DNA from: Alphaproteobacteria bacterium | GTDB taxonomy: Bacteria > Pseudomonadota > Alphaproteobacteria > Rhodobacterales > Rhodobacteraceae | Direction of reading: 5' to 3' | Length of the DNA stretch: 64,000 nt | Assembly (NCBI GenBank): GCA_030428355.1 | Contig: JAUIBL010000003.1 | Coordinates: forward strand, 62,001-126,000 | Program-made: the position numbers and the translations under genes | Shown here: piece by piece, positions 1 through 64,000 of the stretch | Layout: every line of letters starts with the position of its first letter | Position numbering within the stretch: position 1 is the first letter of the stretch | The notes under the pieces: generated by a model | What the model was told of the DNA's origin: nothing | The model's database searches: none | Seen by the model: only the letters and a program-made list of their open reading frames with translations

Positions 1-15
1 TACTAAGGTTCTGAA

Positions 16-1674
16 ATGAAATCCGAATATGTCATTGTGGGTGCGGGTTCTGCGGGCTGTGCCCTGGCGTACCGTTTGTCCGAGGCCGGGAAATCCGTGA
101 TCGTCATCGAACATGGCGGCACCGATGCCGGTCCGCTGATCCAGATGCCCGGCGCGCTGAGCTTTCCGATGAACATGAAGCTCTATGACTGGGGGTTCCG
201 AACCGAACCGGAACCACATCTGGGGGGGCGTCGGCTTGCTTGCCCGCGCGGCAAGGTGATTGGCGGATCGTCTTCCATCAACGGGATGATCTATGTGCGC
301 GGCCATGCGCGCGACTACGATCATTGGCGCGACGAGGGAGCGACCGGCTGGGGATATGCGGATGTTCTGCCGTATTTTCAGCGTCTTGAGAATTGGCATT
401 CAGGTGGACATGGCGGCGATCCCGACTGGCGCGGCACGCATGGCCCGTTGCATGTAACCCGCGGCGCGCGCCGGAATCCCTTGACCCGCGCTTTTGTCGA
501 AGCGGGGGCGCAAGCGGGATATGCCATAACGGGCGATTACAACGGGCATCGTCAAGAGGGCGTCGGGCCGTTCGACATGACTGTCTGGCAGGGGCAAAGG
601 TGGTCTGCCGCCAAAGCCTATCTCAGGCCGGCGCTCAGACGGGAAAACTGCAGTCTTGTCAGGGGGCTGGCGCGGAAAGTTGTGATCGAGGACGGGCGCG
701 CGACCGGTGTCGAGATCGAGCAATCCGGTCAGATCAGCGTGATCCGGGCGGATGTTGAAGTGATACTTGCAGCTTCGGCCATCAACTCCCCGAAATTGTT
801 GATGCTTTCCGGTATCGGCCCGGAGCATCACCTGCGGGAGCACGGCATTGACGTGGTCGCGGACCGGCCGGGTGTGGGGCAAAATCTGCAGGACCATCTC
901 GAGGTCTATGTGCAGGCGGCGGCGAGCCAGCCGGTGAGCCTTTACAGGTATTGGAACCTTCTCGGCAAAGCCTATGTCGGGGCGCGCTGGCTGTTTTCGA
1001 AAACCGGGCCGGGTGCGTCTAACCAGTTTGAAAGTGCTGGATTTATTCGGTCCCGGGCCGGGGTGGACTATCCGGATTTGCAGATCCATTTCCTGCCCAT
1101 CGCGGTCCGATATGACGGTCAGGCGGCGGCCGAGGGACACGGGTTTCAGGCGCATGTCGGCCCGATGCGGTCGCCCTCACGCGGAGAGATCACCCTGAAA
1201 TCCCGGGATCCAAGGCAAGACCCGCGTATTTTCTTCAACTATATGAGCCACTTGGAGGATTGGGTGGATTTCCGGCAAGGCATCCGACTGGTGCGGGAAA
1301 TCTTTGCGCAGGAGGCGTTCAAACCCTATCTCAAACATGAAATCCAGCCGGGTGATGCGGCGCAAAGTGATGACAGTCTGGACGATTTCATCCGCGATCA
1401 TGCCGAAAGCGCCTATCATCCCTGCGGCACCTGCAAGATGGGCGCGCCGGGGGATCCGATGGCGGTTGTGGACCCGGAGACACGGGTAATTGGTGTGCAA
1501 AATCTGAGGGTTGCGGACAGTTCCATCTTTCCGCGCATCACCAATGGAAACCTCAACGCGCCGTCGATTCTGGTGGGGGAAAAGGCGTCCGATCATATCC
1601 TTGGCAAGACAGCGCTGCCTGCAGACAACCGGGAGCCGTGGGTTCATCCGGATTGGCAAGCGGCACAGCGGTGA
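16..1674 (+). CDS. GMC family oxidoreductase (choline/alcohol dehydrogenase-like)
   Basis: N-terminal FAD motif [42 protein letters not shown] and C-terminal HPCGTCKMG...[31 protein letters not shown] motifs. Confidence 0.93.
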
Positions 1675-2073
1675 ACCGTCAGGTTGACCTGTCCGGACCG
1701 TACGGAGGCTCAACCTTACCTTGCCCTTGCAAGTATTCATCAAAATAGAACGAAATCGGATTTTACTTCGATTTTTTATATGTATTGCGTCAACGCTTTT
1801 TTCATCCTTCCTGCCTAGTCTCGTTTCATCGAACAGCATCCCGAAACCCGGCCCGGTTTTCTGATGTGACGCTGAAGATCGGGACATTCCATCTGGCCAT
1901 CCGGCACCAAGGCAGAAAGGACACGTACAAGGAACGAGACATTATCAGGCATTCTGCACATCGGCAGGCAATTTCGCTGCAGTTCGGAGATGATGGGAAC
2001 CTTCTGGCGGGTCTGCGGGTTTGCGACGGGCAACCTTCTGTAACCCGCCTTGTGGATGGCGTATCACTCCGGC

Positions 2074-2697
2074 ATGACCGACTCGCTTGAAGACATGATC
2101 GCTTGCCCCAAATGCGATGCCTTGCACAAAGTGCCGAGGCTTGATGCGGGCGCACAGGCGCGATGTGTGCGGTGCGGCACGGTTCTGATGGCCCCGCGCG
2201 AGGGGGCGATGACGCGGATCGTGATGCTTTCGGTGACAGCGCTTGTCCTGATGATCGCGGCGGTGTTCTTTCCGTTTCTCGAGCTGAGCGTACAGGGGCT
2301 GGATCGCAAGAGTTCGGTGTTCGACGCGGTGCTGGCCTTTTCGGACGGACTTATGCTGCCCTTGTCCTTTGCCGTGGCGGCGTTGATCGTGGTGCTGCCG
2401 ATCACGCGGTTTGTCGCGCTTATCTACGTGTTCGCGCCGATGGCATTGGGATGGGCACCGGCGGCGCATGCAAGGGCGGCGTTCCGGCTGGCCGAACATA
2501 TCCGGCCCTGGGCCATGGCCGAGGTGTTCATCATCGGTGTCGCGGTGGCGCTGGTGAAAGTGGCGGGGCTGGCGCAGGTCACGCTGGGGCCCGCGTTCTG
2601 GGCCTTTGTCGGTCTTGTGATCATCACGGTTCTCAAGGACAATTTCATGTGTCGGGTGACGGTATGGCAAACGCTGAACGCGCGCAGCCCGTCCTGA
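2074..2697 (+). CDS. Paraquat-inducible protein A family, first half-gene
   Basis: CPKC...CVRC zinc-ribbon followed by TM segments; directly upstream of a second PqiA-like ORF and MCE protein; start chosen at MTDSLEDMIACPKC. Confidence 0.82.
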   Translation: MTDSLEDMIACPKCDALHKVPRLDAGAQARCVRCGTVLMAPREGAMTRIVMLSVTALVLMIAAVFFPFLELSVQGLDRKSSVFDAVLAFSDGLMLPLSFAVAALIVVLPITRFVALIYVFAPMALGWAPAAHARAAFRLAEHIRPWAMAEVFIIGVAVALVKVAGLAQVTLGPAFWAFVGLVIITVLKDNFMCRVTVWQTLNARSPS

Positions 2698-3296
2698 CCG
2701 CCCGCGCCGCCGGGCTAGTGGGCTGCGCCGAATGCGGCCATGTCCATCCGCTGGGCACGCAGACGTGCACCGTCTGCGGATCGCGGCTTGTCAGCCGCGA
2801 CATGGCCAGTCTGCAACGGGTCTGGGCGTGGCTTTTCGCCGGGATGGTCGTCTATATCCCGGCCAATGTGTACCCGATGCTGCGCACAAGCACGTTCGGC
2901 AAGACCTCGGAAAGCACGATCGTGGGCGGCGTGTTCGAATTGATGGAGCACGGATCCTACGGGGTGGCGTTCATCGTTTTCTTCGCCTCGGTCGTCATTC
3001 CGGTCAGCAAGTTCATCGCCATCGCCTATCTGGCGTGGCGCGTGCAGCGTGGAAAACCCGGCACGGCGAGCCATTTTCACATGTACGAGGTGGTCGAATT
3101 CATCGGCCGCTGGTCTATGATCGACGTCTTTGTCGTAGCCATTCTGTCGGCGCTCGTGCAACTGGATTTCGTCGCAACGATCCACCCCGGCATCGCTGCG
3201 GTGAGTTTTGCCCTTTCGGTTGCATTCACCATGATTTCGGCCAATAGCTTCGATCCCAGACTCATCTGGGACGCACCTGAAGGACAGAAGGTTTGA
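2664..3296 (+). CDS. Paraquat-inducible protein A family, second half-gene
   Basis: CAECGHVHPLGTQTCTVCGSRL zinc ribbon, YIPANVYPMLRTSTFG and GRWSMIDVFVVAILSALVQ typical of PqiA; start overlaps previous gene. Confidence 0.85.
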   Translation: MANAERAQPVLTARAAGLVGCAECGHVHPLGTQTCTVCGSRLVSRDMASLQRVWAWLFAGMVVYIPANVYPMLRTSTFGKTSESTIVGGVFELMEHGSYGVAFIVFFASVVIPVSKFIAIAYLAWRVQRGKPGTASHFHMYEVVEFIGRWSMIDVFVVAILSALVQLDFVATIHPGIAAVSFALSVAFTMISANSFDPRLIWDAPEGQKV

Positions 3297-5422
3297 GCGA
3301 TCCAACCCCCGCAGAGATGACGGTTTCCCAGCCACGCCGGTCGATCTGGCGCAACCTGTCCGTTGTGTGGCTGGTGCCGATCATCGCATTGGCCGTGTCT
3401 CTGGGCATCGCCTGGCAGAATTTTGCCGACCGGGGCACGCTGATCGAGATCTCGTTCAGCAATGCCTCGGGGGTGGTCGCCGGCGAGACCACGCTGCGGT
3501 ACCGGGATGTCGTGGTGGGCACGGTCGAAGATGTGCGCTTTTCCGATGATCTGGGGCGCGTGCTGGTCGATGTGCGGGTCGACAACGAGGTCGCCGGGTT
3601 CATCGACGACGAAGCCATGTTCTGGGTGGTGCGCCCCGAAGTGTCCGCGCGCGGCATCAGCGGCCTGTCGACGGTGCTGTCGGGCGTCTATATCGAAGGC
3701 GCGTGGGACAATGCGCCCGGGGCCGTGGCGCAGCAGTTTCTGGGATCGGAAACACCACCGCTGAACCAGCCGGGCCGTCCCGGACGCCGGATCACGCTTG
3801 CAACCGACGATGGCACAACGATTTCCTATGGTTCGCCGGTGCTGTTCCGGGGGGTCGAGGTGGGGCGAATGGAAACGCCGCGCCTGTCTGCCGACGGGCG
3901 GACGGTTCTGGTGGATGCGTTCATCGACGCACCGCATGATGCGCGGCTGAACCAGGCGACGCGGTTCTGGGACACGTCCGGGTTCGAGCTGTCTTTCGGC
4001 GCGTCGGGGTTTTCGGTGGATTTCGACAGTCTGGCGTCACTGGTCACGGGCGGCGTGTCGTTCGACAACGTCTACGAGAACGGCGAACCGCTGCCGTCGG
4101 GCTATGTGTTCACCCTGTTCGAAGACGAATCCGCGGCGCGGCGCAACACGCTGGTGCGCGGTCCGGCGCAGGGGGTGCCGTTCACCATCCAGTTCACTGA
4201 ATCCGTCGAAGGGCTGGGGCCGGGCGACGACGTGACCTATCAGGGGCTTGAGGTCGGGGTCGTGACCGATCTTCGGTCGCGCGTGGTCGAGACACAGCTC
4301 GGACCGGAGCTTTCGCTGCTGGCGCAGATCTCGATCGATCCGCAGCGCATGGGTCTGCCGACCGACGCCACACCCGCCGACACGGTTGATTTCTTTCGCT
4401 TTGCCGTCGATTCGGGGCTGCGCGCCCGGCTGGCGACGGAAAGCCTGTTGAACAGCGATCTGAAGATCGAACTTGTCGTGCTGGACAGCGCGCCGTCGGC
4501 CCGGCTGCGCGAGATCGAGGGCGAACCACCGCGCCTGCCCAGCGTTGAGTCGAACCTGTCGGATTTCACGGCTACGGCCGAAGGTGTGCTGGAGCGGATC
4601 AACGCCCTGCCGGTGGAAGAGGTGATGCAGCAGGCGATCAGCCTGATGCAGGCTTTCGAACAACTGGCGCGGAACGAGGATCTGCAACGGGTGCCCGGAT
4701 CGGCGGTGGCGCTGCTGGATGACACCCGCGCGCTTGTGGGCAGCGAGGCGATCCAGGCGATCCCGGCCCAGATCGAAGCGGCGGTGACCGATCTGACCGC
4801 TTTGGTGGCCGATCTGCGTGAGGGCGGGGCCATCGCCGCGCTGAACAGCGCGATGCGCAATCTGGACCGCGCGATGGCGGATGTCAGCATCGCGTCGCAG
4901 AACGCGCCTGCGCTGACCGAGAACCTGCGCAAGCTGACCGAGAGCGACATCCCCGCGCTGATCGCCGAGTTCGAAGCCGTGGCCACAACAGCGAAAGAGC
5001 TGGAATTGCAAGGGCTTGTGGACAGCGCGACCAGCACGCTCAACCGGGTCGATGCGCTGGTGGGGTCGCAGGACACGCTGGAATTGCCGGGCACGCTGAA
5101 CGACGCGCTGACCGAGATGCGGCTGGCGCTGGCCGAATTGCGCGAGGGCGGTGTGGTCGAAAACCTGAACGCGACGCTGCAATCGGCGTCGGATGCCGCC
5201 GGATCGGTGGCGGAGTCGGTCGAAGACCTGCCGCAGTTGACCGCCCGGCTGGAGCGATTGGTGGCCGAGACCGAGACCGTGGTGCGGTCGTACGGGGACC
5301 GGTCGGATTTCAATACGCAGACGCTGGCGGCGCTGCGCGAGGTGCAGAATGCGGCCAAGGCGATCTCGGAACTGGCGCGCGCGATCGAGCGCAGCCCCAA
5401 TTCGCTGATCTTCGGGCGCTGA
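3293..5422 (+). CDS. pqiB: PqiB / MCE (MlaD) domain intermembrane transport protein
   Basis: TTG start overlapping upstream stop; one TM then repeated MCE domains (GVVAGETTLRYRDVVVGTVEDV; GSPVLFRGVEVGRM; VTYQGLEVGVVTDL). Confidence 0.88.
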   Translation: MSDPTPAEMTVSQPRRSIWRNLSVVWLVPIIALAVSLGIAWQNFADRGTLIEISFSNASGVVAGETTLRYRDVVVGTVEDVRFSDDLGRVLVDVRVDNEVAGFIDDEAMFWVVRPEVSARGISGLSTVLSGVYIEGAWDNAPGAVAQQFLGSETPPLNQPGRPGRRITLATDDGTTISYGSPVLFRGVEVGRMETPRLSADGRTVLVDAFIDAPHDARLNQATRFWDTSGFELSFGASGFSVDFDSLASLVTGGVSFDNVYENGEPLPSGYVFTLFEDESAARRNTLVRGPAQGVPFTIQFTESVEGLGPGDDVTYQGLEVGVVTDLRSRVVETQLGPELSLLAQISIDPQRMGLPTDATPADTVDFFRFAVDSGLRARLATESLLNSDLKIELVVLDSAPSARLREIEGEPPRLPSVESNLSDFTATAEGVLERINALPVEEVMQQAISLMQAFEQLARNEDLQRVPGSAVALLDDTRALVGSEAIQAIPAQIEAAVTDLTALVADLREGGAIAALNSAMRNLDRAMADVSIASQNAPALTENLRKLTESDIPALIAEFEAVATTAKELELQGLVDSATSTLNRVDALVGSQDTLELPGTLNDALTEMRLALAELREGGVVENLNATLQSASDAAGSVAESVEDLPQLTARLERLVAETETVVRSYGDRSDFNTQTLAALREVQNAAKAISELARAIERSPNSLIFGR

Positions 5423-5437
5423 GGAAGGACAAACGGG

Positions 5438-6007
5438 ATGATGCAGATGAACATGCGGGCACTGGCGGTCTTGGTCGCGCTGCCTTTGGCGGCTTGCGGA
5501 TCGGGCGACACGGCGCGCTATCTGATCGACGCGCCCGTGGTGTCCGGTGAGACCCGCGTGTCGGTGCGCAGCGTGGAACTGCGCGACGTGTCGCTGCCCA
5601 GCCATGCGTCGGGCGCAGAGATCCTCGTGCGCGACGAAGGCGGTGCGCTGCGGCCTCTCGGTGGGGCGGTCTGGGCGGATGATCCGGCGCGCGCGGTCAC
5701 GGGCACTTTGGCGCAACTGCTGGACGACCGCAGCACGGCGACGGTTTCGGCAGAGCCCTGGCCGCTGCTGGATGGCCCGTCGGCGCGGCTGGATGTGCGG
5801 ATCGACCGGATGCTGGCCAGCGTGTCGGGCGTGTTCGAGATCACCGGCCAGGCGGCGGTGAGTGCCGTCGACGGAACCCCGCGCGAGCGGGTGGAGCGGT
5901 TTGCGATTTCGGTGCCGGTTGCGGAATTGACCGCAGCGGCCGTGACCGAGGCGCAGGGCCGGGCCTTGGTGGCGCTGTCGGACGAGTTGATTGCGCTTCT
6001 GCGCTGA
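5438..6007 (+). CDS. PqiC-like lipoprotein (ABC-type transport auxiliary lipoprotein)
   Basis: Lipobox-like LPLAACGSG; position downstream of pqiB; YLIDAPV start typical of the family. Confidence 0.75.
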   Translation: MMQMNMRALAVLVALPLAACGSGDTARYLIDAPVVSGETRVSVRSVELRDVSLPSHASGAEILVRDEGGALRPLGGAVWADDPARAVTGTLAQLLDDRSTATVSAEPWPLLDGPSARLDVRIDRMLASVSGVFEITGQAAVSAVDGTPRERVERFAISVPVAELTAAAVTEAQGRALVALSDELIALLR

Positions 6008-6012
6008 CGTTC

Positions 6013-7068
6013 ATGCCGCTGACCCCGTCCAGCCTGACCGATCTGCTTGACCACGGGTTCGACACCGTGATCGATGTGCGCAGCCCTGCGGAATATGCCG
6101 AAGATCATGTGCCCGGTGCGATCAACCTGCCGGTTCTCGATAATGAGGAACGGGCGCGGGTGGGTACGATCTACAAACAGGTCAGCCCGTTTGACGCGCG
6201 CAAGATCGGGGCGGCCTTGGTGTTTCGCAATGCCGCTCACCATATCGAAACCTCTCTGTCGCATCATGACGGCGGCTGGCGTCCGCTGGTCTATTGCTGG
6301 CGCGGCGGGCAGCGGTCGGGGTCGTTTGCGTGGCTGCTCAAGGAAATCGGCTGGCGGTCTGACGTGGTTCAGGGCGGGTACAAGACCTACCGGCGGCTTG
6401 TGGCGGACATGCTGCATCATCGGCCTTTGCCGTTCCGGTTCGTGCAACTGGGCGGCTATACCGGTACGGCCAAGACAGAGCTTTTGCCGCTTCTGGCGGC
6501 GCGGGGTGTGCAGGTGATCGACCTTGAGGGGTTGGCGAACCATCGCGGATCGCTCTTGGGGTCGATGGGGGACCAGCCGTCGCAGAAGGCGTTTGAAAGC
6601 GCCTTGGCGGGGCTGCTGTGCCGTCTTGATCCGGCGCGACCCGTTCTGGTGGAGGCGGAGAGCAGCAAGATCGGACAGATCCTTGTGCCGCCGTCGCTGT
6701 GGGACGGGATGAAGGTGGCGCCGTGGATCGAGGTCACCGCGCCATTGGAGGCGCGAACGGAGTATTTGCTGCGGGCCTATGACGACATTCTTTCGGACAG
6801 GGCCACGTTGCAGGCGCGGCTTTCCCCGCTCAGGGCGCATCGGGGCGAGGCGTTGGTGGCGCAATGGACCCGGTTGAGTGCGGCGGGTGACAAACGGGCG
6901 CTGACGCGGTCGCTGATGGAGGACCATTACGATCTGGCTTATGCCAAGTCGATGAAGGCGATGGCCCCCAATGTCATCGCGCAGGTCGCGGCAGAGGGGC
7001 TGACGCCCGCGCATCTGGAAGAGGTGGCGGCGCGGGTCGCGGCGGTGCTTCAGGCGATGGAGACCTGA
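6013..7068 (+). CDS. mnmH: tRNA 2-selenouridine synthase (MnmH/SelU)
   Basis: Rhodanese domain with YCWRGGQRSGSFAWLL and C-terminal P-loop-like LGGYTGTAKTELL. Confidence 0.92.
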   Translation: MPLTPSSLTDLLDHGFDTVIDVRSPAEYAEDHVPGAINLPVLDNEERARVGTIYKQVSPFDARKIGAALVFRNAAHHIETSLSHHDGGWRPLVYCWRGGQRSGSFAWLLKEIGWRSDVVQGGYKTYRRLVADMLHHRPLPFRFVQLGGYTGTAKTELLPLLAARGVQVIDLEGLANHRGSLLGSMGDQPSQKAFESALAGLLCRLDPARPVLVEAESSKIGQILVPPSLWDGMKVAPWIEVTAPLEARTEYLLRAYDDILSDRATLQARLSPLRAHRGEALVAQWTRLSAAGDKRALTRSLMEDHYDLAYAKSMKAMAPNVIAQVAAEGLTPAHLEEVAARVAAVLQAMET

Positions 7069-9218
7069 CCGACCTGACCTTCATGCAGGTGGCCGATGAT
7101 GGCGCTGTCGGGGTGGCCGTTCTGGTGCAGCTTGTCGATCAGGCGTTGTGCCTGATCCGCCGGGACCGCAGCCAGCAGGCCGCCGCCGGTTTGCGGATCA
7201 AACAGAAGGCGGGTGCGCGGGTTGTCGGGTAAATTTGAAAATCCGGCGCGATTGTTGTCGTAAAGCGAAGAATGCTCGCCCCGGTCCGACAGGTCCAGCG
7301 TGCCGGGCAGAAGCGGGATCGCGTCGATCGTCAGGGTCGCAGCAAGGCCGGAGGCGGCGCAGATGTTCTGCGTGTGGCCTGCAAGCCCGAACCCGGTGAG
7401 ATCGGTCATCGCCTGCGCCGCGTCGCGCAGGATGTGGGCGGCGGTTTTCTGACCCTGCTGCATCGCGTCCAGCGCGGCTGCGACGTTGGCACCGCACGCC
7501 TTGCCGGACATGAGCGCGGCCATGATCACGCCGGTGCCGATGGGTTTCGTGAGGATCAGCGCCGCGCCGTCCTGCGCGCCGCCAAGTGTGATCGCATCCC
7601 CGTCGAGCAATCCGGTGACGGCAAGGCCGATGGTCAACTCGTCGCCCAAAGTGCTGTGACCTCCGACGATGTCCGCACCCGCGTCCTGCAGGATGGTCTG
7701 GGCCGAGGTCAGGATCTCGGTCAGGGTGCGTTCGGCCAGTGGTTCCGACAGGCGGGGCAGGGTGATGGACAGGGTCGCCGCCTGCGGGTTCGCGCCCATC
7801 GCCCAGATGTCACCCAGGGCATGATGGGTTGCGATACGCGCCATGACGGCGGGATCGGCCCAGAAACTGCGCAGATGGTCGGTGGTGAAGACCTGCCGCG
7901 TGCCGCCGGTGAGCAGGAGGGCCGCATCGTCGCCGGGAAGCGGTGTGATGTCGGCGCGCTGTGCGGGTTTAAGCGTGGCGAGGGATTTCGACAGCGCATC
8001 GCGGCCGAGTTTTGCGCCGCACCCACCGCAAAGCGGTTTCGGGCCCATCGCCTGCTGCACGCCTTTGGCGCGGGGATAGGGCAGGGGCGGCGTGGGCATC
8101 TTGGGCAGTTGGTCGAACTGGTCCATGAATTTGCGGTCGATGCGGTCTTTCCAGTTCCAGACCCAAGGGCCGGTAAAGGTGAGGCCGAAGCGATCACCCA
8201 GCGCCGACTTTTTCCCGAGCGAGATAAGCTTCAGGTAATCTTTCTGTGGCACATAGGTCTTGAGCGGATTGCCAGAGAGAGAGGAGGCGAGATTGTGAAA
8301 TAGAACAGGGGCTTGCCGCACGGCATAGACGCCCGCCTTGGGCCGGGGGGCGTGGGCCATGTGCGCGCAGTCGCCGACAGCAAAGATACGCGGGTCGCTG
8401 GTTTGCAGGCGGTCATTGACCGTCAGAAAGCCGTCATGTGTGGTGAGGCCCGTTTCGGCCAGCCAGGGATAGGGACGTGCGCCTGCGGCACCGGTGATGA
8501 ACCGGGCGGTGATGCTGCTGCCGTCGTCAAGGGTGATGGTGTCCTTGCCCAGATGCGTGATCTGCACGTTCTCGTGCAGCACGATATTGAGCGCCTTGAT
8601 CGCCGCGCGCAGTTGGGCGGCGCTTTTGGCGGGCAGGGCCGACAGAGCGGTGCCGTTGTCGATCAGGTGGATCGTCGCGTGGCGTTTGCGCAGGGTCAGG
8701 GCGTGCGCTATCGCCATGGCCAGTTCCGCGCCCGCAACGCCGCCGCCGATGACGGCAACCGTGGCGGGGCCGGTGCCATTGCGGAAGGCGTCCCATTGGG
8801 CGGCGAAGGGGCCAAGCGGTTTGGCGGGCACGGCATGGTCGGCAAAACCGGGCAGGTCGGGCATGTCGGAGGTGATGCCGACATCGACAGAGGCGACATC
8901 GAACGTGATGGGCGGGTGGGTGTCGGTCTGGATCGTGCCACTGGCCGGGTCTATGCCGGTGACCGATCCGAGGATCAGGCGGGCATTTGCCGCCTGGGCG
9001 AGACGGACAAGGTCTATGTCAAGCTGATCGCGGCTGTAATGGCCTGCGACAAAGCCCGGAAGCATCCCGGAATAGGGGGCTGTCGGGCCGGGGTTGATCA
9101 GGGTGAGCCGCGCACCTGGAAGAGGTTTCATCGCCCATTTGCGCAGGACCAATGCGTGGGTGTGGCCGCCACCGATGAGGACGAGATCCTGGGTCAGGGG
9201 CAGAGGCGGCTGGTGCAT
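7050..9218 (-). CDS. selD: Selenide, water dikinase with N-terminal FAD/NAD(P) oxidoreductase domain
   Basis: N-terminus LVLIGGGHTHALVLRKW and VAVIGGGVAGAELAMAIAHAL (NDH-2-like); C-terminus LCGGCGAKLG...LPGDDAALL...TTDHLRSFWADP...GHSTLGDELTIGLAVTG (SelD). Confidence 0.92.
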   Translation of the reverse strand: MHQPPLPLTQDLVLIGGGHTHALVLRKWAMKPLPGARLTLINPGPTAPYSGMLPGFVAGHYSRDQLDIDLVRLAQAANARLILGSVTGIDPASGTIQTDTHPPITFDVASVDVGITSDMPDLPGFADHAVPAKPLGPFAAQWDAFRNGTGPATVAVIGGGVAGAELAMAIAHALTLRKRHATIHLIDNGTALSALPAKSAAQLRAAIKALNIVLHENVQITHLGKDTITLDDGSSITARFITGAAGARPYPWLAETGLTTHDGFLTVNDRLQTSDPRIFAVGDCAHMAHAPRPKAGVYAVRQAPVLFHNLASSLSGNPLKTYVPQKDYLKLISLGKKSALGDRFGLTFTGPWVWNWKDRIDRKFMDQFDQLPKMPTPPLPYPRAKGVQQAMGPKPLCGGCGAKLGRDALSKSLATLKPAQRADITPLPGDDAALLLTGGTRQVFTTDHLRSFWADPAVMARIATHHALGDIWAMGANPQAATLSITLPRLSEPLAERTLTEILTSAQTILQDAGADIVGGHSTLGDELTIGLAVTGLLDGDAITLGGAQDGAALILTKPIGTGVIMAALMSGKACGANVAAALDAMQQGQKTAAHILRDAAQAMTDLTGFGLAGHTQNICAASGLAATLTIDAIPLLPGTLDLSDRGEHSSLYDNNRAGFSNLPDNPRTRLLFDPQTGGGLLAAVPADQAQRLIDKLHQNGHPDSAIIGHLHEGQVGQVSIA

Positions 9219-9532
9219 GGGGTGGTCCTTTCGTGGTCGGGGCCTGCCTTAGCACGCGCGATGCGCCGCGCCCATGCGACGGGTGATCAACTCTTGGACA
9301 CGACCGGTCCGAGTGTCCGTGCCTCGGGCTGGTGTGCCCTGGCCTTGGTCGTTTGCCGGGTTTTTGGGTCGGACTGGATGATCCGGTTGGCTGGTTTGTC
9401 CTGTGCCCCGACGCTTTGACAAGGCAATGCGGATGGGATCGTTGGCGTTTGGACGATCTGCACGATCTCGGGGCAGCGCCTTCCGGTGGCGATCCGGCGA
9501 TGTCGCGGCGTGACAGCGGAGCTTTGGCGGGA

Positions 9533-10939
9533 TCAGCTTTCGTAGCGGGTCTGGCCGCGGCGGTTGGCGTCGACGGGCAATGTGACGTGCAGGGGCTGAT
9601 GGGCGCGCTGCGGGCAGGCGGTGCGGGGGCAGACATGGCAGCTTGTGCCGATCTGGGCGAAGAGGCTGCGGTCGTCCATGTTGAAGCGTTGCGCATAGCC
9701 GACCTGATGTGCCTGATCGATGTCGCAGCCGATGGCGACGACAAGACGGCGATCTTGCAGGCGCTGGCCGACAACGGGCCGGTCCGAGGTGCGCGAGACG
9801 GTGAAGAAGCGGCCGCCATCGGGCATTTCGACGAATTGCGGAAGCAGTTGGCCGGGTACCTGGAAGGCGCCGTGGATGTCCCAGACGGGGCAGGCTCCGC
9901 CCTCTTCGGCAAGGGTGATGGTGGTGGCGTTGAAGCGTTTGGACACGTTGCCGGCGCGGTCGACCCGCAGGAAGAAGAACGGGATGCCGCGCTGGCCATC
10001 GCGTTGCAGGGTGGTCAGCCGCTGGCAGACCATCTCGAAACTGACGCCGAAGCCCGAGATGATGCGGTCGATGTCGTAGCGCGTGGCCTCGGCGAGGGTG
10101 AGAAATTCGGTATAGGGCATCAGCAGGGCGGCGGCGAAGTAGTTGGTCAGCTCGACCGTGAGGCGCGCGCGGCCCGCGTCGGCGGTGATGCCCGAGGCCG
10201 CGACATAGCTTTGCACGGTCTCGCGCGCTTCGAGCAGGCCGATCACATGGGCAAGCTGGAACACCCGGTTCGGGTGATCCAGCGCTTCGGACAGGTGGAC
10301 GATGCCATCGGTTTCGCGGAACAGCCGCAGCGCGCCGGGCATGTCCGACAGTTTCTGGACGGTGCAGGTGACGCTGTGTTCAAGCCGCAGGTGGCGCTTG
10401 AGAAGCGCGTACATGTCGTCATGCGAGCCGCCCAGACGCGCGCGCAGATCCTCGGCCTGCCGTTCCAGCGGGTCGAAGTGATTCTCGTGGGCGCGGAAGA
10501 CGTCGTGAATGGCGGTCTCGGGGGTCTTGAAGCGCAGATCGCCGCCGTCGCTTTGCCCGGCGAGGCGGCGGAACTGGTCGGCCATAGCGCGATGTGCCTG
10601 ATGCAGATGCAGGAAGCGGTCCACGAGGGTCGGGGCATGATCGAGGGCGGCGCGCAGTTCGGTCAGATCCGGCGGATCGTCACCGAAGATCGGGTCGCGC
10701 ACGGCGGCGCGCAGATCGGCCAGCTTGGTGGCTTCGGTGCTTGTCACAAGGCTGCGCATGTCAACGCCGTAGGCCTCGGTCAGCGCGACCAGAACCTGCA
10801 CCGACAGGCTGCGCTGGTTGTTTTCCAGCAGGTTGACATAGGCGGCGGAAATGCCCAGCCGCTGGGCCATTTCGGCCTGCGTGTGCTTCATCTGGCGGCG
10901 CAACTGCCGCAATTGGGGGCCAACGAAGGTCTTGCTCAT
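9533..10939 (-). CDS. XRE-family regulator of short-chain fatty acyl type (ScfR/RamB-like; HTH plus IrrE-like domain)
   Basis: HTH: LRRQMKHTQAEMAQRLGISAAYVNLLENNQRSLS; AALLMPYTEFLTLAE and a Cys-rich C-terminal region (CHVCPRTACPQRAHQPL). Confidence 0.82.
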   Translation of the reverse strand: MSKTFVGPQLRQLRRQMKHTQAEMAQRLGISAAYVNLLENNQRSLSVQVLVALTEAYGVDMRSLVTSTEATKLADLRAAVRDPIFGDDPPDLTELRAALDHAPTLVDRFLHLHQAHRAMADQFRRLAGQSDGGDLRFKTPETAIHDVFRAHENHFDPLERQAEDLRARLGGSHDDMYALLKRHLRLEHSVTCTVQKLSDMPGALRLFRETDGIVHLSEALDHPNRVFQLAHVIGLLEARETVQSYVAASGITADAGRARLTVELTNYFAAALLMPYTEFLTLAEATRYDIDRIISGFGVSFEMVCQRLTTLQRDGQRGIPFFFLRVDRAGNVSKRFNATTITLAEEGGACPVWDIHGAFQVPGQLLPQFVEMPDGGRFFTVSRTSDRPVVGQRLQDRRLVVAIGCDIDQAHQVGYAQRFNMDDRSLFAQIGTSCHVCPRTACPQRAHQPLHVTLPVDANRRGQTRYES

Positions 10940-11105
10940 GTTTACAACATTACAGAAATTTGTTTTGTTATTGCAAGAATTAACATCACGACCGCATTAA
11001 GCGTGAAATTATATTTCGTGAGCATATGTATCCTCTCAAGTCCGAAGGAGGAGTGGCGGCGAAAGCGGCTGACGGGAGCGGGCTTTTTGATCGGGAGGAT
11101 ATTAC

Positions 11106-12095
11106 ATGATCTACAAAATGACACGTCGTGCAGCGCTCGCTGGTGTTGCGTCCATCGCCATGATCGCCGCCGGGGCCACGTCGGCCCTTGCGGAAGGCTG
11201 GAAACCGCAGAAGCCCATCGAGATGGTCATCATGGCCGGTCAGGGCGGCGGCGCGGACCGGATCGCGCGCCTGTTCCAGTCGATCATCCAGAAGGAAAAC
11301 CTGGCCTCCATGCCGGTTCTGCCCGTCAACAAGGGCGGCGGTTCCGGCGCAGAGGCGCTGCGGTATCTCAAGGACAGCGAAGGCGATGCCCACAAGATCA
11401 TGGCGACGCTGAACAGCTATTACACCACTCCGCTGCGGACCGACATCGGCGTCGACATCGAGGAGTTCACCCCGATTGCGCGCATGGCGATCGACACCTT
11501 CGTGCTTTGGGTCAATGCCGACAGCGACGTGCAGACGCTGGATGATTTCGTCGCCGCCGTCAAAGCGTCGGGTGGCGAATGGAAAATGGGCGGCACCGGC
11601 ACCGGGCAGGAAGACAGCCTTGTGACCGCGATGCTGGAAAAGGAATTCGGCATCAAGGTGACCTACGTGCCCTTCGGCGGCGGCGGTGACGTGGCCAAGA
11701 ACGTGGTCGGCGGTCACGTCGATTCGTCGGTGAACAACCCGTCCGAGGCGATGGGCTTTTACAAGGCGGGCAAGATGCGTCCGATCATGGCTCTGACGCC
11801 CGAGCGGATCGCCGTCTTCCCGGACACCCCGACCGCCCGCGAACTGGGGCATGACATCGTCTATTCGATGCAGCGGTCCTTCGTCGGACCGAAGGACATG
11901 CCGGCCGAAGCGGTGGCCTATTACACCGAGATGTTCCGCATGGTGTCGGAAACCGAAGAGTGGAAGACCTACACGGCGGACAATTCCCTCAACGCCGATT
12001 TCCTGACCGGCGACGCGCTGCAGGCATATTTCCTCGAGGAGCGTGAAAAGCACGCGGCCATCCTCGCAGCGATGGGCAGCGACGGCTCGTCCTGA
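11106..12095 (+). CDS. Tripartite tricarboxylate transporter substrate-binding protein (TctC family)
   Basis: Signal peptide, KPIEMVIMAGQGGGADRIARLFQS, followed by TctB and TctA genes. Confidence 0.9.
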   Translation: MIYKMTRRAALAGVASIAMIAAGATSALAEGWKPQKPIEMVIMAGQGGGADRIARLFQSIIQKENLASMPVLPVNKGGGSGAEALRYLKDSEGDAHKIMATLNSYYTTPLRTDIGVDIEEFTPIARMAIDTFVLWVNADSDVQTLDDFVAAVKASGGEWKMGGTGTGQEDSLVTAMLEKEFGIKVTYVPFGGGGDVAKNVVGGHVDSSVNNPSEAMGFYKAGKMRPIMALTPERIAVFPDTPTARELGHDIVYSMQRSFVGPKDMPAEAVAYYTEMFRMVSETEEWKTYTADNSLNADFLTGDALQAYFLEEREKHAAILAAMGSDGSS

Positions 12096-12217
12096 GCCGG
12101 TCTCAAGGCACACCACATGCACAGTGGCGGGCCGGGGTGCAATGTGCCCCGGCCCGTCTTGACGACCGGATCGGGTGGTCCGGGCAGAACACCAACGGAC
12201 TATCGGGGGAGACAGGG

Positions 12218-12706
12218 ATGCTCGTTGCAGACAGAGTGATCGCCATCGCCATCATGGCACTATCCGCGTATTTCATGTGGCATGCCACGGCCTTGCCTAT
12301 CGGATGGAACGGCATGACAGGTGGACCGGGCGGCGGCGCGTTCCCGTTCTGGCTGTCGCTGATCATGCTTCTGTCGGCGGGGGGCGTTCTGGCGCGCAGC
12401 TTTGTTCAGGCCCCATCCTCGCAGCATTTTTTCGACAGCGTGATGCTGCGCAAGGTCATTCTTGTTGTGGTGTCCATCGTCGTCACCATCGCGCTGATCC
12501 CGGTGGTGGGGGCCTATGTGGCGCTGCCGCTGTTCCTGTTCTGGTATCTGCGCATCTATGGCGGCCATGGCTGGGTGCTGACCGGCATCCTGACGGTGGC
12601 GACGCCGGTCTTCCTGTTCTTTTTCTTCGAAGTGACGCTGAAGATCCTTTTGCCCAAAGGCGTGACAGAGCCGCTTTTCTTCCCGCTTTACGCAATGTTC
12701 TTCTGA
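12218..12706 (+). CDS. Tripartite tricarboxylate transporter small membrane subunit TctB
   Basis: Four hydrophobic segments; position between TctC and TctA; start at MLVADRVIAIAIM. Confidence 0.85.
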   Translation: MLVADRVIAIAIMALSAYFMWHATALPIGWNGMTGGPGGGAFPFWLSLIMLLSAGGVLARSFVQAPSSQHFFDSVMLRKVILVVVSIVVTIALIPVVGAYVALPLFLFWYLRIYGGHGWVLTGILTVATPVFLFFFFEVTLKILLPKGVTEPLFFPLYAMFF

Positions 12707-12721
12707 CCGGAGGCCGACACC

Positions 12722-14239
12722 ATGGATACGCTTGCACTTCTTGCGGACGGGTTCGCGACCTCGCTGTCGCCGCTGAACCTGATGATTGTCATTCTCGGCG
12801 TGACCGCCGGGCTGTTCATCGGCGCGATGCCGGGACTGGGGTCGGTGAACGGGGTGGCCATCGTGCTGCCGCTGACCTTTATCGTGCCGCCGAGTTCGGC
12901 GATCATTCTTCTCTGCGCCATCTATTATGGCGCTATGTATGGCGGGGCGATTTCGTCGATCCTGTTGGGGATACCGGGCGCGTCAACGGCGGTGGCCACG
13001 ACATTCGACGGGCGGCCCATGGCGCAGCAGGGCAAGGCGGGTCTGGCGCTGATCGCCGCTGCGGTAGCGTCTTTCGTCGGGGGCACGATCTCGGTCCTGC
13101 TCTTCACGCTGTTCGCGGTGCCGCTGGCGGATCTCGCGCTGGCCTTCGGTCCGGCCGAGGAGTTCGCGCTGGTGCTTCTGGCGTTCACCACATTCGTGGG
13201 GCTGGGCGGGGACGACAAGCTGAAGACGGTGATCATGATCTGTCTCGGGCTGGTGCTGAGCACGGTTGGTCTCGATCTGATCTCGGGTCAGCCGCGCCTG
13301 ATCTTCGGAGATTTGCCGGGCTTCTATGCGGGCATCAGCTTTCTTGTGCTGGCGATCGGGGTCTACGGGATCGGCGAGATCCTTTACACCATCGAAACCT
13401 CGCGCACTGCGCCGCAGGTGACACCGGCAAAGATCACGCTGCGTGATCTGGGCGATGGCGTACGCACAATGAACAAGATGTGGCGGACGATGAGCCTTGG
13501 GTCGTTCCTTGGCTTCTTCGTGGGTATGCTGCCCGCCGCAGGGGCCACGCCTGCCGCGCTGATGGCGTATGGTATTGCGCGGTCCACGTCGAAGAACCCC
13601 AAGAGCTTTGGCAAGGGCAATATCGAAGGTGTGGCGGCACCCGAGACGGCGAACAACGCTGCGTCGACCGGGTCGCTGCTGCCGATGCTGACGCTGGGCA
13701 TTCCCGGATCGCCGACCACCGCGCTGTTGCTGGGTGGGATGGTGATGTGGGGTCTGATGCCGGGGCCGATGCTGTTCATCGAGCAGCCGGATTTTGTCTG
13801 GGGCCTTATCTCGTCGCTCTACACGGCGAACTTTGCCGCCGTGGCGATCAACATCGCGCTGATCCCGCTGTTTGTCTGGGCGCTGCGGATGCCGTTTACA
13901 GTGCTCTGTGCGCTGGTGATCGTGCTTTGCATCGTGGGCGGGTTCGCTCCGAGCCAGAAGATGCACGATGTCTGGCTGATCGCGGGCTTCGGTGTGGCGG
14001 GCTATCTGCTGCGCAAGGCGGATTACCCGCTGGCACCGCTGGTTCTGGCACTTGTGCTGGGCCCGTTGATGGAGAAAAGCTTCCGTCAGACGCTGATTTC
14101 CGAGCAGGGCAATATCCTGGCCTTTGTCGAAAGACCGCTGTCGGGGACATTTATTGCCATCGCCGTGCTTTTCTTTGTGCTCCCGCTTGTTAAGTATCTG
14201 CGCAAGGGTGGCGCCCGGAGCATCGCTCCGGCGGAATGA
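12722..14239 (+). CDS. Tripartite tricarboxylate transporter large permease TctA
   Basis: GLFIGAMPGLGSVNGVAIVLPLTF and LPMLTLGIPGSPTTALLLGGMVMWGLMPGP. Confidence 0.95.
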   Translation: MDTLALLADGFATSLSPLNLMIVILGVTAGLFIGAMPGLGSVNGVAIVLPLTFIVPPSSAIILLCAIYYGAMYGGAISSILLGIPGASTAVATTFDGRPMAQQGKAGLALIAAAVASFVGGTISVLLFTLFAVPLADLALAFGPAEEFALVLLAFTTFVGLGGDDKLKTVIMICLGLVLSTVGLDLISGQPRLIFGDLPGFYAGISFLVLAIGVYGIGEILYTIETSRTAPQVTPAKITLRDLGDGVRTMNKMWRTMSLGSFLGFFVGMLPAAGATPAALMAYGIARSTSKNPKSFGKGNIEGVAAPETANNAASTGSLLPMLTLGIPGSPTTALLLGGMVMWGLMPGPMLFIEQPDFVWGLISSLYTANFAAVAINIALIPLFVWALRMPFTVLCALVIVLCIVGGFAPSQKMHDVWLIAGFGVAGYLLRKADYPLAPLVLALVLGPLMEKSFRQTLISEQGNILAFVERPLSGTFIAIAVLFFVLPLVKYLRKGGARSIAPAE

Positions 14240-14273
14240 AGTGACTACAACTGACTGAAGAAGGGACAGGGCA

Positions 14274-15803
14274 ATGGCAACCAACGTCAAGGCACTGCTG
14301 GAGGGACACGCGTCGGATGCAAAGGCATTGGGCGCACCGGGACGGGACTGGCTCAGCTATGGCGGGCTGCGGGATTTGTCGGCCGAGGTGAGCGCGTCCT
14401 TGCGCGGCTTCGGGATCGGGCCAAGCGACCGGGTGGCGATCGTGCTGCCCAACGGGCCGGAAATGGCGGCGGCCTTCGTGACCATCGCGCAGGCGGCGAC
14501 AACCGCGCCTTTGAACCCGGCCTACCGCGAGGACGAATACGCGTTCTACCTCGAAGACCTGGGTGCCAAGGCGATTGTGCTGGCCGATGGCTATGACGGA
14601 CCGGCCCTTGCTGCGGCGAAGACGCTGGGTCTGATGGTGCTGCGGACGGTTGTGGCCGAGGGCGCGCCTGCCGGGCAGTTCACCCTGTCCGCGGATGGCG
14701 CGACCGGGGCGGCGTTGCCTGCGGGTGATCCGGCGGATGGGGATGTGGCGCTGATCCTGCACACATCCGGCACCACGTCGCGGCCGAAGATTGTGCCGCT
14801 CTTGCAGTCGAACGTGGCCGCGTCGGCGCATAACATCGCGGCGTCACTGAACCTGACCTCTGACGACCGTTGCCTCAACGTGATGCCGCTGTTCCATATT
14901 CATGGGCTGATTGCGGCTGTGTCGGCATCGTTGTCGGTGGGCGCGTCGATCTGGTGTGCACCGGGCTTTGACGCGCTGCGCTTCTTTGGCTGGATGCGCG
15001 ATGCGACGCCGACATGGTACACCGCCGTGCCGACCATGCATCAGGCCATCCTGACCCGCGCGGGCCGCAACGCGGATGTGATCGCGGAGGTGCCGTTGCG
15101 CTTCCTGCGGTCGTCTTCGGCGTCCTTGCCCGCTCAGGTGATGGAGCAGCTCCGCGAGACCTTCAACGCGCCGGTGATCGAGGCCTATGGAATGACCGAA
15201 GCGGCGCATCAGATGTGCTGCAATCCGTTCGACCGGCAGAAGCCCGGTGCGGTGGGTGTGGCCGCTGGCCCCGAAGTGCGCGTGGCGCATGAGACCGAGA
15301 ACCGGCTGATCGACGGGACCGGTGAGGTGGTGATTTCCGGCCCGAACGTGACGCCGGGCTACGAGAGCAATCCCGACGCCAATGCCAAGAACTTCTTTGA
15401 AGCGGATGGCAAGCGCTGGTTCCGCACTGGTGATCAGGGGGCGTTCGATGCGGACGGGTTCCTGCATCTCACCGGGCGATTGAAGGAAATCATCAATCGC
15501 GGCGGCGAGAAAGTCTCGCCGCTCGAGGTGGATGGCGTTCTGCTGGATCACCCGGCGATTGCGCAGGTGGTGACGTTCGCGCTGCCGCATCCCAAGCTGG
15601 GGGAAGAGGTCGCGGCGGCTGTCGTGCTGAAGGATGGGACCGAGGCGTCCGAGCGCGAGATCCGGGATTTCGCGGCCAGCCGCATGGCGGATTTCAAGGT
15701 GCCGCGCAAGGTGATCATTCTGGACGAGATTCCGAAAGGGGCCACGGGCAAGATGCAGCGGATCGGTCTGGCGGAAAAGCTGGGTCTGGTCGAGCCTGCG
15801 TAA
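14274..15803 (+). CDS. AMP-dependent acyl-CoA synthetase/ligase
   Basis: LHTSGTTSRPKIVPL, EAYGMTEAAHQ, WFRTGDQGAFDADGFLHLTGRLKEIINRGGEKVSP, KGATGKMQRI. Confidence 0.93.
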   Translation: MATNVKALLEGHASDAKALGAPGRDWLSYGGLRDLSAEVSASLRGFGIGPSDRVAIVLPNGPEMAAAFVTIAQAATTAPLNPAYREDEYAFYLEDLGAKAIVLADGYDGPALAAAKTLGLMVLRTVVAEGAPAGQFTLSADGATGAALPAGDPADGDVALILHTSGTTSRPKIVPLLQSNVAASAHNIAASLNLTSDDRCLNVMPLFHIHGLIAAVSASLSVGASIWCAPGFDALRFFGWMRDATPTWYTAVPTMHQAILTRAGRNADVIAEVPLRFLRSSSASLPAQVMEQLRETFNAPVIEAYGMTEAAHQMCCNPFDRQKPGAVGVAAGPEVRVAHETENRLIDGTGEVVISGPNVTPGYESNPDANAKNFFEADGKRWFRTGDQGAFDADGFLHLTGRLKEIINRGGEKVSPLEVDGVLLDHPAIAQVVTFALPHPKLGEEVAAAVVLKDGTEASEREIRDFAASRMADFKVPRKVIILDEIPKGATGKMQRIGLAEKLGLVEPA

Positions 15804-15870
15804 GAGAGGGCCGGGCAGTTGCCCGGCCTGCGCCTTTGATCGGCGGTCGTGTCGGATGGATCGTGAGGGA

Positions 15871-15905
15871 GCCTCCGGCGGGAGTTTATTTGGCAAGATG
15901 AAGGA
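15871..15905. repeat. Intergenic repeat copy 1 (GGAGTTTATTTGGCAAGATGAAG)
   Basis: Near-identical to 19160-19186 (GGAGTTTATGGGCAAGATGAAG). Confidence 0.6.
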
Positions 15906-15948
15906 GGAGCGGTTCGCAGACCATCGGCGGATCGTTTTGGGGTGAGCG

Positions 15949-16929
15949 ATGAAGATTTGCGTATTCGGAGCGGGCGCCATTGGCGGCTATATGGGTGTCA
16001 AGCTGGCGCAGGCCGGGGCGGATGTGAGCCTTGTGGCGCGCGGGCCGCATCTGGCGGCGATGAAAGCCAACGGGTTGAAGCTGATCGAAGAGGGTGGGGA
16101 AGAGACCGTTGTGTCCGTGACCGCGTCGGATAATCCGGCGGATCTGGGGGTTCAGGATTACATCATCGTGACCCTGAAGGCGCATTCGGTGCCGCCGATC
16201 GTGGACAAGATGAAGCCGCTGATTGGGCCGAACACCACGATTGTGTCGGGCGTGAACGGGGTGCCGTGGTGGTATTTCCACAAGATCGGTGGGGAGCACG
16301 AAGGCACGCGGTTGGAATCGGTCGATCCGGGCAATGCACAATGGGACGGGTTCGGGCCGGATAGGGTGCTGGGCTGTGTGGTCTATCCAGCAGCGGAAGT
16401 GATCGAGCCCGGCGTGGTCAAGCATATCGAAGGCAACCGCTTTTCATTGGGTGAGCCTGATGGGTCGAAATCAGAGCGGGCGACGGCGCTGTCGCAGGCG
16501 CTCTCTTCGGCGGGGCTCAAGGCGCCGGTGCGGCCCCGGTTGCGGGACGAGATCTGGGTGAAGCTTTGGGGCAACCTGTCGTTCAATCCGATCTCGGCGC
16601 TGACCCATGCAACGCTGGACGTGCTCTGCACCGATCCCGGTACGCGGGCCGTCGCCAAGGGCATGATGCTCGAGGCGCAGGAGATTGCCGAAAAGCTGGG
16701 TGTGAAGTTCCCGATCGATGTGGAACGGCGCATTGATGGCGGTGCGGCTGTCGGCGCGCACCGGACGTCGATGTTGCAGGATCTGGACCAGGGCCGTCCG
16801 ATGGAGATCGACGCGCTGGTGGGATCGGTGCAGGAGCTGGGCCGTGTGGTGGGTGTGCCAACACCGACAATTGATACGGTGCTGGCGCTGGTGCAGCTCA
16901 GGGCGCGGACCGCCGGGCTTTATTCGTAA
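15949..16929 (+). CDS. 2-dehydropantoate 2-reductase family (ketopantoate reductase-like)
   Basis: [53 protein letters not shown]. Confidence 0.9.
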
Positions 16930-17261
16930 GCGGCGGTCACGATCACTTCGACTTTAAGTTCGGGGCGGGCCAGCTTGGCCTCCCCACAGGCGCGGGCGGG
17001 GGCGTGGCCTTCGGGCACCCAGGCATCCCAGACCGCGTTCATTTCGGCGAAATCCGCCATATCGGCGACCCAGATGATCGCCTGCAGGATCTGTTCGCGC
17101 GACGATCCGGCCTGTTTCAGCAGCGCATCGACGCGGGCGAGGCAGTCCTGCGTCTGTTCGGTCACGGTGTCGCCTGCGCCCACCTGACCACACAGGTAAA
17201 CCGTGCCGTTGTGTTTGACGATCTTGCTCATCCGCGTGCCGATCTCATGGCGTTCGATCAT
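16920..17261 (-). CDS. RidA family protein
   Basis: [62 protein letters not shown] end. Confidence 0.92.
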
Positions 17262-17350
17262 GGGTTTCTCCTTTTCAATGTTTGCGCTGACACTTGCTGT
17301 TGGCGCGCGGATTGTCCAGAACGCTTGGGACAGTTGACGGGAGAGATCAG

Positions 17351-19132
17351 ATGTCCGACACGCGCGCGCGCAAACGGTTCCGGTCGCAGGAATGGTTCGA
17401 CAATCCCAACAATCCGGGCATGACGGCGCTCTATCTGGAGCGCTATCAGAACCAGTCCTTCACCCAAGGGGAGTTGCAGGCGGAAAAGCCGATCATCGGG
17501 ATCGCCAATACCGGGTCGGATCTGGCACCCTGCAACAAGATCCATGTGTTCCTGATGGACCGGATCAAGGCGGGGATTCGCGATGGCGGTGGGATTCCGA
17601 TGGAATTTCCGGTTCATCCGATCCAGGAGACCGGCAAGCGCCCGACGGCGGCGCTGGACCGGAACCTGGCCTATCTGAGCCTTGTCGAAGTGCTGCACGG
17701 CTATCCCATCGACGGGGTGGTGCTGACAACGGGCTGTGACAAGACCACGCCGGCGCAGCTCATGGGGGCGGCGACGGTGGATATTCCGGCGATTGCACTC
17801 AATGGCGGGCCAATGCTGGATGGCTGGTACAAGGGCAAGCGCGCAGGCTCCGGCACGACGATCTGGGAAGGGCGGCGTCTGATGGCGCGGGGCGAGATCG
17901 GCTATGAGGAGTTCATGGATCTCGCCTGTGCCTCGTCGCCCTCCTTGGGGCATTGCAACACGATGGGCACGGCCTCGACGATGAACGCGATGGCCGAGGC
18001 GCTGGGCATGTCCTTGCCCGGCAATTCGGCAATCCCGGCGCCGTTCCGCGAGCGGATGGCGATGGCCTATGAGACCGGCAAGCGCTGTGTGCAGATGGTG
18101 CTCGACGATCTGAAACCGTCGGACATCCTCACGCGCGAGGCGTTCGAGAACGCGATTGTCGTCAATGCCGCCATTGGTGGGTCGACCAACGCGCCGCCGC
18201 ATCTGCAGGCGATCGCGCGCCATGCGGGGGTGGAGCTGGACGTGACCGATTGGGAGAAGATCGGTTTCGACGTTCCCCTGATGGTGAACATGCAGCCGGC
18301 GGGCGAATATCTGGGTGAGAGTTTCTACCGCGCGGGTGGGGTGCCTGCGGTGATGGGGGAATTGCGCAAAGCCGGGCGGTTGCATGAGGGGGTGATGACC
18401 GCCTCGGGGCAGCGGTTGGGCGATGTGCTGGCGTCGTGGGAGAGTCTGGACCGGGACGTGATCACCACCTATGACGCGCCGCTGCGCGACAAGGCGGGTT
18501 TCAAGGTGCTGTCGGGGAACCTGTTTGACTCGGCGCTCATGAAGACCAGCGTGATCTCCGCCGATTTCCGCAGGCGGTTCCTGTCGACACCCGGCGCGGA
18601 AGGTGTGTTCGAGGCGCGGGCGATCGTGTTCGAGGGGCCTGAAGATTATCACGACCGGATCAATGATCCCGCGCTGGCGATTGACGAGGAATGCATGTTG
18701 TTCATCCGCAATGTGGGCTGTGTCGGCTATCCCGGATCGGCCGAGGTGGTGAACATGCAGCCGCCCGATGCGCTGGTGAAGGCGGGGATCAACCACCTGC
18801 CGACGGTGGGGGATGGGCGGCAATCGGGGACATCGGAAAGCCCGTCGATCCTGAATGCGTCGCCTGAGGCGGTTGTGGGTGGCGGACTGGCCTATCTGCA
18901 AACCGGGGATCGGGTGCGGCTCGACCTGAACGCCTCGACCCTCAATGCCTTGGTGGATGATGCCGAGTGGGCGGCGCGCAAGGCGGCGTGGCAGGCACCG
19001 GAGATCGTCAACCAGACGCCGTGGCAGGAGATCTATCGCCGCCATGTCGGGCAATTGGCGGATGGCGGATGCCTTGAGTTGGCGACGGCGTATCAGCGGA
19101 TCGCCAAGGATTTGCCGCGGGACAATCACTGA
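17351..19132 (+). CDS. IlvD/Edd family dehydratase (sugar-acid dehydratase-like)
   Basis: [72 protein letters not shown]. Confidence 0.92.
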
Positions 19133-19140
19133 GGTGCGGA

Positions 19141-19190
19141 TTGGGGGCCAGCCCCCAAACCCCCGGAGTTTATGGGCAAGATGAAGCATG
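19141..19190. repeat. Intergenic repeat copy 2, preceded by small hairpin TTGGGGGCCAGCCCCCAA
   Basis: GGAGTTTATGGGCAAGATGAAG shared with 15881-15903. Confidence 0.6.
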
Positions 19191-19199
19191 GGAGGGGGC

Positions 19200-19931
19200 A
19201 TGGGACAGACGATCATCATCACGGGGGCGGGCAGCGGGATTGGCCGTGCCTGTGCCGAGGCGTTTCTGGGCGCGGGTTGGCGCGTCGGGCTGATCGGGCG
19301 ACGGGCGACACCGCTCGAAGAGATCGCGGCTGGAAATGAGGCGGCGCTGGCGCTGCCCTGTGACGTGACCGACGCGGCTGCGGTGGAGGCCGCTTTTGCC
19401 ACGGTTGTGGAGCGGTGGGGACGGCTTGATGCGCTGTTCAACAATGCAGGCACCGGCGTGTTCGGGGCGACCATTGACGAGATCTCGCTGGAGGATTGGA
19501 AACGGTGCATCGATGTGAACCTGACGGGCAGCTTCCTTTGTGCGCGGGCGGCTTTTGCGCAGATGCGGCGGCAGGACCCGCAGGGCGGGCGGATCATCAA
19601 CAACGGGTCGATCTCGGCCCATGTGCCGCGCTGGGGATCGGTGCCTTATACGGCGTCGAAACATGCGATCACAGGACTTACGCGGACGCTGTCTCTGGAT
19701 GGGCGGGCGTTCAACATTGCCTGCGGGCAGATCGACATCGGCAATGCGGAGACCGAGATCGTGCACGGGTTGCGGGCGCAGGCGATCGACGCGGGCAAAC
19801 CGGTGGAGCCGGTGATGGATGTGTCCCATGTGGCGTCGTCGGTTCTGCACATGGCCAGCCTGCCGCTCGATGCCAATGTGCAGTTCATGACGGTGATGGC
19901 GACCACCATGCCCTATATCGGGCGCGGCTAG
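19200..19931 (+). CDS. SDR family oxidoreductase
   Basis: [51 protein letters not shown]. Confidence 0.93.
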
Positions 19932-19997
19932 ATTTCCCTTGGAATCGGCGGGCGCTCTGTGCGTTTATGACTGAAGAAAAACAGGGAGGATTTCACC

Positions 19998-21032
19998 ATG
20001 ATCAAGCGCGCCTTTCTCAAGCTTGCCGGGACCACGGCGCTGGCGCTGACGCTGGGGACCGGAGCCTTTGCCCAAGAGGTGACGCTGCGGATGCACCAGT
20101 TCCTGCCGGCGCAGGCGAATGTGCCGAAAAACGTGCTGGTGCCCTGGGCCGAGCGGGTGATGGACGCGTCCGGTGGCCGGATCGAGATCCAGCATTTCCC
20201 GTCGATGCAACTGGGAGGCACGCCGCCGCAACTGATCGATCAGGCGATTGACGGTGTGGCTGACATCGTCTGGACGGTGGCGGGGTATACGCCGGGCCGT
20301 TTCCCGCGTGCCGAGGTGTTCGAGCTGCCGTTCCTGATGACCGATGCGGGCGACATGTCGGCGGCCTATTGGGAGCTGGTCGAAGAACAGATGCTTGATC
20401 AGGATTTCGCCGATTTCAAGGTGCTGGGCGTCTGGGTGCATGGCCCCGGGGTGATCCATTCCGCCGATCCGGTGGAAAGCCCGGAGGATCTCAACGGGAT
20501 GAAGCTGCGCGCGCCGACGCGGGTGACGAACAAGCTTTTCACCAATCTGGGGGCAACCACCGTGGGTATGCCGGTTCCGGCAATTCCGGAATCCCTGTCG
20601 AAAGGGGTTGTGGACGGTGCCGTCATTCCCTGGGAAGTGACTGGGGCGCTCAAAGTGGCTGAACTGGTCGGGAATCACACCGAGTTCGAGGGCAATGCCA
20701 TCTACACCACGACGTTCATTTTCGCGATGAACAAGGAAAAGTACGACAGCCTGCCCGAGGATCTCAGAGCGGTGATCGATGCGCAGTCCGGGGCAGAGTT
20801 CAGCCGGATGGCGGGCACGCAGATGCAGGCGGATGATGGCCCGTCCCGCGATCTGGCGCTTGATATGGGCAACAACATCATCACCGTGAGCGCCGAAGGG
20901 GCCGAGGCGTGGCGCGCGGCTGCGGATGCCACCACCGCTGAATGGATCGCCGAGATGGATGAGAAAGGGATTGACGGAAATGCCCTTCTTGCGCGGGCGA
21001 AAGAGCTTTTGGACAAGCACAACACGCAGTAA
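19998..21032 (+). CDS. TRAP transporter substrate-binding protein (DctP family)
   Basis: Signal peptide; HQFLPAQANVPKNVLVPWAERVMDASGGRIEIQHFPSMQLGG; followed by DctQ/DctM. Confidence 0.93.
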   Translation: MIKRAFLKLAGTTALALTLGTGAFAQEVTLRMHQFLPAQANVPKNVLVPWAERVMDASGGRIEIQHFPSMQLGGTPPQLIDQAIDGVADIVWTVAGYTPGRFPRAEVFELPFLMTDAGDMSAAYWELVEEQMLDQDFADFKVLGVWVHGPGVIHSADPVESPEDLNGMKLRAPTRVTNKLFTNLGATTVGMPVPAIPESLSKGVVDGAVIPWEVTGALKVAELVGNHTEFEGNAIYTTTFIFAMNKEKYDSLPEDLRAVIDAQSGAEFSRMAGTQMQADDGPSRDLALDMGNNIITVSAEGAEAWRAAADATTAEWIAEMDEKGIDGNALLARAKELLDKHNTQ

Positions 21033-21095
21033 AGCGTGCGGCGTCGCCCGGGCAGGGACCCGGGCGGCGCACAGAACGGCGAGGGGCAGTGCGGC

Positions 21096-21680
21096 ATGAA
21101 GACGGCGATTGAGCGCCTCGCGCGGGGCATGGCGATCCTTGGCGGTGTGGTCCTTGTGGCGCTGGTGCTGCTGACCTGCGTGTCGGTGCTCGGGCGCGGG
21201 CTGAATTCCATGGGACATTCGGGCTGGCTCACGGCGCTGTCGCAGGGTCTGGCGGACGGGCTGATCGCCAGCGGGGTCGGGCCGGTGACGGGCGATTTCG
21301 AACTGGTCGAGGCGGGGATCGCGTTCTCGATCTTTGCGTTCCTGCCGATCTGCCAGTTGTATGCAGGCCATGCGACGGTGGATGTGTTCACGTCGCGGCT
21401 GTCGGGCAAGGCCAATGCGTGGCTGATCGCATTCTGGGACGTGGTTTTGACGCTGGTGATCTGGCTGATCACATGGCGTCTTTTTGCAGGGCTTCTGGAC
21501 AAGCTTGGCAACGGCGAGACGTCGTTTCTGCTGCAATTCCCGATCTGGTGGGCCTATGCGGCCAGTTTTGTGGCCGCCTTGGTGGCCTCGGTGACGGCGC
21601 TTTACTGTTCGGTGGGCCGCGTGACCTATGCCGCGACCGGGCGGTCGATTTTGCCAGCATCAGGAGCGGATGCGGCATGA
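21096..21680 (+). CDS. TRAP transporter small permease (DctQ)
   Basis: Four TM helices; position between DctP and DctM; start at MKTAIERLARG. Confidence 0.88.
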   Translation: MKTAIERLARGMAILGGVVLVALVLLTCVSVLGRGLNSMGHSGWLTALSQGLADGLIASGVGPVTGDFELVEAGIAFSIFAFLPICQLYAGHATVDVFTSRLSGKANAWLIAFWDVVLTLVIWLITWRLFAGLLDKLGNGETSFLLQFPIWWAYAASFVAALVASVTALYCSVGRVTYAATGRSILPASGADAA

Positions 21681-23173
21681 GCATGCTGGAGCTTGGCATC
21701 TGGTCCTTTCCGGTCCTGCTGGCGCTGATTTTCCTGCGGGCGCCTATTGGGCTCGCGATGATGCTCTGCGGGATCGGCGGGCTTTGGCTGGCGTTGGGCA
21801 GTCCGGACGTGGTGCTGGCGCGGCTCAAGTCCGAGACATATTCAACATTTTCCAGCTATTCCCTGTCGATTATTCCGATTTTCTTGTTAATGGGCCAGTT
21901 CGCAACCCTGTCGGGCATGTCTCAGGCGCTGTTCAAGGCGGCGGAATCGTGGCTGGGGCATCGCAAGGGCGGGGTGGCGATGGCATCGGTCGGGGCCTGT
22001 GCAGGCTTTGGCGCGATCTGCGGATCGTCACTGGCGACGGCGGCAACGATGAGCCGGGTGGCCTTGCCGGAGTTGCGGCGCAACGGTTATTCGGGCGGGT
22101 TTTCCACGGCGACGCTGGCGGCGGGGGGCACGCTGGGCATCCTGATCCCGCCCTCGGTGATCCTCGTGATCTATGCCATCCTGACCGAGCAGAATATCGC
22201 CAAGCTGTTCCTGGCGGCCTTCATTCCCGGTGTTCTGGCGGCTCTTGGGTATATCTTGACGATTTCGCTTTACGTCAGACGACATCCGGAAGCAGCAGGA
22301 CATCGGGAGCCTGTGCCCTATGCGGAACGCTGGCGCGCGCTTTTCAACGTGTGGCCGGTCTTGCTGGTCTTCGGACTAGTCGTGGGAGGGATTTATGCCG
22401 GTTGGTTCACACCGACGGAAGGCGCGGCCGTGGGGGCGGCGGGCACCGGGTTGATCGCGCTCGTGTCGGGCAACCTGACATGGGATGTGTTCAAGCAGAG
22501 CATCATCCAGACGGCGGTCAGCACTGCGATGATCTTTTTCATCGTGCTGGGGGCGGCGTTTTACAACGGGTTTCTGGCGCTGACACAGGTGCCGCAGGAG
22601 TTGTCGAACTGGGTGGTCGAGATGGGTCTCAGCCCGTTCATGGTGCTGTCGCTGATCCTGCTCTTCTACCTTGTGTTCGGCTGCCTGATGGACAGCCTGT
22701 CGATGATCCTGCTGACCATCCCGATCTTTTTCCCGGTCATTTCCGTCATGGATTTCGGCTTTGTCGATCTGGCGGTGATGCAGGCCGATGCGGCGCGCGA
22801 GGTGCTTGCGGCAGGTATCCCGGAAGGCATGACGCAGGAGATGCTGGCGTCGATCCAGTCGGCGATGGCGGCGGGGATGGAGTTGACGCGCGCGCAGATG
22901 CAGGCGCTCGACATTCGTGTGACGCAGGGCATGGCGAACCGGATCGAGGCGGAATGGGTGGCGATCTGGTTCGGCATCCTCGTGCTGATCGTGGTCGAGG
23001 TGGGGCTCATCACGCCGCCGGTGGGGATGAACCTTTTCATCATCAATTCGATGGATCGGAACACGCCGATGATGGAGACCTACCGGGCGGTGATCTGGTT
23101 TGTGGCGTCCGATCTGGTGCGGGTGATCCTGCTGGTGCTGTTCCCAGCGATCACCCTGTTCTGGCTGTATTGA
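21677..23173 (+). CDS. TRAP transporter large permease (DctM)
   Basis: FLRAPIGLAMMLCGIGG, GGTLGILIPPSVILVIYAILTEQNIAKLFLAAFIPG, GCLMDSLSMILLTIPIFFPVI; ATGA overlap with dctQ. Confidence 0.94.
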   Translation: MSMLELGIWSFPVLLALIFLRAPIGLAMMLCGIGGLWLALGSPDVVLARLKSETYSTFSSYSLSIIPIFLLMGQFATLSGMSQALFKAAESWLGHRKGGVAMASVGACAGFGAICGSSLATAATMSRVALPELRRNGYSGGFSTATLAAGGTLGILIPPSVILVIYAILTEQNIAKLFLAAFIPGVLAALGYILTISLYVRRHPEAAGHREPVPYAERWRALFNVWPVLLVFGLVVGGIYAGWFTPTEGAAVGAAGTGLIALVSGNLTWDVFKQSIIQTAVSTAMIFFIVLGAAFYNGFLALTQVPQELSNWVVEMGLSPFMVLSLILLFYLVFGCLMDSLSMILLTIPIFFPVISVMDFGFVDLAVMQADAAREVLAAGIPEGMTQEMLASIQSAMAAGMELTRAQMQALDIRVTQGMANRIEAEWVAIWFGILVLIVVEVGLITPPVGMNLFIINSMDRNTPMMETYRAVIWFVASDLVRVILLVLFPAITLFWLY

Positions 23174-23269
23174 CCGACATGGGGTTGCCCGTCGACGCAG
23201 GACCGTGCAGGTCTTGGACAGCCTGCCGGCACGCTTGCTAAAGACCGATGGCATGGATAACGATTTTAC

Positions 23270-24025
23270 ATGACTGAGAAAATGCAGCCCACAACACCTC
23301 TTGACGCCGCTCTTCTGCGCAGCCTGTTCGACAGGATTTATGTGATCAACCTTCCCGAGCGCGCGGACCGGCGCAAGGAGGTTCTTGGAGAGTTGCATCG
23401 TGTTGGAGTGCAACCGGATGATCCGTTGATCACATTCTGGCAGGCTGTCCGTCCCGCGGATCGGGGGGAGTTTCGATCCATCGGTGCCAGAGGGTGTTTT
23501 CTGAGTCATTTGGGCGTGCTTGAAGATGCCGTCGCGCAGGGGCTTCAGAGTATCCTGATCATCGAGGATGACATGGATTGGACGGCGCTGGCGCTTTCAC
23601 CCGAGTTCGATGCAGCGCCGCTGAAAGAGGTCGCCTGGCACTTTGTGCATGGCGGCTTGGGTGAACGGGCACCGGACCTGAAGGTCAGGATGCGCCTGCA
23701 TCCCATCCCGCCCGAAGAAAACATGATGCTGTCTCACTTCATCGCGTTGCGGGAACCCGCAATCGGTGCGGCGGTGCAGTATCTGTCTGCGATGTTGCAA
23801 AGACCGGCGGGATCACCCGACGGGGGGCCGATGGATGTGGACGGGGCCTATTCCTGGTTCCGGAAGGATCACCCGGAATTTGCGTCCTATGTCTGCGAAC
23901 CGAGCATCGCCATGCAGCGATCCAGCCGGTCCGACATCACCGACGCGACGGGTTGGCGGGCGACATGGCTGGCCGACGCCGCCAGACGTTTGCGCCGCGC
24001 CGTGCTGTCACGCAGGAGAGACTGA
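23270..24025 (+). CDS. Glycosyltransferase family 25 (LPS-type) protein
   Basis: IYVINLPERADRRKEVLGELHRVG; GARGCFLSHLGVLEDAVAQGLQSILIIEDD. Confidence 0.85.
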   Translation: MTEKMQPTTPLDAALLRSLFDRIYVINLPERADRRKEVLGELHRVGVQPDDPLITFWQAVRPADRGEFRSIGARGCFLSHLGVLEDAVAQGLQSILIIEDDMDWTALALSPEFDAAPLKEVAWHFVHGGLGERAPDLKVRMRLHPIPPEENMMLSHFIALREPAIGAAVQYLSAMLQRPAGSPDGGPMDVDGAYSWFRKDHPEFASYVCEPSIAMQRSSRSDITDATGWRATWLADAARRLRRAVLSRRRD

Positions 24026-24068
24026 GGGACACGGCGCGGTCGACGTATGTCGGCTACAGTTTCTGATC

Positions 24069-24308
24069 CTAACAATAGATGCGGTACAACCATTTGCCTT
24101 CGCCGACATCAGCGATGTCAGCAGCAGTGACCCGGCGACCATTGCTCAGCGTCCAATTGTACCCGGAAACGTCTGAAATCCCGAGAAACTGGCCATCTTT
24201 CGTCATGATTTCGCTGCAACCTGCCCGGTGTTTTTCGGCGGCTTTGTACTCACGCAACAATCTGTAATGTCGGAAACGCTGCCAAAGTGATAGAACTGGT
24301 TCGGTCAT
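24069..24308 (-). CDS. Small hypothetical protein (79 aa)
   Basis: ORF with plausible composition (MTKDGQFLGISDVSGYNWTLSNGRRVTAADIADVGEGKWLYRIYC) in a lower-GC patch; no recognised family. Confidence 0.45.
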   Translation of the reverse strand: MTEPVLSLWQRFRHYRLLREYKAAEKHRAGCSEIMTKDGQFLGISDVSGYNWTLSNGRRVTAADIADVGEGKWLYRIYC

Positions 24309-24454
24309 GGACTAAGCCTATCGTTTTGTGTTTGCGGGGGATGTCCGGATTAAACACTACCGCAAAGCAGACTGTACACAAAGCCTGATTTTTGGCACAA
24401 TGAGCCAAAACGAACCAGCGGTGTGACAAGGGTTTGGGGAAGTCATTGATTGAA

Positions 24455-24530
24455 TGGTGCCCCCACACGGACTCGAACCGCGGACCTACTGATTACAAAT
24501 CAGTTGCTCTACCAGCTGAGCTATAGGGGC
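24455..24530 (-). tRNA. tRNA-Thr (anticodon UGU), CCA encoded
   Basis: Minus strand GCCCCTATAGCTCAGCTGGTAGAGCAACTGATTTGTAATCAGTAGGTCCGCGGTTCGAGTCCGTGTGGGGGCACCA; cloverleaf folds by eye, loop TTTGTAA. Confidence 0.96.
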
Positions 24531-24676
24531 TCCGGAGGCGTGATTACTGAGTGTCGCGCGGCTGTGCAAGAGGCAATATCGGGAAAATGTGCGAATTGCG
24601 CTGGCGCGTGGAAGACGGGTTTCTTCCCGGGGCCGGGGCGTATACGGTGCGCAGGCGGCGAGACTGAAGAACACAG

Positions 24677-25558
24677 ATGCAGGTTGTCCTACATACAGGT
24701 CTCCATGCGACCGACAGCGACCGTTTGTTCAAGACGCTGCTGCGCAATCGCGAGGGGTTCAAGGCGGCGGGGATCGCCGTTCCGGGGCCGGGCAAGTACC
24801 GGAACCTGATCTCGGAGATGTTGAACGCGCTGGGGGAGTCGCGGCCTGCGCCGGGCAGCCGGGACATCCTTCTGGACAGCATTCTGGACGATGCGGCGGA
24901 CCACGTGGACCGGATGATCCTGTCGCACGAGAACCTGTTTTCGGTGCCCAAGATCGCGTTTCAGGGTGGGGTGGTCTATCGTAAGGCGGAACAGCGTCTG
25001 CGCGTCCTGCACGAGGTGTTTGCCGGGGATTCGGTCGAGATCTTCATCGGCCTGCGCAATCCGGCGACCTTTCTTCCGGCCCTTCTGGCAGGGACCCCGC
25101 TCGAGTCGCTGCCGCAGCTTCTGCACGGTCTGGACCCGATGCAGATCCGCTGGTCGCAGTTGATCAGGCGGATCACCGATGCGGTGCCGGGCGTTCCCGT
25201 CACGGTCTGGTGCGATGAGGACAGTCCGCTGATCTGGGGCGAACTGATCCGTGAACTCGCCGGGCTTGAGGCGACCTATCCGGTCATCGGGGCCTATTCC
25301 CGGATGGCCGACATCACGTCGGAGGAAGGCATGACGCGGTTCCGGGACTTTCTGGCCGAAAGACCCGGTCTGAACGAACGGCAGATCCGGCGCGTCATGG
25401 TGGCGTTTCTCGACAAATATGCCGATCCGGCCAAGATCGAGCACGAATTCGATATTCCCGGCTGGGATGCCGATCTGGTGCAGGACCTGACCGAGCAATA
25501 CGAGGAAGATCTGTTCCTTCTCGAACGGATGCCCGGTGTCACGCTGATCGCGCCATGA
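24677..25558 (+). CDS. Hypothetical protein, possibly sulfotransferase-like
   Basis: N-terminal VVLHTGLHATDSDRLFKTLLRNR resembles the sulfotransferase start (H-x-G-x-H-K-T-G-T-T) with substitutions at the P-loop-like positions. Confidence 0.6.
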   Translation: MQVVLHTGLHATDSDRLFKTLLRNREGFKAAGIAVPGPGKYRNLISEMLNALGESRPAPGSRDILLDSILDDAADHVDRMILSHENLFSVPKIAFQGGVVYRKAEQRLRVLHEVFAGDSVEIFIGLRNPATFLPALLAGTPLESLPQLLHGLDPMQIRWSQLIRRITDAVPGVPVTVWCDEDSPLIWGELIRELAGLEATYPVIGAYSRMADITSEEGMTRFRDFLAERPGLNERQIRRVMVAFLDKYADPAKIEHEFDIPGWDADLVQDLTEQYEEDLFLLERMPGVTLIAP

Positions 25559-25606
25559 ACGGACCTTTCCGGTGGGCTGGGACGCTGGGCCGACGTGCCC
25601 TGCCGT

Positions 25607-25867
25607 TCAGCGCATCCCCAAAGCTTCCTTGTACATTTCAAGCACCGCTTCTTCCTCGGCGATGTCGTCGGGCTCGCGCTTGCGCAGCGCGATCACCTTG
25701 CGCATGACCTTTGTGTCGTAACCGCGGGCCTTGGCTTCGGCCATGACCTCTTTCTGCTGGTCGGCGATGTCTTTCTTTTCCATCTCCAGACGCTCGAACC
25801 GTTCGATGAACTGGCGCAGCTCATCTGCGGTGACGCGGTAATTGGCTTCGATTGCGCTGTCGTCCAT
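25607..25867 (-). CDS. GapR / DUF2312 family DNA-binding protein
   Basis: YRVTADELRQFIERFERLEMEKKDIADQQKEVMAEAKARGYDTKVMRKVIALRK. Confidence 0.93.
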   Translation of the reverse strand: MDDSAIEANYRVTADELRQFIERFERLEMEKKDIADQQKEVMAEAKARGYDTKVMRKVIALRKREPDDIAEEEAVLEMYKEALGMR

Positions 25868-25989
25868 CTGTCTGCTCCTGTACGGTCTGAGAGGTTCGTA
25901 GCGAGGGTGGCGCGGGCCTTCAAGGGCTTGTCAGCGGGCGGGCGATGAATTACCGCCCCCGTGGGCAATGACCATCGCGGGAGCGTATC

Positions 25990-26205
25990 ATGGACATACT
26001 GATCTGGTCGGGCGCGGCGCTGTCTTTTGCCGGTCTGTGCGGGCTGGTCTACTGCATCCTGCGGGTGAACAAGGCCCGCAAGGCGGGGCTGAGCGACGAG
26101 GCGCTGCGGGACGAGGTCAAGACCGTGATGCCGATCAACCTCGGGTCGCTCTTCGTGTCGGTGCTGGGACTGATGCTGGTGATCCTTGGGATTTTCCTCG
26201 GCTGA
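25990..26205 (+). CDS. Small membrane protein (71 aa), hypothetical
   Basis: Two hydrophobic segments; ATG following GGGAGCG. Confidence 0.65.
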   Translation: MDILIWSGAALSFAGLCGLVYCILRVNKARKAGLSDEALRDEVKTVMPINLGSLFVSVLGLMLVILGIFLG

Positions 26206-26209
26206 GCGC

Positions 26210-28183
26210 CTAAAGATCGTCGAAGCTTCTTCCGTATTTGATCAGTTCGGCAAAGACCGGGTCGGGGGTCCAGAGATCGCGGTCCGGGTGATCGAGCGCC
26301 TCCATCGCGCGGGTGGTCCTGAGCAGGCCCTGTGCGCCAACTGCGTGCATCACGCCACCGCGCCAGTTGGGCACGAGATGGGTAAAGACAGACAGCGTGT
26401 CGATTTCGGCAGAGCGTGGCACAACGCCGTCGCGCAGGGCCTTGGCACCGGTATTGGCAAGCGCGCCGATCATCAGACGGGCGATCTGGTCGGCGGGCAG
26501 GGTCGACTGCGGCGCGCGGCGTTCGTTGATCCTGTGCTGGACCTCCGGGTCCGGGACGTCGCCTTCGGACCCGGAACGGTAAAACCCGCCTCCGCCACCG
26601 CGCCCCTGCCGACCAAGCTGCACCAGCATCCCGGACCAGTTCAGGGCACCTTCTGCGCGCGGGTGCCGGGACACGGTGTCGAGCCCGGTCTGGTCGGCCA
26701 GACTGTAGGGCGGGTGTGTCATGCCCCAACCCCGCAAGGCGCTGTCGATCGCGAAGGGGGATCGCCCCAGATCGACCAGCGCATCCGCCGCACGCCAGAG
26801 CGTATGCAGCAGCCGGTCGTGCAGTCCGGTGCCCGCGGTTGTCTGAACCACGGCCAGCTTGTTCATGCGCCGTGCCAGTGCAAGGCCAAGGCGGCGGTGG
26901 TCTTCGGTTGCGTCGGGGCCAAGGATCACTTCGACAACGCGCGCGGTTGCGGCAGGGGCCGCGAATTGCAGCGACAGGCGGGCATCCACGCCCGGAAGGC
27001 AATGGGCAATCACGATGCCCGGCGGCACTGGGGCGCCGCGCTGTCCACGTGTGGCCCGAAGCACGATCTGGACGTCCTGAAGCAGGTCTGCCCCATCGCC
27101 AAAGCGCAAAGCCCCAAGGGCGCGTTGCATCCGGTCGGCGGGCAAACGTCCGCGTTGCACAGCCTGCTGCAGCACCTGTCTCACATGGCCCACCGCATCG
27201 CGCTGCTGGTCGGGATCCTTGATGAACCAGCGCACGCCAAGCCCTGCGTCGAGTGCGGCCAGCACGATCTGGCTGGCAATCACGCTGCCGCCCAGAACCC
27301 CGATGGCCGAAATCTCGGGAAGATCGGAGCGGCGCACCTGTGCGGCGACCTTCTGTTCGGCGTGAAACAGGTGCGACAGCGCCTTGGACTGTTCGGTGTC
27401 GGCGCAGTCCTCGGCAGCGGCCTCTTCGAAGGCGAGACCTGCGTCGATCGGCAAGAGCATCGCCGCTTCGACCGCCGCGAGGATCTTTTTCGGCGCAAGT
27501 TCCGGTGAGGCTGCAATGTCGGTCCGGGTCTTGCTGATGGCGGATTGGTATGCGGCGGCGTTGGCAAAGCCGTCGCGAAGATCGGCGGTCGGCCGTGGGG
27601 CAGCCCCCGTGCTGCGCAGGTCGGCGATAAAGTCGCCAAGAGCGTCATCGGCGCTTGTGTCGAACAGCACATCCGCCAAAGCGGTACAGGCATCCGTTGT
27701 CACCGGCATCAGCGCACCGCCGACCAGCAGATCGAGCGTGGCCTCGGCCCCCAGAAGCCGGGGCAGGCGTTGCGTGGCCCCTGCACTGGGTACAAGGCCA
27801 AGCCGTGCATTGGGAAAGCCGATGCGGGTCTGACGGTGAATCAGCCTGTAATGCGCGGCCAGCGCCAGTTCGACACCACCTCCGACAACGGCCCCGGTCA
27901 GAACGGCGATCACCGGCTTGGGGCACTGCTCGATCCTGCGGCACAGCCCGGAGAGCGTGTTGGCGCGGTCATCGCCGCCCCCTTGCGGCACGGTGATGCC
28001 AGAGGGAAAGGCCGGGCCGAACGGACGCAGGACAAGGATGTCTACCAAGTCATCGGCGGCAAGGCGCGCCACGGCGTCGTCAATCGCGGTCATCACCGCA
28101 ACGGTCAGCCGGGCAGAGGGTCCGCCGGGCAACGCGATCTGCGCCACCCCGTCTGTCACGGTGATCTCGGTCTCAGTGCCCAT
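26210..28183 (-). CDS. Enoyl-CoA hydratase/3-hydroxyacyl-CoA dehydrogenase fusion (FadB/FadJ-like)
   Basis: ECH domain GAVVGGGVELALAAHYRLIHRQTRIGFPNARLGLVPSAGATQRLPRLLG; HAD domain IGVLGGSVIASQIVLAALDAGLGVRW. Confidence 0.85.
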   Translation of the reverse strand: MGTETEITVTDGVAQIALPGGPSARLTVAVMTAIDDAVARLAADDLVDILVLRPFGPAFPSGITVPQGGGDDRANTLSGLCRRIEQCPKPVIAVLTGAVVGGGVELALAAHYRLIHRQTRIGFPNARLGLVPSAGATQRLPRLLGAEATLDLLVGGALMPVTTDACTALADVLFDTSADDALGDFIADLRSTGAAPRPTADLRDGFANAAAYQSAISKTRTDIAASPELAPKKILAAVEAAMLLPIDAGLAFEEAAAEDCADTEQSKALSHLFHAEQKVAAQVRRSDLPEISAIGVLGGSVIASQIVLAALDAGLGVRWFIKDPDQQRDAVGHVRQVLQQAVQRGRLPADRMQRALGALRFGDGADLLQDVQIVLRATRGQRGAPVPPGIVIAHCLPGVDARLSLQFAAPAATARVVEVILGPDATEDHRRLGLALARRMNKLAVVQTTAGTGLHDRLLHTLWRAADALVDLGRSPFAIDSALRGWGMTHPPYSLADQTGLDTVSRHPRAEGALNWSGMLVQLGRQGRGGGGGFYRSGSEGDVPDPEVQHRINERRAPQSTLPADQIARLMIGALANTGAKALRDGVVPRSAEIDTLSVFTHLVPNWRGGVMHAVGAQGLLRTTRAMEALDHPDRDLWTPDPVFAELIKYGRSFDDL

Positions 28184-28273
28184 CTGCTGCTCCGATGGCC
28201 TCGGGTCGGCATGTTTGCCTGTTCTTTGCAGCGTATTAGAGGCCAAATGGGCCGTTCTGGCAACAATCCTGCG

Positions 28274-29260
28274 TTATTTGCCGCGATTGTGCATCATTCG
28301 CGCGACATCCAGCATCCGCGCGGAAAAGCCCCATTCGTTGTCGTACCAGCCGAAAATGCGGAGCTGGTCGCCGGTTTCCATCGTCTCGTTCGGCGCGATC
28401 ACCAGCGACTCCGTCCGTGCCCGCAGATCGACCGAGACACAGGGGTCCTCAACCAGACCGATCACCGGATTGGCGTCGGCGAGGGTGCGCAGGGCATCGG
28501 CGGGGTTTTTCGGAGGGTTGGCCAGACGCACCACCAGATCCACCGCCGACACGCTGATCGCGGGCACGCGCACAGCGGCCCCGGTCACACGCCCGGCCAG
28601 ATCGGGCAGCACGCGGTCGATCAGCTTGGCAGCGCTGGTGGTGGTGGGCACCATGCTCACGGCACCGGCGCGGTTGCGGGCAAGGTCCGGCCCGCGCGGC
28701 GCATCCACCATCGGCTGGCTGCCGGTGTAACAATGGATCGTCGTCATATGGCCCTGGATCAGGCCAAACCGCGTGTCCAGATCGCGCAGCAGCGGGGCCA
28801 GCGCGTTCGTCGTGCAGGACGCGTTCGAGACGATCCGGTGATCCGCGATCCGGTCTTCATTCGCGCCTTTGACGATGGTGATGTCGGCAATGTCGGAAGG
28901 GCCAGAGATCAGAACCGCCCGCGCGCCAGCGGTCAGGGCCGCTTCGGCGGTGGCGCGGTCCTTGGTGGCGCCGGTGCAGTCGAGCAGCAGATCGACATCC
29001 GCCAAGGGCAGGTCGGCCATCTTGACCCCGGTCAAAAGCGGAATGGACCTGTCGCCGGCCTGCAGCGCACCATTCCTGAGGCTGGCTCCGCCGGGCAGGG
29101 GGCCGAAGACGCTGTCATAGGTGAAAAGATAGGCGCAGGTCTCGGGCGCGGCGAGGTCATTGACCGCCACCACCTCGATCCCCGCATGGGCCGGATTGGT
29201 CAGGATTTGCCGCAGGATCACGCGGCCGATCCGACCGAACCCGTGGATGACGATGCGCAT
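28274..29260 (-). CDS. gap: Type I glyceraldehyde-3-phosphate dehydrogenase
   Basis: MRIVIHGFGRIGRVILRQIL; SNASCTTNALAPLLRDL; WYDNEWGFSARMLDV. Confidence 0.94.
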   Translation of the reverse strand: MRIVIHGFGRIGRVILRQILTNPAHAGIEVVAVNDLAAPETCAYLFTYDSVFGPLPGGASLRNGALQAGDRSIPLLTGVKMADLPLADVDLLLDCTGATKDRATAEAALTAGARAVLISGPSDIADITIVKGANEDRIADHRIVSNASCTTNALAPLLRDLDTRFGLIQGHMTTIHCYTGSQPMVDAPRGPDLARNRAGAVSMVPTTTSAAKLIDRVLPDLAGRVTGAAVRVPAISVSAVDLVVRLANPPKNPADALRTLADANPVIGLVEDPCVSVDLRARTESLVIAPNETMETGDQLRIFGWYDNEWGFSARMLDVARMMHNRGK

Positions 29261-29381
29261 GGCGACTGTCCTTTGTCCTTCTGCCGCACACCTGTGCGAT
29301 AGCGCTTGCATTTCAACTCTGATTTTTTCACATTGTAAAAATCTTTTTTGTATCGAGACAATTCAGGGCGCAGGTGCGGGC

Positions 29382-30209
29382 ATGAATGCTGAGACAGGGC
29401 CGGAACGGCGGGCACGGGGACGGCCCCGCGCATGGAGCGATACGACCGAGCAGAACAAGATCAAATCGCTGGATCGGGCGCTGGTCATCCTTGAACGGCT
29501 GAGCGAACGCGGCGGTGCGACGCTGACCGATCTGTCCGAAGATCTAGATCAATCTCCAGCCACCGTCTACCGGGTGCTGTCGACCTTCGAGGGGCGCAAC
29601 ATGGTCGATTTCGATCCCGTGGCGCAGACCTGGCATATCGGGGCAGGCGCGTTTCACATCGGATCGCGGTTTCTGCGGCGCACATCGCTGGTCGAACGGG
29701 CGCGCCCGTTCCTGCGGGAATTGATGCAAAAGACCGAAGAGACCGCCAATCTGGGCGTGTCCCGCGACGGGCTGGTCCTGTTCCTGAGCCAGGTCGAGAC
29801 GCATCACAACATCCGCGCGTTTTTCCCGCCGGGCACCATGTCGCCGATGCATTCCTCGGGCATCGGCAAGGCGCTTCTGGCGCAGATGGACGACAAGGAG
29901 GTCGCGGCGATCATTCGCAAGCACAAGCTTACGGCGTTCACAGACCATACGCTGGTCACACCCGAGGCGCTGGCCGAGGATTTGGTCAAGACACGCGCGC
30001 GGGGCTATGCGTTTGATGCAGAAGAGAAAAACGACGGTATGCGCTGTATCGCAGCACCCGTGTTCGACATGCATGGCGAGCCGATTGCCGGGGTGTCGAT
30101 CTCGGGCCCGTCAGCCCGCATCCCCGATGAACGCATCGACAGCCTTGGTTTGGCGGTCAAGGAAACGGCGGCCAGACTGACCGCCGCTTTGGGGGGCGCG
30201 TCGGATTAG
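29382..30209 (+). CDS. IclR family transcriptional regulator
   Basis: SLDRALVILERLSERGGATLTDLSEDLDQSPATVYRVLSTFE; MHSSGIGKALLA; divergent from gap. Confidence 0.92.
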   Translation: MNAETGPERRARGRPRAWSDTTEQNKIKSLDRALVILERLSERGGATLTDLSEDLDQSPATVYRVLSTFEGRNMVDFDPVAQTWHIGAGAFHIGSRFLRRTSLVERARPFLRELMQKTEETANLGVSRDGLVLFLSQVETHHNIRAFFPPGTMSPMHSSGIGKALLAQMDDKEVAAIIRKHKLTAFTDHTLVTPEALAEDLVKTRARGYAFDAEEKNDGMRCIAAPVFDMHGEPIAGVSISGPSARIPDERIDSLGLAVKETAARLTAALGGASD

Positions 30210-31072
30210 GCGACGTTCTTGAGGTTCAGCTTGGGGGTCACGCCAAGCGCGTGGCACACGTCGCGGGTCAGCTCCGGACGGTTGAGCGTGTAGAAGTGCA
30301 ACGTATCGACCCCGCCGTCGATCAGGTCGGAACAAAGCTCCGCACAGATCGCGGTGGCCAGCAGATCTTCGCGCCCGTCACGCTCGGCTTTTTCGAACGC
30401 ATCCACAACCCACGCCGGGATATGCGTGCCGCAGCGCTGGGCAAAGCGGACAGCGCCCTTCCAGTTCTCGATCGGCAGGATGCCCGGTGTCACCGGCTTG
30501 TCGATTCCGGCCTTTTCGCAGGCATCGCGGAACCGGAAAAAGGTCTCGGCCTCGAAGAAGAATTGCGTCAGTGCTTCGGATGCGCCCGCGTCGAACTTGC
30601 GCTTGAGGTAGGACACATCCGCCTGCGCATCGGCCGCTTCGGGGTGGGTGTCGGGATAGGCCCCCACGCGGATGGTGAAATCACCCGCCTCGCGCAGACC
30701 CTCGATCAGCTCTACGCTCGAGGCGAATCCATCTTGATGGGGCACAAAGCCGGTCGAGCCTTTGGGCGGATCACCGCGCAGGGCTACGATGTCGGTCACA
30801 CCGGCTGCGGCGAAATCCTGTGCAATGGCAAGGGTTTCCGCGCGCGTGGCGTTGACGCAGGTGAGGTGCGCAGCAACCGGCAGGCCCGAGGATTTGTGCA
30901 GCGTTGCCACCGCCTCGCGCGTCAGATCGCGGGTTGTGCCACCTGCGCCGTAGGTCACGGATACAAACCGCGGCTGCAGCGGGGCAAGCACCTGAACGGT
31001 GTCCCACAAACGGAAAGAGGCTTCGAGGTTCTGGGGCGGGAAGAATTCGAACGAAACGGACGGAGTTGTCAT
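30206..31072 (-). CDS. metF: Methylenetetrahydrofolate reductase
   Basis: SVSFEFFPPQNLEASFRLWDTV; FVSVTYGAGGTTRDLT; ALRGDPPKG; TQFFFEAETFFRFRD. Confidence 0.95.
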   Translation of the reverse strand: MTTPSVSFEFFPPQNLEASFRLWDTVQVLAPLQPRFVSVTYGAGGTTRDLTREAVATLHKSSGLPVAAHLTCVNATRAETLAIAQDFAAAGVTDIVALRGDPPKGSTGFVPHQDGFASSVELIEGLREAGDFTIRVGAYPDTHPEAADAQADVSYLKRKFDAGASEALTQFFFEAETFFRFRDACEKAGIDKPVTPGILPIENWKGAVRFAQRCGTHIPAWVVDAFEKAERDGREDLLATAICAELCSDLIDGGVDTLHFYTLNRPELTRDVCHALGVTPKLNLKNVA

Positions 31073-31167
31073 CGACGTGTTCCTTGATGGCGTTGAAGCT
31101 CTTGTCGCACACGCAGCATTGTGAGACAAACTCATAAATCTAATCTTGAACATGAGATCGTTTGATA

Positions 31168-32073
31168 ATGCACATCGAGTTCCGTCATCTGCGCACGATC
31201 AAGGCCATTCATGAATATGGCGGGGTGGCCAAGGCTGCGGATCAGCTCAACATCACGCAATCGGCGCTCAGCCATCAGATCAAGGCGCTCGAGGATCAGG
31301 CAGGGGTGGAGCTGTTCGTTCGGCGCTCCAAGCCGATGAAACTGTCGGCGGCGGGGATGCGGCTCTTGCGGCTGGCCAATCAGGTCCTGCCTCAGGTCGA
31401 GGCGCTGGCCGCCGAATTCGAAGGGCTGCGCGGTGGGTCGACCGGGCGGATGCACATCGCCATCGAATGTCACGCCTGTTTCGAATGGCTGTTCCCGGTG
31501 TTGGAGGCGTTCCGCAAGAACTGGCCGGATGTGGATGTGGACATCCGCCCGGGCCTCGCTTTCGATGCGCTGCCTGCCCTGCAAAAGGAAGAGGTCGATC
31601 TGGTCGTGTCGTCCGACCCCGAGGACATTCCCGGTGTCACCTTTACCGAACTTTTTGATTACAAAGCGGTTTTCGTCGCGTCCTCGGCCCATCCGCTGGC
31701 CGAAAAACCTTATGTCGATGCCGAGGATTTCCGTGGGCAGACGCTCATCACCTACCCGGTGGAGCGGTCACGCCTCGATGTGTTCAGCCAATTGCTGATC
31801 CCGGCAAAAGTGGAGCCGGCCTCGGTCCGTCAGGTTGAACTGACGGCCGTGATCCTGCTCTTGGTCGCATCCAACAGGGGCGTGTCCGTGCTACCCGACT
31901 GGGTTGTGCGCGAGGTCAAGTACAGCTCGGACTACGTCACCCGGCCTTTGACACAGGCGGGGGTGACACGTCGACTCTACGCGGCCACACGCTCCGTGGA
32001 CACCGACAAACCCTTTGTCGCGGAATTGATCCGGCTGGCCCGGCAAGAGGCGCAGCGCCTGCAATCCGCCTGA
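31168..32073 (+). CDS. LysR family regulator, MetR-like
   Basis: MHIEFRHLRTIKAIHEYGGVAKAADQLNITQSALSHQIKALEDQ; divergent from metF. Confidence 0.88.
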   Translation: MHIEFRHLRTIKAIHEYGGVAKAADQLNITQSALSHQIKALEDQAGVELFVRRSKPMKLSAAGMRLLRLANQVLPQVEALAAEFEGLRGGSTGRMHIAIECHACFEWLFPVLEAFRKNWPDVDVDIRPGLAFDALPALQKEEVDLVVSSDPEDIPGVTFTELFDYKAVFVASSAHPLAEKPYVDAEDFRGQTLITYPVERSRLDVFSQLLIPAKVEPASVRQVELTAVILLLVASNRGVSVLPDWVVREVKYSSDYVTRPLTQAGVTRRLYAATRSVDTDKPFVAELIRLARQEAQRLQSA

Positions 32074-32076
32074 TGC

Positions 32077-32283
32077 TCAGAGGGCTGAAAGGTTGGAGGC
32101 CATCTTGCGGCCGTCGCGCCCTTCGGTCATTTCAAAACTGACCTTCTGGTTGTCGGCCAGCCCATCCATACCGGATTGCTGCACAGCGGAAATGTGAACA
32201 AACACATCCTTGCCGCCGTCTTCCGGCGAAATGAATCCGTAGCCTTTGGTTGCATTAAACCACTTCACGGTACCGTTCGGCAT
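32077..32283 (-). CDS. Cold-shock domain protein
   Basis: [38 protein letters not shown]. Confidence 0.96.
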
Positions 32284-32467
32284 TATCCCGTGTCTCCTTC
32301 TGTCGTCACGTTTGACCTCTGTGGGCCGCTTCGCTTGCGACCGGGTCTGCAATCTGCAACACCGTTCACAAGTATTCAGATTGAGCGAAATGCCCCGAAA
32401 ACAAGGCCCCCGCGCAATTTTCGGTCGGGGTCCTGCAGGGTTTTCGCGCAGCAGACAGGAGAGACGG

Positions 32468-32782
32468 ATGATCCTTTACGGGCTCAAGACCTGCGACACG
32501 TGCCGTAAGGCATTGAAGGCGTTACCAAACGCAGAATTTGTCGATGTTTCAACGACTTCGGTACCCGATGGTATACTGGATCGGGCGTTATCACAGTTTG
32601 GTGATAAAGTTTTGAACACCAAGTCGACAACATGGCGCGGACTTGACGAAACCGAACGCAGCAAGGAGCCCAAGGCGTTGTTGCTTGCGCATCCAAAGCT
32701 GATGAAACGACCGCTGATCGAGGACGGGGATGCACTTTATATCGGCTGGGACAAGGACACCCAGGCGGCCCTGATCGGTTAG
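32468..32782 (+). CDS. ArsC/Spx-family thioredoxin-fold protein
   Basis: [45 protein letters not shown]. Confidence 0.88.
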
Positions 32783-34524
32783 GTCCGCACCTGCATCTGG
32801 TGCAGCGCGGCATAGGTGCCCGCCTGCGCCAGAAGATCGTCGTGCGTGCCCTGTTCGATCACACGCCCCTGATCCATGACGACGATCTTGTGCGCGTCGC
32901 GGATCGTGGACAGCCTATGGGCAATCACCAGCGTGGTGCGCCCCTTCGACAGCTCGTCCAGCGCCGCCTGCACCTTGGCCTCGGACCCGGTATCAAGCGC
33001 GGAGGTTGCTTCGTCCAGCAGCAGGATGGGCCGGTTGCGCAACAGCGCGCGGGCGATCGCCACCCGTTGCCGCTGGCCCCCGGACAGGGCCGATCCGCGC
33101 GGCCCGACCGGGGTGTTCAACCCGTCGGCCAGTTGCGGCAGGAAGTCGGACACATGCGCCGCATCCAGCGCACGTTTCAGGTCGGCGTCGGATACGTTCT
33201 TCTGACCCAGCAGGATGTTCTCCAGCACCGTATCGTCGAACAGCAGCGCCTCTTGCGACACCACCGAAAACAACCCGCGCAGATCCGCCAGCGCCATGTC
33301 CGAAACCGGCACGCCGCCGATGGTCACCACTCCATGTGATGGGTCAACAAGCCGCGTCAGCACATTGAAGATGGTCGATTTTCCCGCACCCGAAGGCCCG
33401 ACCAGAGCGGTGGTCCGACCGGCCTCTGCGGTAAAGCTGCAGCCCTTCAAAATCGCCGTATCGCCATAGCTCAGCGATACGTCCTCAAGCGTGATCTCGG
33501 GAACGCCCGTCGGGGCAGGGCGCGGTATGGCCGGGCTGCGCAGGGTCGGTTCGGTATCAAGGATCTGGCGGATGCGCTCGATCCCGGCGGCCGCCACCTG
33601 CCAGACCCCGGCCACGTTGCCAAGGCGGCGCAAAGGTTCAAACGCGAGACCGATCGCGGTGAAGAAGGCCATGAAGTCACCGACGGTTTTTTCGCCCGAC
33701 AGGATCTCACTGCCGCCGTAGAACAGCACCCCCATGAAGCCCAGACCGGCCATGATGTCGATCATGCCGGGGATGGTCGCCTGACCCAGCGCGCTGCGGG
33801 TTTCGACCCTGACCCGCTCTTCCGTCAGCTTGCGGTAACGGTCGGACTGATAGCGTTCCAGCGCGTTCAGCTTGACCGGCACGATGCCGTGAAATGCCTC
33901 GTTCAGGCGCACCGAAAGTTTCGCCGCGACATCCCGCGCGCGCCGGGCTTCCTTGCGGACATAGCGTTGCAGGAACACCGACGGGGCCACGAGGATCGGC
34001 GCACCCAACAGCGCGATCAGCGTCCAGCGCCAATCCACCGAAACCGCCACCGCAAAGAGCGACACAAGGGCGATCACGTCACGTCCGGCCCCGGTGATGA
34101 TCGTCCGCCACACCTTTGAAATCGCGTCCACATCGCCTTCGACGCGCTGCATCAGATAGCCGGGCGAATGGGTCTGGTGATAGGCCCCGTCAAGCACCAT
34201 GAGATGCGCCAGAAGGTCCTGCCGGATGTCGGCGACAGAGAGTTGTGAAATCCGCGTCAGCAGCACCTTCTGAACGATGCTCGCCACGGCACGGATGACA
34301 AAGATGCCCAGAAAGACAAGTCCAACCCAGACGATGGCATCGGCGTCGCCCCCGACGAAAACACGGTCGAACATCGGCTTCATCATGTAGGACAACGCGC
34401 CGAACATGCCGCCTTCCAGCGCCATGAACAGCATGGCGACGATCAGAAGCCGCCAGTGCTTTGCCAGATAGCCGCGCCACACCCACAGCAGCAGACCGCG
34501 CGGATTGACTGCCGCTTCGGTCAC
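32779..34524 (-). CDS. ABC transporter, fused permease/ATPase (MsbA-like exporter)
   Basis: Walker [10 protein letters not shown], signature LSGGQRQRVAIARALLRNRPILLLDEATSALD; N-terminal TM domain. Confidence 0.95.
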   Translation of the reverse strand: MTEAAVNPRGLLLWVWRGYLAKHWRLLIVAMLFMALEGGMFGALSYMMKPMFDRVFVGGDADAIVWVGLVFLGIFVIRAVASIVQKVLLTRISQLSVADIRQDLLAHLMVLDGAYHQTHSPGYLMQRVEGDVDAISKVWRTIITGAGRDVIALVSLFAVAVSVDWRWTLIALLGAPILVAPSVFLQRYVRKEARRARDVAAKLSVRLNEAFHGIVPVKLNALERYQSDRYRKLTEERVRVETRSALGQATIPGMIDIMAGLGFMGVLFYGGSEILSGEKTVGDFMAFFTAIGLAFEPLRRLGNVAGVWQVAAAGIERIRQILDTEPTLRSPAIPRPAPTGVPEITLEDVSLSYGDTAILKGCSFTAEAGRTTALVGPSGAGKSTIFNVLTRLVDPSHGVVTIGGVPVSDMALADLRGLFSVVSQEALLFDDTVLENILLGQKNVSDADLKRALDAAHVSDFLPQLADGLNTPVGPRGSALSGGQRQRVAIARALLRNRPILLLDEATSALDTGSEAKVQAALDELSKGRTTLVIAHRLSTIRDAHKIVVMDQGRVIEQGTHDDLLAQAGTYAALHQMQVRT

Positions 34525-35237
34525 GTGACCGGGGCCGCCGGCAATGTGACCCGGTCCGCCGGTGTCTTGCGGTCGAACCCGGCCTGGATCGCGGTGCCGT
34601 CATACTCCGTCCGGATCCACTCTTCGAACGAGATCGGCTGCCGGGCCGTCCGCGCCGCGTAGACATCGAGGATGTAATCCTGAACGCCGGTCGCGGTGAA
34701 ATCGAGATGGATGTATTTCAGCGAAAGCTGCTTGCGCGCCACATCAACCGGTTTGTTCTCGAACACCATCAGGTAAAGGGCGGCCACGAACCCGGCCCGG
34801 TCCGCCCCGGATTTGCAGTGAAACACAAACGGCTTTTCCGCGATCCGCAGCGTGTCGATCACATGCACGATCTTCTTGCGGCTGACCGCGTTGCGCGCCT
34901 GCAGCTTGGCGTTCAACAGTTTCAGCCCCAGCGCCTCGCAGGTTTCCTTTTCGAACAGGTAATGGGCGTACTTGTCCTCGCCGCGCAGGTTGACGACGGT
35001 CTTGATCCCCATTGCCTTGTATTTCTCGAACCGCGCATGGGTCGGCTGGTTCGACCGGTAGACCCCCGGTGCGATCTCGAAGAAATTGGTCCAGAAGGTG
35101 CGCAGAAAGGCATGGTCGAACACGTGGTAATGAAAGGTTGACCAGCGCCGCGCGCGCGGATCGGTGATGTCCTTGCCGAAGGACCGACGCAGCTTGCGCT
35201 CTGCGTCTTCGATCTTTGTCCAAAGTCGTCCCAGCAT
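34521..35237 (-). CDS. Dual-specificity/tyrosine phosphatase-like protein
   Basis: CX5R motif HCKSGADRAGF; VYRSNQPTHARFEKYKAMGIKTVVNLRGE; 4-bp overlap with downstream ABC exporter. Confidence 0.85.
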   Translation of the reverse strand: MLGRLWTKIEDAERKLRRSFGKDITDPRARRWSTFHYHVFDHAFLRTFWTNFFEIAPGVYRSNQPTHARFEKYKAMGIKTVVNLRGEDKYAHYLFEKETCEALGLKLLNAKLQARNAVSRKKIVHVIDTLRIAEKPFVFHCKSGADRAGFVAALYLMVFENKPVDVARKQLSLKYIHLDFTATGVQDYILDVYAARTARQPISFEEWIRTEYDGTAIQAGFDRKTPADRVTLPAAPVT

Positions 35238-35381
35238 CCGGTCCCTTTCGCGTCAGGCGCGGATGTAGAGACTGTGACGCGTGCTGGCAAGCACCGCGCG
35301 ATATTGACGGTGCGGCTGGGCAGGGTAGGGTGCGCCCGACCCTGCGGTCCGTCAGGGTGCCCCATCACTTCGAGGTTGCTT

Positions 35382-36578
35382 ATGTCGCTTGCCAATGGCC
35401 GAACGTATCTTGCCATTCCCGGACCGTCCGTCGTGCCGGACGCCGTGCTGCGCGCAATGCACCGGGCATCGCCGAACATCTACGAAGGCGAACTGCCCGA
35501 CATGATGCCGGGGCTGACCGCCGATCTGAAGCGCGTGGCACGGACCGACGGGCATGTGGCGATCTATATCAGCAACGGCCATGGCGCATGGGAAGCCGCG
35601 CTCGCCAACACGGTCGGGATCGGGGACAAGGTGCTGGTGCTGGCCACCGGGTTTTTCGCGATGGCGTGGAGCCGTATCGCCGAGGCCCGTGGGATCGAGG
35701 TCGATGTGCTGGATTTCGGCAATGGCGGCACCTTCGATCTGGACCGCGTCGAGGCTGCGCTGAAAGCCGACAGCGCCCAGGCCTACAAGGCGGTGATGGC
35801 GGTGCATGTGGACACATCGAGCTCCAACCGCAACGAATTTGCGCCGCTCCGCGCGATCCTTGACGATCTGGGACATCCCGCGCTTCTCATCGCCGATTGC
35901 ATCGCCGCGATGGGTTGTGACCGGTTCGAGATGGACGCCTGGGGTGTCGATGTGGCGCTGACGGGATCGCAAAAGGGGCTGATGTGCCCGCCGGGGCTTG
36001 GATTCGTGTTCTTCAATGACAAAGCCGCCGAGCGGCGCAAGCGCCTGAAGCATGTCAGCACCTATTGGGACTGGGCACCCCGCTGCGAACCCGAAGCGTT
36101 CTACCAGTATTTCAGCGGCACCGCGCCGACGCATCACCTGTACGGCCTGCGCACGGCGCTGGACATGATCCACGCCGAAGGAATCGAAACGGTCTGGGCG
36201 CGTCATGCAACACTGGCTCGGGCGATCTGGGCGGCGGTCGAACATTGGGGTCAGGACGGGCCGCTGCGGCTCAACATCGCCGACCGCGCCTTGCGCAGCC
36301 ATGCGGTGACCGCGATGGCCATCGGCAAGCCGCACGGCACCGAACTGCGCCGCTGGTGCAGCGATCAGGCTGGGGTGACGCTGGGCATCGGTTTGGGCAT
36401 GGGCAATGCGGACGACCCGAAAAGCGACGGGTTCTTCCGGTTCGGCCATATGGGCCATGTCAACGCCCACATGATCATTGGCCTTCTGGGGGTGGTCGAG
36501 GCCGGGCTTGGCGCACTTGGTATCCCGCATCGCGCAGGCGGCGTGTCCGAGGCAGCCCGGGTGATTTCAGCAGCGTGA
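35382..36578 (+). CDS. Class V aminotransferase (serine/alanine-glyoxylate aminotransferase-like)
   Basis: YLAIPGPSVVPDAVLRAM; VDVALTGSQKGLMCPPGLGFV (PLP lysine). Confidence 0.9.
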   Translation: MSLANGRTYLAIPGPSVVPDAVLRAMHRASPNIYEGELPDMMPGLTADLKRVARTDGHVAIYISNGHGAWEAALANTVGIGDKVLVLATGFFAMAWSRIAEARGIEVDVLDFGNGGTFDLDRVEAALKADSAQAYKAVMAVHVDTSSSNRNEFAPLRAILDDLGHPALLIADCIAAMGCDRFEMDAWGVDVALTGSQKGLMCPPGLGFVFFNDKAAERRKRLKHVSTYWDWAPRCEPEAFYQYFSGTAPTHHLYGLRTALDMIHAEGIETVWARHATLARAIWAAVEHWGQDGPLRLNIADRALRSHAVTAMAIGKPHGTELRRWCSDQAGVTLGIGLGMGNADDPKSDGFFRFGHMGHVNAHMIIGLLGVVEAGLGALGIPHRAGGVSEAARVISAA

Positions 36579-36580
36579 CC

Positions 36581-36808
36581 TCAGGCGTCCGACTTTCGTG
36601 ACCACTGGATGGCGCGGCTGGCCTTGTATTGGGCCAGTCGGGTGATCCCCTGATTGAGCGCCCATCCCGCAATGATCACCGCGGCCAGCCCGAAATGGGC
36701 CCAGATGACGCCGAAAATCCACAAGAGATTGACGAAAATCAAAATGAGATTGGCGGTCGTATAATCCTCGACCCGCTTCGGATGACGATCATCCATCTGC
36801 ATCTCCAC
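36581..36808 (-). CDS. Small hypothetical membrane protein (75 aa)
   Basis: Hydrophobic segments LILIFVNLLWIFGVIWAHFGLAAVIIAGWAL. Confidence 0.65.
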   Translation of the reverse strand: MEMQMDDRHPKRVEDYTTANLILIFVNLLWIFGVIWAHFGLAAVIIAGWALNQGITRLAQYKASRAIQWSRKSDA

Positions 36809-36914
36809 AACTCGGTTTGCATGGCCTTGTGCGACAGAATAGCGCAGATCAGCCCTCCGTCAGCGATAATCTGCACGGAATACCGAAATTTTTCGTGAAG
36901 ACGGCAGGTCCTGC

Positions 36915-38021
36915 CTATCGCCGCGCCATGTCCAGCGCCCGTGGCAAGGCCTGTTCGAGGATATCGAGGTCTGCGGGCCGCCCGGCGCTGATGCGGATGC
37001 AGCGATCTCCGGGGGACACGAAGGGCATGCGCACGAACACGCCCTCCTGGATCAACCCCGCCAGCACCGCCTTGGCAAAGGCACCGTCGCCGCCGCAATC
37101 AATGGTGACGAAATTCGTGGCCGAGGGCAGGGGCGTCAACCCGTTGGCCTTCGCGATCGCCGCAATCCGGTCGCGGGCCTCGGCGACCAGCGCGACCACC
37201 TCCTCCAGCCAGGCCGTGTCTTCGTAAGCGGCCAGCGCACCTGCCTGCGAAATCCGCGACATGCCGAAATGGTTGCGCACCTTGTCGAAGCTCTTGATCA
37301 GCTCCGGCGCACCGATGCCGTAGCCCACCCGCGCCCCTGCCATTCCGAACGCCTTGGAAAAGGTGCGCATGCGGATCACCCTCGGATCATCGGCGTCGAT
37401 TCCTGGCGCTGTGCCCTCCGGCGCAAATTCGATATAGGCCTCGTCCAGCAGCAAGAGCGTGCCGTCGGGCAGCGCACCGAGCGCCTTTTCGATCATCGCG
37501 CCGCTGTGCCAGCTTCCCATCGGGTTGTCCGGGTTGGACAGGTAGACGATCTTGGCCTCGACCTCGGCCGCTTTGGCCATCAGCGCCTCGATGTCTTCGT
37601 GATCGTTGCGGAACGGCACCTTGTGCAGCGTGCCGCCATAGCCCACCACGTGATAGTTGAACGTGGGGTAAGCCCCGTCCGATGTCACCACGGGATCGCC
37701 GGGCGCGACCAGCAGCCGGACAAGATAGGCCAGAAGCCCGTCGATCCCTTCGCCGATGATGATGTTGTCGGGGCGCACGCCCATGCGGGCGGAAATCGCC
37801 TGGATCAGATCGTAATTCGTCGCATCGGCATATTGCCAGCACTGGCCTGCCGCGTCCTGCATCGCGGCCACGGCAAAGGGCGAGGGGCCGAAGACGCTTT
37901 CATTGGCACCGAGCCGGGCAAGAAAGGGCGCGCCGCGTTGGCGTTCCTGTACCTCGGGGCCGACAAAGGGCACGGTGGAAGGCAGCTTGGCGATAAGGTC
38001 GGGGTATCTGGGTCCGGTCAT
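36915..38021 (-). CDS. Class I/II aminotransferase (histidinol-phosphate aminotransferase-like)
   Basis: NPDNPMGSWHSG; LLLLDEAYIEFAP; RTFSKAFGMAGARVGYGIG. Confidence 0.9.
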   Translation of the reverse strand: MTGPRYPDLIAKLPSTVPFVGPEVQERQRGAPFLARLGANESVFGPSPFAVAAMQDAAGQCWQYADATNYDLIQAISARMGVRPDNIIIGEGIDGLLAYLVRLLVAPGDPVVTSDGAYPTFNYHVVGYGGTLHKVPFRNDHEDIEALMAKAAEVEAKIVYLSNPDNPMGSWHSGAMIEKALGALPDGTLLLLDEAYIEFAPEGTAPGIDADDPRVIRMRTFSKAFGMAGARVGYGIGAPELIKSFDKVRNHFGMSRISQAGALAAYEDTAWLEEVVALVAEARDRIAAIAKANGLTPLPSATNFVTIDCGGDGAFAKAVLAGLIQEGVFVRMPFVSPGDRCIRISAGRPADLDILEQALPRALDMARR

Positions 38022-38397
38022 GTGCCGTCTATGCCAAGGAGACCGGTGCAGAACAAGCGTCGTCGAGGGGCTGCGGCGGGAAATCCCTGCGCGCAGTCCT
38101 GTCATCCAGACAAAGATATGTCGGCGGATCGCAGTCCAGTCATCGCGCGGCCCGATTTTTCGCAGAAAAATCGGGGCCCGGCACAAAGCTGCGACGAAAG
38201 AGTTAACGAAACGTGCGTATGGTGCGGATGTCACAGCCTTGTTGCGCAAACCCAACGCGCGTCCTACCCGTCAGGTCAGCATCCCTGACCCAATGTTTCG
38301 CACGCGAAACAATAGGTCCGGATCGGACCTGATCCGCGCTGCTTGACCCGCGCCGGTGGAACGGCCACTTATCGACAAGAGCAGAAACGAGACCGAC

Positions 38398-39684
38398 ATG
38401 GCCCAAACCCCACCCCCGTTTGCCCCGTACGAATGGATGATCGCGTGGCGTTACCTGCGCGCCCGCCGCGCCGAGGGCGGGGTGAGCGTGATGACCTGGA
38501 TCAGTCTGATCGGCATCACGCTGGCGGTCTTTGCGCTGATCGCCACTCTGGCGGTGCGCTCCGGGTTTCGCGCCGAATTCGTCGATACGATCCTTGGCTC
38601 GAACGCGCATGTGACCGTCTACTACACGCAACAGACCGATGAATTCGGCCGTGCCAGCCGCTCAATCTCGGATTACGAGGCCCTGGCCCAAAGCGTGGCC
38701 GCCGTGCCCGGCGTCACCCGCGCCGCCCCCTTGGTGAAGGGGCAGGTCATGGCCACCGCCAACAGCCGCAACGCCGGGGTCGAGGTCTTCGGCATCTCCC
38801 CCGCCGATCTGACGACCATCCCCCGCATCGCCGATCCCGAAACCGCGCGCGGTGATCTCGCGCGGTTCGGCGAGGGCATCGCCATCGGCTCGGGTGTGGC
38901 GCGGGAACTGGGGGTGGGCTTGGGCGACAGAATCAAGCTGATCTCGCCCGACGGGGTGCGCACCGCTTTCGGCACCAGCCCGCGCGTCAAGGCCTACGAG
39001 GTGGTCTACATCTTCACCGCCGGGCGTTATGACATCGACCGCACCCGCATCTACATGCCCTTCGGCGAAGCGCAGCTCTATTTCAACCGCGAAGGGGTTG
39101 CCGACGAGATCGAGGTCATGGTCGCCGATCCAGATCGGGTCGAAGAGATGACGCTTCCCATCGTTCAGGCCGGAGGGCAGCGTGCGCTGGTCTGGACATG
39201 GCAGGATGCCAGTGGCGGGTTCCTGCGCGCGCTCGAGATCGAGGACAACGTGATGTTCATCATCCTGTCGATCCTCGTGCTGATCGCGGCGATGAACATC
39301 GTGTCTGGCCTGATCATGCTGGTCAAGAACAAGGGGCGTGACATCGGTATCCTGCGCACGATGGGGCTGACCGAAGGGGCCGTGCTGCGGGTGTTCTTCA
39401 TCTGCGGGGCCTTCACCGGGATTCTCGGCACGCTGGCCGGGGTGATCCTTGGGTGTCTCTTCGCGCTTTATATCGACCCGATCTTTTCCTTCGTGAACTA
39501 CGTCGCCGGCGGCGGGGTCTGGGACCCGGCGGTGCGCGGGATCTATGAACTGCCCGCCCAACTGCGCCTGCCCGATGTGCTGAGTGCGGTGGCGCTGTCG
39601 CTGGGGCTGAGCTTTGTGGTGACGATCTTCCCGGCGCGGCGGGCGGCGCGGATGAACCCGGTCGAGGCGCTGCGTTATGAATGA
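38398..39684 (+). CDS. Lipoprotein-releasing ABC transporter permease LolC/E
   Basis: [57 protein letters not shown]; overlaps LolD. Confidence 0.94.
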
Positions 39685-40360
39685 GCTTGCGCTGCGGCTG
39701 ACCGGGATCACCAAGGCCTACAACGCTGGCACCCCAGCCGTGGTCGAGGTTCTGCGCGGGGTGGATGTCGCGCTGGACCGGGGCGAGGTTGTCGCGCTGG
39801 TGGCGCCTTCGGGGGCGGGGAAGTCGACGCTGTTGCACATCGCGGGGCTGCTCGACACGCCCGATGGCGGGACGGTTGAAATCGCCGGGACCGACCTGAC
39901 CGGCGCGCCGGATCGCAGACGGACCCTCGTGCGGCGGGACGAGGTGGGGTTCGTCTACCAGTTCCACCACCTGCTGCCCGAGTTCAGCGCACAGGAAAAC
40001 ATCGTCCTGCCGCAACTGGCCGCCGGCGTGTCGCGCAGCGAGGCGGACGCGCGGGCGCAGCAGTTGCTGGACATCGTCGGCATCGGCGCGCGGGCGCATC
40101 ACCGGCCCGCGGCTCTCTCGGGCGGTGAACAGCAGCGCGTCGCCTTCTGCCGGGCTTTGGCCAACCGGCCCTCGGTGCTGCTTGCGGACGAACCGACAGG
40201 CAATCTTGATCCGGCGACATCGGACACGGTGTTCGACGCTTTGATGACGCTGGTGCGGGAAACCGGGCTGGCGGCGATGATCGCGACGCACAACATGGAG
40301 CTCGCCGCGCGTATGGACCGCCGCATCCGGCTGGATCAGGGCAGGCTGACAGCCCTGTGA
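39677..40360 (+). CDS. lolD: Lipoprotein-releasing ABC transporter ATPase
   Basis: GPSG-type Walker [51 protein letters not shown]. Confidence 0.95.
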
Positions 40361-40454
40361 CCCGCCCCGCCGATGAACGGGGTTCACGTGATCGTTTGAT
40401 GCGGGTGATCGCCTTTGGCTGCTAGACACGCGGAAACCAAGAAAGGGTGCCCGC

Positions 40455-41096
40455 ATGTTTCGTTTCCTTGCCGTGTCTGCCATTTGCCTTGCCGCGCTGC
40501 CCGCGCTGGCCGCTCCCGTCTCGTTTGACGGGTCGTGGAAGACGCAGAAATTCTCGCTGTTCTCGTCCAACAGCTATGGGTTCAACGGAAGCTCTGTCAG
40601 CGTGACCTCGAATGGATCGGTGTCGCTGGCGTATCGGCCCTTGCCCGAAAGCTATTGGGGGGCGTCCTCGGCCACATGGTCCTGGAGCGTCACCGAAGGC
40701 GTGCCGGCAACCGACCTGCGCAAGAAAGGCGGCGATGACCGCAACCTTGCGCTGTACTTCGTGTTTCTGCCACCCGCCGAGGCACAGGCCCTGAAAGGGG
40801 CCAGCGTGCGGCAGTTGCTGACCAATGATGCGGCGCGGGTGCTGGTCTATGTCTGGGGCGGCGCGCATGACCGGGGTGCGGTGCTGAACAGCCCCTATCT
40901 GGGCAACCGGGGCAAGACGATCGTGCTGCGCGGCTCGGGCACCGGAAGTGCCAAGGAAAACGTCAATCTTGCGCGCGATTACGCAAACGCCTTTGGCGGC
41001 GGCAGCACCGCTCTGGTGGGCCTTGCCCTCTCGGGCGACAGCGACGACACCGACACACGGATTCGTGCCACCGTCAGTGGGTTGAGCGTCAACTGA
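40455..41096 (+). CDS. DUF3047-like secreted protein
   Basis: Signal peptide; SVTEGVPATDLRKKGGDDRNLALYFVFLP; VYVWGGAHDRGAVLNSPYLG. Confidence 0.78.
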   Translation: MFRFLAVSAICLAALPALAAPVSFDGSWKTQKFSLFSSNSYGFNGSSVSVTSNGSVSLAYRPLPESYWGASSATWSWSVTEGVPATDLRKKGGDDRNLALYFVFLPPAEAQALKGASVRQLLTNDAARVLVYVWGGAHDRGAVLNSPYLGNRGKTIVLRGSGTGSAKENVNLARDYANAFGGGSTALVGLALSGDSDDTDTRIRATVSGLSVN

Positions 41097-41108
41097 CGGC
41101 GGACACCC

Positions 41109-41543
41109 TCAGGCGCGCTGGGTGATCCAGACGCCAAGCGCCATGACCGCGATCCCGGTGGCGCGGGTCAGGCTCAGCGGGCTGACCCGTGCGCCGAACA
41201 GGCCGAAATGGTCGATCGCCGCCGCCGAGATCAACTGCCCCAGCAGCACGAAGAACACCGCGTTTCCGATGCCGAAATGCGGTGCGATATATGTGATCGA
41301 CAATACGTAGAAGGCCACGAACAGCCCACCCAGCAGCAGGTGCCGCGGTGCCATCGGCACAGCCGCCAGCGCCTTGGGTCCGGTGACCAGAGTGGCCACC
41401 GCAGTGGCCAGCAGCGCCACGCAGAACAGCACCAGAGCCGCGGCTGCGGGCGATCCGATGCGCACACCCAAAGCGGCATTCAGAGCGGCCAGAAGCGGGA
41501 TGCCGATGCCTGCGGCCAGCATGGTGAGGGCATAGATCGGCAT
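41109..41543 (-). CDS. DMT-type small transporter (YdcZ/DUF606-like)
   Basis: Repeated hydrophobic segments, GGLFVAFYVLSITYIAPHFGIGNAVFFVLLGQLISAAAIDHFGLFG. Confidence 0.85.
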   Translation of the reverse strand: MPIYALTMLAAGIGIPLLAALNAALGVRIGSPAAAALVLFCVALLATAVATLVTGPKALAAVPMAPRHLLLGGLFVAFYVLSITYIAPHFGIGNAVFFVLLGQLISAAAIDHFGLFGARVSPLSLTRATGIAVMALGVWITQRA

Positions 41544-41690
41544 GGGCGGTCTCCGTATGTAAGCGAGTCCGGTGCAGACTGCGCCGGGCTCCGCCGATTG
41601 TCACTCTCCTTTGCGTGACGGCACAGCGCAGACGGTTGCACGGACGCGCAAAGACAGGCAGTCTGCACACAATCGAGCAAGGAGGCCGAA

Positions 41691-42113
41691 ATGCGCCCAA
41701 CCCTGATCAGTCTGACCTTTGCAAGCTGTGCCGCAGCCCTTGTCGCCGCCTGTACGCCGGATGAAATGCCCGTCGCCAGCGATGGCCGTGCGCTCTTCAT
41801 GGAAAATTGTGCGATCTGCCACGGCGCGGATGCCAAGGGCGATGGCCCGATGGCGCGTGCCATGGCCAAGGCCCCGCCGGATCTGACGCTCATTTCGGTG
41901 CGAAACGGTGGCACGTTCCCGGCGGTCAAGGTGCTGTCCACCATCGACGGTTACACCAAGACCTCGCTTTCCGGTCCAGACATGCCGGAATTCGGTGGCT
42001 TGCTCGAAGGCGATCTGGTGCCGCTCGATACCGGGGATGGTGTGTTGACACCCACGCCACGCAAGCTGGTCGCCCTGCTGGATTACATCGAAAGCATTCA
42101 GGCCACGCGCTAG
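41691..42113 (+). CDS. Cytochrome c family lipoprotein/secreted protein
   Basis: Signal/lipobox-like ALVAAC; heme motif CAICH in LFMENCAICHGADAKGDGPMA. Confidence 0.85.
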   Translation: MRPTLISLTFASCAAALVAACTPDEMPVASDGRALFMENCAICHGADAKGDGPMARAMAKAPPDLTLISVRNGGTFPAVKVLSTIDGYTKTSLSGPDMPEFGGLLEGDLVPLDTGDGVLTPTPRKLVALLDYIESIQATR

Positions 42114-42161
42114 GTTCGCGTGGCCCCATGTCGTGCCCGTCTGTTCCCGGCGGGCAGGGCG

Positions 42162-42356
42162 TTATGTGGGGGCTTTGGCGGAACGCGGTCCGGCAAGCAG
42201 CCAGATGATAAAGCCCAGAAGCGGCAGGATCAGCACCAGCAGGCACCAGAGCACCTTGGAGCCGGTGGAATTGGTCGATCCGATGATCGACACGAACGCC
42301 CAGACGTTCAGAACAAGGAGGATCAGCCCTCCGATGCCGGTGATTTCAATACCCAT
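42162..42356 (-). CDS. PLDc_N-type small membrane protein
   Basis: MGIEITGIGGLILLVLNVWAFVSIIGSTNSTGSKVLWCLLVLILPLLGFIIWLLAGPR. Confidence 0.85.
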   Translation of the reverse strand: MGIEITGIGGLILLVLNVWAFVSIIGSTNSTGSKVLWCLLVLILPLLGFIIWLLAGPRSAKAPT

Positions 42357-42459
42357 GTTTTGCTCCTTGGCCTAAATTGCTGGCCGGTCTTCTTGACCTG
42401 TCTTCATGCTGCGCCGACTCCGGCGTCTTGGGCTGGGCTGTTCCGGTATGTCTCCCGAC

Positions 42460-42732
42460 TCACCGGTCGCGCAGCGCCGCAATCAGCGCGTCCTTGGTCA
42501 TGTCGGACCGACCCGTGATGTCGAGTTCCTGCGCCCGGCGATAGAGATCGTCCTTCGTCCAGTCCTCGTACCGCGCCGCCTTGCCGCCCTTGCGCGAGGG
42601 CGACTGATCGGCGTTTGCCTGCGCGTTGGCGATGCGGGCGGCGGCTTCCTTGCCGTACCCGTCTTCGCGCAGCGCCTCGTAGGTGTCGTCATTCTTGATC
42701 GACGCGCCGTGATCACCTGACATCGGGCTCAC
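42460..42732 (-). CDS. DUF7218 / Rho-N-like small protein
   Basis: IKNDDTYEALREDGYGKEAAARIANAQAN...YEDWTKDDLYRRAQELDITGRSDMTKDALIAALR. Confidence 0.82.
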   Translation of the reverse strand: MSPMSGDHGASIKNDDTYEALREDGYGKEAAARIANAQANADQSPSRKGGKAARYEDWTKDDLYRRAQELDITGRSDMTKDALIAALRDR

Positions 42733-42917
42733 CCGTCCGACGTTGCGGTTGCGGCGGGGGTGGTTGTCTCTTCACCCGGTTCGTTGCCTTGGGCGGCGAG
42801 GTTCGCAAGATAAGCGAGGAACAGGACAGCCGCAAAACCGCCGGCTGCGATGATTCCCCAGATCGCGGGGCGGTGGCGTTTGGCCTGTTTTTCGACATTC
42901 GTGGATGGAGCGGACAT
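42729..42917 (-). CDS. Small single-TM hypothetical protein (62 aa)
   Basis: RPAIWGIIAAGGFAAVLFLAYLANLAAQG; RBS AGGAGGAAC upstream; 4-bp overlap with downstream gene. Confidence 0.75.
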   Translation of the reverse strand: MSAPSTNVEKQAKRHRPAIWGIIAAGGFAAVLFLAYLANLAAQGNEPGEETTTPAATATSDG

Positions 42918-42953
42918 GGTGTTCCTCCTGTGTGATGGGTCTGTCAGGGACTC

Positions 42954-42978
42954 AACGCGAAAGAGGGCTGGCGGTTCC
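42954..42978 (-). promoter_or_regulatory. Predicted EcfG-type promoter (GGAAC-N16-CGTT) upstream of 42917 operon
   Basis: Minus strand GGAACCGCCAGCCCTCTTTCGCGTT, 37 nt upstream of start codon. Confidence 0.72.
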
Positions 42979-43024
42979 CGGACGGCACCGGATCCACGGG
43001 CCTTGTGTCCTTTGCCATCGGGCA

Positions 43025-43738
43025 TCAGGCAAGGTCGTGGCACATGGCGCGGGTCTGGTTGCGGTCGCTGCGATAGGCGCGGGCCGCGCTGACAAGGGCG
43101 CGGAATATGGCGCGTTGTCGGTGCGCATAGAACAGATGTTCCGGGTGCCATTGCACCCCAAGGGCAAACGGGTCGCGGACCCGTTCGATGGCCTGCACCA
43201 TCCCGCCGGTGTCGCGGGCCGAGACGCGCAGGCCCGCCCCAAGACGATCTACCGCCTGACTGTGCAACGCATTGACCTTCATCGGTTTTTCGCCGCTGAT
43301 CAGGGACAGGTGGGTGTCTGCCTCGACGCAGATTTCGCGTTTCGGCAGGATCGTGGTGATCTTGCGGTTGGCCCCATAGGTTGTCCAGGCGTCCTGATCC
43401 AGTGTGCCGCCAAGGGCGACATTCAACATCTGGGAGCCGCGACAGATGCCCAGCACCGGAATGTTGCGCTCCAATGCCGCTTCGGCAAGACCGCGTTCCA
43501 GATCATCGCGCTCCGGGTCCAGCCTGGCCGAGATGCCCAGCCTGCCGCCGTAAAGGTCGGGTCCGATGTCGTCGCCGCCGCCGATGATCAGCCCGTCCAC
43601 GCGCTCGAAATCGGTGCTCCGCCCGACGCCCCAGCGCACCCCGCGGCCACCGGTGATCCAGAGGTTCAGGTTGATGAGCGGATAGACCCGCCAGCCCGTG
43701 CGGGCCGAGGTGGTCACGGCAATCAGCGGTCGGCTCAT
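43025..43738 (-). CDS. Class I glutamine amidotransferase / gamma-glutamyl-GABA hydrolase-like (peptidase C26)
   Basis: IIGGGDDIGPDLYGG; VLGICRGSQMLNVALGG (nucleophile Cys); VNALHSQAVDRLG; VQWHPEHL. Confidence 0.9.
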   Translation of the reverse strand: MSRPLIAVTTSARTGWRVYPLINLNLWITGGRGVRWGVGRSTDFERVDGLIIGGGDDIGPDLYGGRLGISARLDPERDDLERGLAEAALERNIPVLGICRGSQMLNVALGGTLDQDAWTTYGANRKITTILPKREICVEADTHLSLISGEKPMKVNALHSQAVDRLGAGLRVSARDTGGMVQAIERVRDPFALGVQWHPEHLFYAHRQRAIFRALVSAARAYRSDRNQTRAMCHDLA

Positions 43739-44706
43739 GGGGCGGCCTTGGCGTCGTGATCCTGCAGCAGCGTGTCGATGGTTTTGACCCAGACCGATCT
43801 GCGTTCGAACCATGCCGCGTCATGGGTACACCACGCGTCGCGCAGCGCCGCCAGAAGCGCCGGGTTCGCGGCGACACGTTCGACCTGACGCCAAAGCTGC
43901 CAGGGTTGCCGCAGCGACCAGTCGGCCTCGTCGATGCGGCTGTCGGGCAGGCGGAAATGAAAGGTCGGGCGGGCGGCGGTCTTGTCATCGATGTCGAAGC
44001 ATTCGGCGAACAGCTCTGGTTCGGCATGTTTGAAGAGCGGCAGCAGATCGAGGCTGAGATTGCGGCTGTCGATATGGCGTGCCGCCATGCGCATCAGATC
44101 GGCAAGGCTGTCATAGTCATTCTGCGCAAGATCCGAGATCAGAGCCTTGGGCCATGCGCCGATGAACGGCATCATCCGCCGGGTCGTGTCGACCTGTTCG
44201 CGGTCGCGGAGCCATGGCTCAAGCAGCGCATAGGCGGTGATGGTGTCCAGCGTGAAGCGGTGATCGGGGGCTACGACTTCGGGGTTCACGTGCACGCCAA
44301 AGCCCAGCAGCACGCCGCTGCGCGATCCCATCGCCCCGATGCCGCGCAAGCCGGCGCAAATCGTGTCGAATTCTTCCAGTTGCGCACGGCTGAGCGGGGG
44401 TGTCACGACTTCGACCGGGATCAGGCCGCGCATGGCGTCCAGACCTTCCTGCAGAAAAGGCAGGTCGTCCCGTTTGCGCAACGAGATGTCCAGCTCGACC
44501 TCGATGTCGCCGAACCGTGTGTCGGACACGATGACGCTGTGATCGCCCCCTTCGGTGACGGTGCCACCGAATGTGCGGGCAATCAAAGCGCCGGTTTCCA
44601 GCTCGGTCGGTCCGGCGAATTCGATCTCGATACCGCAGAGGCGATCCTTGCCGTCTGCGGTCTGTTCCATCGGCAAGGGGGGAAAGGCGGTGGTGGTCTG
44701 GGTCAT
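43735..44706 (-). CDS. Putative amidoligase enzyme (GS-like amidoligase family)
   Basis: LCGIEIEFAGPTELETGALIARTFGGTVTEGGDHSVIVSDTRFGDIEVELD; GVLLGFGVHVNPEV; ATGA-coupled to amidotransferase. Confidence 0.82.
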   Translation of the reverse strand: MTQTTTAFPPLPMEQTADGKDRLCGIEIEFAGPTELETGALIARTFGGTVTEGGDHSVIVSDTRFGDIEVELDISLRKRDDLPFLQEGLDAMRGLIPVEVVTPPLSRAQLEEFDTICAGLRGIGAMGSRSGVLLGFGVHVNPEVVAPDHRFTLDTITAYALLEPWLRDREQVDTTRRMMPFIGAWPKALISDLAQNDYDSLADLMRMAARHIDSRNLSLDLLPLFKHAEPELFAECFDIDDKTAARPTFHFRLPDSRIDEADWSLRQPWQLWRQVERVAANPALLAALRDAWCTHDAAWFERRSVWVKTIDTLLQDHDAKAAP

Positions 44707-45320
44707 TTCAGGGCTGTGTCCGGCTGTGTGGAGGGACGGGGGCACGTTCGGCCGCGTTCCGTCTGCACAAGGCGTTCGGCCTCGCGCAGCATTCGGTCGC
44801 GTGTGGCTGCCAGATGCGAGACGCTGTCTTTGCGTGACGGGATAAGGCCGCCGATCACCGCGCCGATGACGGCGACAAGAGCGCCGGTCAGAACCGGTCT
44901 GCCCGATTGCGCCCGGGCGGCGCGCCGGGTGTGCCGATCAAGCTGCTCCTGCGCGTCGATGGCCTTGAGCCGTGCGGCGATGATGCGGGTCCGGGCGTCG
45001 GGGGGCAGGTCGTCAAGCCCTGCCTCCAATGATGTGCGCAGCGTTGACGCTGACAGGGTCACCGGGTCGCGTGTCGCGTCGGGCTGGTTTCGCGTGGCGT
45101 TGCCCGAAGACAGCGCCATGAGCGCCGCGCCGATCCCAAGTAGCGCAAGCCCCGAAGGACTATGGCGGAACACAGTCTGGACCACGGCCTGACCAAGGTC
45201 GGTTCCGTGACGGCTGGCCGGTGCGGTGGCGGATGCAGTTGGGGTCAGGGCGGCCAGCCGCGCAGCCAGGTGCGCCCGGCGGGCATCGGCAAGCTGTTCA
45301 AGCTGATCGGTGGTCGGCAC
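44703..45320 (-). CDS. Hypothetical membrane-associated protein
   Basis: Two hydrophobic segments (SGLALLGIGAALMALSSG; TGALVAVIGAVIGGLIP); overlaps neighbours on both sides. Confidence 0.7.
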   Translation of the reverse strand: MPTTDQLEQLADARRAHLAARLAALTPTASATAPASRHGTDLGQAVVQTVFRHSPSGLALLGIGAALMALSSGNATRNQPDATRDPVTLSASTLRTSLEAGLDDLPPDARTRIIAARLKAIDAQEQLDRHTRRAARAQSGRPVLTGALVAVIGAVIGGLIPSRKDSVSHLAATRDRMLREAERLVQTERGRTCPRPSTQPDTALK

Positions 45321-45705
45321 GGCCCATCTCCTTGAGGGTGTCGATGTCGGATCTCAGGCGTCCGAGGGTGCGGTGCGGCGTCAGCGCGGTGGGGGACAGG
45401 CGCGCCCGGGCTGTGCCGATGAAGAGCGCGGCAATGACCAGACAGGCGACGGCCACGATCAGCGCTGCCCAATGCGGGGCGATGCCGGTCGCCGCGATCC
45501 CAAGACCCGCCGCCAGCGCCAGAGCGCCCAGACCGACCAGCGCCATCAGTGCACCAAGGCCGAGACAGAGCAGACCCGTGCCCGCGCGCGCGACATTGTC
45601 CGACAGTTCCCGCCGGGCAAGCTGCAATTCGGCCTGCAGAACGGCCTGCGCGTCTGTCACGATACCTTTGAGCAGGCCGCGCAAATCGGGTGACGGCCCG
45701 TTCAC
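45298..45705 (-). CDS. Phage-holin-family (holin-X-like) cellular membrane protein
   Basis: DLRGLLKGIVTDAQAVLQAELQLARRELSDNVARAGTGLLCLGLGALMALVGLGALALAAG; probable GTG start. Confidence 0.78.
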   Translation of the reverse strand: MNGPSPDLRGLLKGIVTDAQAVLQAELQLARRELSDNVARAGTGLLCLGLGALMALVGLGALALAAGLGIAATGIAPHWAALIVAVACLVIAALFIGTARARLSPTALTPHRTLGRLRSDIDTLKEMGRADHRSA

Positions 45706-46001
45706 GCCGCATCCTCCGGGTTTGACAGGTGCCCCGACCACGGATCGGCAGGGTCACCCGGTGCGGACGATGACACCCCTGCGGATTTGACCATCCGCGC
45801 CGCTGCAAACCCAGCCAGAGCCGCCCCTCCCAGAACCAGCAGCGGGTTGCGACGGGCAAAGCCTGCGGCATCCGCGACGATGTCATCGACAGGTCTGTCG
45901 CGTAGGTGCGCCGTGATTTGATCGAGAAGCGCAGTCTGCAGCAGTGCAAGGTCGGGTGCGTTATCCACAGGCGTGGCGGCAGAGGGGGACGGGGTGGTCA
46001 T
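45702..46001 (-). CDS. Small membrane-anchored protein (YqjD-like C-terminus)
   Basis: FARRNPLLVLGGAALAGFAAARMVKS. Confidence 0.72.
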   Translation of the reverse strand: MTTPSPSAATPVDNAPDLALLQTALLDQITAHLRDRPVDDIVADAAGFARRNPLLVLGGAALAGFAAARMVKSAGVSSSAPGDPADPWSGHLSNPEDAA

Positions 46002-46058
46002 GGGGCCTCCTTGAGATGGTCTGGTGTGTGGCGCTTGGGGATGCGGCGCATCGGCGAC

Positions 46059-46349
46059 TTAGCCGCGTTTCGTCAGCGCCAGTCCCAGAACCATCCCGAC
46101 ACCGACCGCTCCCAACACGGCAAGGGTCGGGTTGCGGCGCACGGCGCTGTCAAAGTCGCTCTGCAGGGTCTGAGCCGTGTCGAGCCCGCGTTCGGCGGTT
46201 TCGACGACCGTGTCGCGCATCCGTGTGGTTGCGTCATGCACCTTGTCCTGTGCCTGTGCGGCGGCATCGGTGATCCGGTCGGCGGCTGCGGTTTTCAGCG
46301 CCTCTGCCTCGTCAAGATAGGTGCGGTGTGTGGTTTGTGTCTGTGCCAT
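46059..46349 (-). CDS. YqjD/ElaB-like (DUF883-type) membrane-anchored protein
   Basis: Amphipathic helix then AVRRNPTLAVLGAVGVGMVLGLALTKRG. Confidence 0.78.
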   Translation of the reverse strand: MAQTQTTHRTYLDEAEALKTAAADRITDAAAQAQDKVHDATTRMRDTVVETAERGLDTAQTLQSDFDSAVRRNPTLAVLGAVGVGMVLGLALTKRG

Positions 46350-46375
46350 GGTTGGTCTCCTTTCCTTTGCACCCC

Positions 46376-46401
46376 AACGTCGCTTTGCCGCGCAAAGTTC
46401 C
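46376..46401 (-). promoter_or_regulatory. Predicted EcfG-type promoter (GGAAC-N17-CGTT) upstream of 46349 operon
   Basis: Minus strand GGAACTTTGCGCGGCAAAGCGACGTT. Confidence 0.72.
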
Positions 46402-46469
46402 TCGGAACCAAGTGCGGCGTTTTCCGGTTGTCCGCACACTGACGGAACGGAAAAGGAAAGGATCAAACC

Positions 46470-46631
46470 ATGCTTTACTGGGCTGCAATCTTTCTGGTGA
46501 TCGCGCTGATCGCCGCATTGTTCGGATTTGGCGGTATCGCGTCCGCCTCGGCCGGGATCGCGCAAATCCTGTTTGTGGTGTTCCTCGTGCTCTTCGTGGC
46601 CACGCTGATCGTCCGGGCGGTGCGATCGTGA
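46470..46631 (+). CDS. DUF1328 small membrane protein (53 aa; not in supplied ORF track)
   Basis: [60 protein letters not shown] upstream. Confidence 0.93.
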
Positions 46632-46668
46632 AAAAAAGACCGGAGCGGTGCCGCTCCGGTCTTTTTTT
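46631..46668. terminator. Bidirectional intrinsic terminator
   Basis: AAAAAAAGACCGGAGCGGTGCCGCTCCGGTCTTTTTTT, between convergent DUF1328 and phyR. Confidence 0.93.
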
Positions 46669-46699
46669 GTCTCATGTCGCTTTTCGGGCCTTACGTTCT

Positions 46700-47509
46700 T
46701 CAGGCCTTGAGCGTTTCCGTCGAGGAGAAGAACATCGCCTGGCTGACTGCCGAGCGGACCTGCTCTTCCGTATAGGGTTTGGAAATCAGGAAGGCGGGTT
46801 CCGGGCCTTCGCCGGTCAGAAGACGCTCGGGGAAGGCGGTGATGAAGATCACAGGAATTTCGGGTGTGTCCGCGATGATCCTGTTGACCGCGTCAATGCC
46901 GCTCGATCCGTCGGCAAGCTGGATGTCGGACATGATCAGGTGCGGTTTCTCCGTCCTGAACAGGTTGACCGCCGCATCTGCCGTGCGCGCAATGCCCGTC
47001 ACGGCATGGCCCATATCCGAGACGATGGCTTCGAGATCCATCGTGATGATGGCCTCGTCCTCGATGATCATCACGCGACCGGCCAGAGATTTGGCCATTT
47101 CGGTATAGGCGATGTCGACAAGCTTTTCCGCGTCGGCCGGGCTCATATCAAGGACCTTGGCCACATCGGCAAAGGACATGTCCTCGATCGTGTGAAGCAA
47201 CAGCGCCTCGCGCGTGCCCGAGGTCAGGCGGGACAGGTGCTTTTGCGCTTTTGCCGCCACGCCGGTTTCCTCTGCGCTGAACGTGCCGCCCGAGGTCGAC
47301 CAGATCGAGTGAAACACCTTGAACAGCGCGACCTTGTTGGACGCTTCATGGTCGAAGATGGAGGTGTCGCTGAGGATCGCTTCGAGCGTGGCAACGGCGT
47401 ATTTGTCGCCTTCGACCTGCGAACCTGTCAGGGCCCTCGCATAGCGGCGCAGGAACGGCAGGTTCGCGCCGATTTTCGAGGTCAGGTCCTGTGCGTGTTC
47501 GGTCGGCAT
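46700..47509 (-). CDS. phyR: General stress response regulator PhyR (sigma-like domain plus receiver)
   Basis: LPFLRRYARALTGSQVEGDKYAVATLEAIL; REALLLHTIEDMSFADVAKVLDMSPADAEKLVDIA; receiver VMIIEDEAIITMDLE...LIMSDIQLADGSSGIDAV...FLISKPY. Confidence 0.96.
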   Translation of the reverse strand: MPTEHAQDLTSKIGANLPFLRRYARALTGSQVEGDKYAVATLEAILSDTSIFDHEASNKVALFKVFHSIWSTSGGTFSAEETGVAAKAQKHLSRLTSGTREALLLHTIEDMSFADVAKVLDMSPADAEKLVDIAYTEMAKSLAGRVMIIEDEAIITMDLEAIVSDMGHAVTGIARTADAAVNLFRTEKPHLIMSDIQLADGSSGIDAVNRIIADTPEIPVIFITAFPERLLTGEGPEPAFLISKPYTEEQVRSAVSQAMFFSSTETLKA

Positions 47510-47542
47510 AGAGAAAAGCTCCCTCATTTTTTGGATGTTACG

Positions 47543-47567
47543 GGAACCAAACGCCCTAGATAGCGTT
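47543..47567 (+). promoter_or_regulatory. Predicted EcfG promoter for nepR-ecfG
   Basis: GGAAC-CAAACGCCCTAGATAG-CGTT, N16 spacer. Confidence 0.85.
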
Positions 47568-47574
47568 AGGTTCC
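47550..47574 (-). promoter_or_regulatory. Predicted EcfG promoter for phyR, overlapping the nepR-ecfG promoter
   Basis: Minus strand GGAAC-CTAACGCTATCTAGGG-CGTT, N16 spacer. Confidence 0.82.
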
Positions 47575-47616
47575 CGCTGACGCGCGACAAAACGCACAAA
47601 TCATCTGAAGGGCTAC

Positions 47617-47781
47617 ATGAAACAGGATCGGAAATTATCAAGCCTTGAGCAGGAAATCGAAGCCAACCTCAAGCGGGTCTATGACGACGTGGCCAACCAA
47701 GAGGTCCCGGACCGGTTTACCCAGTTGCTCGAGCAGCTTCGCCAAGCTGACAAATCCTCTTCGGAGACATCGCATGACTGA
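47617..47781 (+). CDS. nepR: Anti-sigma factor NepR (54 aa; not in supplied ORF track)
   Basis: MKQDRKLSSLEQEIEANLKRVYDDVANQEVPDRFTQLLEQLRQADKSSSETSHD; overlaps ecfG by 8 bp; divergent from phyR. Confidence 0.94.
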   Translation: MKQDRKLSSLEQEIEANLKRVYDDVANQEVPDRFTQLLEQLRQADKSSSETSHD

Positions 47782-48322
47782 TCCGAAAGAAGAAATCGTT
47801 GAACATCTGAGCGCGATGCGCGCCTTTGCCATGAGCCTGACGCGCAATTCGGCACTGGCGGATGACATGGTGCAGGATGCGCTGGTCAAGGCGTGGACGA
47901 AGATCGACTCGTACCAGCCGGGCACGAACATGCGGGCGTGGCTTTTCACCATCCTGCGCAACACCTATTATTCGCATCACCGCAAGGCCCGGCGCGAAGT
48001 GGCGGATGTCGATGGCGAGATGGCCGCGTCCCTCGCGCAGAAACCCGACCATGACGGCCGGCTGCAGATGCGCGATTTCAACCGGGCCTTCGATCAGTTG
48101 AACGACGAACAGCGCGAGGCGCTGGTGCTGGTCGGTGCGGGGGGCTTTTCCTACGAAGAGGCAGCCGAAACCTGCGGCGTTGCCGTGGGCACCATAAAAA
48201 GCCGCGTCAACCGGGCGCGCAAGCAACTGGTCGCTATCCTTCAGATGAGCGATGACGAGGTCATGGAAGCGACCGACATTGTCACGACAGGGATCGTGAC
48301 CAATCAGCGCAACGTCGCCTGA
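47774..48322 (+). CDS. ecfG: ECF sigma factor, EcfG family
   Basis: FAMSLTRNSALADDMVQDALVKAW; RAWLFTILRNTYYSHHRKARRE; REALVLVGAGGFSYEEAAETCGVAVGTIKSRVNRAR. Confidence 0.95.
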   Translation: MTDPKEEIVEHLSAMRAFAMSLTRNSALADDMVQDALVKAWTKIDSYQPGTNMRAWLFTILRNTYYSHHRKARREVADVDGEMAASLAQKPDHDGRLQMRDFNRAFDQLNDEQREALVLVGAGGFSYEEAAETCGVAVGTIKSRVNRARKQLVAILQMSDDEVMEATDIVTTGIVTNQRNVA

Positions 48323-48357
48323 CCGAACGTCCGACATCACTGCCGAAAGGGAATCGT

Positions 48358-49869
48358 GTGCCCGATGCTGCGTGCGTTTCGCGGCCCGTCTGCGTGCCGG
48401 ATTTCGAAGTGCTGATCACCGCCGAAGAGGCATGGCCCGCGTTCGAGCGGGCCGTGCTGAATGCCCGGCATCACATCCACGGGTCGTTCCGCATCTTCGA
48501 TTTTGGCACAAGGCTGCGCAGTCCGGAGGCACGGGCGGTGGGAACCGACTGGTTCGATCTGCTGGCCCATGTGATCCGGCGCGGCGTGTCGGTGACACTT
48601 GTGGTCAGCGATTTCGACCCGGTGATGGCCACCGACCTGCACGAGCTGTCATGGAGAACCGTTCGGCAAGGGGCAGCCCTGGCCGAGATTGCCGATGCGG
48701 CACAGGGACAGGTGCGCGTGACGGCTGAATTGCACCCCGCGCGGGCCGGAGTCCTGCCGTGGAGCGTGCTGCTGCCTGCCGTGCTCAAACGCAAATGGGA
48801 TCAGTTGGCGGCGCTGTCGAAAGACCGACTGACGCGACAGGCCGTGCTGTTAAACCGGTCTCCGCTGCCCGAGCTGCGCACCGTGACCCATCACCAGAAA
48901 CTTGCGGTGGTCGACGCGGACACGCTCTTCATCGGTGGGCTTGATCTGAATGAACGGCGGTTCGATACGTGCGACCATGACCGCCCGGCGCACCAGACAT
49001 GGTCGGATGTTCATCTGATCCTGCGCAACGGTCCGGAAGTGGCCGAGGCACAGGCGCATCTGGACAGCTTTCGGGGTGTAGCAGCTGGTACTGGCACAGC
49101 GCCAAGGCTGAGCCTGATCCGGCGCACCCTGTCTGCGCCGCGCCGCCTGCAGTTTCCCTATCTGTCGCCGCGCAGCGTGCTGACCGAGATCGAGGACACG
49201 CATCTCGCCTGTTTCCGTGCGGCCCGCCATCTGATCCATATCGAGACCCAGTTCCTGCGCTCGCGTGTCATCGCGTCGGCACTGGCGCGGGCGGCGCAGG
49301 ACAATCCCGATCTGCACCTTCTTGCCATCCTGCCCGCCTTGCCCGAAAGCCTTGCCTTCCATCACGAAGACGGGCTGGACACGCGATTTGGTCTTGGCCT
49401 GCAGAAAGAGGCGGTGTCGCGGGTTCAGGAGGCGTTTGGGGATCGGGCGATCTTTGCCTCTCCGGTCCGGCCTGTCATGGCGGCGCGTGACAGTCTGGCG
49501 GTCCTCGCAGGGTCGCCCATGGTATATGTTCACAACAAGGTCCTTGTGCAGGACGATGACTTCGCTCTGGTCGGTTCGGGCAATCTGAACGGCCGGTCGA
49601 TGCGGTGGGACACCGAGGCGGCTGTTGCGATCACCGATCCTGCGCGGCTGCGCACCCTGCGCACGCGGCTTTTGTCCCATTGGTGGTTCGATGCTCTGCC
49701 GGAACAGGCTCTGGCCCCCGCGACGCTGGTTCCGTGGTGGTCTAAGAGGATTGAGGCAAACGGCGTCTGCCTGCCCGAGAACAGAACCGGCTTTCTGGTG
49801 CCCTACGATCCCGACAACCGCGGGGATCTGGCGCAGGCGTTGCCGGGGATCACCGAAAACATCGTATGA
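48358..49869 (+). CDS. Phospholipase D-like protein (two HKD motifs)
   Basis: HHQKLAVVDADTLFIGGLDL and VHNKVLVQDDDFALVGSGNLNGRSMRWDTEAAV. Confidence 0.9.
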   Translation: MPDAACVSRPVCVPDFEVLITAEEAWPAFERAVLNARHHIHGSFRIFDFGTRLRSPEARAVGTDWFDLLAHVIRRGVSVTLVVSDFDPVMATDLHELSWRTVRQGAALAEIADAAQGQVRVTAELHPARAGVLPWSVLLPAVLKRKWDQLAALSKDRLTRQAVLLNRSPLPELRTVTHHQKLAVVDADTLFIGGLDLNERRFDTCDHDRPAHQTWSDVHLILRNGPEVAEAQAHLDSFRGVAAGTGTAPRLSLIRRTLSAPRRLQFPYLSPRSVLTEIEDTHLACFRAARHLIHIETQFLRSRVIASALARAAQDNPDLHLLAILPALPESLAFHHEDGLDTRFGLGLQKEAVSRVQEAFGDRAIFASPVRPVMAARDSLAVLAGSPMVYVHNKVLVQDDDFALVGSGNLNGRSMRWDTEAAVAITDPARLRTLRTRLLSHWWFDALPEQALAPATLVPWWSKRIEANGVCLPENRTGFLVPYDPDNRGDLAQALPGITENIV

Positions 49870-49925
49870 CCCGGCTTGACAGCGACAGGCGCGGTTCCTT
49901 TGCTGGCCCGGAAGGAGAAAGTTCC

Positions 49926-50894
49926 ATGAGCCGTGGACGTTTGGCCCACCGACCGACGCATATCCCGATCCGGGGGCTGTTCGATGTTCTGCTTCGGATG
50001 TGGCGCAAACAGGCGGATCTGAACCTTGGCCTGATCGCCGCCGGGATCGCGTTTTACGGTCTCTTGTCCCTCTTTCCGGGCATCACGGCAGCGGTGGCTT
50101 TTGGCGGCACGTTTCTGAACCCGGACATTCTGGTGGACAACAGCGAAGACATTGCCGCGATGCTGCCCGAGGCGGCGCAGGCCATTGTCCTCGGACAGTT
50201 GGAGGATGTGGCAAATGCCGACAGCGCGACGCTGAGTTTTGCAGCGCTGTTCAGTTTGGCCATCGCGCTTTATTCAGCGTCCAAGGCGGTCGCGAATTTC
50301 ATCGCGGGGCTCAATGTCATCTACGAAGAACGTGAGACCCGGAATTTCTTTCTGGTCAAGGCGCTGACCATCCTGCTCACGGTGTTTCTGATCATCGGGC
50401 TGCTGGTTGCGATCATCGTCGTCGCCGCCATTCCGGTGATTGCGGCGCTGTTCGGAGATTACGGGATCGTCGACGATCTGGTGATGTTCCTGCGCTGGCC
50501 GGTGCTGTTCCTGATGGGCGCGTTCGGCATCGCGGTGCTCTACCGGCTGGGTCCGAACCGTCGGTCCGCCAAATGGCGCTGGCTGACCCCTGGTGCGTTT
50601 GTGGCCTGCGCCCTGTGGGTTGCGGGCAGCTTCGGGTTCAGCCTGTATGTCCAGTCCTTCGGGTCCTACAACGAGACCTTCGGCGCGCTGGGTGGGGTGA
50701 TCATCCTGCTGACGTGGCTGTGGCTGTCGGCCTTCATCGTGCTGTTGGGCGGCTTGCTCGATGCGGAGTTGGAAGCGCAGACGCGGCGTGACAGCACGGT
50801 CGGACAAGACCGCCCGATGGGAGAGCGCGGCGCGGTGACGGCCGACACGTTGGGGGAAACCGTTGGCGAAACCACAACGGAACCCTCGGGCTGA
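49926..50894 (+). CDS. YihY/UPF0761 family inner membrane protein
   Basis: LNLGLIAAGIAFYGLLSLFPGITAAVAFGG; RLGPNRRSAKWRWLTPGAFVACALWVAGSFGFSLYVQSFGSYNETFGALGGVIILLTWLWLSAFIVLLGG. Confidence 0.94.
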   Translation: MSRGRLAHRPTHIPIRGLFDVLLRMWRKQADLNLGLIAAGIAFYGLLSLFPGITAAVAFGGTFLNPDILVDNSEDIAAMLPEAAQAIVLGQLEDVANADSATLSFAALFSLAIALYSASKAVANFIAGLNVIYEERETRNFFLVKALTILLTVFLIIGLLVAIIVVAAIPVIAALFGDYGIVDDLVMFLRWPVLFLMGAFGIAVLYRLGPNRRSAKWRWLTPGAFVACALWVAGSFGFSLYVQSFGSYNETFGALGGVIILLTWLWLSAFIVLLGGLLDAELEAQTRRDSTVGQDRPMGERGAVTADTLGETVGETTTEPSG

Positions 50895-50903
50895 TCACAC
50901 GTT
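50879..50903 (+). promoter_or_regulatory. Predicted EcfG promoter (GGAAC-N16-CGTT) upstream of CsbD-like gene
   Basis: GGAACCCTCGGGCTGATCACACGTT, overlapping 3' end of yihY-like gene. Confidence 0.78.
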
Positions 50904-51006
50904 GATCCCTCAGACAGACGGACAAAGGCCCGGACCCGTCCGGGCCGCCCCTGTTGCGCACCGACGCAACCGGTGCGCTCCCAAAAAGAGAAGAAAGGAC
51001 ACGGAC

Positions 51007-51204
51007 ATGGACCGCGATGTGATCGAAGGCAAATGGACCGAAATCAAAGGTCAACTGCGCGAGGCCTATGGTGATCTGACCGACGACGATGTCGAAGAGG
51101 CCAAGGGCGACCGCGAACAGATGGAAGGTGTGCTCCAGCAGAAGCTGGGCAAGTCGAAAGACGAGGTGCGCCAGACCGTTGACCGGATTCTGAACAACAT
51201 CTGA
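51007..51204 (+). CDS. CsbD family stress protein
   Basis: MDRDVIEGKWTEIKGQLREAYGDLTDDDVEEAKGDREQMEGVLQQKLGKSKDEVRQTVDRIL. Confidence 0.95.
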   Translation: MDRDVIEGKWTEIKGQLREAYGDLTDDDVEEAKGDREQMEGVLQQKLGKSKDEVRQTVDRILNNI

Positions 51205-51225
51205 TCCGGTTCCGAGATGCGAAAC

Positions 51226-51259
51226 ACGCGCGGCGGGGTGATCCCGTCGCGCGTTTTTT
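51226..51259 (+). terminator. Intrinsic terminator after CsbD-like gene
   Basis: ACGCGCGGCGGGGTGATCCCGTCGCGCGTTTTTT. Confidence 0.85.
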
Positions 51260-51271
51260 CATGCCGTGGCT

Positions 51272-52372
51272 TCAGATCTCGCTGATCTGGTAGGTGGAGC
51301 GCGCGAGCCAGTCCGGGCTGATCTCGACCCCCCAACCGGGGGCATCGGTGACGCGGGCATGGCCGTTTTCGATGGTGTAGGGCGACTCTACGAACAGCCC
51401 GTATTGCCACGGGTAGTAATCCGGACCTTCGATGGAAAACTCGAGATATTTGCCCGCATTCGGGATCGCCCGCAGCAGGTGCATGGTGAACAGCGTCACC
51501 ATCGACCAGTTGGCGCAATGGGGCGTGACAGGCAGTTTCGCCGCCTCGGCCATCTTTGCAACGCGCAGCGTGCGGCAGATGCCACCGAGATAGAGGATAT
51601 CAGGCTGCACGATGTCCACCGCCCGCATGTCGATCATGCGTTTCCATGTGGGCAGGTCGCAATCCTGTTCGCCGCCCGTGACGTCGATCAGCAGCGCATC
51701 GGTGACGCGTTTGGTCTGCTCCAGTTCCCAATAGGGGCAGGGTTCCTCGAAATGGCTGAAGCCGTGGTCCTGCAGCAGATGCCCGACTTCGATGGCGCGG
51801 TCCGGGGAATAGCAACTGTTGGCATCGATCAGCAGCGCCACATCCGGCCCCAGTTCGCGGCGCATCGTGGGGATGATCTCTTCTGTCCGGCCCGGCCATT
51901 CGTCCTGATTGCGCCCGACCTCGGCCCCGGCGCGGACCTTGAACGCATCAAAACCTTGGGTGTCGCGCAGATGTTTGAGGCGTGTCGCCTCGTCCGCCGG
52001 GGTGATGTCGCGTTTCATCGACGACGCGTAAGCGCGAATTTTGCCGGGTGTACCGCCCAGCAGCTCGGCCACCGGTTTGCCCTGCTGCTTCCCGCGCCAG
52101 TCCCAGATCGCGGTGTCCAGCCCCGCCATCGCCCGGCGCAGGTAAGAGCCGGGGAATTTGTGTTCGCGCTCGGTGACAATATCCAGAAGATCGTCCAGAT
52201 CGGTGGTGTCCTTGCCCAGCGTCCACGGTGCCACCTGCCGATGCAGGACCTGACAGGTGATGTCCGAATGGTAGGTCGACACCTGACCCCAGCCTTGCGT
52301 TCCGTCCTCGGCGGTGACGCGCACAAAGCCGACATCCTTGGTGGTGAAGGTCTCGATGGATTTCAGCTTCAT
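51272..52372 (-). CDS. Mandelate racemase/muconate lactonizing enzyme family (enolase superfamily)
   Basis: MKLKSIETFTTKDVGFVRVTAEDGTQGWGQVST; ALLIDANSCYSPDRAIEVGHLLQDHGFSHFEEPCPY; VDIVQPDILYLGGI. Confidence 0.92.
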   Translation of the reverse strand: MKLKSIETFTTKDVGFVRVTAEDGTQGWGQVSTYHSDITCQVLHRQVAPWTLGKDTTDLDDLLDIVTEREHKFPGSYLRRAMAGLDTAIWDWRGKQQGKPVAELLGGTPGKIRAYASSMKRDITPADEATRLKHLRDTQGFDAFKVRAGAEVGRNQDEWPGRTEEIIPTMRRELGPDVALLIDANSCYSPDRAIEVGHLLQDHGFSHFEEPCPYWELEQTKRVTDALLIDVTGGEQDCDLPTWKRMIDMRAVDIVQPDILYLGGICRTLRVAKMAEAAKLPVTPHCANWSMVTLFTMHLLRAIPNAGKYLEFSIEGPDYYPWQYGLFVESPYTIENGHARVTDAPGWGVEISPDWLARSTYQISEI

Positions 52373-52383
52373 GGCGTGTCCTT

Positions 52384-54000
52384 TCAGCCAAGCGCGTCTT
52401 GCAGGATAAGGTCCGACGCCTTTTCGCCCACCATGATGGCGGGGGCGTTGGTGTTGCCGGTGGGGATGGACGGGAAGATCGACGCATCGGCGACCCGCAG
52501 CCCGTCGATGCCGCGCACCCTGAGCCTTGGATCCACAACCGAGGTCGCCGGATCGCTGCCCATGCGGCAGGTCGAACACTGGTGAAACACGGTCCACGCG
52601 GTCTTGCGGATATAGGCCTCAAGGCCCGCGTCATCATCGATCGCGGCACCAGGCAAAAGCTCGCTTTCGATGACGGCGCTCATCGCCGGGGTTGCTGCAA
52701 TCCGGCGCATCAGTTTGCTGCCGGCCAGCATCAGGCTGCGGTCATACTCGGTGGACAGGTAATTCGGGTGCAGTTCGGGTGGCGTGAACGGATCGGGCGA
52801 ACGGATCTGCAGATGCCCGACGCTGGTCGGCTTGCACGGGTTGAACCCGATCAGCAGGCCGGGGAAGGGATCGGGGCTCATCAGGGGCCGCACACCGACA
52901 GGGGCGCGGGTGTAACTGACCGGCGAGAAGTAAAGCTGCAGGTCGGGGCCGGGCGAGTCCTCGCGCACGCGGATGAACCCGCCGCCCTGATTGAGGCTGA
53001 GCGACAATGGACCCTTGCGGTTCAGCGCATAGTGCAGCGCGACTTTCACCTTGCCGAGCAGCGGGCGCAGTTCCTGATTGAGGCTTGCGACCTTCGACAC
53101 AAAGAGGTTGTCGCTGCCCAGATGGTCCTGAAGGTTCCGGCCCACCTGAGACGCGTCCAGCCGCACGTCGATGCCGTGGTCCTGCAGAACCTGTCCCGGC
53201 CCAATGCCCGAGAGTTGCAGCAGTTGCGGCGAGTTGATCGCGCCACCCGACAGGATCACCTCGGCCCGGGCTCGGGCGGTCTTGGTCTGGCCTTTGTGCC
53301 GGTATTCAACACCGACGGCGCGGCTGCCTTCGAAGAGAACGCGGGTCACATGCGCGCGCGTGCGGATTTCGAGATTGGGGCGCTTGCGGGCCGGATCGAG
53401 GTAGCAGCGTGCAGCCGAGGCTCGGAAGCCACCCTTCGTGGTGATCTGGTAGGTGGTCGCCCCTTCCATGTCGGGACCGTTGTAATCCGGGTTCGTCGGA
53501 AACCCGGCCTGTGCGGCTGCCTCAAGATAGACGCGGGTGAGGGGATGCACCTCGGGCAGGACATCATGCACCGCCAACGGGCCACCTGTCCCACGCGCCG
53601 GGCTTGGCGCGCCGTCCCAGTTCTCCATCCGGCGAAACAGCGGCTCCACATCGGACCAGCCCCAGCCGGGCGCGACCGCGTTCCATTCGGCGTAATCGTT
53701 CTGATGCCCGCGCACATAGACCATCGCGTTGATCGAACTAGACCCGCCCAGCACCTTGCCGCGCGGCCAGTAGATCGGGCGATTGTCGAGATTGGGATCG
53801 GGTTCCGTGACGTATTTCCAATTGACCTTGGCATCGTAGAAGATCTTGCCGTAGCCGATGGGAATCTGGACCAGCGGGGTCTTGTCGGACCCACCGGCTT
53901 CGAGAAGAAGCACGGTGTATTTGCCGGAAGCCGTCAACCGGTTGGCCAGCACCGATCCGGCGGACCCGGCTCCGACGATCACGAAATCAAATGCGTCCAA
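52384..54000 (-). CDS. GMC family oxidoreductase (choline dehydrogenase-like)
   Basis: [70 protein letters not shown]. Confidence 0.95.
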   Translation of the reverse strand: MDAFDFVIVGAGSAGSVLANRLTASGKYTVLLLEAGGSDKTPLVQIPIGYGKIFYDAKVNWKYVTEPDPNLDNRPIYWPRGKVLGGSSSINAMVYVRGHQNDYAEWNAVAPGWGWSDVEPLFRRMENWDGAPSPARGTGGPLAVHDVLPEVHPLTRVYLEAAAQAGFPTNPDYNGPDMEGATTYQITTKGGFRASAARCYLDPARKRPNLEIRTRAHVTRVLFEGSRAVGVEYRHKGQTKTARARAEVILSGGAINSPQLLQLSGIGPGQVLQDHGIDVRLDASQVGRNLQDHLGSDNLFVSKVASLNQELRPLLGKVKVALHYALNRKGPLSLSLNQGGGFIRVREDSPGPDLQLYFSPVSYTRAPVGVRPLMSPDPFPGLLIGFNPCKPTSVGHLQIRSPDPFTPPELHPNYLSTEYDRSLMLAGSKLMRRIAATPAMSAVIESELLPGAAIDDDAGLEAYIRKTAWTVFHQCSTCRMGSDPATSVVDPRLRVRGIDGLRVADASIFPSIPTGNTNAPAIMVGEKASDLILQDALG

Positions 54001-54122
54001 GCCAATCCTCCGTTGGTCGCGTGCCGAGATCCTGCAACGATCTCGGATGATGCGGGATCGTCAGTGGCACAGCGTTAGATGGATCATTCTGGTCACGCAA
54101 GCCATCGAAAGTGAGACATTTG

Positions 54123-54965
54123 TCATTTCGGCAATTGCTCCATCAGCCAGGATTGAAACTGCGTTGCCGCTTGGCTGGGTTCGACAATCGATAGGTAATA
54201 GCCTTCCTGGCTGGGGATCGACGCGGGATGTGCGCGTTCCATCATCCCGGTCTCAAGAGCATGTCCGGCCAGCACGGCGCTGACCAGAGCAACCCCGTTG
54301 CCATGCACCGCCAATTGCAGCGCCATGCCGTAGGTGTCGGCAAACAGCGACGGCTGACGTGGCCCGCCCAACTTGTCCGACCACGCGCGCCAGCCGCTGG
54401 ACGTGCCCACCGCTTCGATCAGCGGCAGTGTGTCGAGCGTGCCTTGCAGCGTTGGGGATTTGAGCGCGATCAGGTTGTTGGGCTGCAAGGGCTGCGCATT
54501 GCGCCCGGCCTGTTTCGACGATCCGAACCGGATTTCGACATCGGCGCGAGCCGTGTGGAAATCGTCGGGCCAGATCGCGCTCAGCAGGCGCAGGCGGATG
54601 TTCGGATGGCGGGCGGTGAAATCGGGCAGGCGCGGGGCGATGACCCATTGGGCGATACTGACCGAGGTGGCGACGGTCAAAAGGTCCTCGACCGGCCCCG
54701 CCTCGAACCGGCTTGCCGCGCCTGCCAGCGCATCAAGCGCCGCGCTGATCTCGGGCAGAAGCCTGCGCCCGTCATCGGTGAGCATCAGCCCCCGCGCCTG
54801 ACGGACGAAGAGCGGCACGCGCAGGCGCATCTCCAGCGACTTCACTTGCTGGCTGACGGCGGATTGCGTGAGGCCGATTTCCTCGGCGGCAGCGGTAAAG
54901 CTCAGATGCCGGGCCGCCGCTTCGAACGAGCGGAACCATGTGAGCGGAGGAAGGGATTTCGCCAT
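54123..54965 (-). CDS. LysR family regulator (GcvA-like)
   Basis: LPPLTWFRSFEAAARHLSFTAAAEEIGLTQSAVSQQVKSLEMRL. Confidence 0.92.
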   Translation of the reverse strand: MAKSLPPLTWFRSFEAAARHLSFTAAAEEIGLTQSAVSQQVKSLEMRLRVPLFVRQARGLMLTDDGRRLLPEISAALDALAGAASRFEAGPVEDLLTVATSVSIAQWVIAPRLPDFTARHPNIRLRLLSAIWPDDFHTARADVEIRFGSSKQAGRNAQPLQPNNLIALKSPTLQGTLDTLPLIEAVGTSSGWRAWSDKLGGPRQPSLFADTYGMALQLAVHGNGVALVSAVLAGHALETGMMERAHPASIPSQEGYYLSIVEPSQAATQFQSWLMEQLPK

Positions 54966-55070
54966 GGGTCAAATCAGCCATTACTGTTAGTAATACCTAG
55001 CCCCGCAATACATTCATTTGTCAAAAAATTTGCCGGTTCCTAGTGTCGCCTCAGCGAACAGGAGACCGAC

Positions 55071-55670
55071 ATGACACCAGAAATCCGCAAGATCGTGACC
55101 TATGACGAAGAGGTGCTGATCGAAGGGTTCAAAGCGGCTGAAACCCCGTGGCGCATGTTCGCCGTGGCGGCGGTTGTCCGGAACCCGTGGGCGGGGCGGT
55201 ATGTCGACGACCTGACCCCGGAAATCCGCGCCTATGGTCCGGTTCTGGGCGAGATGCTGACCGAGCGGATGCTTCTACTGGCGGGCGGTGGCGACGCAAT
55301 CGAGGCTTATGGCAAGGCGGCGGTCGTGGGTCTGGATGGCGAGGTCGAACATGCCTCGGGCCTGATCCACACGCTGCGGTTCGGTAACTTCTACCGGCAG
55401 GCGGTCGGGGCCAAGTCGTACCTTGCCTTTACCAACACACGCGGCCCGGCAAATGCGCCGATCATGGTGCCGCTGATGGACAAGAACGATGCCGGGCGGC
55501 GGTCGCACTACCTGACCATCCAGTTCGCCATTCCCGACGCGCCGCGGGGGGATGAGATTGTCGTCGTGCTGGGCGGGGCAACGTCGGGACGTCCGCATCA
55601 CCGGATCGGGGATCGGTATCAGGACCTCAAGGATTTGGGCCATGATCTGGACAACCCGGCCGCGGTCTGA
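55071..55670 (+). CDS. DUF1185 'amino acid synthesis' family protein
   Basis: EIRKIVTYDEEVLIEGFKAAETPWRMFAVAAVVRNPWAGRYVDDLTPEIRAYGPVLGEMLTERML. Confidence 0.88.
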   Translation: MTPEIRKIVTYDEEVLIEGFKAAETPWRMFAVAAVVRNPWAGRYVDDLTPEIRAYGPVLGEMLTERMLLLAGGGDAIEAYGKAAVVGLDGEVEHASGLIHTLRFGNFYRQAVGAKSYLAFTNTRGPANAPIMVPLMDKNDAGRRSHYLTIQFAIPDAPRGDEIVVVLGGATSGRPHHRIGDRYQDLKDLGHDLDNPAAV

Positions 55671-56421
55671 CCGGGCGGGCTTGGCCGCTATCGAGGCAGG
55701 TGTCGGCGCACGGATCGTTTTGCTCCACGGTGTTGGTTTGCGGTCCGAGGCGTGGAACCGGCAGATCGACGCTCTGGCAGCGCGGTATCACGTCACCGCA
55801 CTCGATATGCCGGGGCATGGGCATAGCGCTGTTCGGGCGGGCGTGACGGGCATTTCGGACTATGCCGATGCGGTGCTCGCTGCCATTGAAGGTCCTGCTC
55901 TGGTTGTCGGCCATTCGATGGGCGCGATGATCGCGTTGGACCTCGCGGTGCGGGCGCCGGAGCGGGTCAAGGGTGTCGTCGCGCTGAATGCAGTTTTCGA
56001 GCGGAGCCCAGAGGCCGCGCGCGCGGTGCAGGCGCGTGCGGCGGAGTTGGATGGCGTAACCGTGGCCGACCCGAAAGGCGCTTTAGCGCGCTGGTTCGGC
56101 ACCAACGACACGCCCGAACGCGCGGCGTGCCATGACTGGCTCTGCTCCGTGACACACGCAGGCTACAAGGCGGCCTATACCGCCTTTGCCCACAATCCCG
56201 GCCCGCGCCGCGCAGACTTGGCGCGACTGTTCTGCCCCGCGCTGTTCATGACCGGCAGGTTGGAGCCGAATTCGACCCCCGCGATGTCCGACGCGATGGC
56301 GGCTCTTGCGCCGAAAGGCCGTGCGATCATCGTGCCGGATGCGGCGCATATGATGCCCATGACCCATCCCGAGGTGGTCAACGCGGCACTGTTGGATTTT
56401 GCGGCCAAGGTGCTGTCGTGA
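55642..56421 (+). CDS. Alpha/beta hydrolase
   Basis: VLLHGVGLRSEAWNRQIDALAARYHVTALDMPGHGHS; VVGHSMGAMIALDLAVRAPERV (nucleophile elbow). Confidence 0.92.
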   Translation: MIWTTRPRSDRAGLAAIEAGVGARIVLLHGVGLRSEAWNRQIDALAARYHVTALDMPGHGHSAVRAGVTGISDYADAVLAAIEGPALVVGHSMGAMIALDLAVRAPERVKGVVALNAVFERSPEAARAVQARAAELDGVTVADPKGALARWFGTNDTPERAACHDWLCSVTHAGYKAAYTAFAHNPGPRRADLARLFCPALFMTGRLEPNSTPAMSDAMAALAPKGRAIIVPDAAHMMPMTHPEVVNAALLDFAAKVLS

Positions 56422-56459
56422 CCCCGGCTGCTGCTGTCTTCTTTGAAAGGACCTGAGAC

Positions 56460-57494
56460 ATGGAGTTCTCGCTTTTCGTGCACATGGAACGTCTGACGCC
56501 GGACCAACCGCATGACCAGTTGAACGAAGAATTCATCGCGCTGTGCAAGATGGCGGATGAGGCCGGGATGCGGGCGGTCTGGACAGGTGAGCATCACGGG
56601 ATGGAGTTCACCATTGCGCCCAACCCCCTGATGTCGCTGGTGAATATCGCGCATCATACCAAGAACGTGCGTCTGGGCACCGGCACGGTGATTGCGCCCT
56701 TCTGGCATCCGATCAAGCTGGCGGGAGAGGCCGCGTCGGCGGACTTGCTGACCGGTGGGCGGATCGAGTTGGGCATCGCGCGGGGGGCGTACACGTATGA
56801 ATACGAACGCCTGCGGCCCGGCATGGATGCGTGGGAAGCCGGGCAAAGGATGCGGGAAATCACGCCCCTGCTGCGCAAGCTCTGGAAGGGCGATTGCGCG
56901 CATGAGGGGGAGTTCTTCCAGTTCCCGTCCACCACGGCTTCGCCCAAGCCTGTGCAACCCGATGGCCCGCCGATCTGGATCGCCGCGCGGGATCCGAACA
57001 GCCATGAGTTCGGCGTTCACAATGGGTTCAATATTCAGGTCACGCCGCTCTGGATGGGAATGGCAGAAATCGAAACCCTGATGGGCCGCTTCAACGCGGC
57101 CTGTGCCAGCTATGACGGGCCGCGTCCGAAGATCATGCTGTTGCATCACACCTATGTCGGCGCGGATGCCGATGATGTGGCGGTTGCGGCCAGGGAATTG
57201 TCGCGGTTTTATTGCTATTTCGGGGCGTGGTTCCAGAACAAGCGCCCGGTCAGTCAGGGCTTGATCGCACCGCTCACCGAAGATGAGATGGCGGCCAACG
57301 CGCTGATGGCGCCCGAGAACATGGCGCGTGATCTGACCATCGGGACGGCGGATCAGGTTGTGGATCGCATCAAGACATACGAGGATCTGGGCTATGACGA
57401 ATATTCGTTCTGGATCGACAGCGGCATGAGTTTCGAGCGCAAACGCGCGTCGCTGGCGCGCTTCATCGACGACGTGATGCCGGCTTTTCAGTGA
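56460..57494 (+). CDS. LLM class flavin-dependent oxidoreductase (bacterial luciferase family)
   Basis: MRAVWTGEHHGMEFTIAPNPLMSLVNIAHHTKNVRLGTGTVIAPFWHPIKLAGEAASADLLTGGRIELGIARGAY. Confidence 0.94.
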   Translation: MEFSLFVHMERLTPDQPHDQLNEEFIALCKMADEAGMRAVWTGEHHGMEFTIAPNPLMSLVNIAHHTKNVRLGTGTVIAPFWHPIKLAGEAASADLLTGGRIELGIARGAYTYEYERLRPGMDAWEAGQRMREITPLLRKLWKGDCAHEGEFFQFPSTTASPKPVQPDGPPIWIAARDPNSHEFGVHNGFNIQVTPLWMGMAEIETLMGRFNAACASYDGPRPKIMLLHHTYVGADADDVAVAARELSRFYCYFGAWFQNKRPVSQGLIAPLTEDEMAANALMAPENMARDLTIGTADQVVDRIKTYEDLGYDEYSFWIDSGMSFERKRASLARFIDDVMPAFQ

Positions 57495-57502
57495 GAGATG
57501 TT

Positions 57503-58981
57503 ATGACCCAGCTACCGCATTATCCGCTCTTCATCGATGGTGCCTGGACCGAGGGAGGCAGCGGGCAGGTGATGGCATCGCAGAATCCGGCGACTGGCAC
57601 GGATTGGGCGACATTTGCCTGCGCGGATGCGGGAGATGTGAACCGCGCGATTGCGGCGGCGAAGCGGGCGCTGAACGATCCGGCATGGCGGGATATGACG
57701 CAGACGCAGCGGGGCAAGCTGCTTTATCGTCTGGCGGATCTGATTGCGGAACATGCGCAGGAGATCGGCCGGATCGAAACCACCGACAGCGGCAAGCTTC
57801 TTGCGGAAACCGCCAGCCAGACCGGCTATGTTGCGGATTACTATCGCTATTATGCGGGTCTGGCCGACAAGATCGAAGGCGCGGTTCTGCCCATCGACAA
57901 GCCGGACATGCATGTCTTCACCCGACGTGAACCGATTGGAGTCGTGGTGGCCATTGTGCCGTGGAACGCGCAGATGTTCCTGACCGCGACCAAGCTGGGT
58001 CCGGCTTTGGCGGCGGGGTGTACGGTGGTGCTCAAGGCGTCGGAAATCGCGCCTGCGCCGATGCTGGAATTTGCGCTGTTGATCGAACAGGCGGGCTTTC
58101 CGCCCGGTGTGGTGTCGGTGATTACCGGGGATGCAGAGAACTGCGCGATCCCGCTGACCCGCCATCCCGATGTGGACCGGATTGCCTTTACCGGTGGGCC
58201 GGAAACGGCGCGGCACGTGGTGCGCAATTCGGCCGAGAATTTTGCCGTGACGACGCTGGAACTGGGCGGGAAATCCCCGATCCTCGTGTTCGAGGATGCC
58301 GATCTCGACGGCGCTGCCAACGGGCTGATCGCGGGCAATTTCGGCGCGTCGGGGCAAAGTTGCGTCGCGGGCAGTCGCGGCTTGGTGCACCGATCTGTGA
58401 TGGACGACCTGATCGCGCGGATCGAGGCGAAGATGGCGGGCGTTGTGATTGGCGACCCGCTGGAGGCGGCAACGCATGTGGGTCCGCTTTGCACCGAGGC
58501 GCAGGTCAGGCGGATCGAGGCCACCTTGGCGGCTGCGGTTGAGGGTGGTGCGCACATCCGGTTCGGCGGGGCGCGTCTGGACCGGCCCGGCAATTACATG
58601 GCCCCCACGCTGGTTCAGTGCGCCGATGCCGGGACGGAACCGCTCAAGGTCGAGATGTTCGGGCCCGTCATGTCTCTCTTGCCGTTCGATACGGAAGACG
58701 AGGCCATCGCGCTGGCCAATGACACGCCGTTCGGCCTTGGATCGGGCGTCTTCACCCAGAACATCGCGCGGGCGCATCGGGTGTCGGCACGGATCAGGGC
58801 AGGGATTTGCTGGGTCAACACCTATCGCGCGGTGTCGCCCATCGCGCCTTTCGGCGGGTTCAACCAGTCGGGTTACGGTCGCGAAGCGGGGATCGAGGCG
58901 ATCCATGACTATACCCGCACCAAGACGGTCTGGATCAGCACGTCCGAGGCCCCGATGGCCAATCCGTTTGTGATGCGCTGA
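57503..58981 (+). CDS. Aldehyde dehydrogenase
   Basis: IVPWNAQMFLTATKLGPALAAGCTVVLKASEIAP; TLELGGKSPILVFEDADLD; GQSCVAGSRGLVH. Confidence 0.95.
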   Translation: MTQLPHYPLFIDGAWTEGGSGQVMASQNPATGTDWATFACADAGDVNRAIAAAKRALNDPAWRDMTQTQRGKLLYRLADLIAEHAQEIGRIETTDSGKLLAETASQTGYVADYYRYYAGLADKIEGAVLPIDKPDMHVFTRREPIGVVVAIVPWNAQMFLTATKLGPALAAGCTVVLKASEIAPAPMLEFALLIEQAGFPPGVVSVITGDAENCAIPLTRHPDVDRIAFTGGPETARHVVRNSAENFAVTTLELGGKSPILVFEDADLDGAANGLIAGNFGASGQSCVAGSRGLVHRSVMDDLIARIEAKMAGVVIGDPLEAATHVGPLCTEAQVRRIEATLAAAVEGGAHIRFGGARLDRPGNYMAPTLVQCADAGTEPLKVEMFGPVMSLLPFDTEDEAIALANDTPFGLGSGVFTQNIARAHRVSARIRAGICWVNTYRAVSPIAPFGGFNQSGYGREAGIEAIHDYTRTKTVWISTSEAPMANPFVMR

Positions 58982-59076
58982 CGCAGGCGCGGTGCAGATG
59001 CCGGACAATTAAAAAGGTATTCTGGTTGCATCTTTGAAAATCCTTCCCATCTCCATCCCATCGGGGGCGGGAGAGT

Positions 59077-59799
59077 GTGATGTTCCGAAGTGAGAAGACT
59101 CTGACTTTGCCATGTGGGCGTCCGTTTCGACTGGACCGCTTGCGATCCGACGGGATTCTTCGGCAGGACGAACTGGACTTCTGCAAGGCGCAGGGCATCC
59201 CCGTGGCGTTCGACCCGATGCAAAGCGGCTGGGTTCTGGCGCAGGGCGTCGACGATCTGTTCCCCAACGAAATCACCGACCCCGCCCATCCAAGATATGG
59301 GCGGGTGCATACGGATGTCGGGCTGCACCTGCATCTCAGGCCCTGGACCAAAACGGATGCGCCGCGTCTGACGGCTCTTCTGGACGATCCGATCATGTGG
59401 GAGACGCTGCCCGAACCCTATCCGGACCCGTTGACCGAAGAGATCGCCGAAGCCCTGATCGACATCTCGAACGCCGGAGATCATCATCAGGTCTTTGCGG
59501 TGTTGTATGACGATGTCCCGATTGGTCAGGTGCGGCTGCATGAGATCCAGCAAGGCGAGGCGGCCGGTACGGCCGAGCTGAGCTACTGGATCGGCCGCGC
59601 CTATTGGGGGCAGGGGTTTGCCAGTGCCGCGGTCGGGTCCTTCGTCAAGCAGTGTTTCGCGGAAGACCCGGCGCTCAACAGTCTTGTAGCGCGTGTCAAA
59701 CGCGGAAACGTCGCGTCGCGCCGCGTGTTGGAGAAAGCCGGGTTCGTCGAGGACGGGGCTGCGGGGCAGAGCTGGGACAGGTTGCGCAGAATACGGTAG
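59077..59799 (+). CDS. GNAT family N-acetyltransferase (RimJ/RimL-type)
   Basis: LHLRPWTKTDAPRLTALLDDPIMWETLPEPYP; ELSYWIGRAYWGQGFASAAVGSFV; NVASRRVLEKAGFV. Confidence 0.88.
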   Translation: MMFRSEKTLTLPCGRPFRLDRLRSDGILRQDELDFCKAQGIPVAFDPMQSGWVLAQGVDDLFPNEITDPAHPRYGRVHTDVGLHLHLRPWTKTDAPRLTALLDDPIMWETLPEPYPDPLTEEIAEALIDISNAGDHHQVFAVLYDDVPIGQVRLHEIQQGEAAGTAELSYWIGRAYWGQGFASAAVGSFVKQCFAEDPALNSLVARVKRGNVASRRVLEKAGFVEDGAAGQSWDRLRRIR

Positions 59800-59819
59800 G
59801 CCGCAGGTTGGTCGTCTGT

Positions 59820-60146
59820 TCAGCGTGGCTGATCCGCGCTGATGTCCTGGATCGAGGTGAAGCCTTCGAAACGCGGGGTTCCTTCGTACAGCGTGCGCGT
59901 ATCCCCGGCGCGGGCGTGGGAGGCGCGGAATTCCGCGCTGGTCGTCCAGGCACGGAAATGGTCCTCGGTGGCCCAGATCGTATGTGAGGCATAGAGCACA
60001 GAGCCGTTTTCTTCCGGTCCCCGGAGCATGTGAAACGACACGAACCCGTCCATGTCCTGCAACCGGCTTTCCCGTGACAGCCACAGGTCTTCGAATTCGG
60101 CGGCGTTTTCCAGAGGGACGTTAAAGCGGTTCATCGCAAGATACAT
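59820..60146 (-). CDS. Antibiotic biosynthesis monooxygenase-fold / heme-degrading-like protein
   Basis: MYLAMNRFNVPLENAAEFEDLWLSRESRLQDMDGFVSFHMLRGPEENGSVLYASHTIWATEDHFRAWTTSAEF. Confidence 0.88.
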   Translation of the reverse strand: MYLAMNRFNVPLENAAEFEDLWLSRESRLQDMDGFVSFHMLRGPEENGSVLYASHTIWATEDHFRAWTTSAEFRASHARAGDTRTLYEGTPRFEGFTSIQDISADQPR

Positions 60147-60349
60147 CGGTGTTTCCCAGGATCGTTTCGTGTCGTGGCTGCGTGTCACCTGACCGCTGTT
60201 TGTCGGTCGGGACGTGATGCAGGGTAGCCGGACAAGATGTTAAGGTCCGGGCGGGCGGGGTCAACATCTCTTGGGAATGTTCTGCGTAGGGATGCCTGTC
60301 CGGGACAGGGCCGCGTTGCGCTGTGGTCTTCGGGTGATAGCGCGCCAAA

Positions 60350-60387
60350 CAAAAAGACCCTGCGCCGCGTTGCAACGCAGCGCAGGG
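60350..60387 (-). terminator. Intrinsic terminator-like hairpin pointing left with no assigned upstream CDS
   Basis: CCCTGCGC-C-GCGTTGCAACGC-A-GCGCAGGG; on the minus strand followed by TCTTTTTGTTTGG. Confidence 0.7.
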
Positions 60388-60983
60388 CCCCCCTGCTTTA
60401 CTCGTACTCAGTCACCAACCACGGTGCAGGGAACCTTGATGGTCACCCGCTCGGTCGAGCGGGCCCCAAATTCCGTCAGACACCATCCCGAAGGCACTGC
60501 TCCGCCACGGATCACGGCGTCGTGCCGCAATACCGCAAGCCAGTTCAGTCGCTCTTCGGGACAAAAAGCGCATCACATGCCCGTCACAAGGCAAACTCGA
60601 ATGGAACCGTGATACGAGAGAATCCACAAGACTTCGTAAATCCCGTACAAAGACGGGTTTCAGCGTACCGCTGCAGGAACAAAGTCTCACACTTGACCGC
60701 CTGTCTGTCGACGATCAACACACACTGGATACGTCATCAGATCACATCACGCCACTTGTCTTCCGACAAATCTCATGCGCGGGCGATGACCATGCACACT
60801 CGAAAGATGTATGACATGTCAAGAGTACGCGACATGGTAAACTCGCGGACGACACTGCCGCGAAAGGTAAGGTGTTCACACTGTCCTGACAAGAAGAATC
60901 AGCGGCAGAGATGCCGCTTTGGTCGCAGCGCCGCCGGGGCCACAAGGGTGCGCACACCCCTGCGGCCCCGGCCTGGCGGGCAA

Positions 60984-62735
60984 TCAGAAAAAGATGTCGC
61001 CTAACGGATCGTCATTGTCCGTCGACGCAGCCTGTGTCTCGACCGATTGATCGGACATGTCGTCGACCGCCTCGATGATCGTGTCATCGCTGTCGGTGAC
61101 GGGTGCAAGGATCACCTTGCGATGAATGTCGCGTTCCCGCTCCATCGTGTAGATCGCAAACACCTCGGGTGCGATCCCATCGGCTTTGCCGGGGAAGCCG
61201 GTTTCGCCAAGATTGCGCGAGAACATCCGGGCGGATTTCTCGACCAGTTGTGCGTGCTCGGTCACCGGAAGCAGCCAGCCGCGCGAGTCGTCCAGCGCGG
61301 TGCGAATGGTCGACACGATCTCGCTGCAGCGATTGGCAGCGTCACCGATGTCGCGCACGCCGTCGGACAATTGCCGCACAGCACCTTCGGGCAGGGCATT
61401 GGCACGGTCGCAGGCATTTTCCAGCAAGGAAATCGTTTCGCTGGACAGATCGATCATTTCAGCCAGTTCGGTCTTCACGACCGGCAGGCGGGCCGAGGCA
61501 TCATGGGCAAGCTGTTGCAACTGCCCGGCGATTTCGCGCAACGCCAGACCCCGCCGCCCAAGCCGGGCACAGGCGATCACGGCGTTGATCCCGATCATGC
61601 GCATCCGCGCCTCGAAGGCGTCGCCCGCGGCGATCAGGCTGGTGAGCGCCTCGAATTCCTCGGACAGGGAGCGCGCGAATTCCATGAGCAGGCCCTGGGT
61701 GGTCACGGCCTGCGCGATCCGCGTTTCGATCTCTTCGAGACCTGTCTTGAGCTTGCGCGAACCGGTGCGCTGTTCGAAGATCATCAGATGATCGCGCAGC
61801 AGGGTCCGGATGCCGTCTTGCAGCACCGCCGATCCGTCATCAATTGCCCGCACGCCTTCGATATGCGCCTTGGCGATGTCCTGCATCTGATGTGCCGCCA
61901 AGGCTTCGAGCGCGTCTGTTTCGTCCCAGGCCTCGGGAAGCCGCTCCAGAATGAACAGGACATGCTCCAGCCTTTGCCGGGTGTTGTCGCCGATCTGCAG
62001 ACCGGCCACTGCTGTCGCCGACGCGCTCATCAGACCTTTGGACCGGTCGGCGATGTCGGCACTGGCCGATCCAAGGCCGTTGATATGCTCGTGAAAGCTG
62101 GCCAGTTCGCGGTTCAACGCGGCAACCGGTCCGTTCAGGCTGGATGTCAGCAGATCGCCAAGGAAACGGGCGCGGGACAGCGCGTCTTCGCTGCCGGCCT
62201 TGATCCGTTGCATCGCCTCGTCGAGCCCGGTCAGAATGGTGCCCAGTTCGGCCACGAGACGGGTCGCATCTTCGGTGAAACCGGTCAGGTTCGATCCGGT
62301 GCCTTCCGATCCGACCTGGATCGACGCTACGGTGATCCGGGCGTTCAGCACGACGATGTTCATCATCTTGAGAATGTCGCGCAGTTCGCGCACTTCCGCA
62401 TCCACGCCCCGTGCCCGCGTCATCAGCGCGGTCAGGATGTCGAGCGCGTTGTGCACTTCCTCGGACAGCGACCGCATTTCGGTGTCGTGCCACTGGCCGT
62501 GCTGCAAAAGGTCGGTCAGCGTGCCTTTGGCGTTGATGTCTTCGAACACCGCAAGAACCGTCCGGGTCTTGCCCAAGGCGTCGGAGGTTGCCGCGAGGTG
62601 ATCGCCCGCGGCAAGAAAGACGGTTTCGGTTTTCTGGCACAGGTCCGAGATCCCACGCGCCCGCAGGGTCGCATCGGTCGACCGCTCCTGGGATGCGGGG
62701 ATCAGGACTTGTGTGTCGGTCACGTAGTCTTTCAT
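60984..62735 (-). CDS. Soluble chemoreceptor-like (MCP-related) protein
   Basis: Long heptad-rich helices, two hairpin-tip-like segments (MMNIVVLNARITVASIQVG; IGINAVIACARLGRRGLALREIAGQLQQLA); downstream of cheB. Confidence 0.72.
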   Translation of the reverse strand: MKDYVTDTQVLIPASQERSTDATLRARGISDLCQKTETVFLAAGDHLAATSDALGKTRTVLAVFEDINAKGTLTDLLQHGQWHDTEMRSLSEEVHNALDILTALMTRARGVDAEVRELRDILKMMNIVVLNARITVASIQVGSEGTGSNLTGFTEDATRLVAELGTILTGLDEAMQRIKAGSEDALSRARFLGDLLTSSLNGPVAALNRELASFHEHINGLGSASADIADRSKGLMSASATAVAGLQIGDNTRQRLEHVLFILERLPEAWDETDALEALAAHQMQDIAKAHIEGVRAIDDGSAVLQDGIRTLLRDHLMIFEQRTGSRKLKTGLEEIETRIAQAVTTQGLLMEFARSLSEEFEALTSLIAAGDAFEARMRMIGINAVIACARLGRRGLALREIAGQLQQLAHDASARLPVVKTELAEMIDLSSETISLLENACDRANALPEGAVRQLSDGVRDIGDAANRCSEIVSTIRTALDDSRGWLLPVTEHAQLVEKSARMFSRNLGETGFPGKADGIAPEVFAIYTMERERDIHRKVILAPVTDSDDTIIEAVDDMSDQSVETQAASTDNDDPLGDIFF

Positions 62736-62739
62736 CGCG

Positions 62740-63837
62740 TCACCCCGCCCTGCGGGCTTTGCCGCCATACCAAGCCATTATTTCTGCGGACATTTCGGAC
62801 AGCGGGGCGACCTTGTCGACCACCCCGGCCTCGACCGCCGAACGCGGCATGCCATAGACCACGCAGCTTGCCTCGTCCTGAGCCACCGTGTAGCCGCCGC
62901 ATTCATGGATTTCGCCGAGGCAGGTTGCGCCGTCGTCGCCCATGCCGGTCAGGATCATGCCCAGTGCCCTGCTGCCTGCTGCCTGTGCGGCCGAGCGGAA
63001 CAGCACATCGACCGAGGGACGATGACGCGACACGAAGGGGCCATTCACGATTTCCACGGCATAGCCGCGTTTTTCGCGATGCACGATCATATGTTGATCG
63101 CCCGGAGCAATCAGGGCGCATCCGGGGGCAAGCACATCGCCATTGCGGGCCTCGATCACCTCGATCTGACAGCGTGTGTTCAGACGGCGCGCCAGAGGTC
63201 CGGTGAATTCGGCGGGCATGTGCTGCACGATGGCGATGGGCGGCGCGTCGGACGGCAGGTTCGTGAGCACCTGACGCAGGGCGTCGGGGCCTCCGGTAGA
63301 TGATCCGATCACCACCAGCGGCATGGCGGCCGCCAGACGCACGGCGGGGCGTTTGGGGAGAATGACATTGGGAGACAGCCGCGCATCGCTGCGCCCGTCA
63401 TCGGTGTTGACACCGCGTGTGGCCGGAGTGCCGGTTTCGCCGGCCGCTGCGCGAATGGCCTGGCCGATGCGGATGGCAGCGCGATTGCGGGCCTCGGCGC
63501 TTGTCAGGTCGGGTTTGGCCAAAACTTCGGCTGCACCAAGGTCCAGCGCCTTCATCGCGGCGTTCGAGCCTTTTTGCGAATGGCTCGAGCAGACGATGAC
63601 CGGCACCGGGCATTGCGTCATGATCTTGCTCAGGAAGGTGAGGCCATCCATGCGGGGCATCTCGATGTCCAGCAGGATCACATCCGGCAGATTGGTCTTC
63701 ATCTGCTCGACAGCGACAAAGGGATCCTGTGCCGTGCCGAACAGGCTCAGGCCGTGATCGGCATTGATCATTGCCGAAAACGCGGTGCGCACCGCGACGC
63801 TGTCGTCGACAATCAGAACGCTGATAGGTTTGGGCAT
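62740..63837 (-). CDS. cheB: Chemotaxis response regulator protein-glutamate methylesterase
   Basis: ISVLIVDDSVAVRTAFSAMI; LLDIEMPRMDGLTFL; VVIGSSTGGPDALRQVL; IVQHMPAEFTGPLARRLN; GMGDDGATCLGEI. Confidence 0.96.
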   Translation of the reverse strand: MPKPISVLIVDDSVAVRTAFSAMINADHGLSLFGTAQDPFVAVEQMKTNLPDVILLDIEMPRMDGLTFLSKIMTQCPVPVIVCSSHSQKGSNAAMKALDLGAAEVLAKPDLTSAEARNRAAIRIGQAIRAAAGETGTPATRGVNTDDGRSDARLSPNVILPKRPAVRLAAAMPLVVIGSSTGGPDALRQVLTNLPSDAPPIAIVQHMPAEFTGPLARRLNTRCQIEVIEARNGDVLAPGCALIAPGDQHMIVHREKRGYAVEIVNGPFVSRHRPSVDVLFRSAAQAAGSRALGMILTGMGDDGATCLGEIHECGGYTVAQDEASCVVYGMPRSAVEAGVVDKVAPLSEMSAEIMAWYGGKARRAG

Positions 63838-63838
63838 G

Positions 63839-64000
63839 TTAAGCTTCCTTGCGATAGACGGAGGGGGCGACCTGGCGGAACTGCGGCATGCGCACAACCA
63901 TGCCTTCGGAATGGCCCACAAACAGATGACCTCCCGGCGCAAGATGCCGACTGATCTTGCTCAGCACGGACAGTTGCACCTCGGGGTCGAAATAGATCAG
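63839..64000 (-). CDS. cheR: CheR protein-glutamate O-methyltransferase (3' end only; truncated by window edge)
   Basis: Minus-strand translation LIYFDPEVQLSVLSKISRHLAPGGHLFVGHSEGMVVRMPQFRQVAPSVYRKEA*; TAA at 63839-63841. Confidence 0.9.
   Translation of the reverse strand: MIYFDPEVQLSVLSKISRHLAPGGHLFVGHSEGMVVRMPQFRQVAPSVYRKEA

Follow-up and report, generated by a model that had tools for sequence, protein, structure and literature searches.

In the Puu pathway, a glutamine synthetase (GS)-like ligase makes a gamma-glutamyl amide, which is hydrolysed by an enzyme of the C26 family. Amidoligases of the PF12224 family are spread through Pseudomonadota, and we know of no substrate for any of them. 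Iyer et al. reportedly described in 2009 that proteobacterial amidoligases lie beside glutamine-amidotransferase-like thiol peptidases, and the Pfam entry for the family likewise places them there. The literature found to name the PF12224 family consists of phage genome papers only. The ligase step of the Puu pathway has been described in the literature (PMC5403932). With respect to membrane genes, the Pseudomonas PA3040-3042 operon encodes YqjD, a YqjE-like holin and a third small gene, and is under the envelope-stress ECF sigma factor AlgU (PMC11302039). Here, a 64-kb window (the whole stretch of DNA analysed) from a marine bacterium of the genus Marivita, whose closest relatives are Marivita species, was found to carry an amidoligase and a C26 hydrolase within a membrane operon beside the core genes of the general stress response (GSR).

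Gene organization of the locus and its relatives

Six head-to-tail ORFs occupy positions 46349-43025 on the minus strand, with exact overlaps at 45705/45702, 45320/45298, 44706/44703 and 43738/43735, confirming the head-to-tail run and the four overlapping junctions described in the initial annotation of this DNA. The exact GGAAC-N17-CGTT motif that it had placed at the head of the run is also present, at 46401-46376. The six-gene operon adjoins the gene for PhyR, followed by those for NepR and EcfG, which together form the GSR core; this adjacency had gone unmentioned in the initial annotation. The features of the region are as follows:

42460..42723, minus strand: DUF7218 plus Rho_N-like protein, a conserved neighbour
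42729..42917, minus strand: 62-aa membrane protein, a neighbour conserved in Marivita
42954..42978, minus strand: second EcfG-type motif, preceding the downstream small membrane gene
43025..43738, minus strand: Peptidase C26 / class I glutamine amidotransferase (GATase), a PuuD/SpuA-like predicted gamma-glutamyl hydrolase with the triad C99-H198-E200
43735..44706, minus strand: Amidoligase_2 (PF12224), a glutamine-synthetase-like ligase
44703..45320, minus strand: p205, DUF3618-type membrane protein of 205 aa, its C-terminus cut by a deletion that also took an AI-2E permease
45298..45705, minus strand: holin-X superfamily III membrane protein, YqjE/PA3041-like (PF07332)
45702..46001, minus strand: yqjD2, YqjD-like anchor protein, with about 50 aa of the N-terminus gone relative to all aligned homologues
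46059..46349, minus strand: yqjD1, small YqjD-like protein with a membrane anchor at the C-terminus
46376..46401, minus strand: EcfG-type motif GGAAC-N17-CGTT, GGAACTTTGCGCGGCAAAGCGACGTT, exact match, 26 bp before yqjD1
46470..46631, plus strand: DUF1328 small membrane protein, a divergent neighbour
46700..47596, minus strand: PhyR anti-anti-sigma response regulator, GSR core
47543..47574, no single strand: overlapping divergent EcfG-type motifs between phyR and nepR-ecfG
47617..47781, plus strand: NepR anti-sigma factor, GSR core
47765..48322, plus strand: EcfG general-stress sigma factor, GSR core

Sigma-70-like promoters and terminators were no more frequent in this region than in shuffled sequences. 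Among the membrane genes, the holin-X assignment made in the initial annotation stands (PF07332, 1e-22), but its two YqjD-like anchors resemble YqjD by architecture alone. Neither yqjD1 nor yqjD2 matched the DUF883 profile, singly or as families with their homologues, and membership in this YqjD ribosome-anchor family was rejected; the label "YqjD-like" denotes size, a C-terminal RRNP-glycine-rich anchor and context. The p205 protein matched no family over the cut-off in the window, and its longer congeneric homologue matches DUF3618.

The enzyme pair is far more widespread than the membrane genes. In 78 of the 80 named Rhodobacterales loci, the hydrolase gene lies directly downstream of the amidoligase and shares its strand; one of the two unpaired loci (L112) stops at a contig edge. 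A 4-base ATGA overlap is the commonest junction between the two genes. The two genes are likewise adjacent in 22/24 loci of a class-wide sample and 19/21 loci of a phylum-wide sample, and outside Rhodobacterales no constant third gene (amine-, exporter- or pathway-related) was found around them. This near-constant pairing and the lack of a constant third gene indicate that amidoligase and hydrolase form a functional unit. The amidoligase is single-copy in the genome and present in all 16 sampled congeners. Distances of ligase and hydrolase are correlated (Mantel 0.57) but agree no better than those of ligase and PhyR (0.66), and so give no evidence of special co-evolution. The initial annotation had taken the locus for an undescribed system, which is too strong, since the pairing of an amidoligase with a glutamine-amidotransferase-like thiol peptidase is known in outline; the newness applies to the stress attachment and not to the enzyme pair, which is of a known but uncharacterised kind.

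In Rhodobacterales, the pair occurs in two main settings. The first clade (25 rows, support 98/91) includes 20 rows with the membrane operon. Marivita, Sagittula, Pseudoponticoccus, Tropicibacter and some Roseovarius share the gene order yqjD2 - holin-X - p205 - AI-2E permease - amidoligase - hydrolase, which lies close to PhyR/NepR/EcfG and often also to an HWE/HisKA_2 kinase. In the second, well-supported clade (27 rows, 100/100), rlmN mostly precedes the pair, dapD often lies downstream of it, and GSR core genes are absent from the vicinity. The linkage to YqjD/holin-X genes suggested in the initial annotation is therefore conserved in one Roseobacter-group clade, whereas outside it the pair stands alone, without YqjD, holin-X or DUF3618 genes.

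Compared with Marivita cryptomonadis (L044), two stretches are missing from the present genome. Approximately 1.1 kb between p205 and the amidoligase comprised the whole AI-2E permease and the p205 C-terminus, and approximately 1.9 kb between yqjD1 and yqjD2 comprised an RR-like ORF, a Crp/Fnr regulator, DUF2383 and the yqjD2 N-terminus. The latter deletion also took the EcfG motif that congeners carry before DUF2383, which may have left the motif at 46401 to drive the whole run. Relative to close congeners, ligase and hydrolase are intact and mostly 75-90% identical, whereas the yqjD, holin-X and p205 products are only about 40-60% identical.

Association with the general stress response

The motif GGAAC-N16/17-CGTT occurs 55 times genome-wide, fewer than in the reversed control (93). 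Given this lack of a genome-wide excess of the exact motif, a lone exact match is weak evidence, and genome-wide counts were not used as evidence. The window contains five matches against 1.08 expected (five were reached in 1/100 shuffles), all of them clustered around the operon and the GSR locus, and the site before yqjD1 is common to the 11 close congeners that have the region (L044-L057). This excess and the shared site indicate that the motif before yqjD1 is more than chance.

The argument for EcfG rests on conservation of the motif across loci and not on any single match. The regions upstream of the amidoligase were scanned at 69 non-Marivita Rhodobacterales loci with the exact motif and with a looser NGTT form in which the first -10 base is free, alongside shuffle and wrong-spacer controls; the looser form is reasonable because the EcfG sites of Sphingomonas melonis follow the consensus GGAAC-N17-20-GTT (PMC6599016). 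The exact motif was found at 15 of these loci (0.1 in shuffles and 0 in wrong-spacer controls), and at 14 of the 15 it sits 25-53 bp before the amidoligase start. The loose form was found at 27/69 loci (0.25 in shuffles), with seven antisense matches, also above shuffles, so that some matches may be incidental. Motifs upstream of the amidoligase also occur at several loci that have no gene of the GSR core closer than 10 kb (L073, L102 and L103 among them).

At two loci, L060 and L065, the motif lies directly before the amidoligase although membrane genes precede the enzyme pair. This arrangement bears on the possibility that the membrane genes are biochemically unrelated to the pair, the two being independent EcfG-controlled units that are neighbours at the GSR locus and have only their regulation in common. 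The solitary pair in most lineages and the lower conservation of the membrane proteins, which are truncated in this genome, point in the same direction, but the order from yqjD2 to hydrolase kept in five named genera suggests at least a useful co-expression. We regard the chances of such independence as about even, and it is compatible with each of the enzyme readings considered below.

Co-occurrence across the family is consistent with a regulatory tie. In a one-per-genus sample, the amidoligase is present in 51 of 298 genera, and NepR was found in 44 of these 51 compared with 96 of the 247 genera (39%) without it (Fisher 2e-10, a p-value that ignores kinship, so related genera lead to overstated independence). 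In 19 genera, amidoligase and NepR lie within 10 kb of each other. Judged by motif, linkage and co-occurrence, all of them properties of sequence, the enzyme pair of Rhodobacterales is attached to the GSR, and control of the pair by EcfG is supported there as far as sequence can show. The EcfG control proposed in the initial annotation is better supported than could be known at that stage, given the adjacent phyR-nepR-ecfG genes, the conserved motif position and the EcfG-like sites before unlinked amidoligases. We infer that EcfG would drive transcription of the operon in the cell. The conserved attachment of the pair to the GSR appears to be undescribed so far, as we found no description in the literature of an amidoligase-hydrolase pair tied to EcfG or to a membrane operon.

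Putative activities of the enzyme pair

The amidoligase matches Amidoligase_2 (PF12224) with 140 bits against a cut-off of 22 (1e-40), as do 10/10 diverse members tested. In a Foldseek search with its predicted structure (pLDDT 90), the top 15 matches all belonged to the GS/GCS superfamily (YbdK, GS, plant GCL, Dop and GmaS), although these matches are weak (best E 0.017, TM about 0.33). Profile comparison with GS and GCS2 yielded nothing significant, globally or locally, and a sequence search of the PDB found no relative. Residues E27/E29, E99, H139/N141, R215 and R246/H250/R252 are invariant. The motifs ExE, E, GFGxHxN, RN and RPxxHxRxPD follow an order like that of ExE, E, GSGMHVN, ARN and RVEARFPD in the organism's own GlnA, a correspondence drawn by eye and without a statistic, and the ligase has His where the RxExR of GS has Glu. 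With weak Foldseek matches and a null profile comparison, glutamate as the ligase substrate is an analogy.

The hydrolase matches Peptidase_C26 (PF07722) with 152.6 bits against a cut-off of 20.5 (2e-44), and its triad C99-H198-E200 is invariant among homologues. The best structure matches of its model (pLDDT 86) are PuuD, Lin1909 and SpuA (E 1e-19 to 1e-14), whereas ammonia-donating GATases match less well (1e-12 and weaker). PuuD and SpuA are also nearest by sequence; H198 aligns with the catalytic H221 of SpuA, and both enzymes contain the motif VN.[LI]H.Q. Identity with PuuD itself was rejected (NF008471, 96.7 bits against a cut-off of 266). The protein named in the initial annotation as a glutamine amidotransferase has the class I GATase fold but resembles the gamma-glutamyl hydrolases PuuD and SpuA far more than ammonia donors, and on sequence and modelled structure we favour a predicted gamma-glutamyl hydrolase over a glutamine-fed ammonia donor. 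The class I fold with its intact C-H-E triad, and the translational coupling to an ATP-dependent ligase in a pairing that looks obligate, would also suit a true glutaminase subunit that gives ammonia to the amidoligase for conversion of a carboxylate metabolite to its amide; we consider this unlikely, as the ammonia-donating enzymes fall behind PuuD and SpuA by orders of magnitude in E-value, and GS-fold ligases can take free ammonia or amines directly. Reversible tagging, in which a protein, perhaps of the membrane or the ribosome, receives glutamate or a peptide from the ligase and loses it again through the C26 enzyme, as with RimK/RimB or PafA/Dop, is very unlikely despite the weak fold match to Dop and the ligase-peptidase precedent of RimK-RimB (PMC12239564), because neither a tag gene nor a target is conserved alongside the pair, those C26 enzymes whose function is known act on small gamma-glutamyl compounds, and YqjD-like proteins are linked to the pair in one clade only.

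The arrangement of a GS-like ligase with a C26 hydrolase in the Puu pathway, and the PuuD/SpuA-like partner found here, lead to a make-and-break model. We lean slightly towards a gamma-glutamyl-amide module that is under EcfG and, in Marivita and its relatives, joined to a membrane-stress operon. The amidoligase would use ATP to link an amine to a carboxylate, most probably the gamma-carboxyl group of either glutamate or a gamma-glutamyl compound, and the translationally coupled C26 cysteine hydrolase would cut the resulting gamma-glutamyl amide, producing a cycle like that of PuuA/PuuD; the gamma-glutamyl chemistry and the directions of the two reactions we infer by analogy. In Rhodobacterales, EcfG would place the module under the general stress response, with stress switching it on, and in Marivita and relatives it would be joined to the YqjD/YqjE-type operon beside phyR-nepR-ecfG. 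A further, speculative and rather improbable extension is that ligase and hydrolase set the level of a stress-induced gamma-glutamyl-type conjugate (or of a reversibly glutamylated target) that works at the membrane, or across it, together with the YqjD, holin-X and DUF3618 proteins and the AI-2E-family permease. For the envelope modification suggested in the initial annotation, nothing specific was found in support.

Comparison with known systems

The combination of a GS-like ligase with a C26 gamma-glutamyl hydrolase resembles the gamma-glutamyl-polyamine pathway (PuuA/PuuD, PauA/SpuA). Unlike in Puu, the ligase here belongs to PF12224 and not to PF00120. Of the conserved neighbours of the pair that could be labelled, none is clearly a PuuB/PuuC oxidase or dehydrogenase, and evidence of polyamine transport or regulation was not found at the pair. 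Puu polyamine catabolism was therefore rejected, the ligase matching PF12224 only and no clear Puu partner being among these labelled neighbours. RimK-RimB is similar in that an ATP-dependent amide ligase is encoded with a peptidase, but its folds are unrelated (ATP-grasp and retropepsin) and it has a known protein target, whereas no such target is known for the present pair. The LUZ24-like phage amidoligase cluster (PMC3890496) also has PF12224 with a glutamine amidotransferase nearby, but this is a class II (Ntn) GATase and is accompanied by a COOH-NH2 ligase and an ATP-grasp protein. Like PA3040-3042, the membrane operon contains YqjD-like, holin-X and third small genes; it differs in its EcfG motif, its DUF3618-type third gene, and what follows, namely an AI-2E-family permease, which the present genome has lost, and the enzyme pair.

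The attachment to EcfG points to general stress as the condition, and to ecfG as the mutant, in which to seek a product and a phenotype. The PuuD/SpuA-like partner reduces the range of chemistry worth testing for PF12224 amidoligases. If the model is true, the module would be an enzymatic output added to the GSR, whose targets include many unknown genes. Collectively, the locus is a real, conserved, stress-linked enzyme module. It unites the same two families as the proteobacterial neighbourhoods of Amidoligase_2 and glutamine-amidotransferase-like thiol peptidases but, unlike these, is tied to the GSR through EcfG and, within a single clade, to a membrane operon as well, making it a new variant, in regulation and genomic setting, of a known, uncharacterised pair.

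EcfG motifs around the stress-response genes

Between phyR and nepR-ecfG, two exact EcfG motifs (GGAAC-N16/17-CGTT) lie on opposite strands and overlap at 47543-47574, an arrangement that is kept in other Marivita genomes, implying that phyR and nepR-ecfG may be divergently autoregulated out of a single short segment. Further genes follow ecfG, and others lie 3' of the amidoligase-associated Peptidase C26 hydrolase:

48358-51204, after ecfG: an enzyme of the PLD family, a membrane protein resembling YihY and a CsbD-like stress protein
42460-42978 (motif included), 3' of the hydrolase: 62-aa membrane protein and DUF7218/Rho_N protein

The CsbD-like gene has an exact EcfG motif at 50879, ~100 bp upstream, and the 62-aa membrane protein and DUF7218/Rho_N genes are preceded by a separate EcfG motif that is also present in the other Marivita genomes.

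Comparison records with doubtful labels

Locus L067, titled Enemella evansiae TN21-6 and actinobacterial by label, carries a Rhodobacterales stress locus in which the amidoligase is identical to that of G018, a genome of the window's own family, indicating that this assembly is mislabelled or contaminated. The amidoligase of L085 (titled Oceanospirillaceae bacterium HF-Din08) was placed within the Pseudooceanicola clade, and its contig is probably misbinned.

Amidoligases and related enzymes in other settings

In the second amidoligase clade (L079, L098, L101, L114, L119 and relatives), the amidoligase-hydrolase pair is flanked by rlmN and dapD, with ialB and an asparaginase-like gene also found on the rlmN side, and the amidoligases are often preceded by EcfG-like motif variants (GGTT, CATT). 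The window's own genome contains about eight PF00120 glutamine-synthetase-type matches, some mutually adjacent (contigs C63 and C14). Four amidoligases (L147, L148, L173 and L174) have no adjoining hydrolase, and these exceptions might reveal another amidoligase partner.
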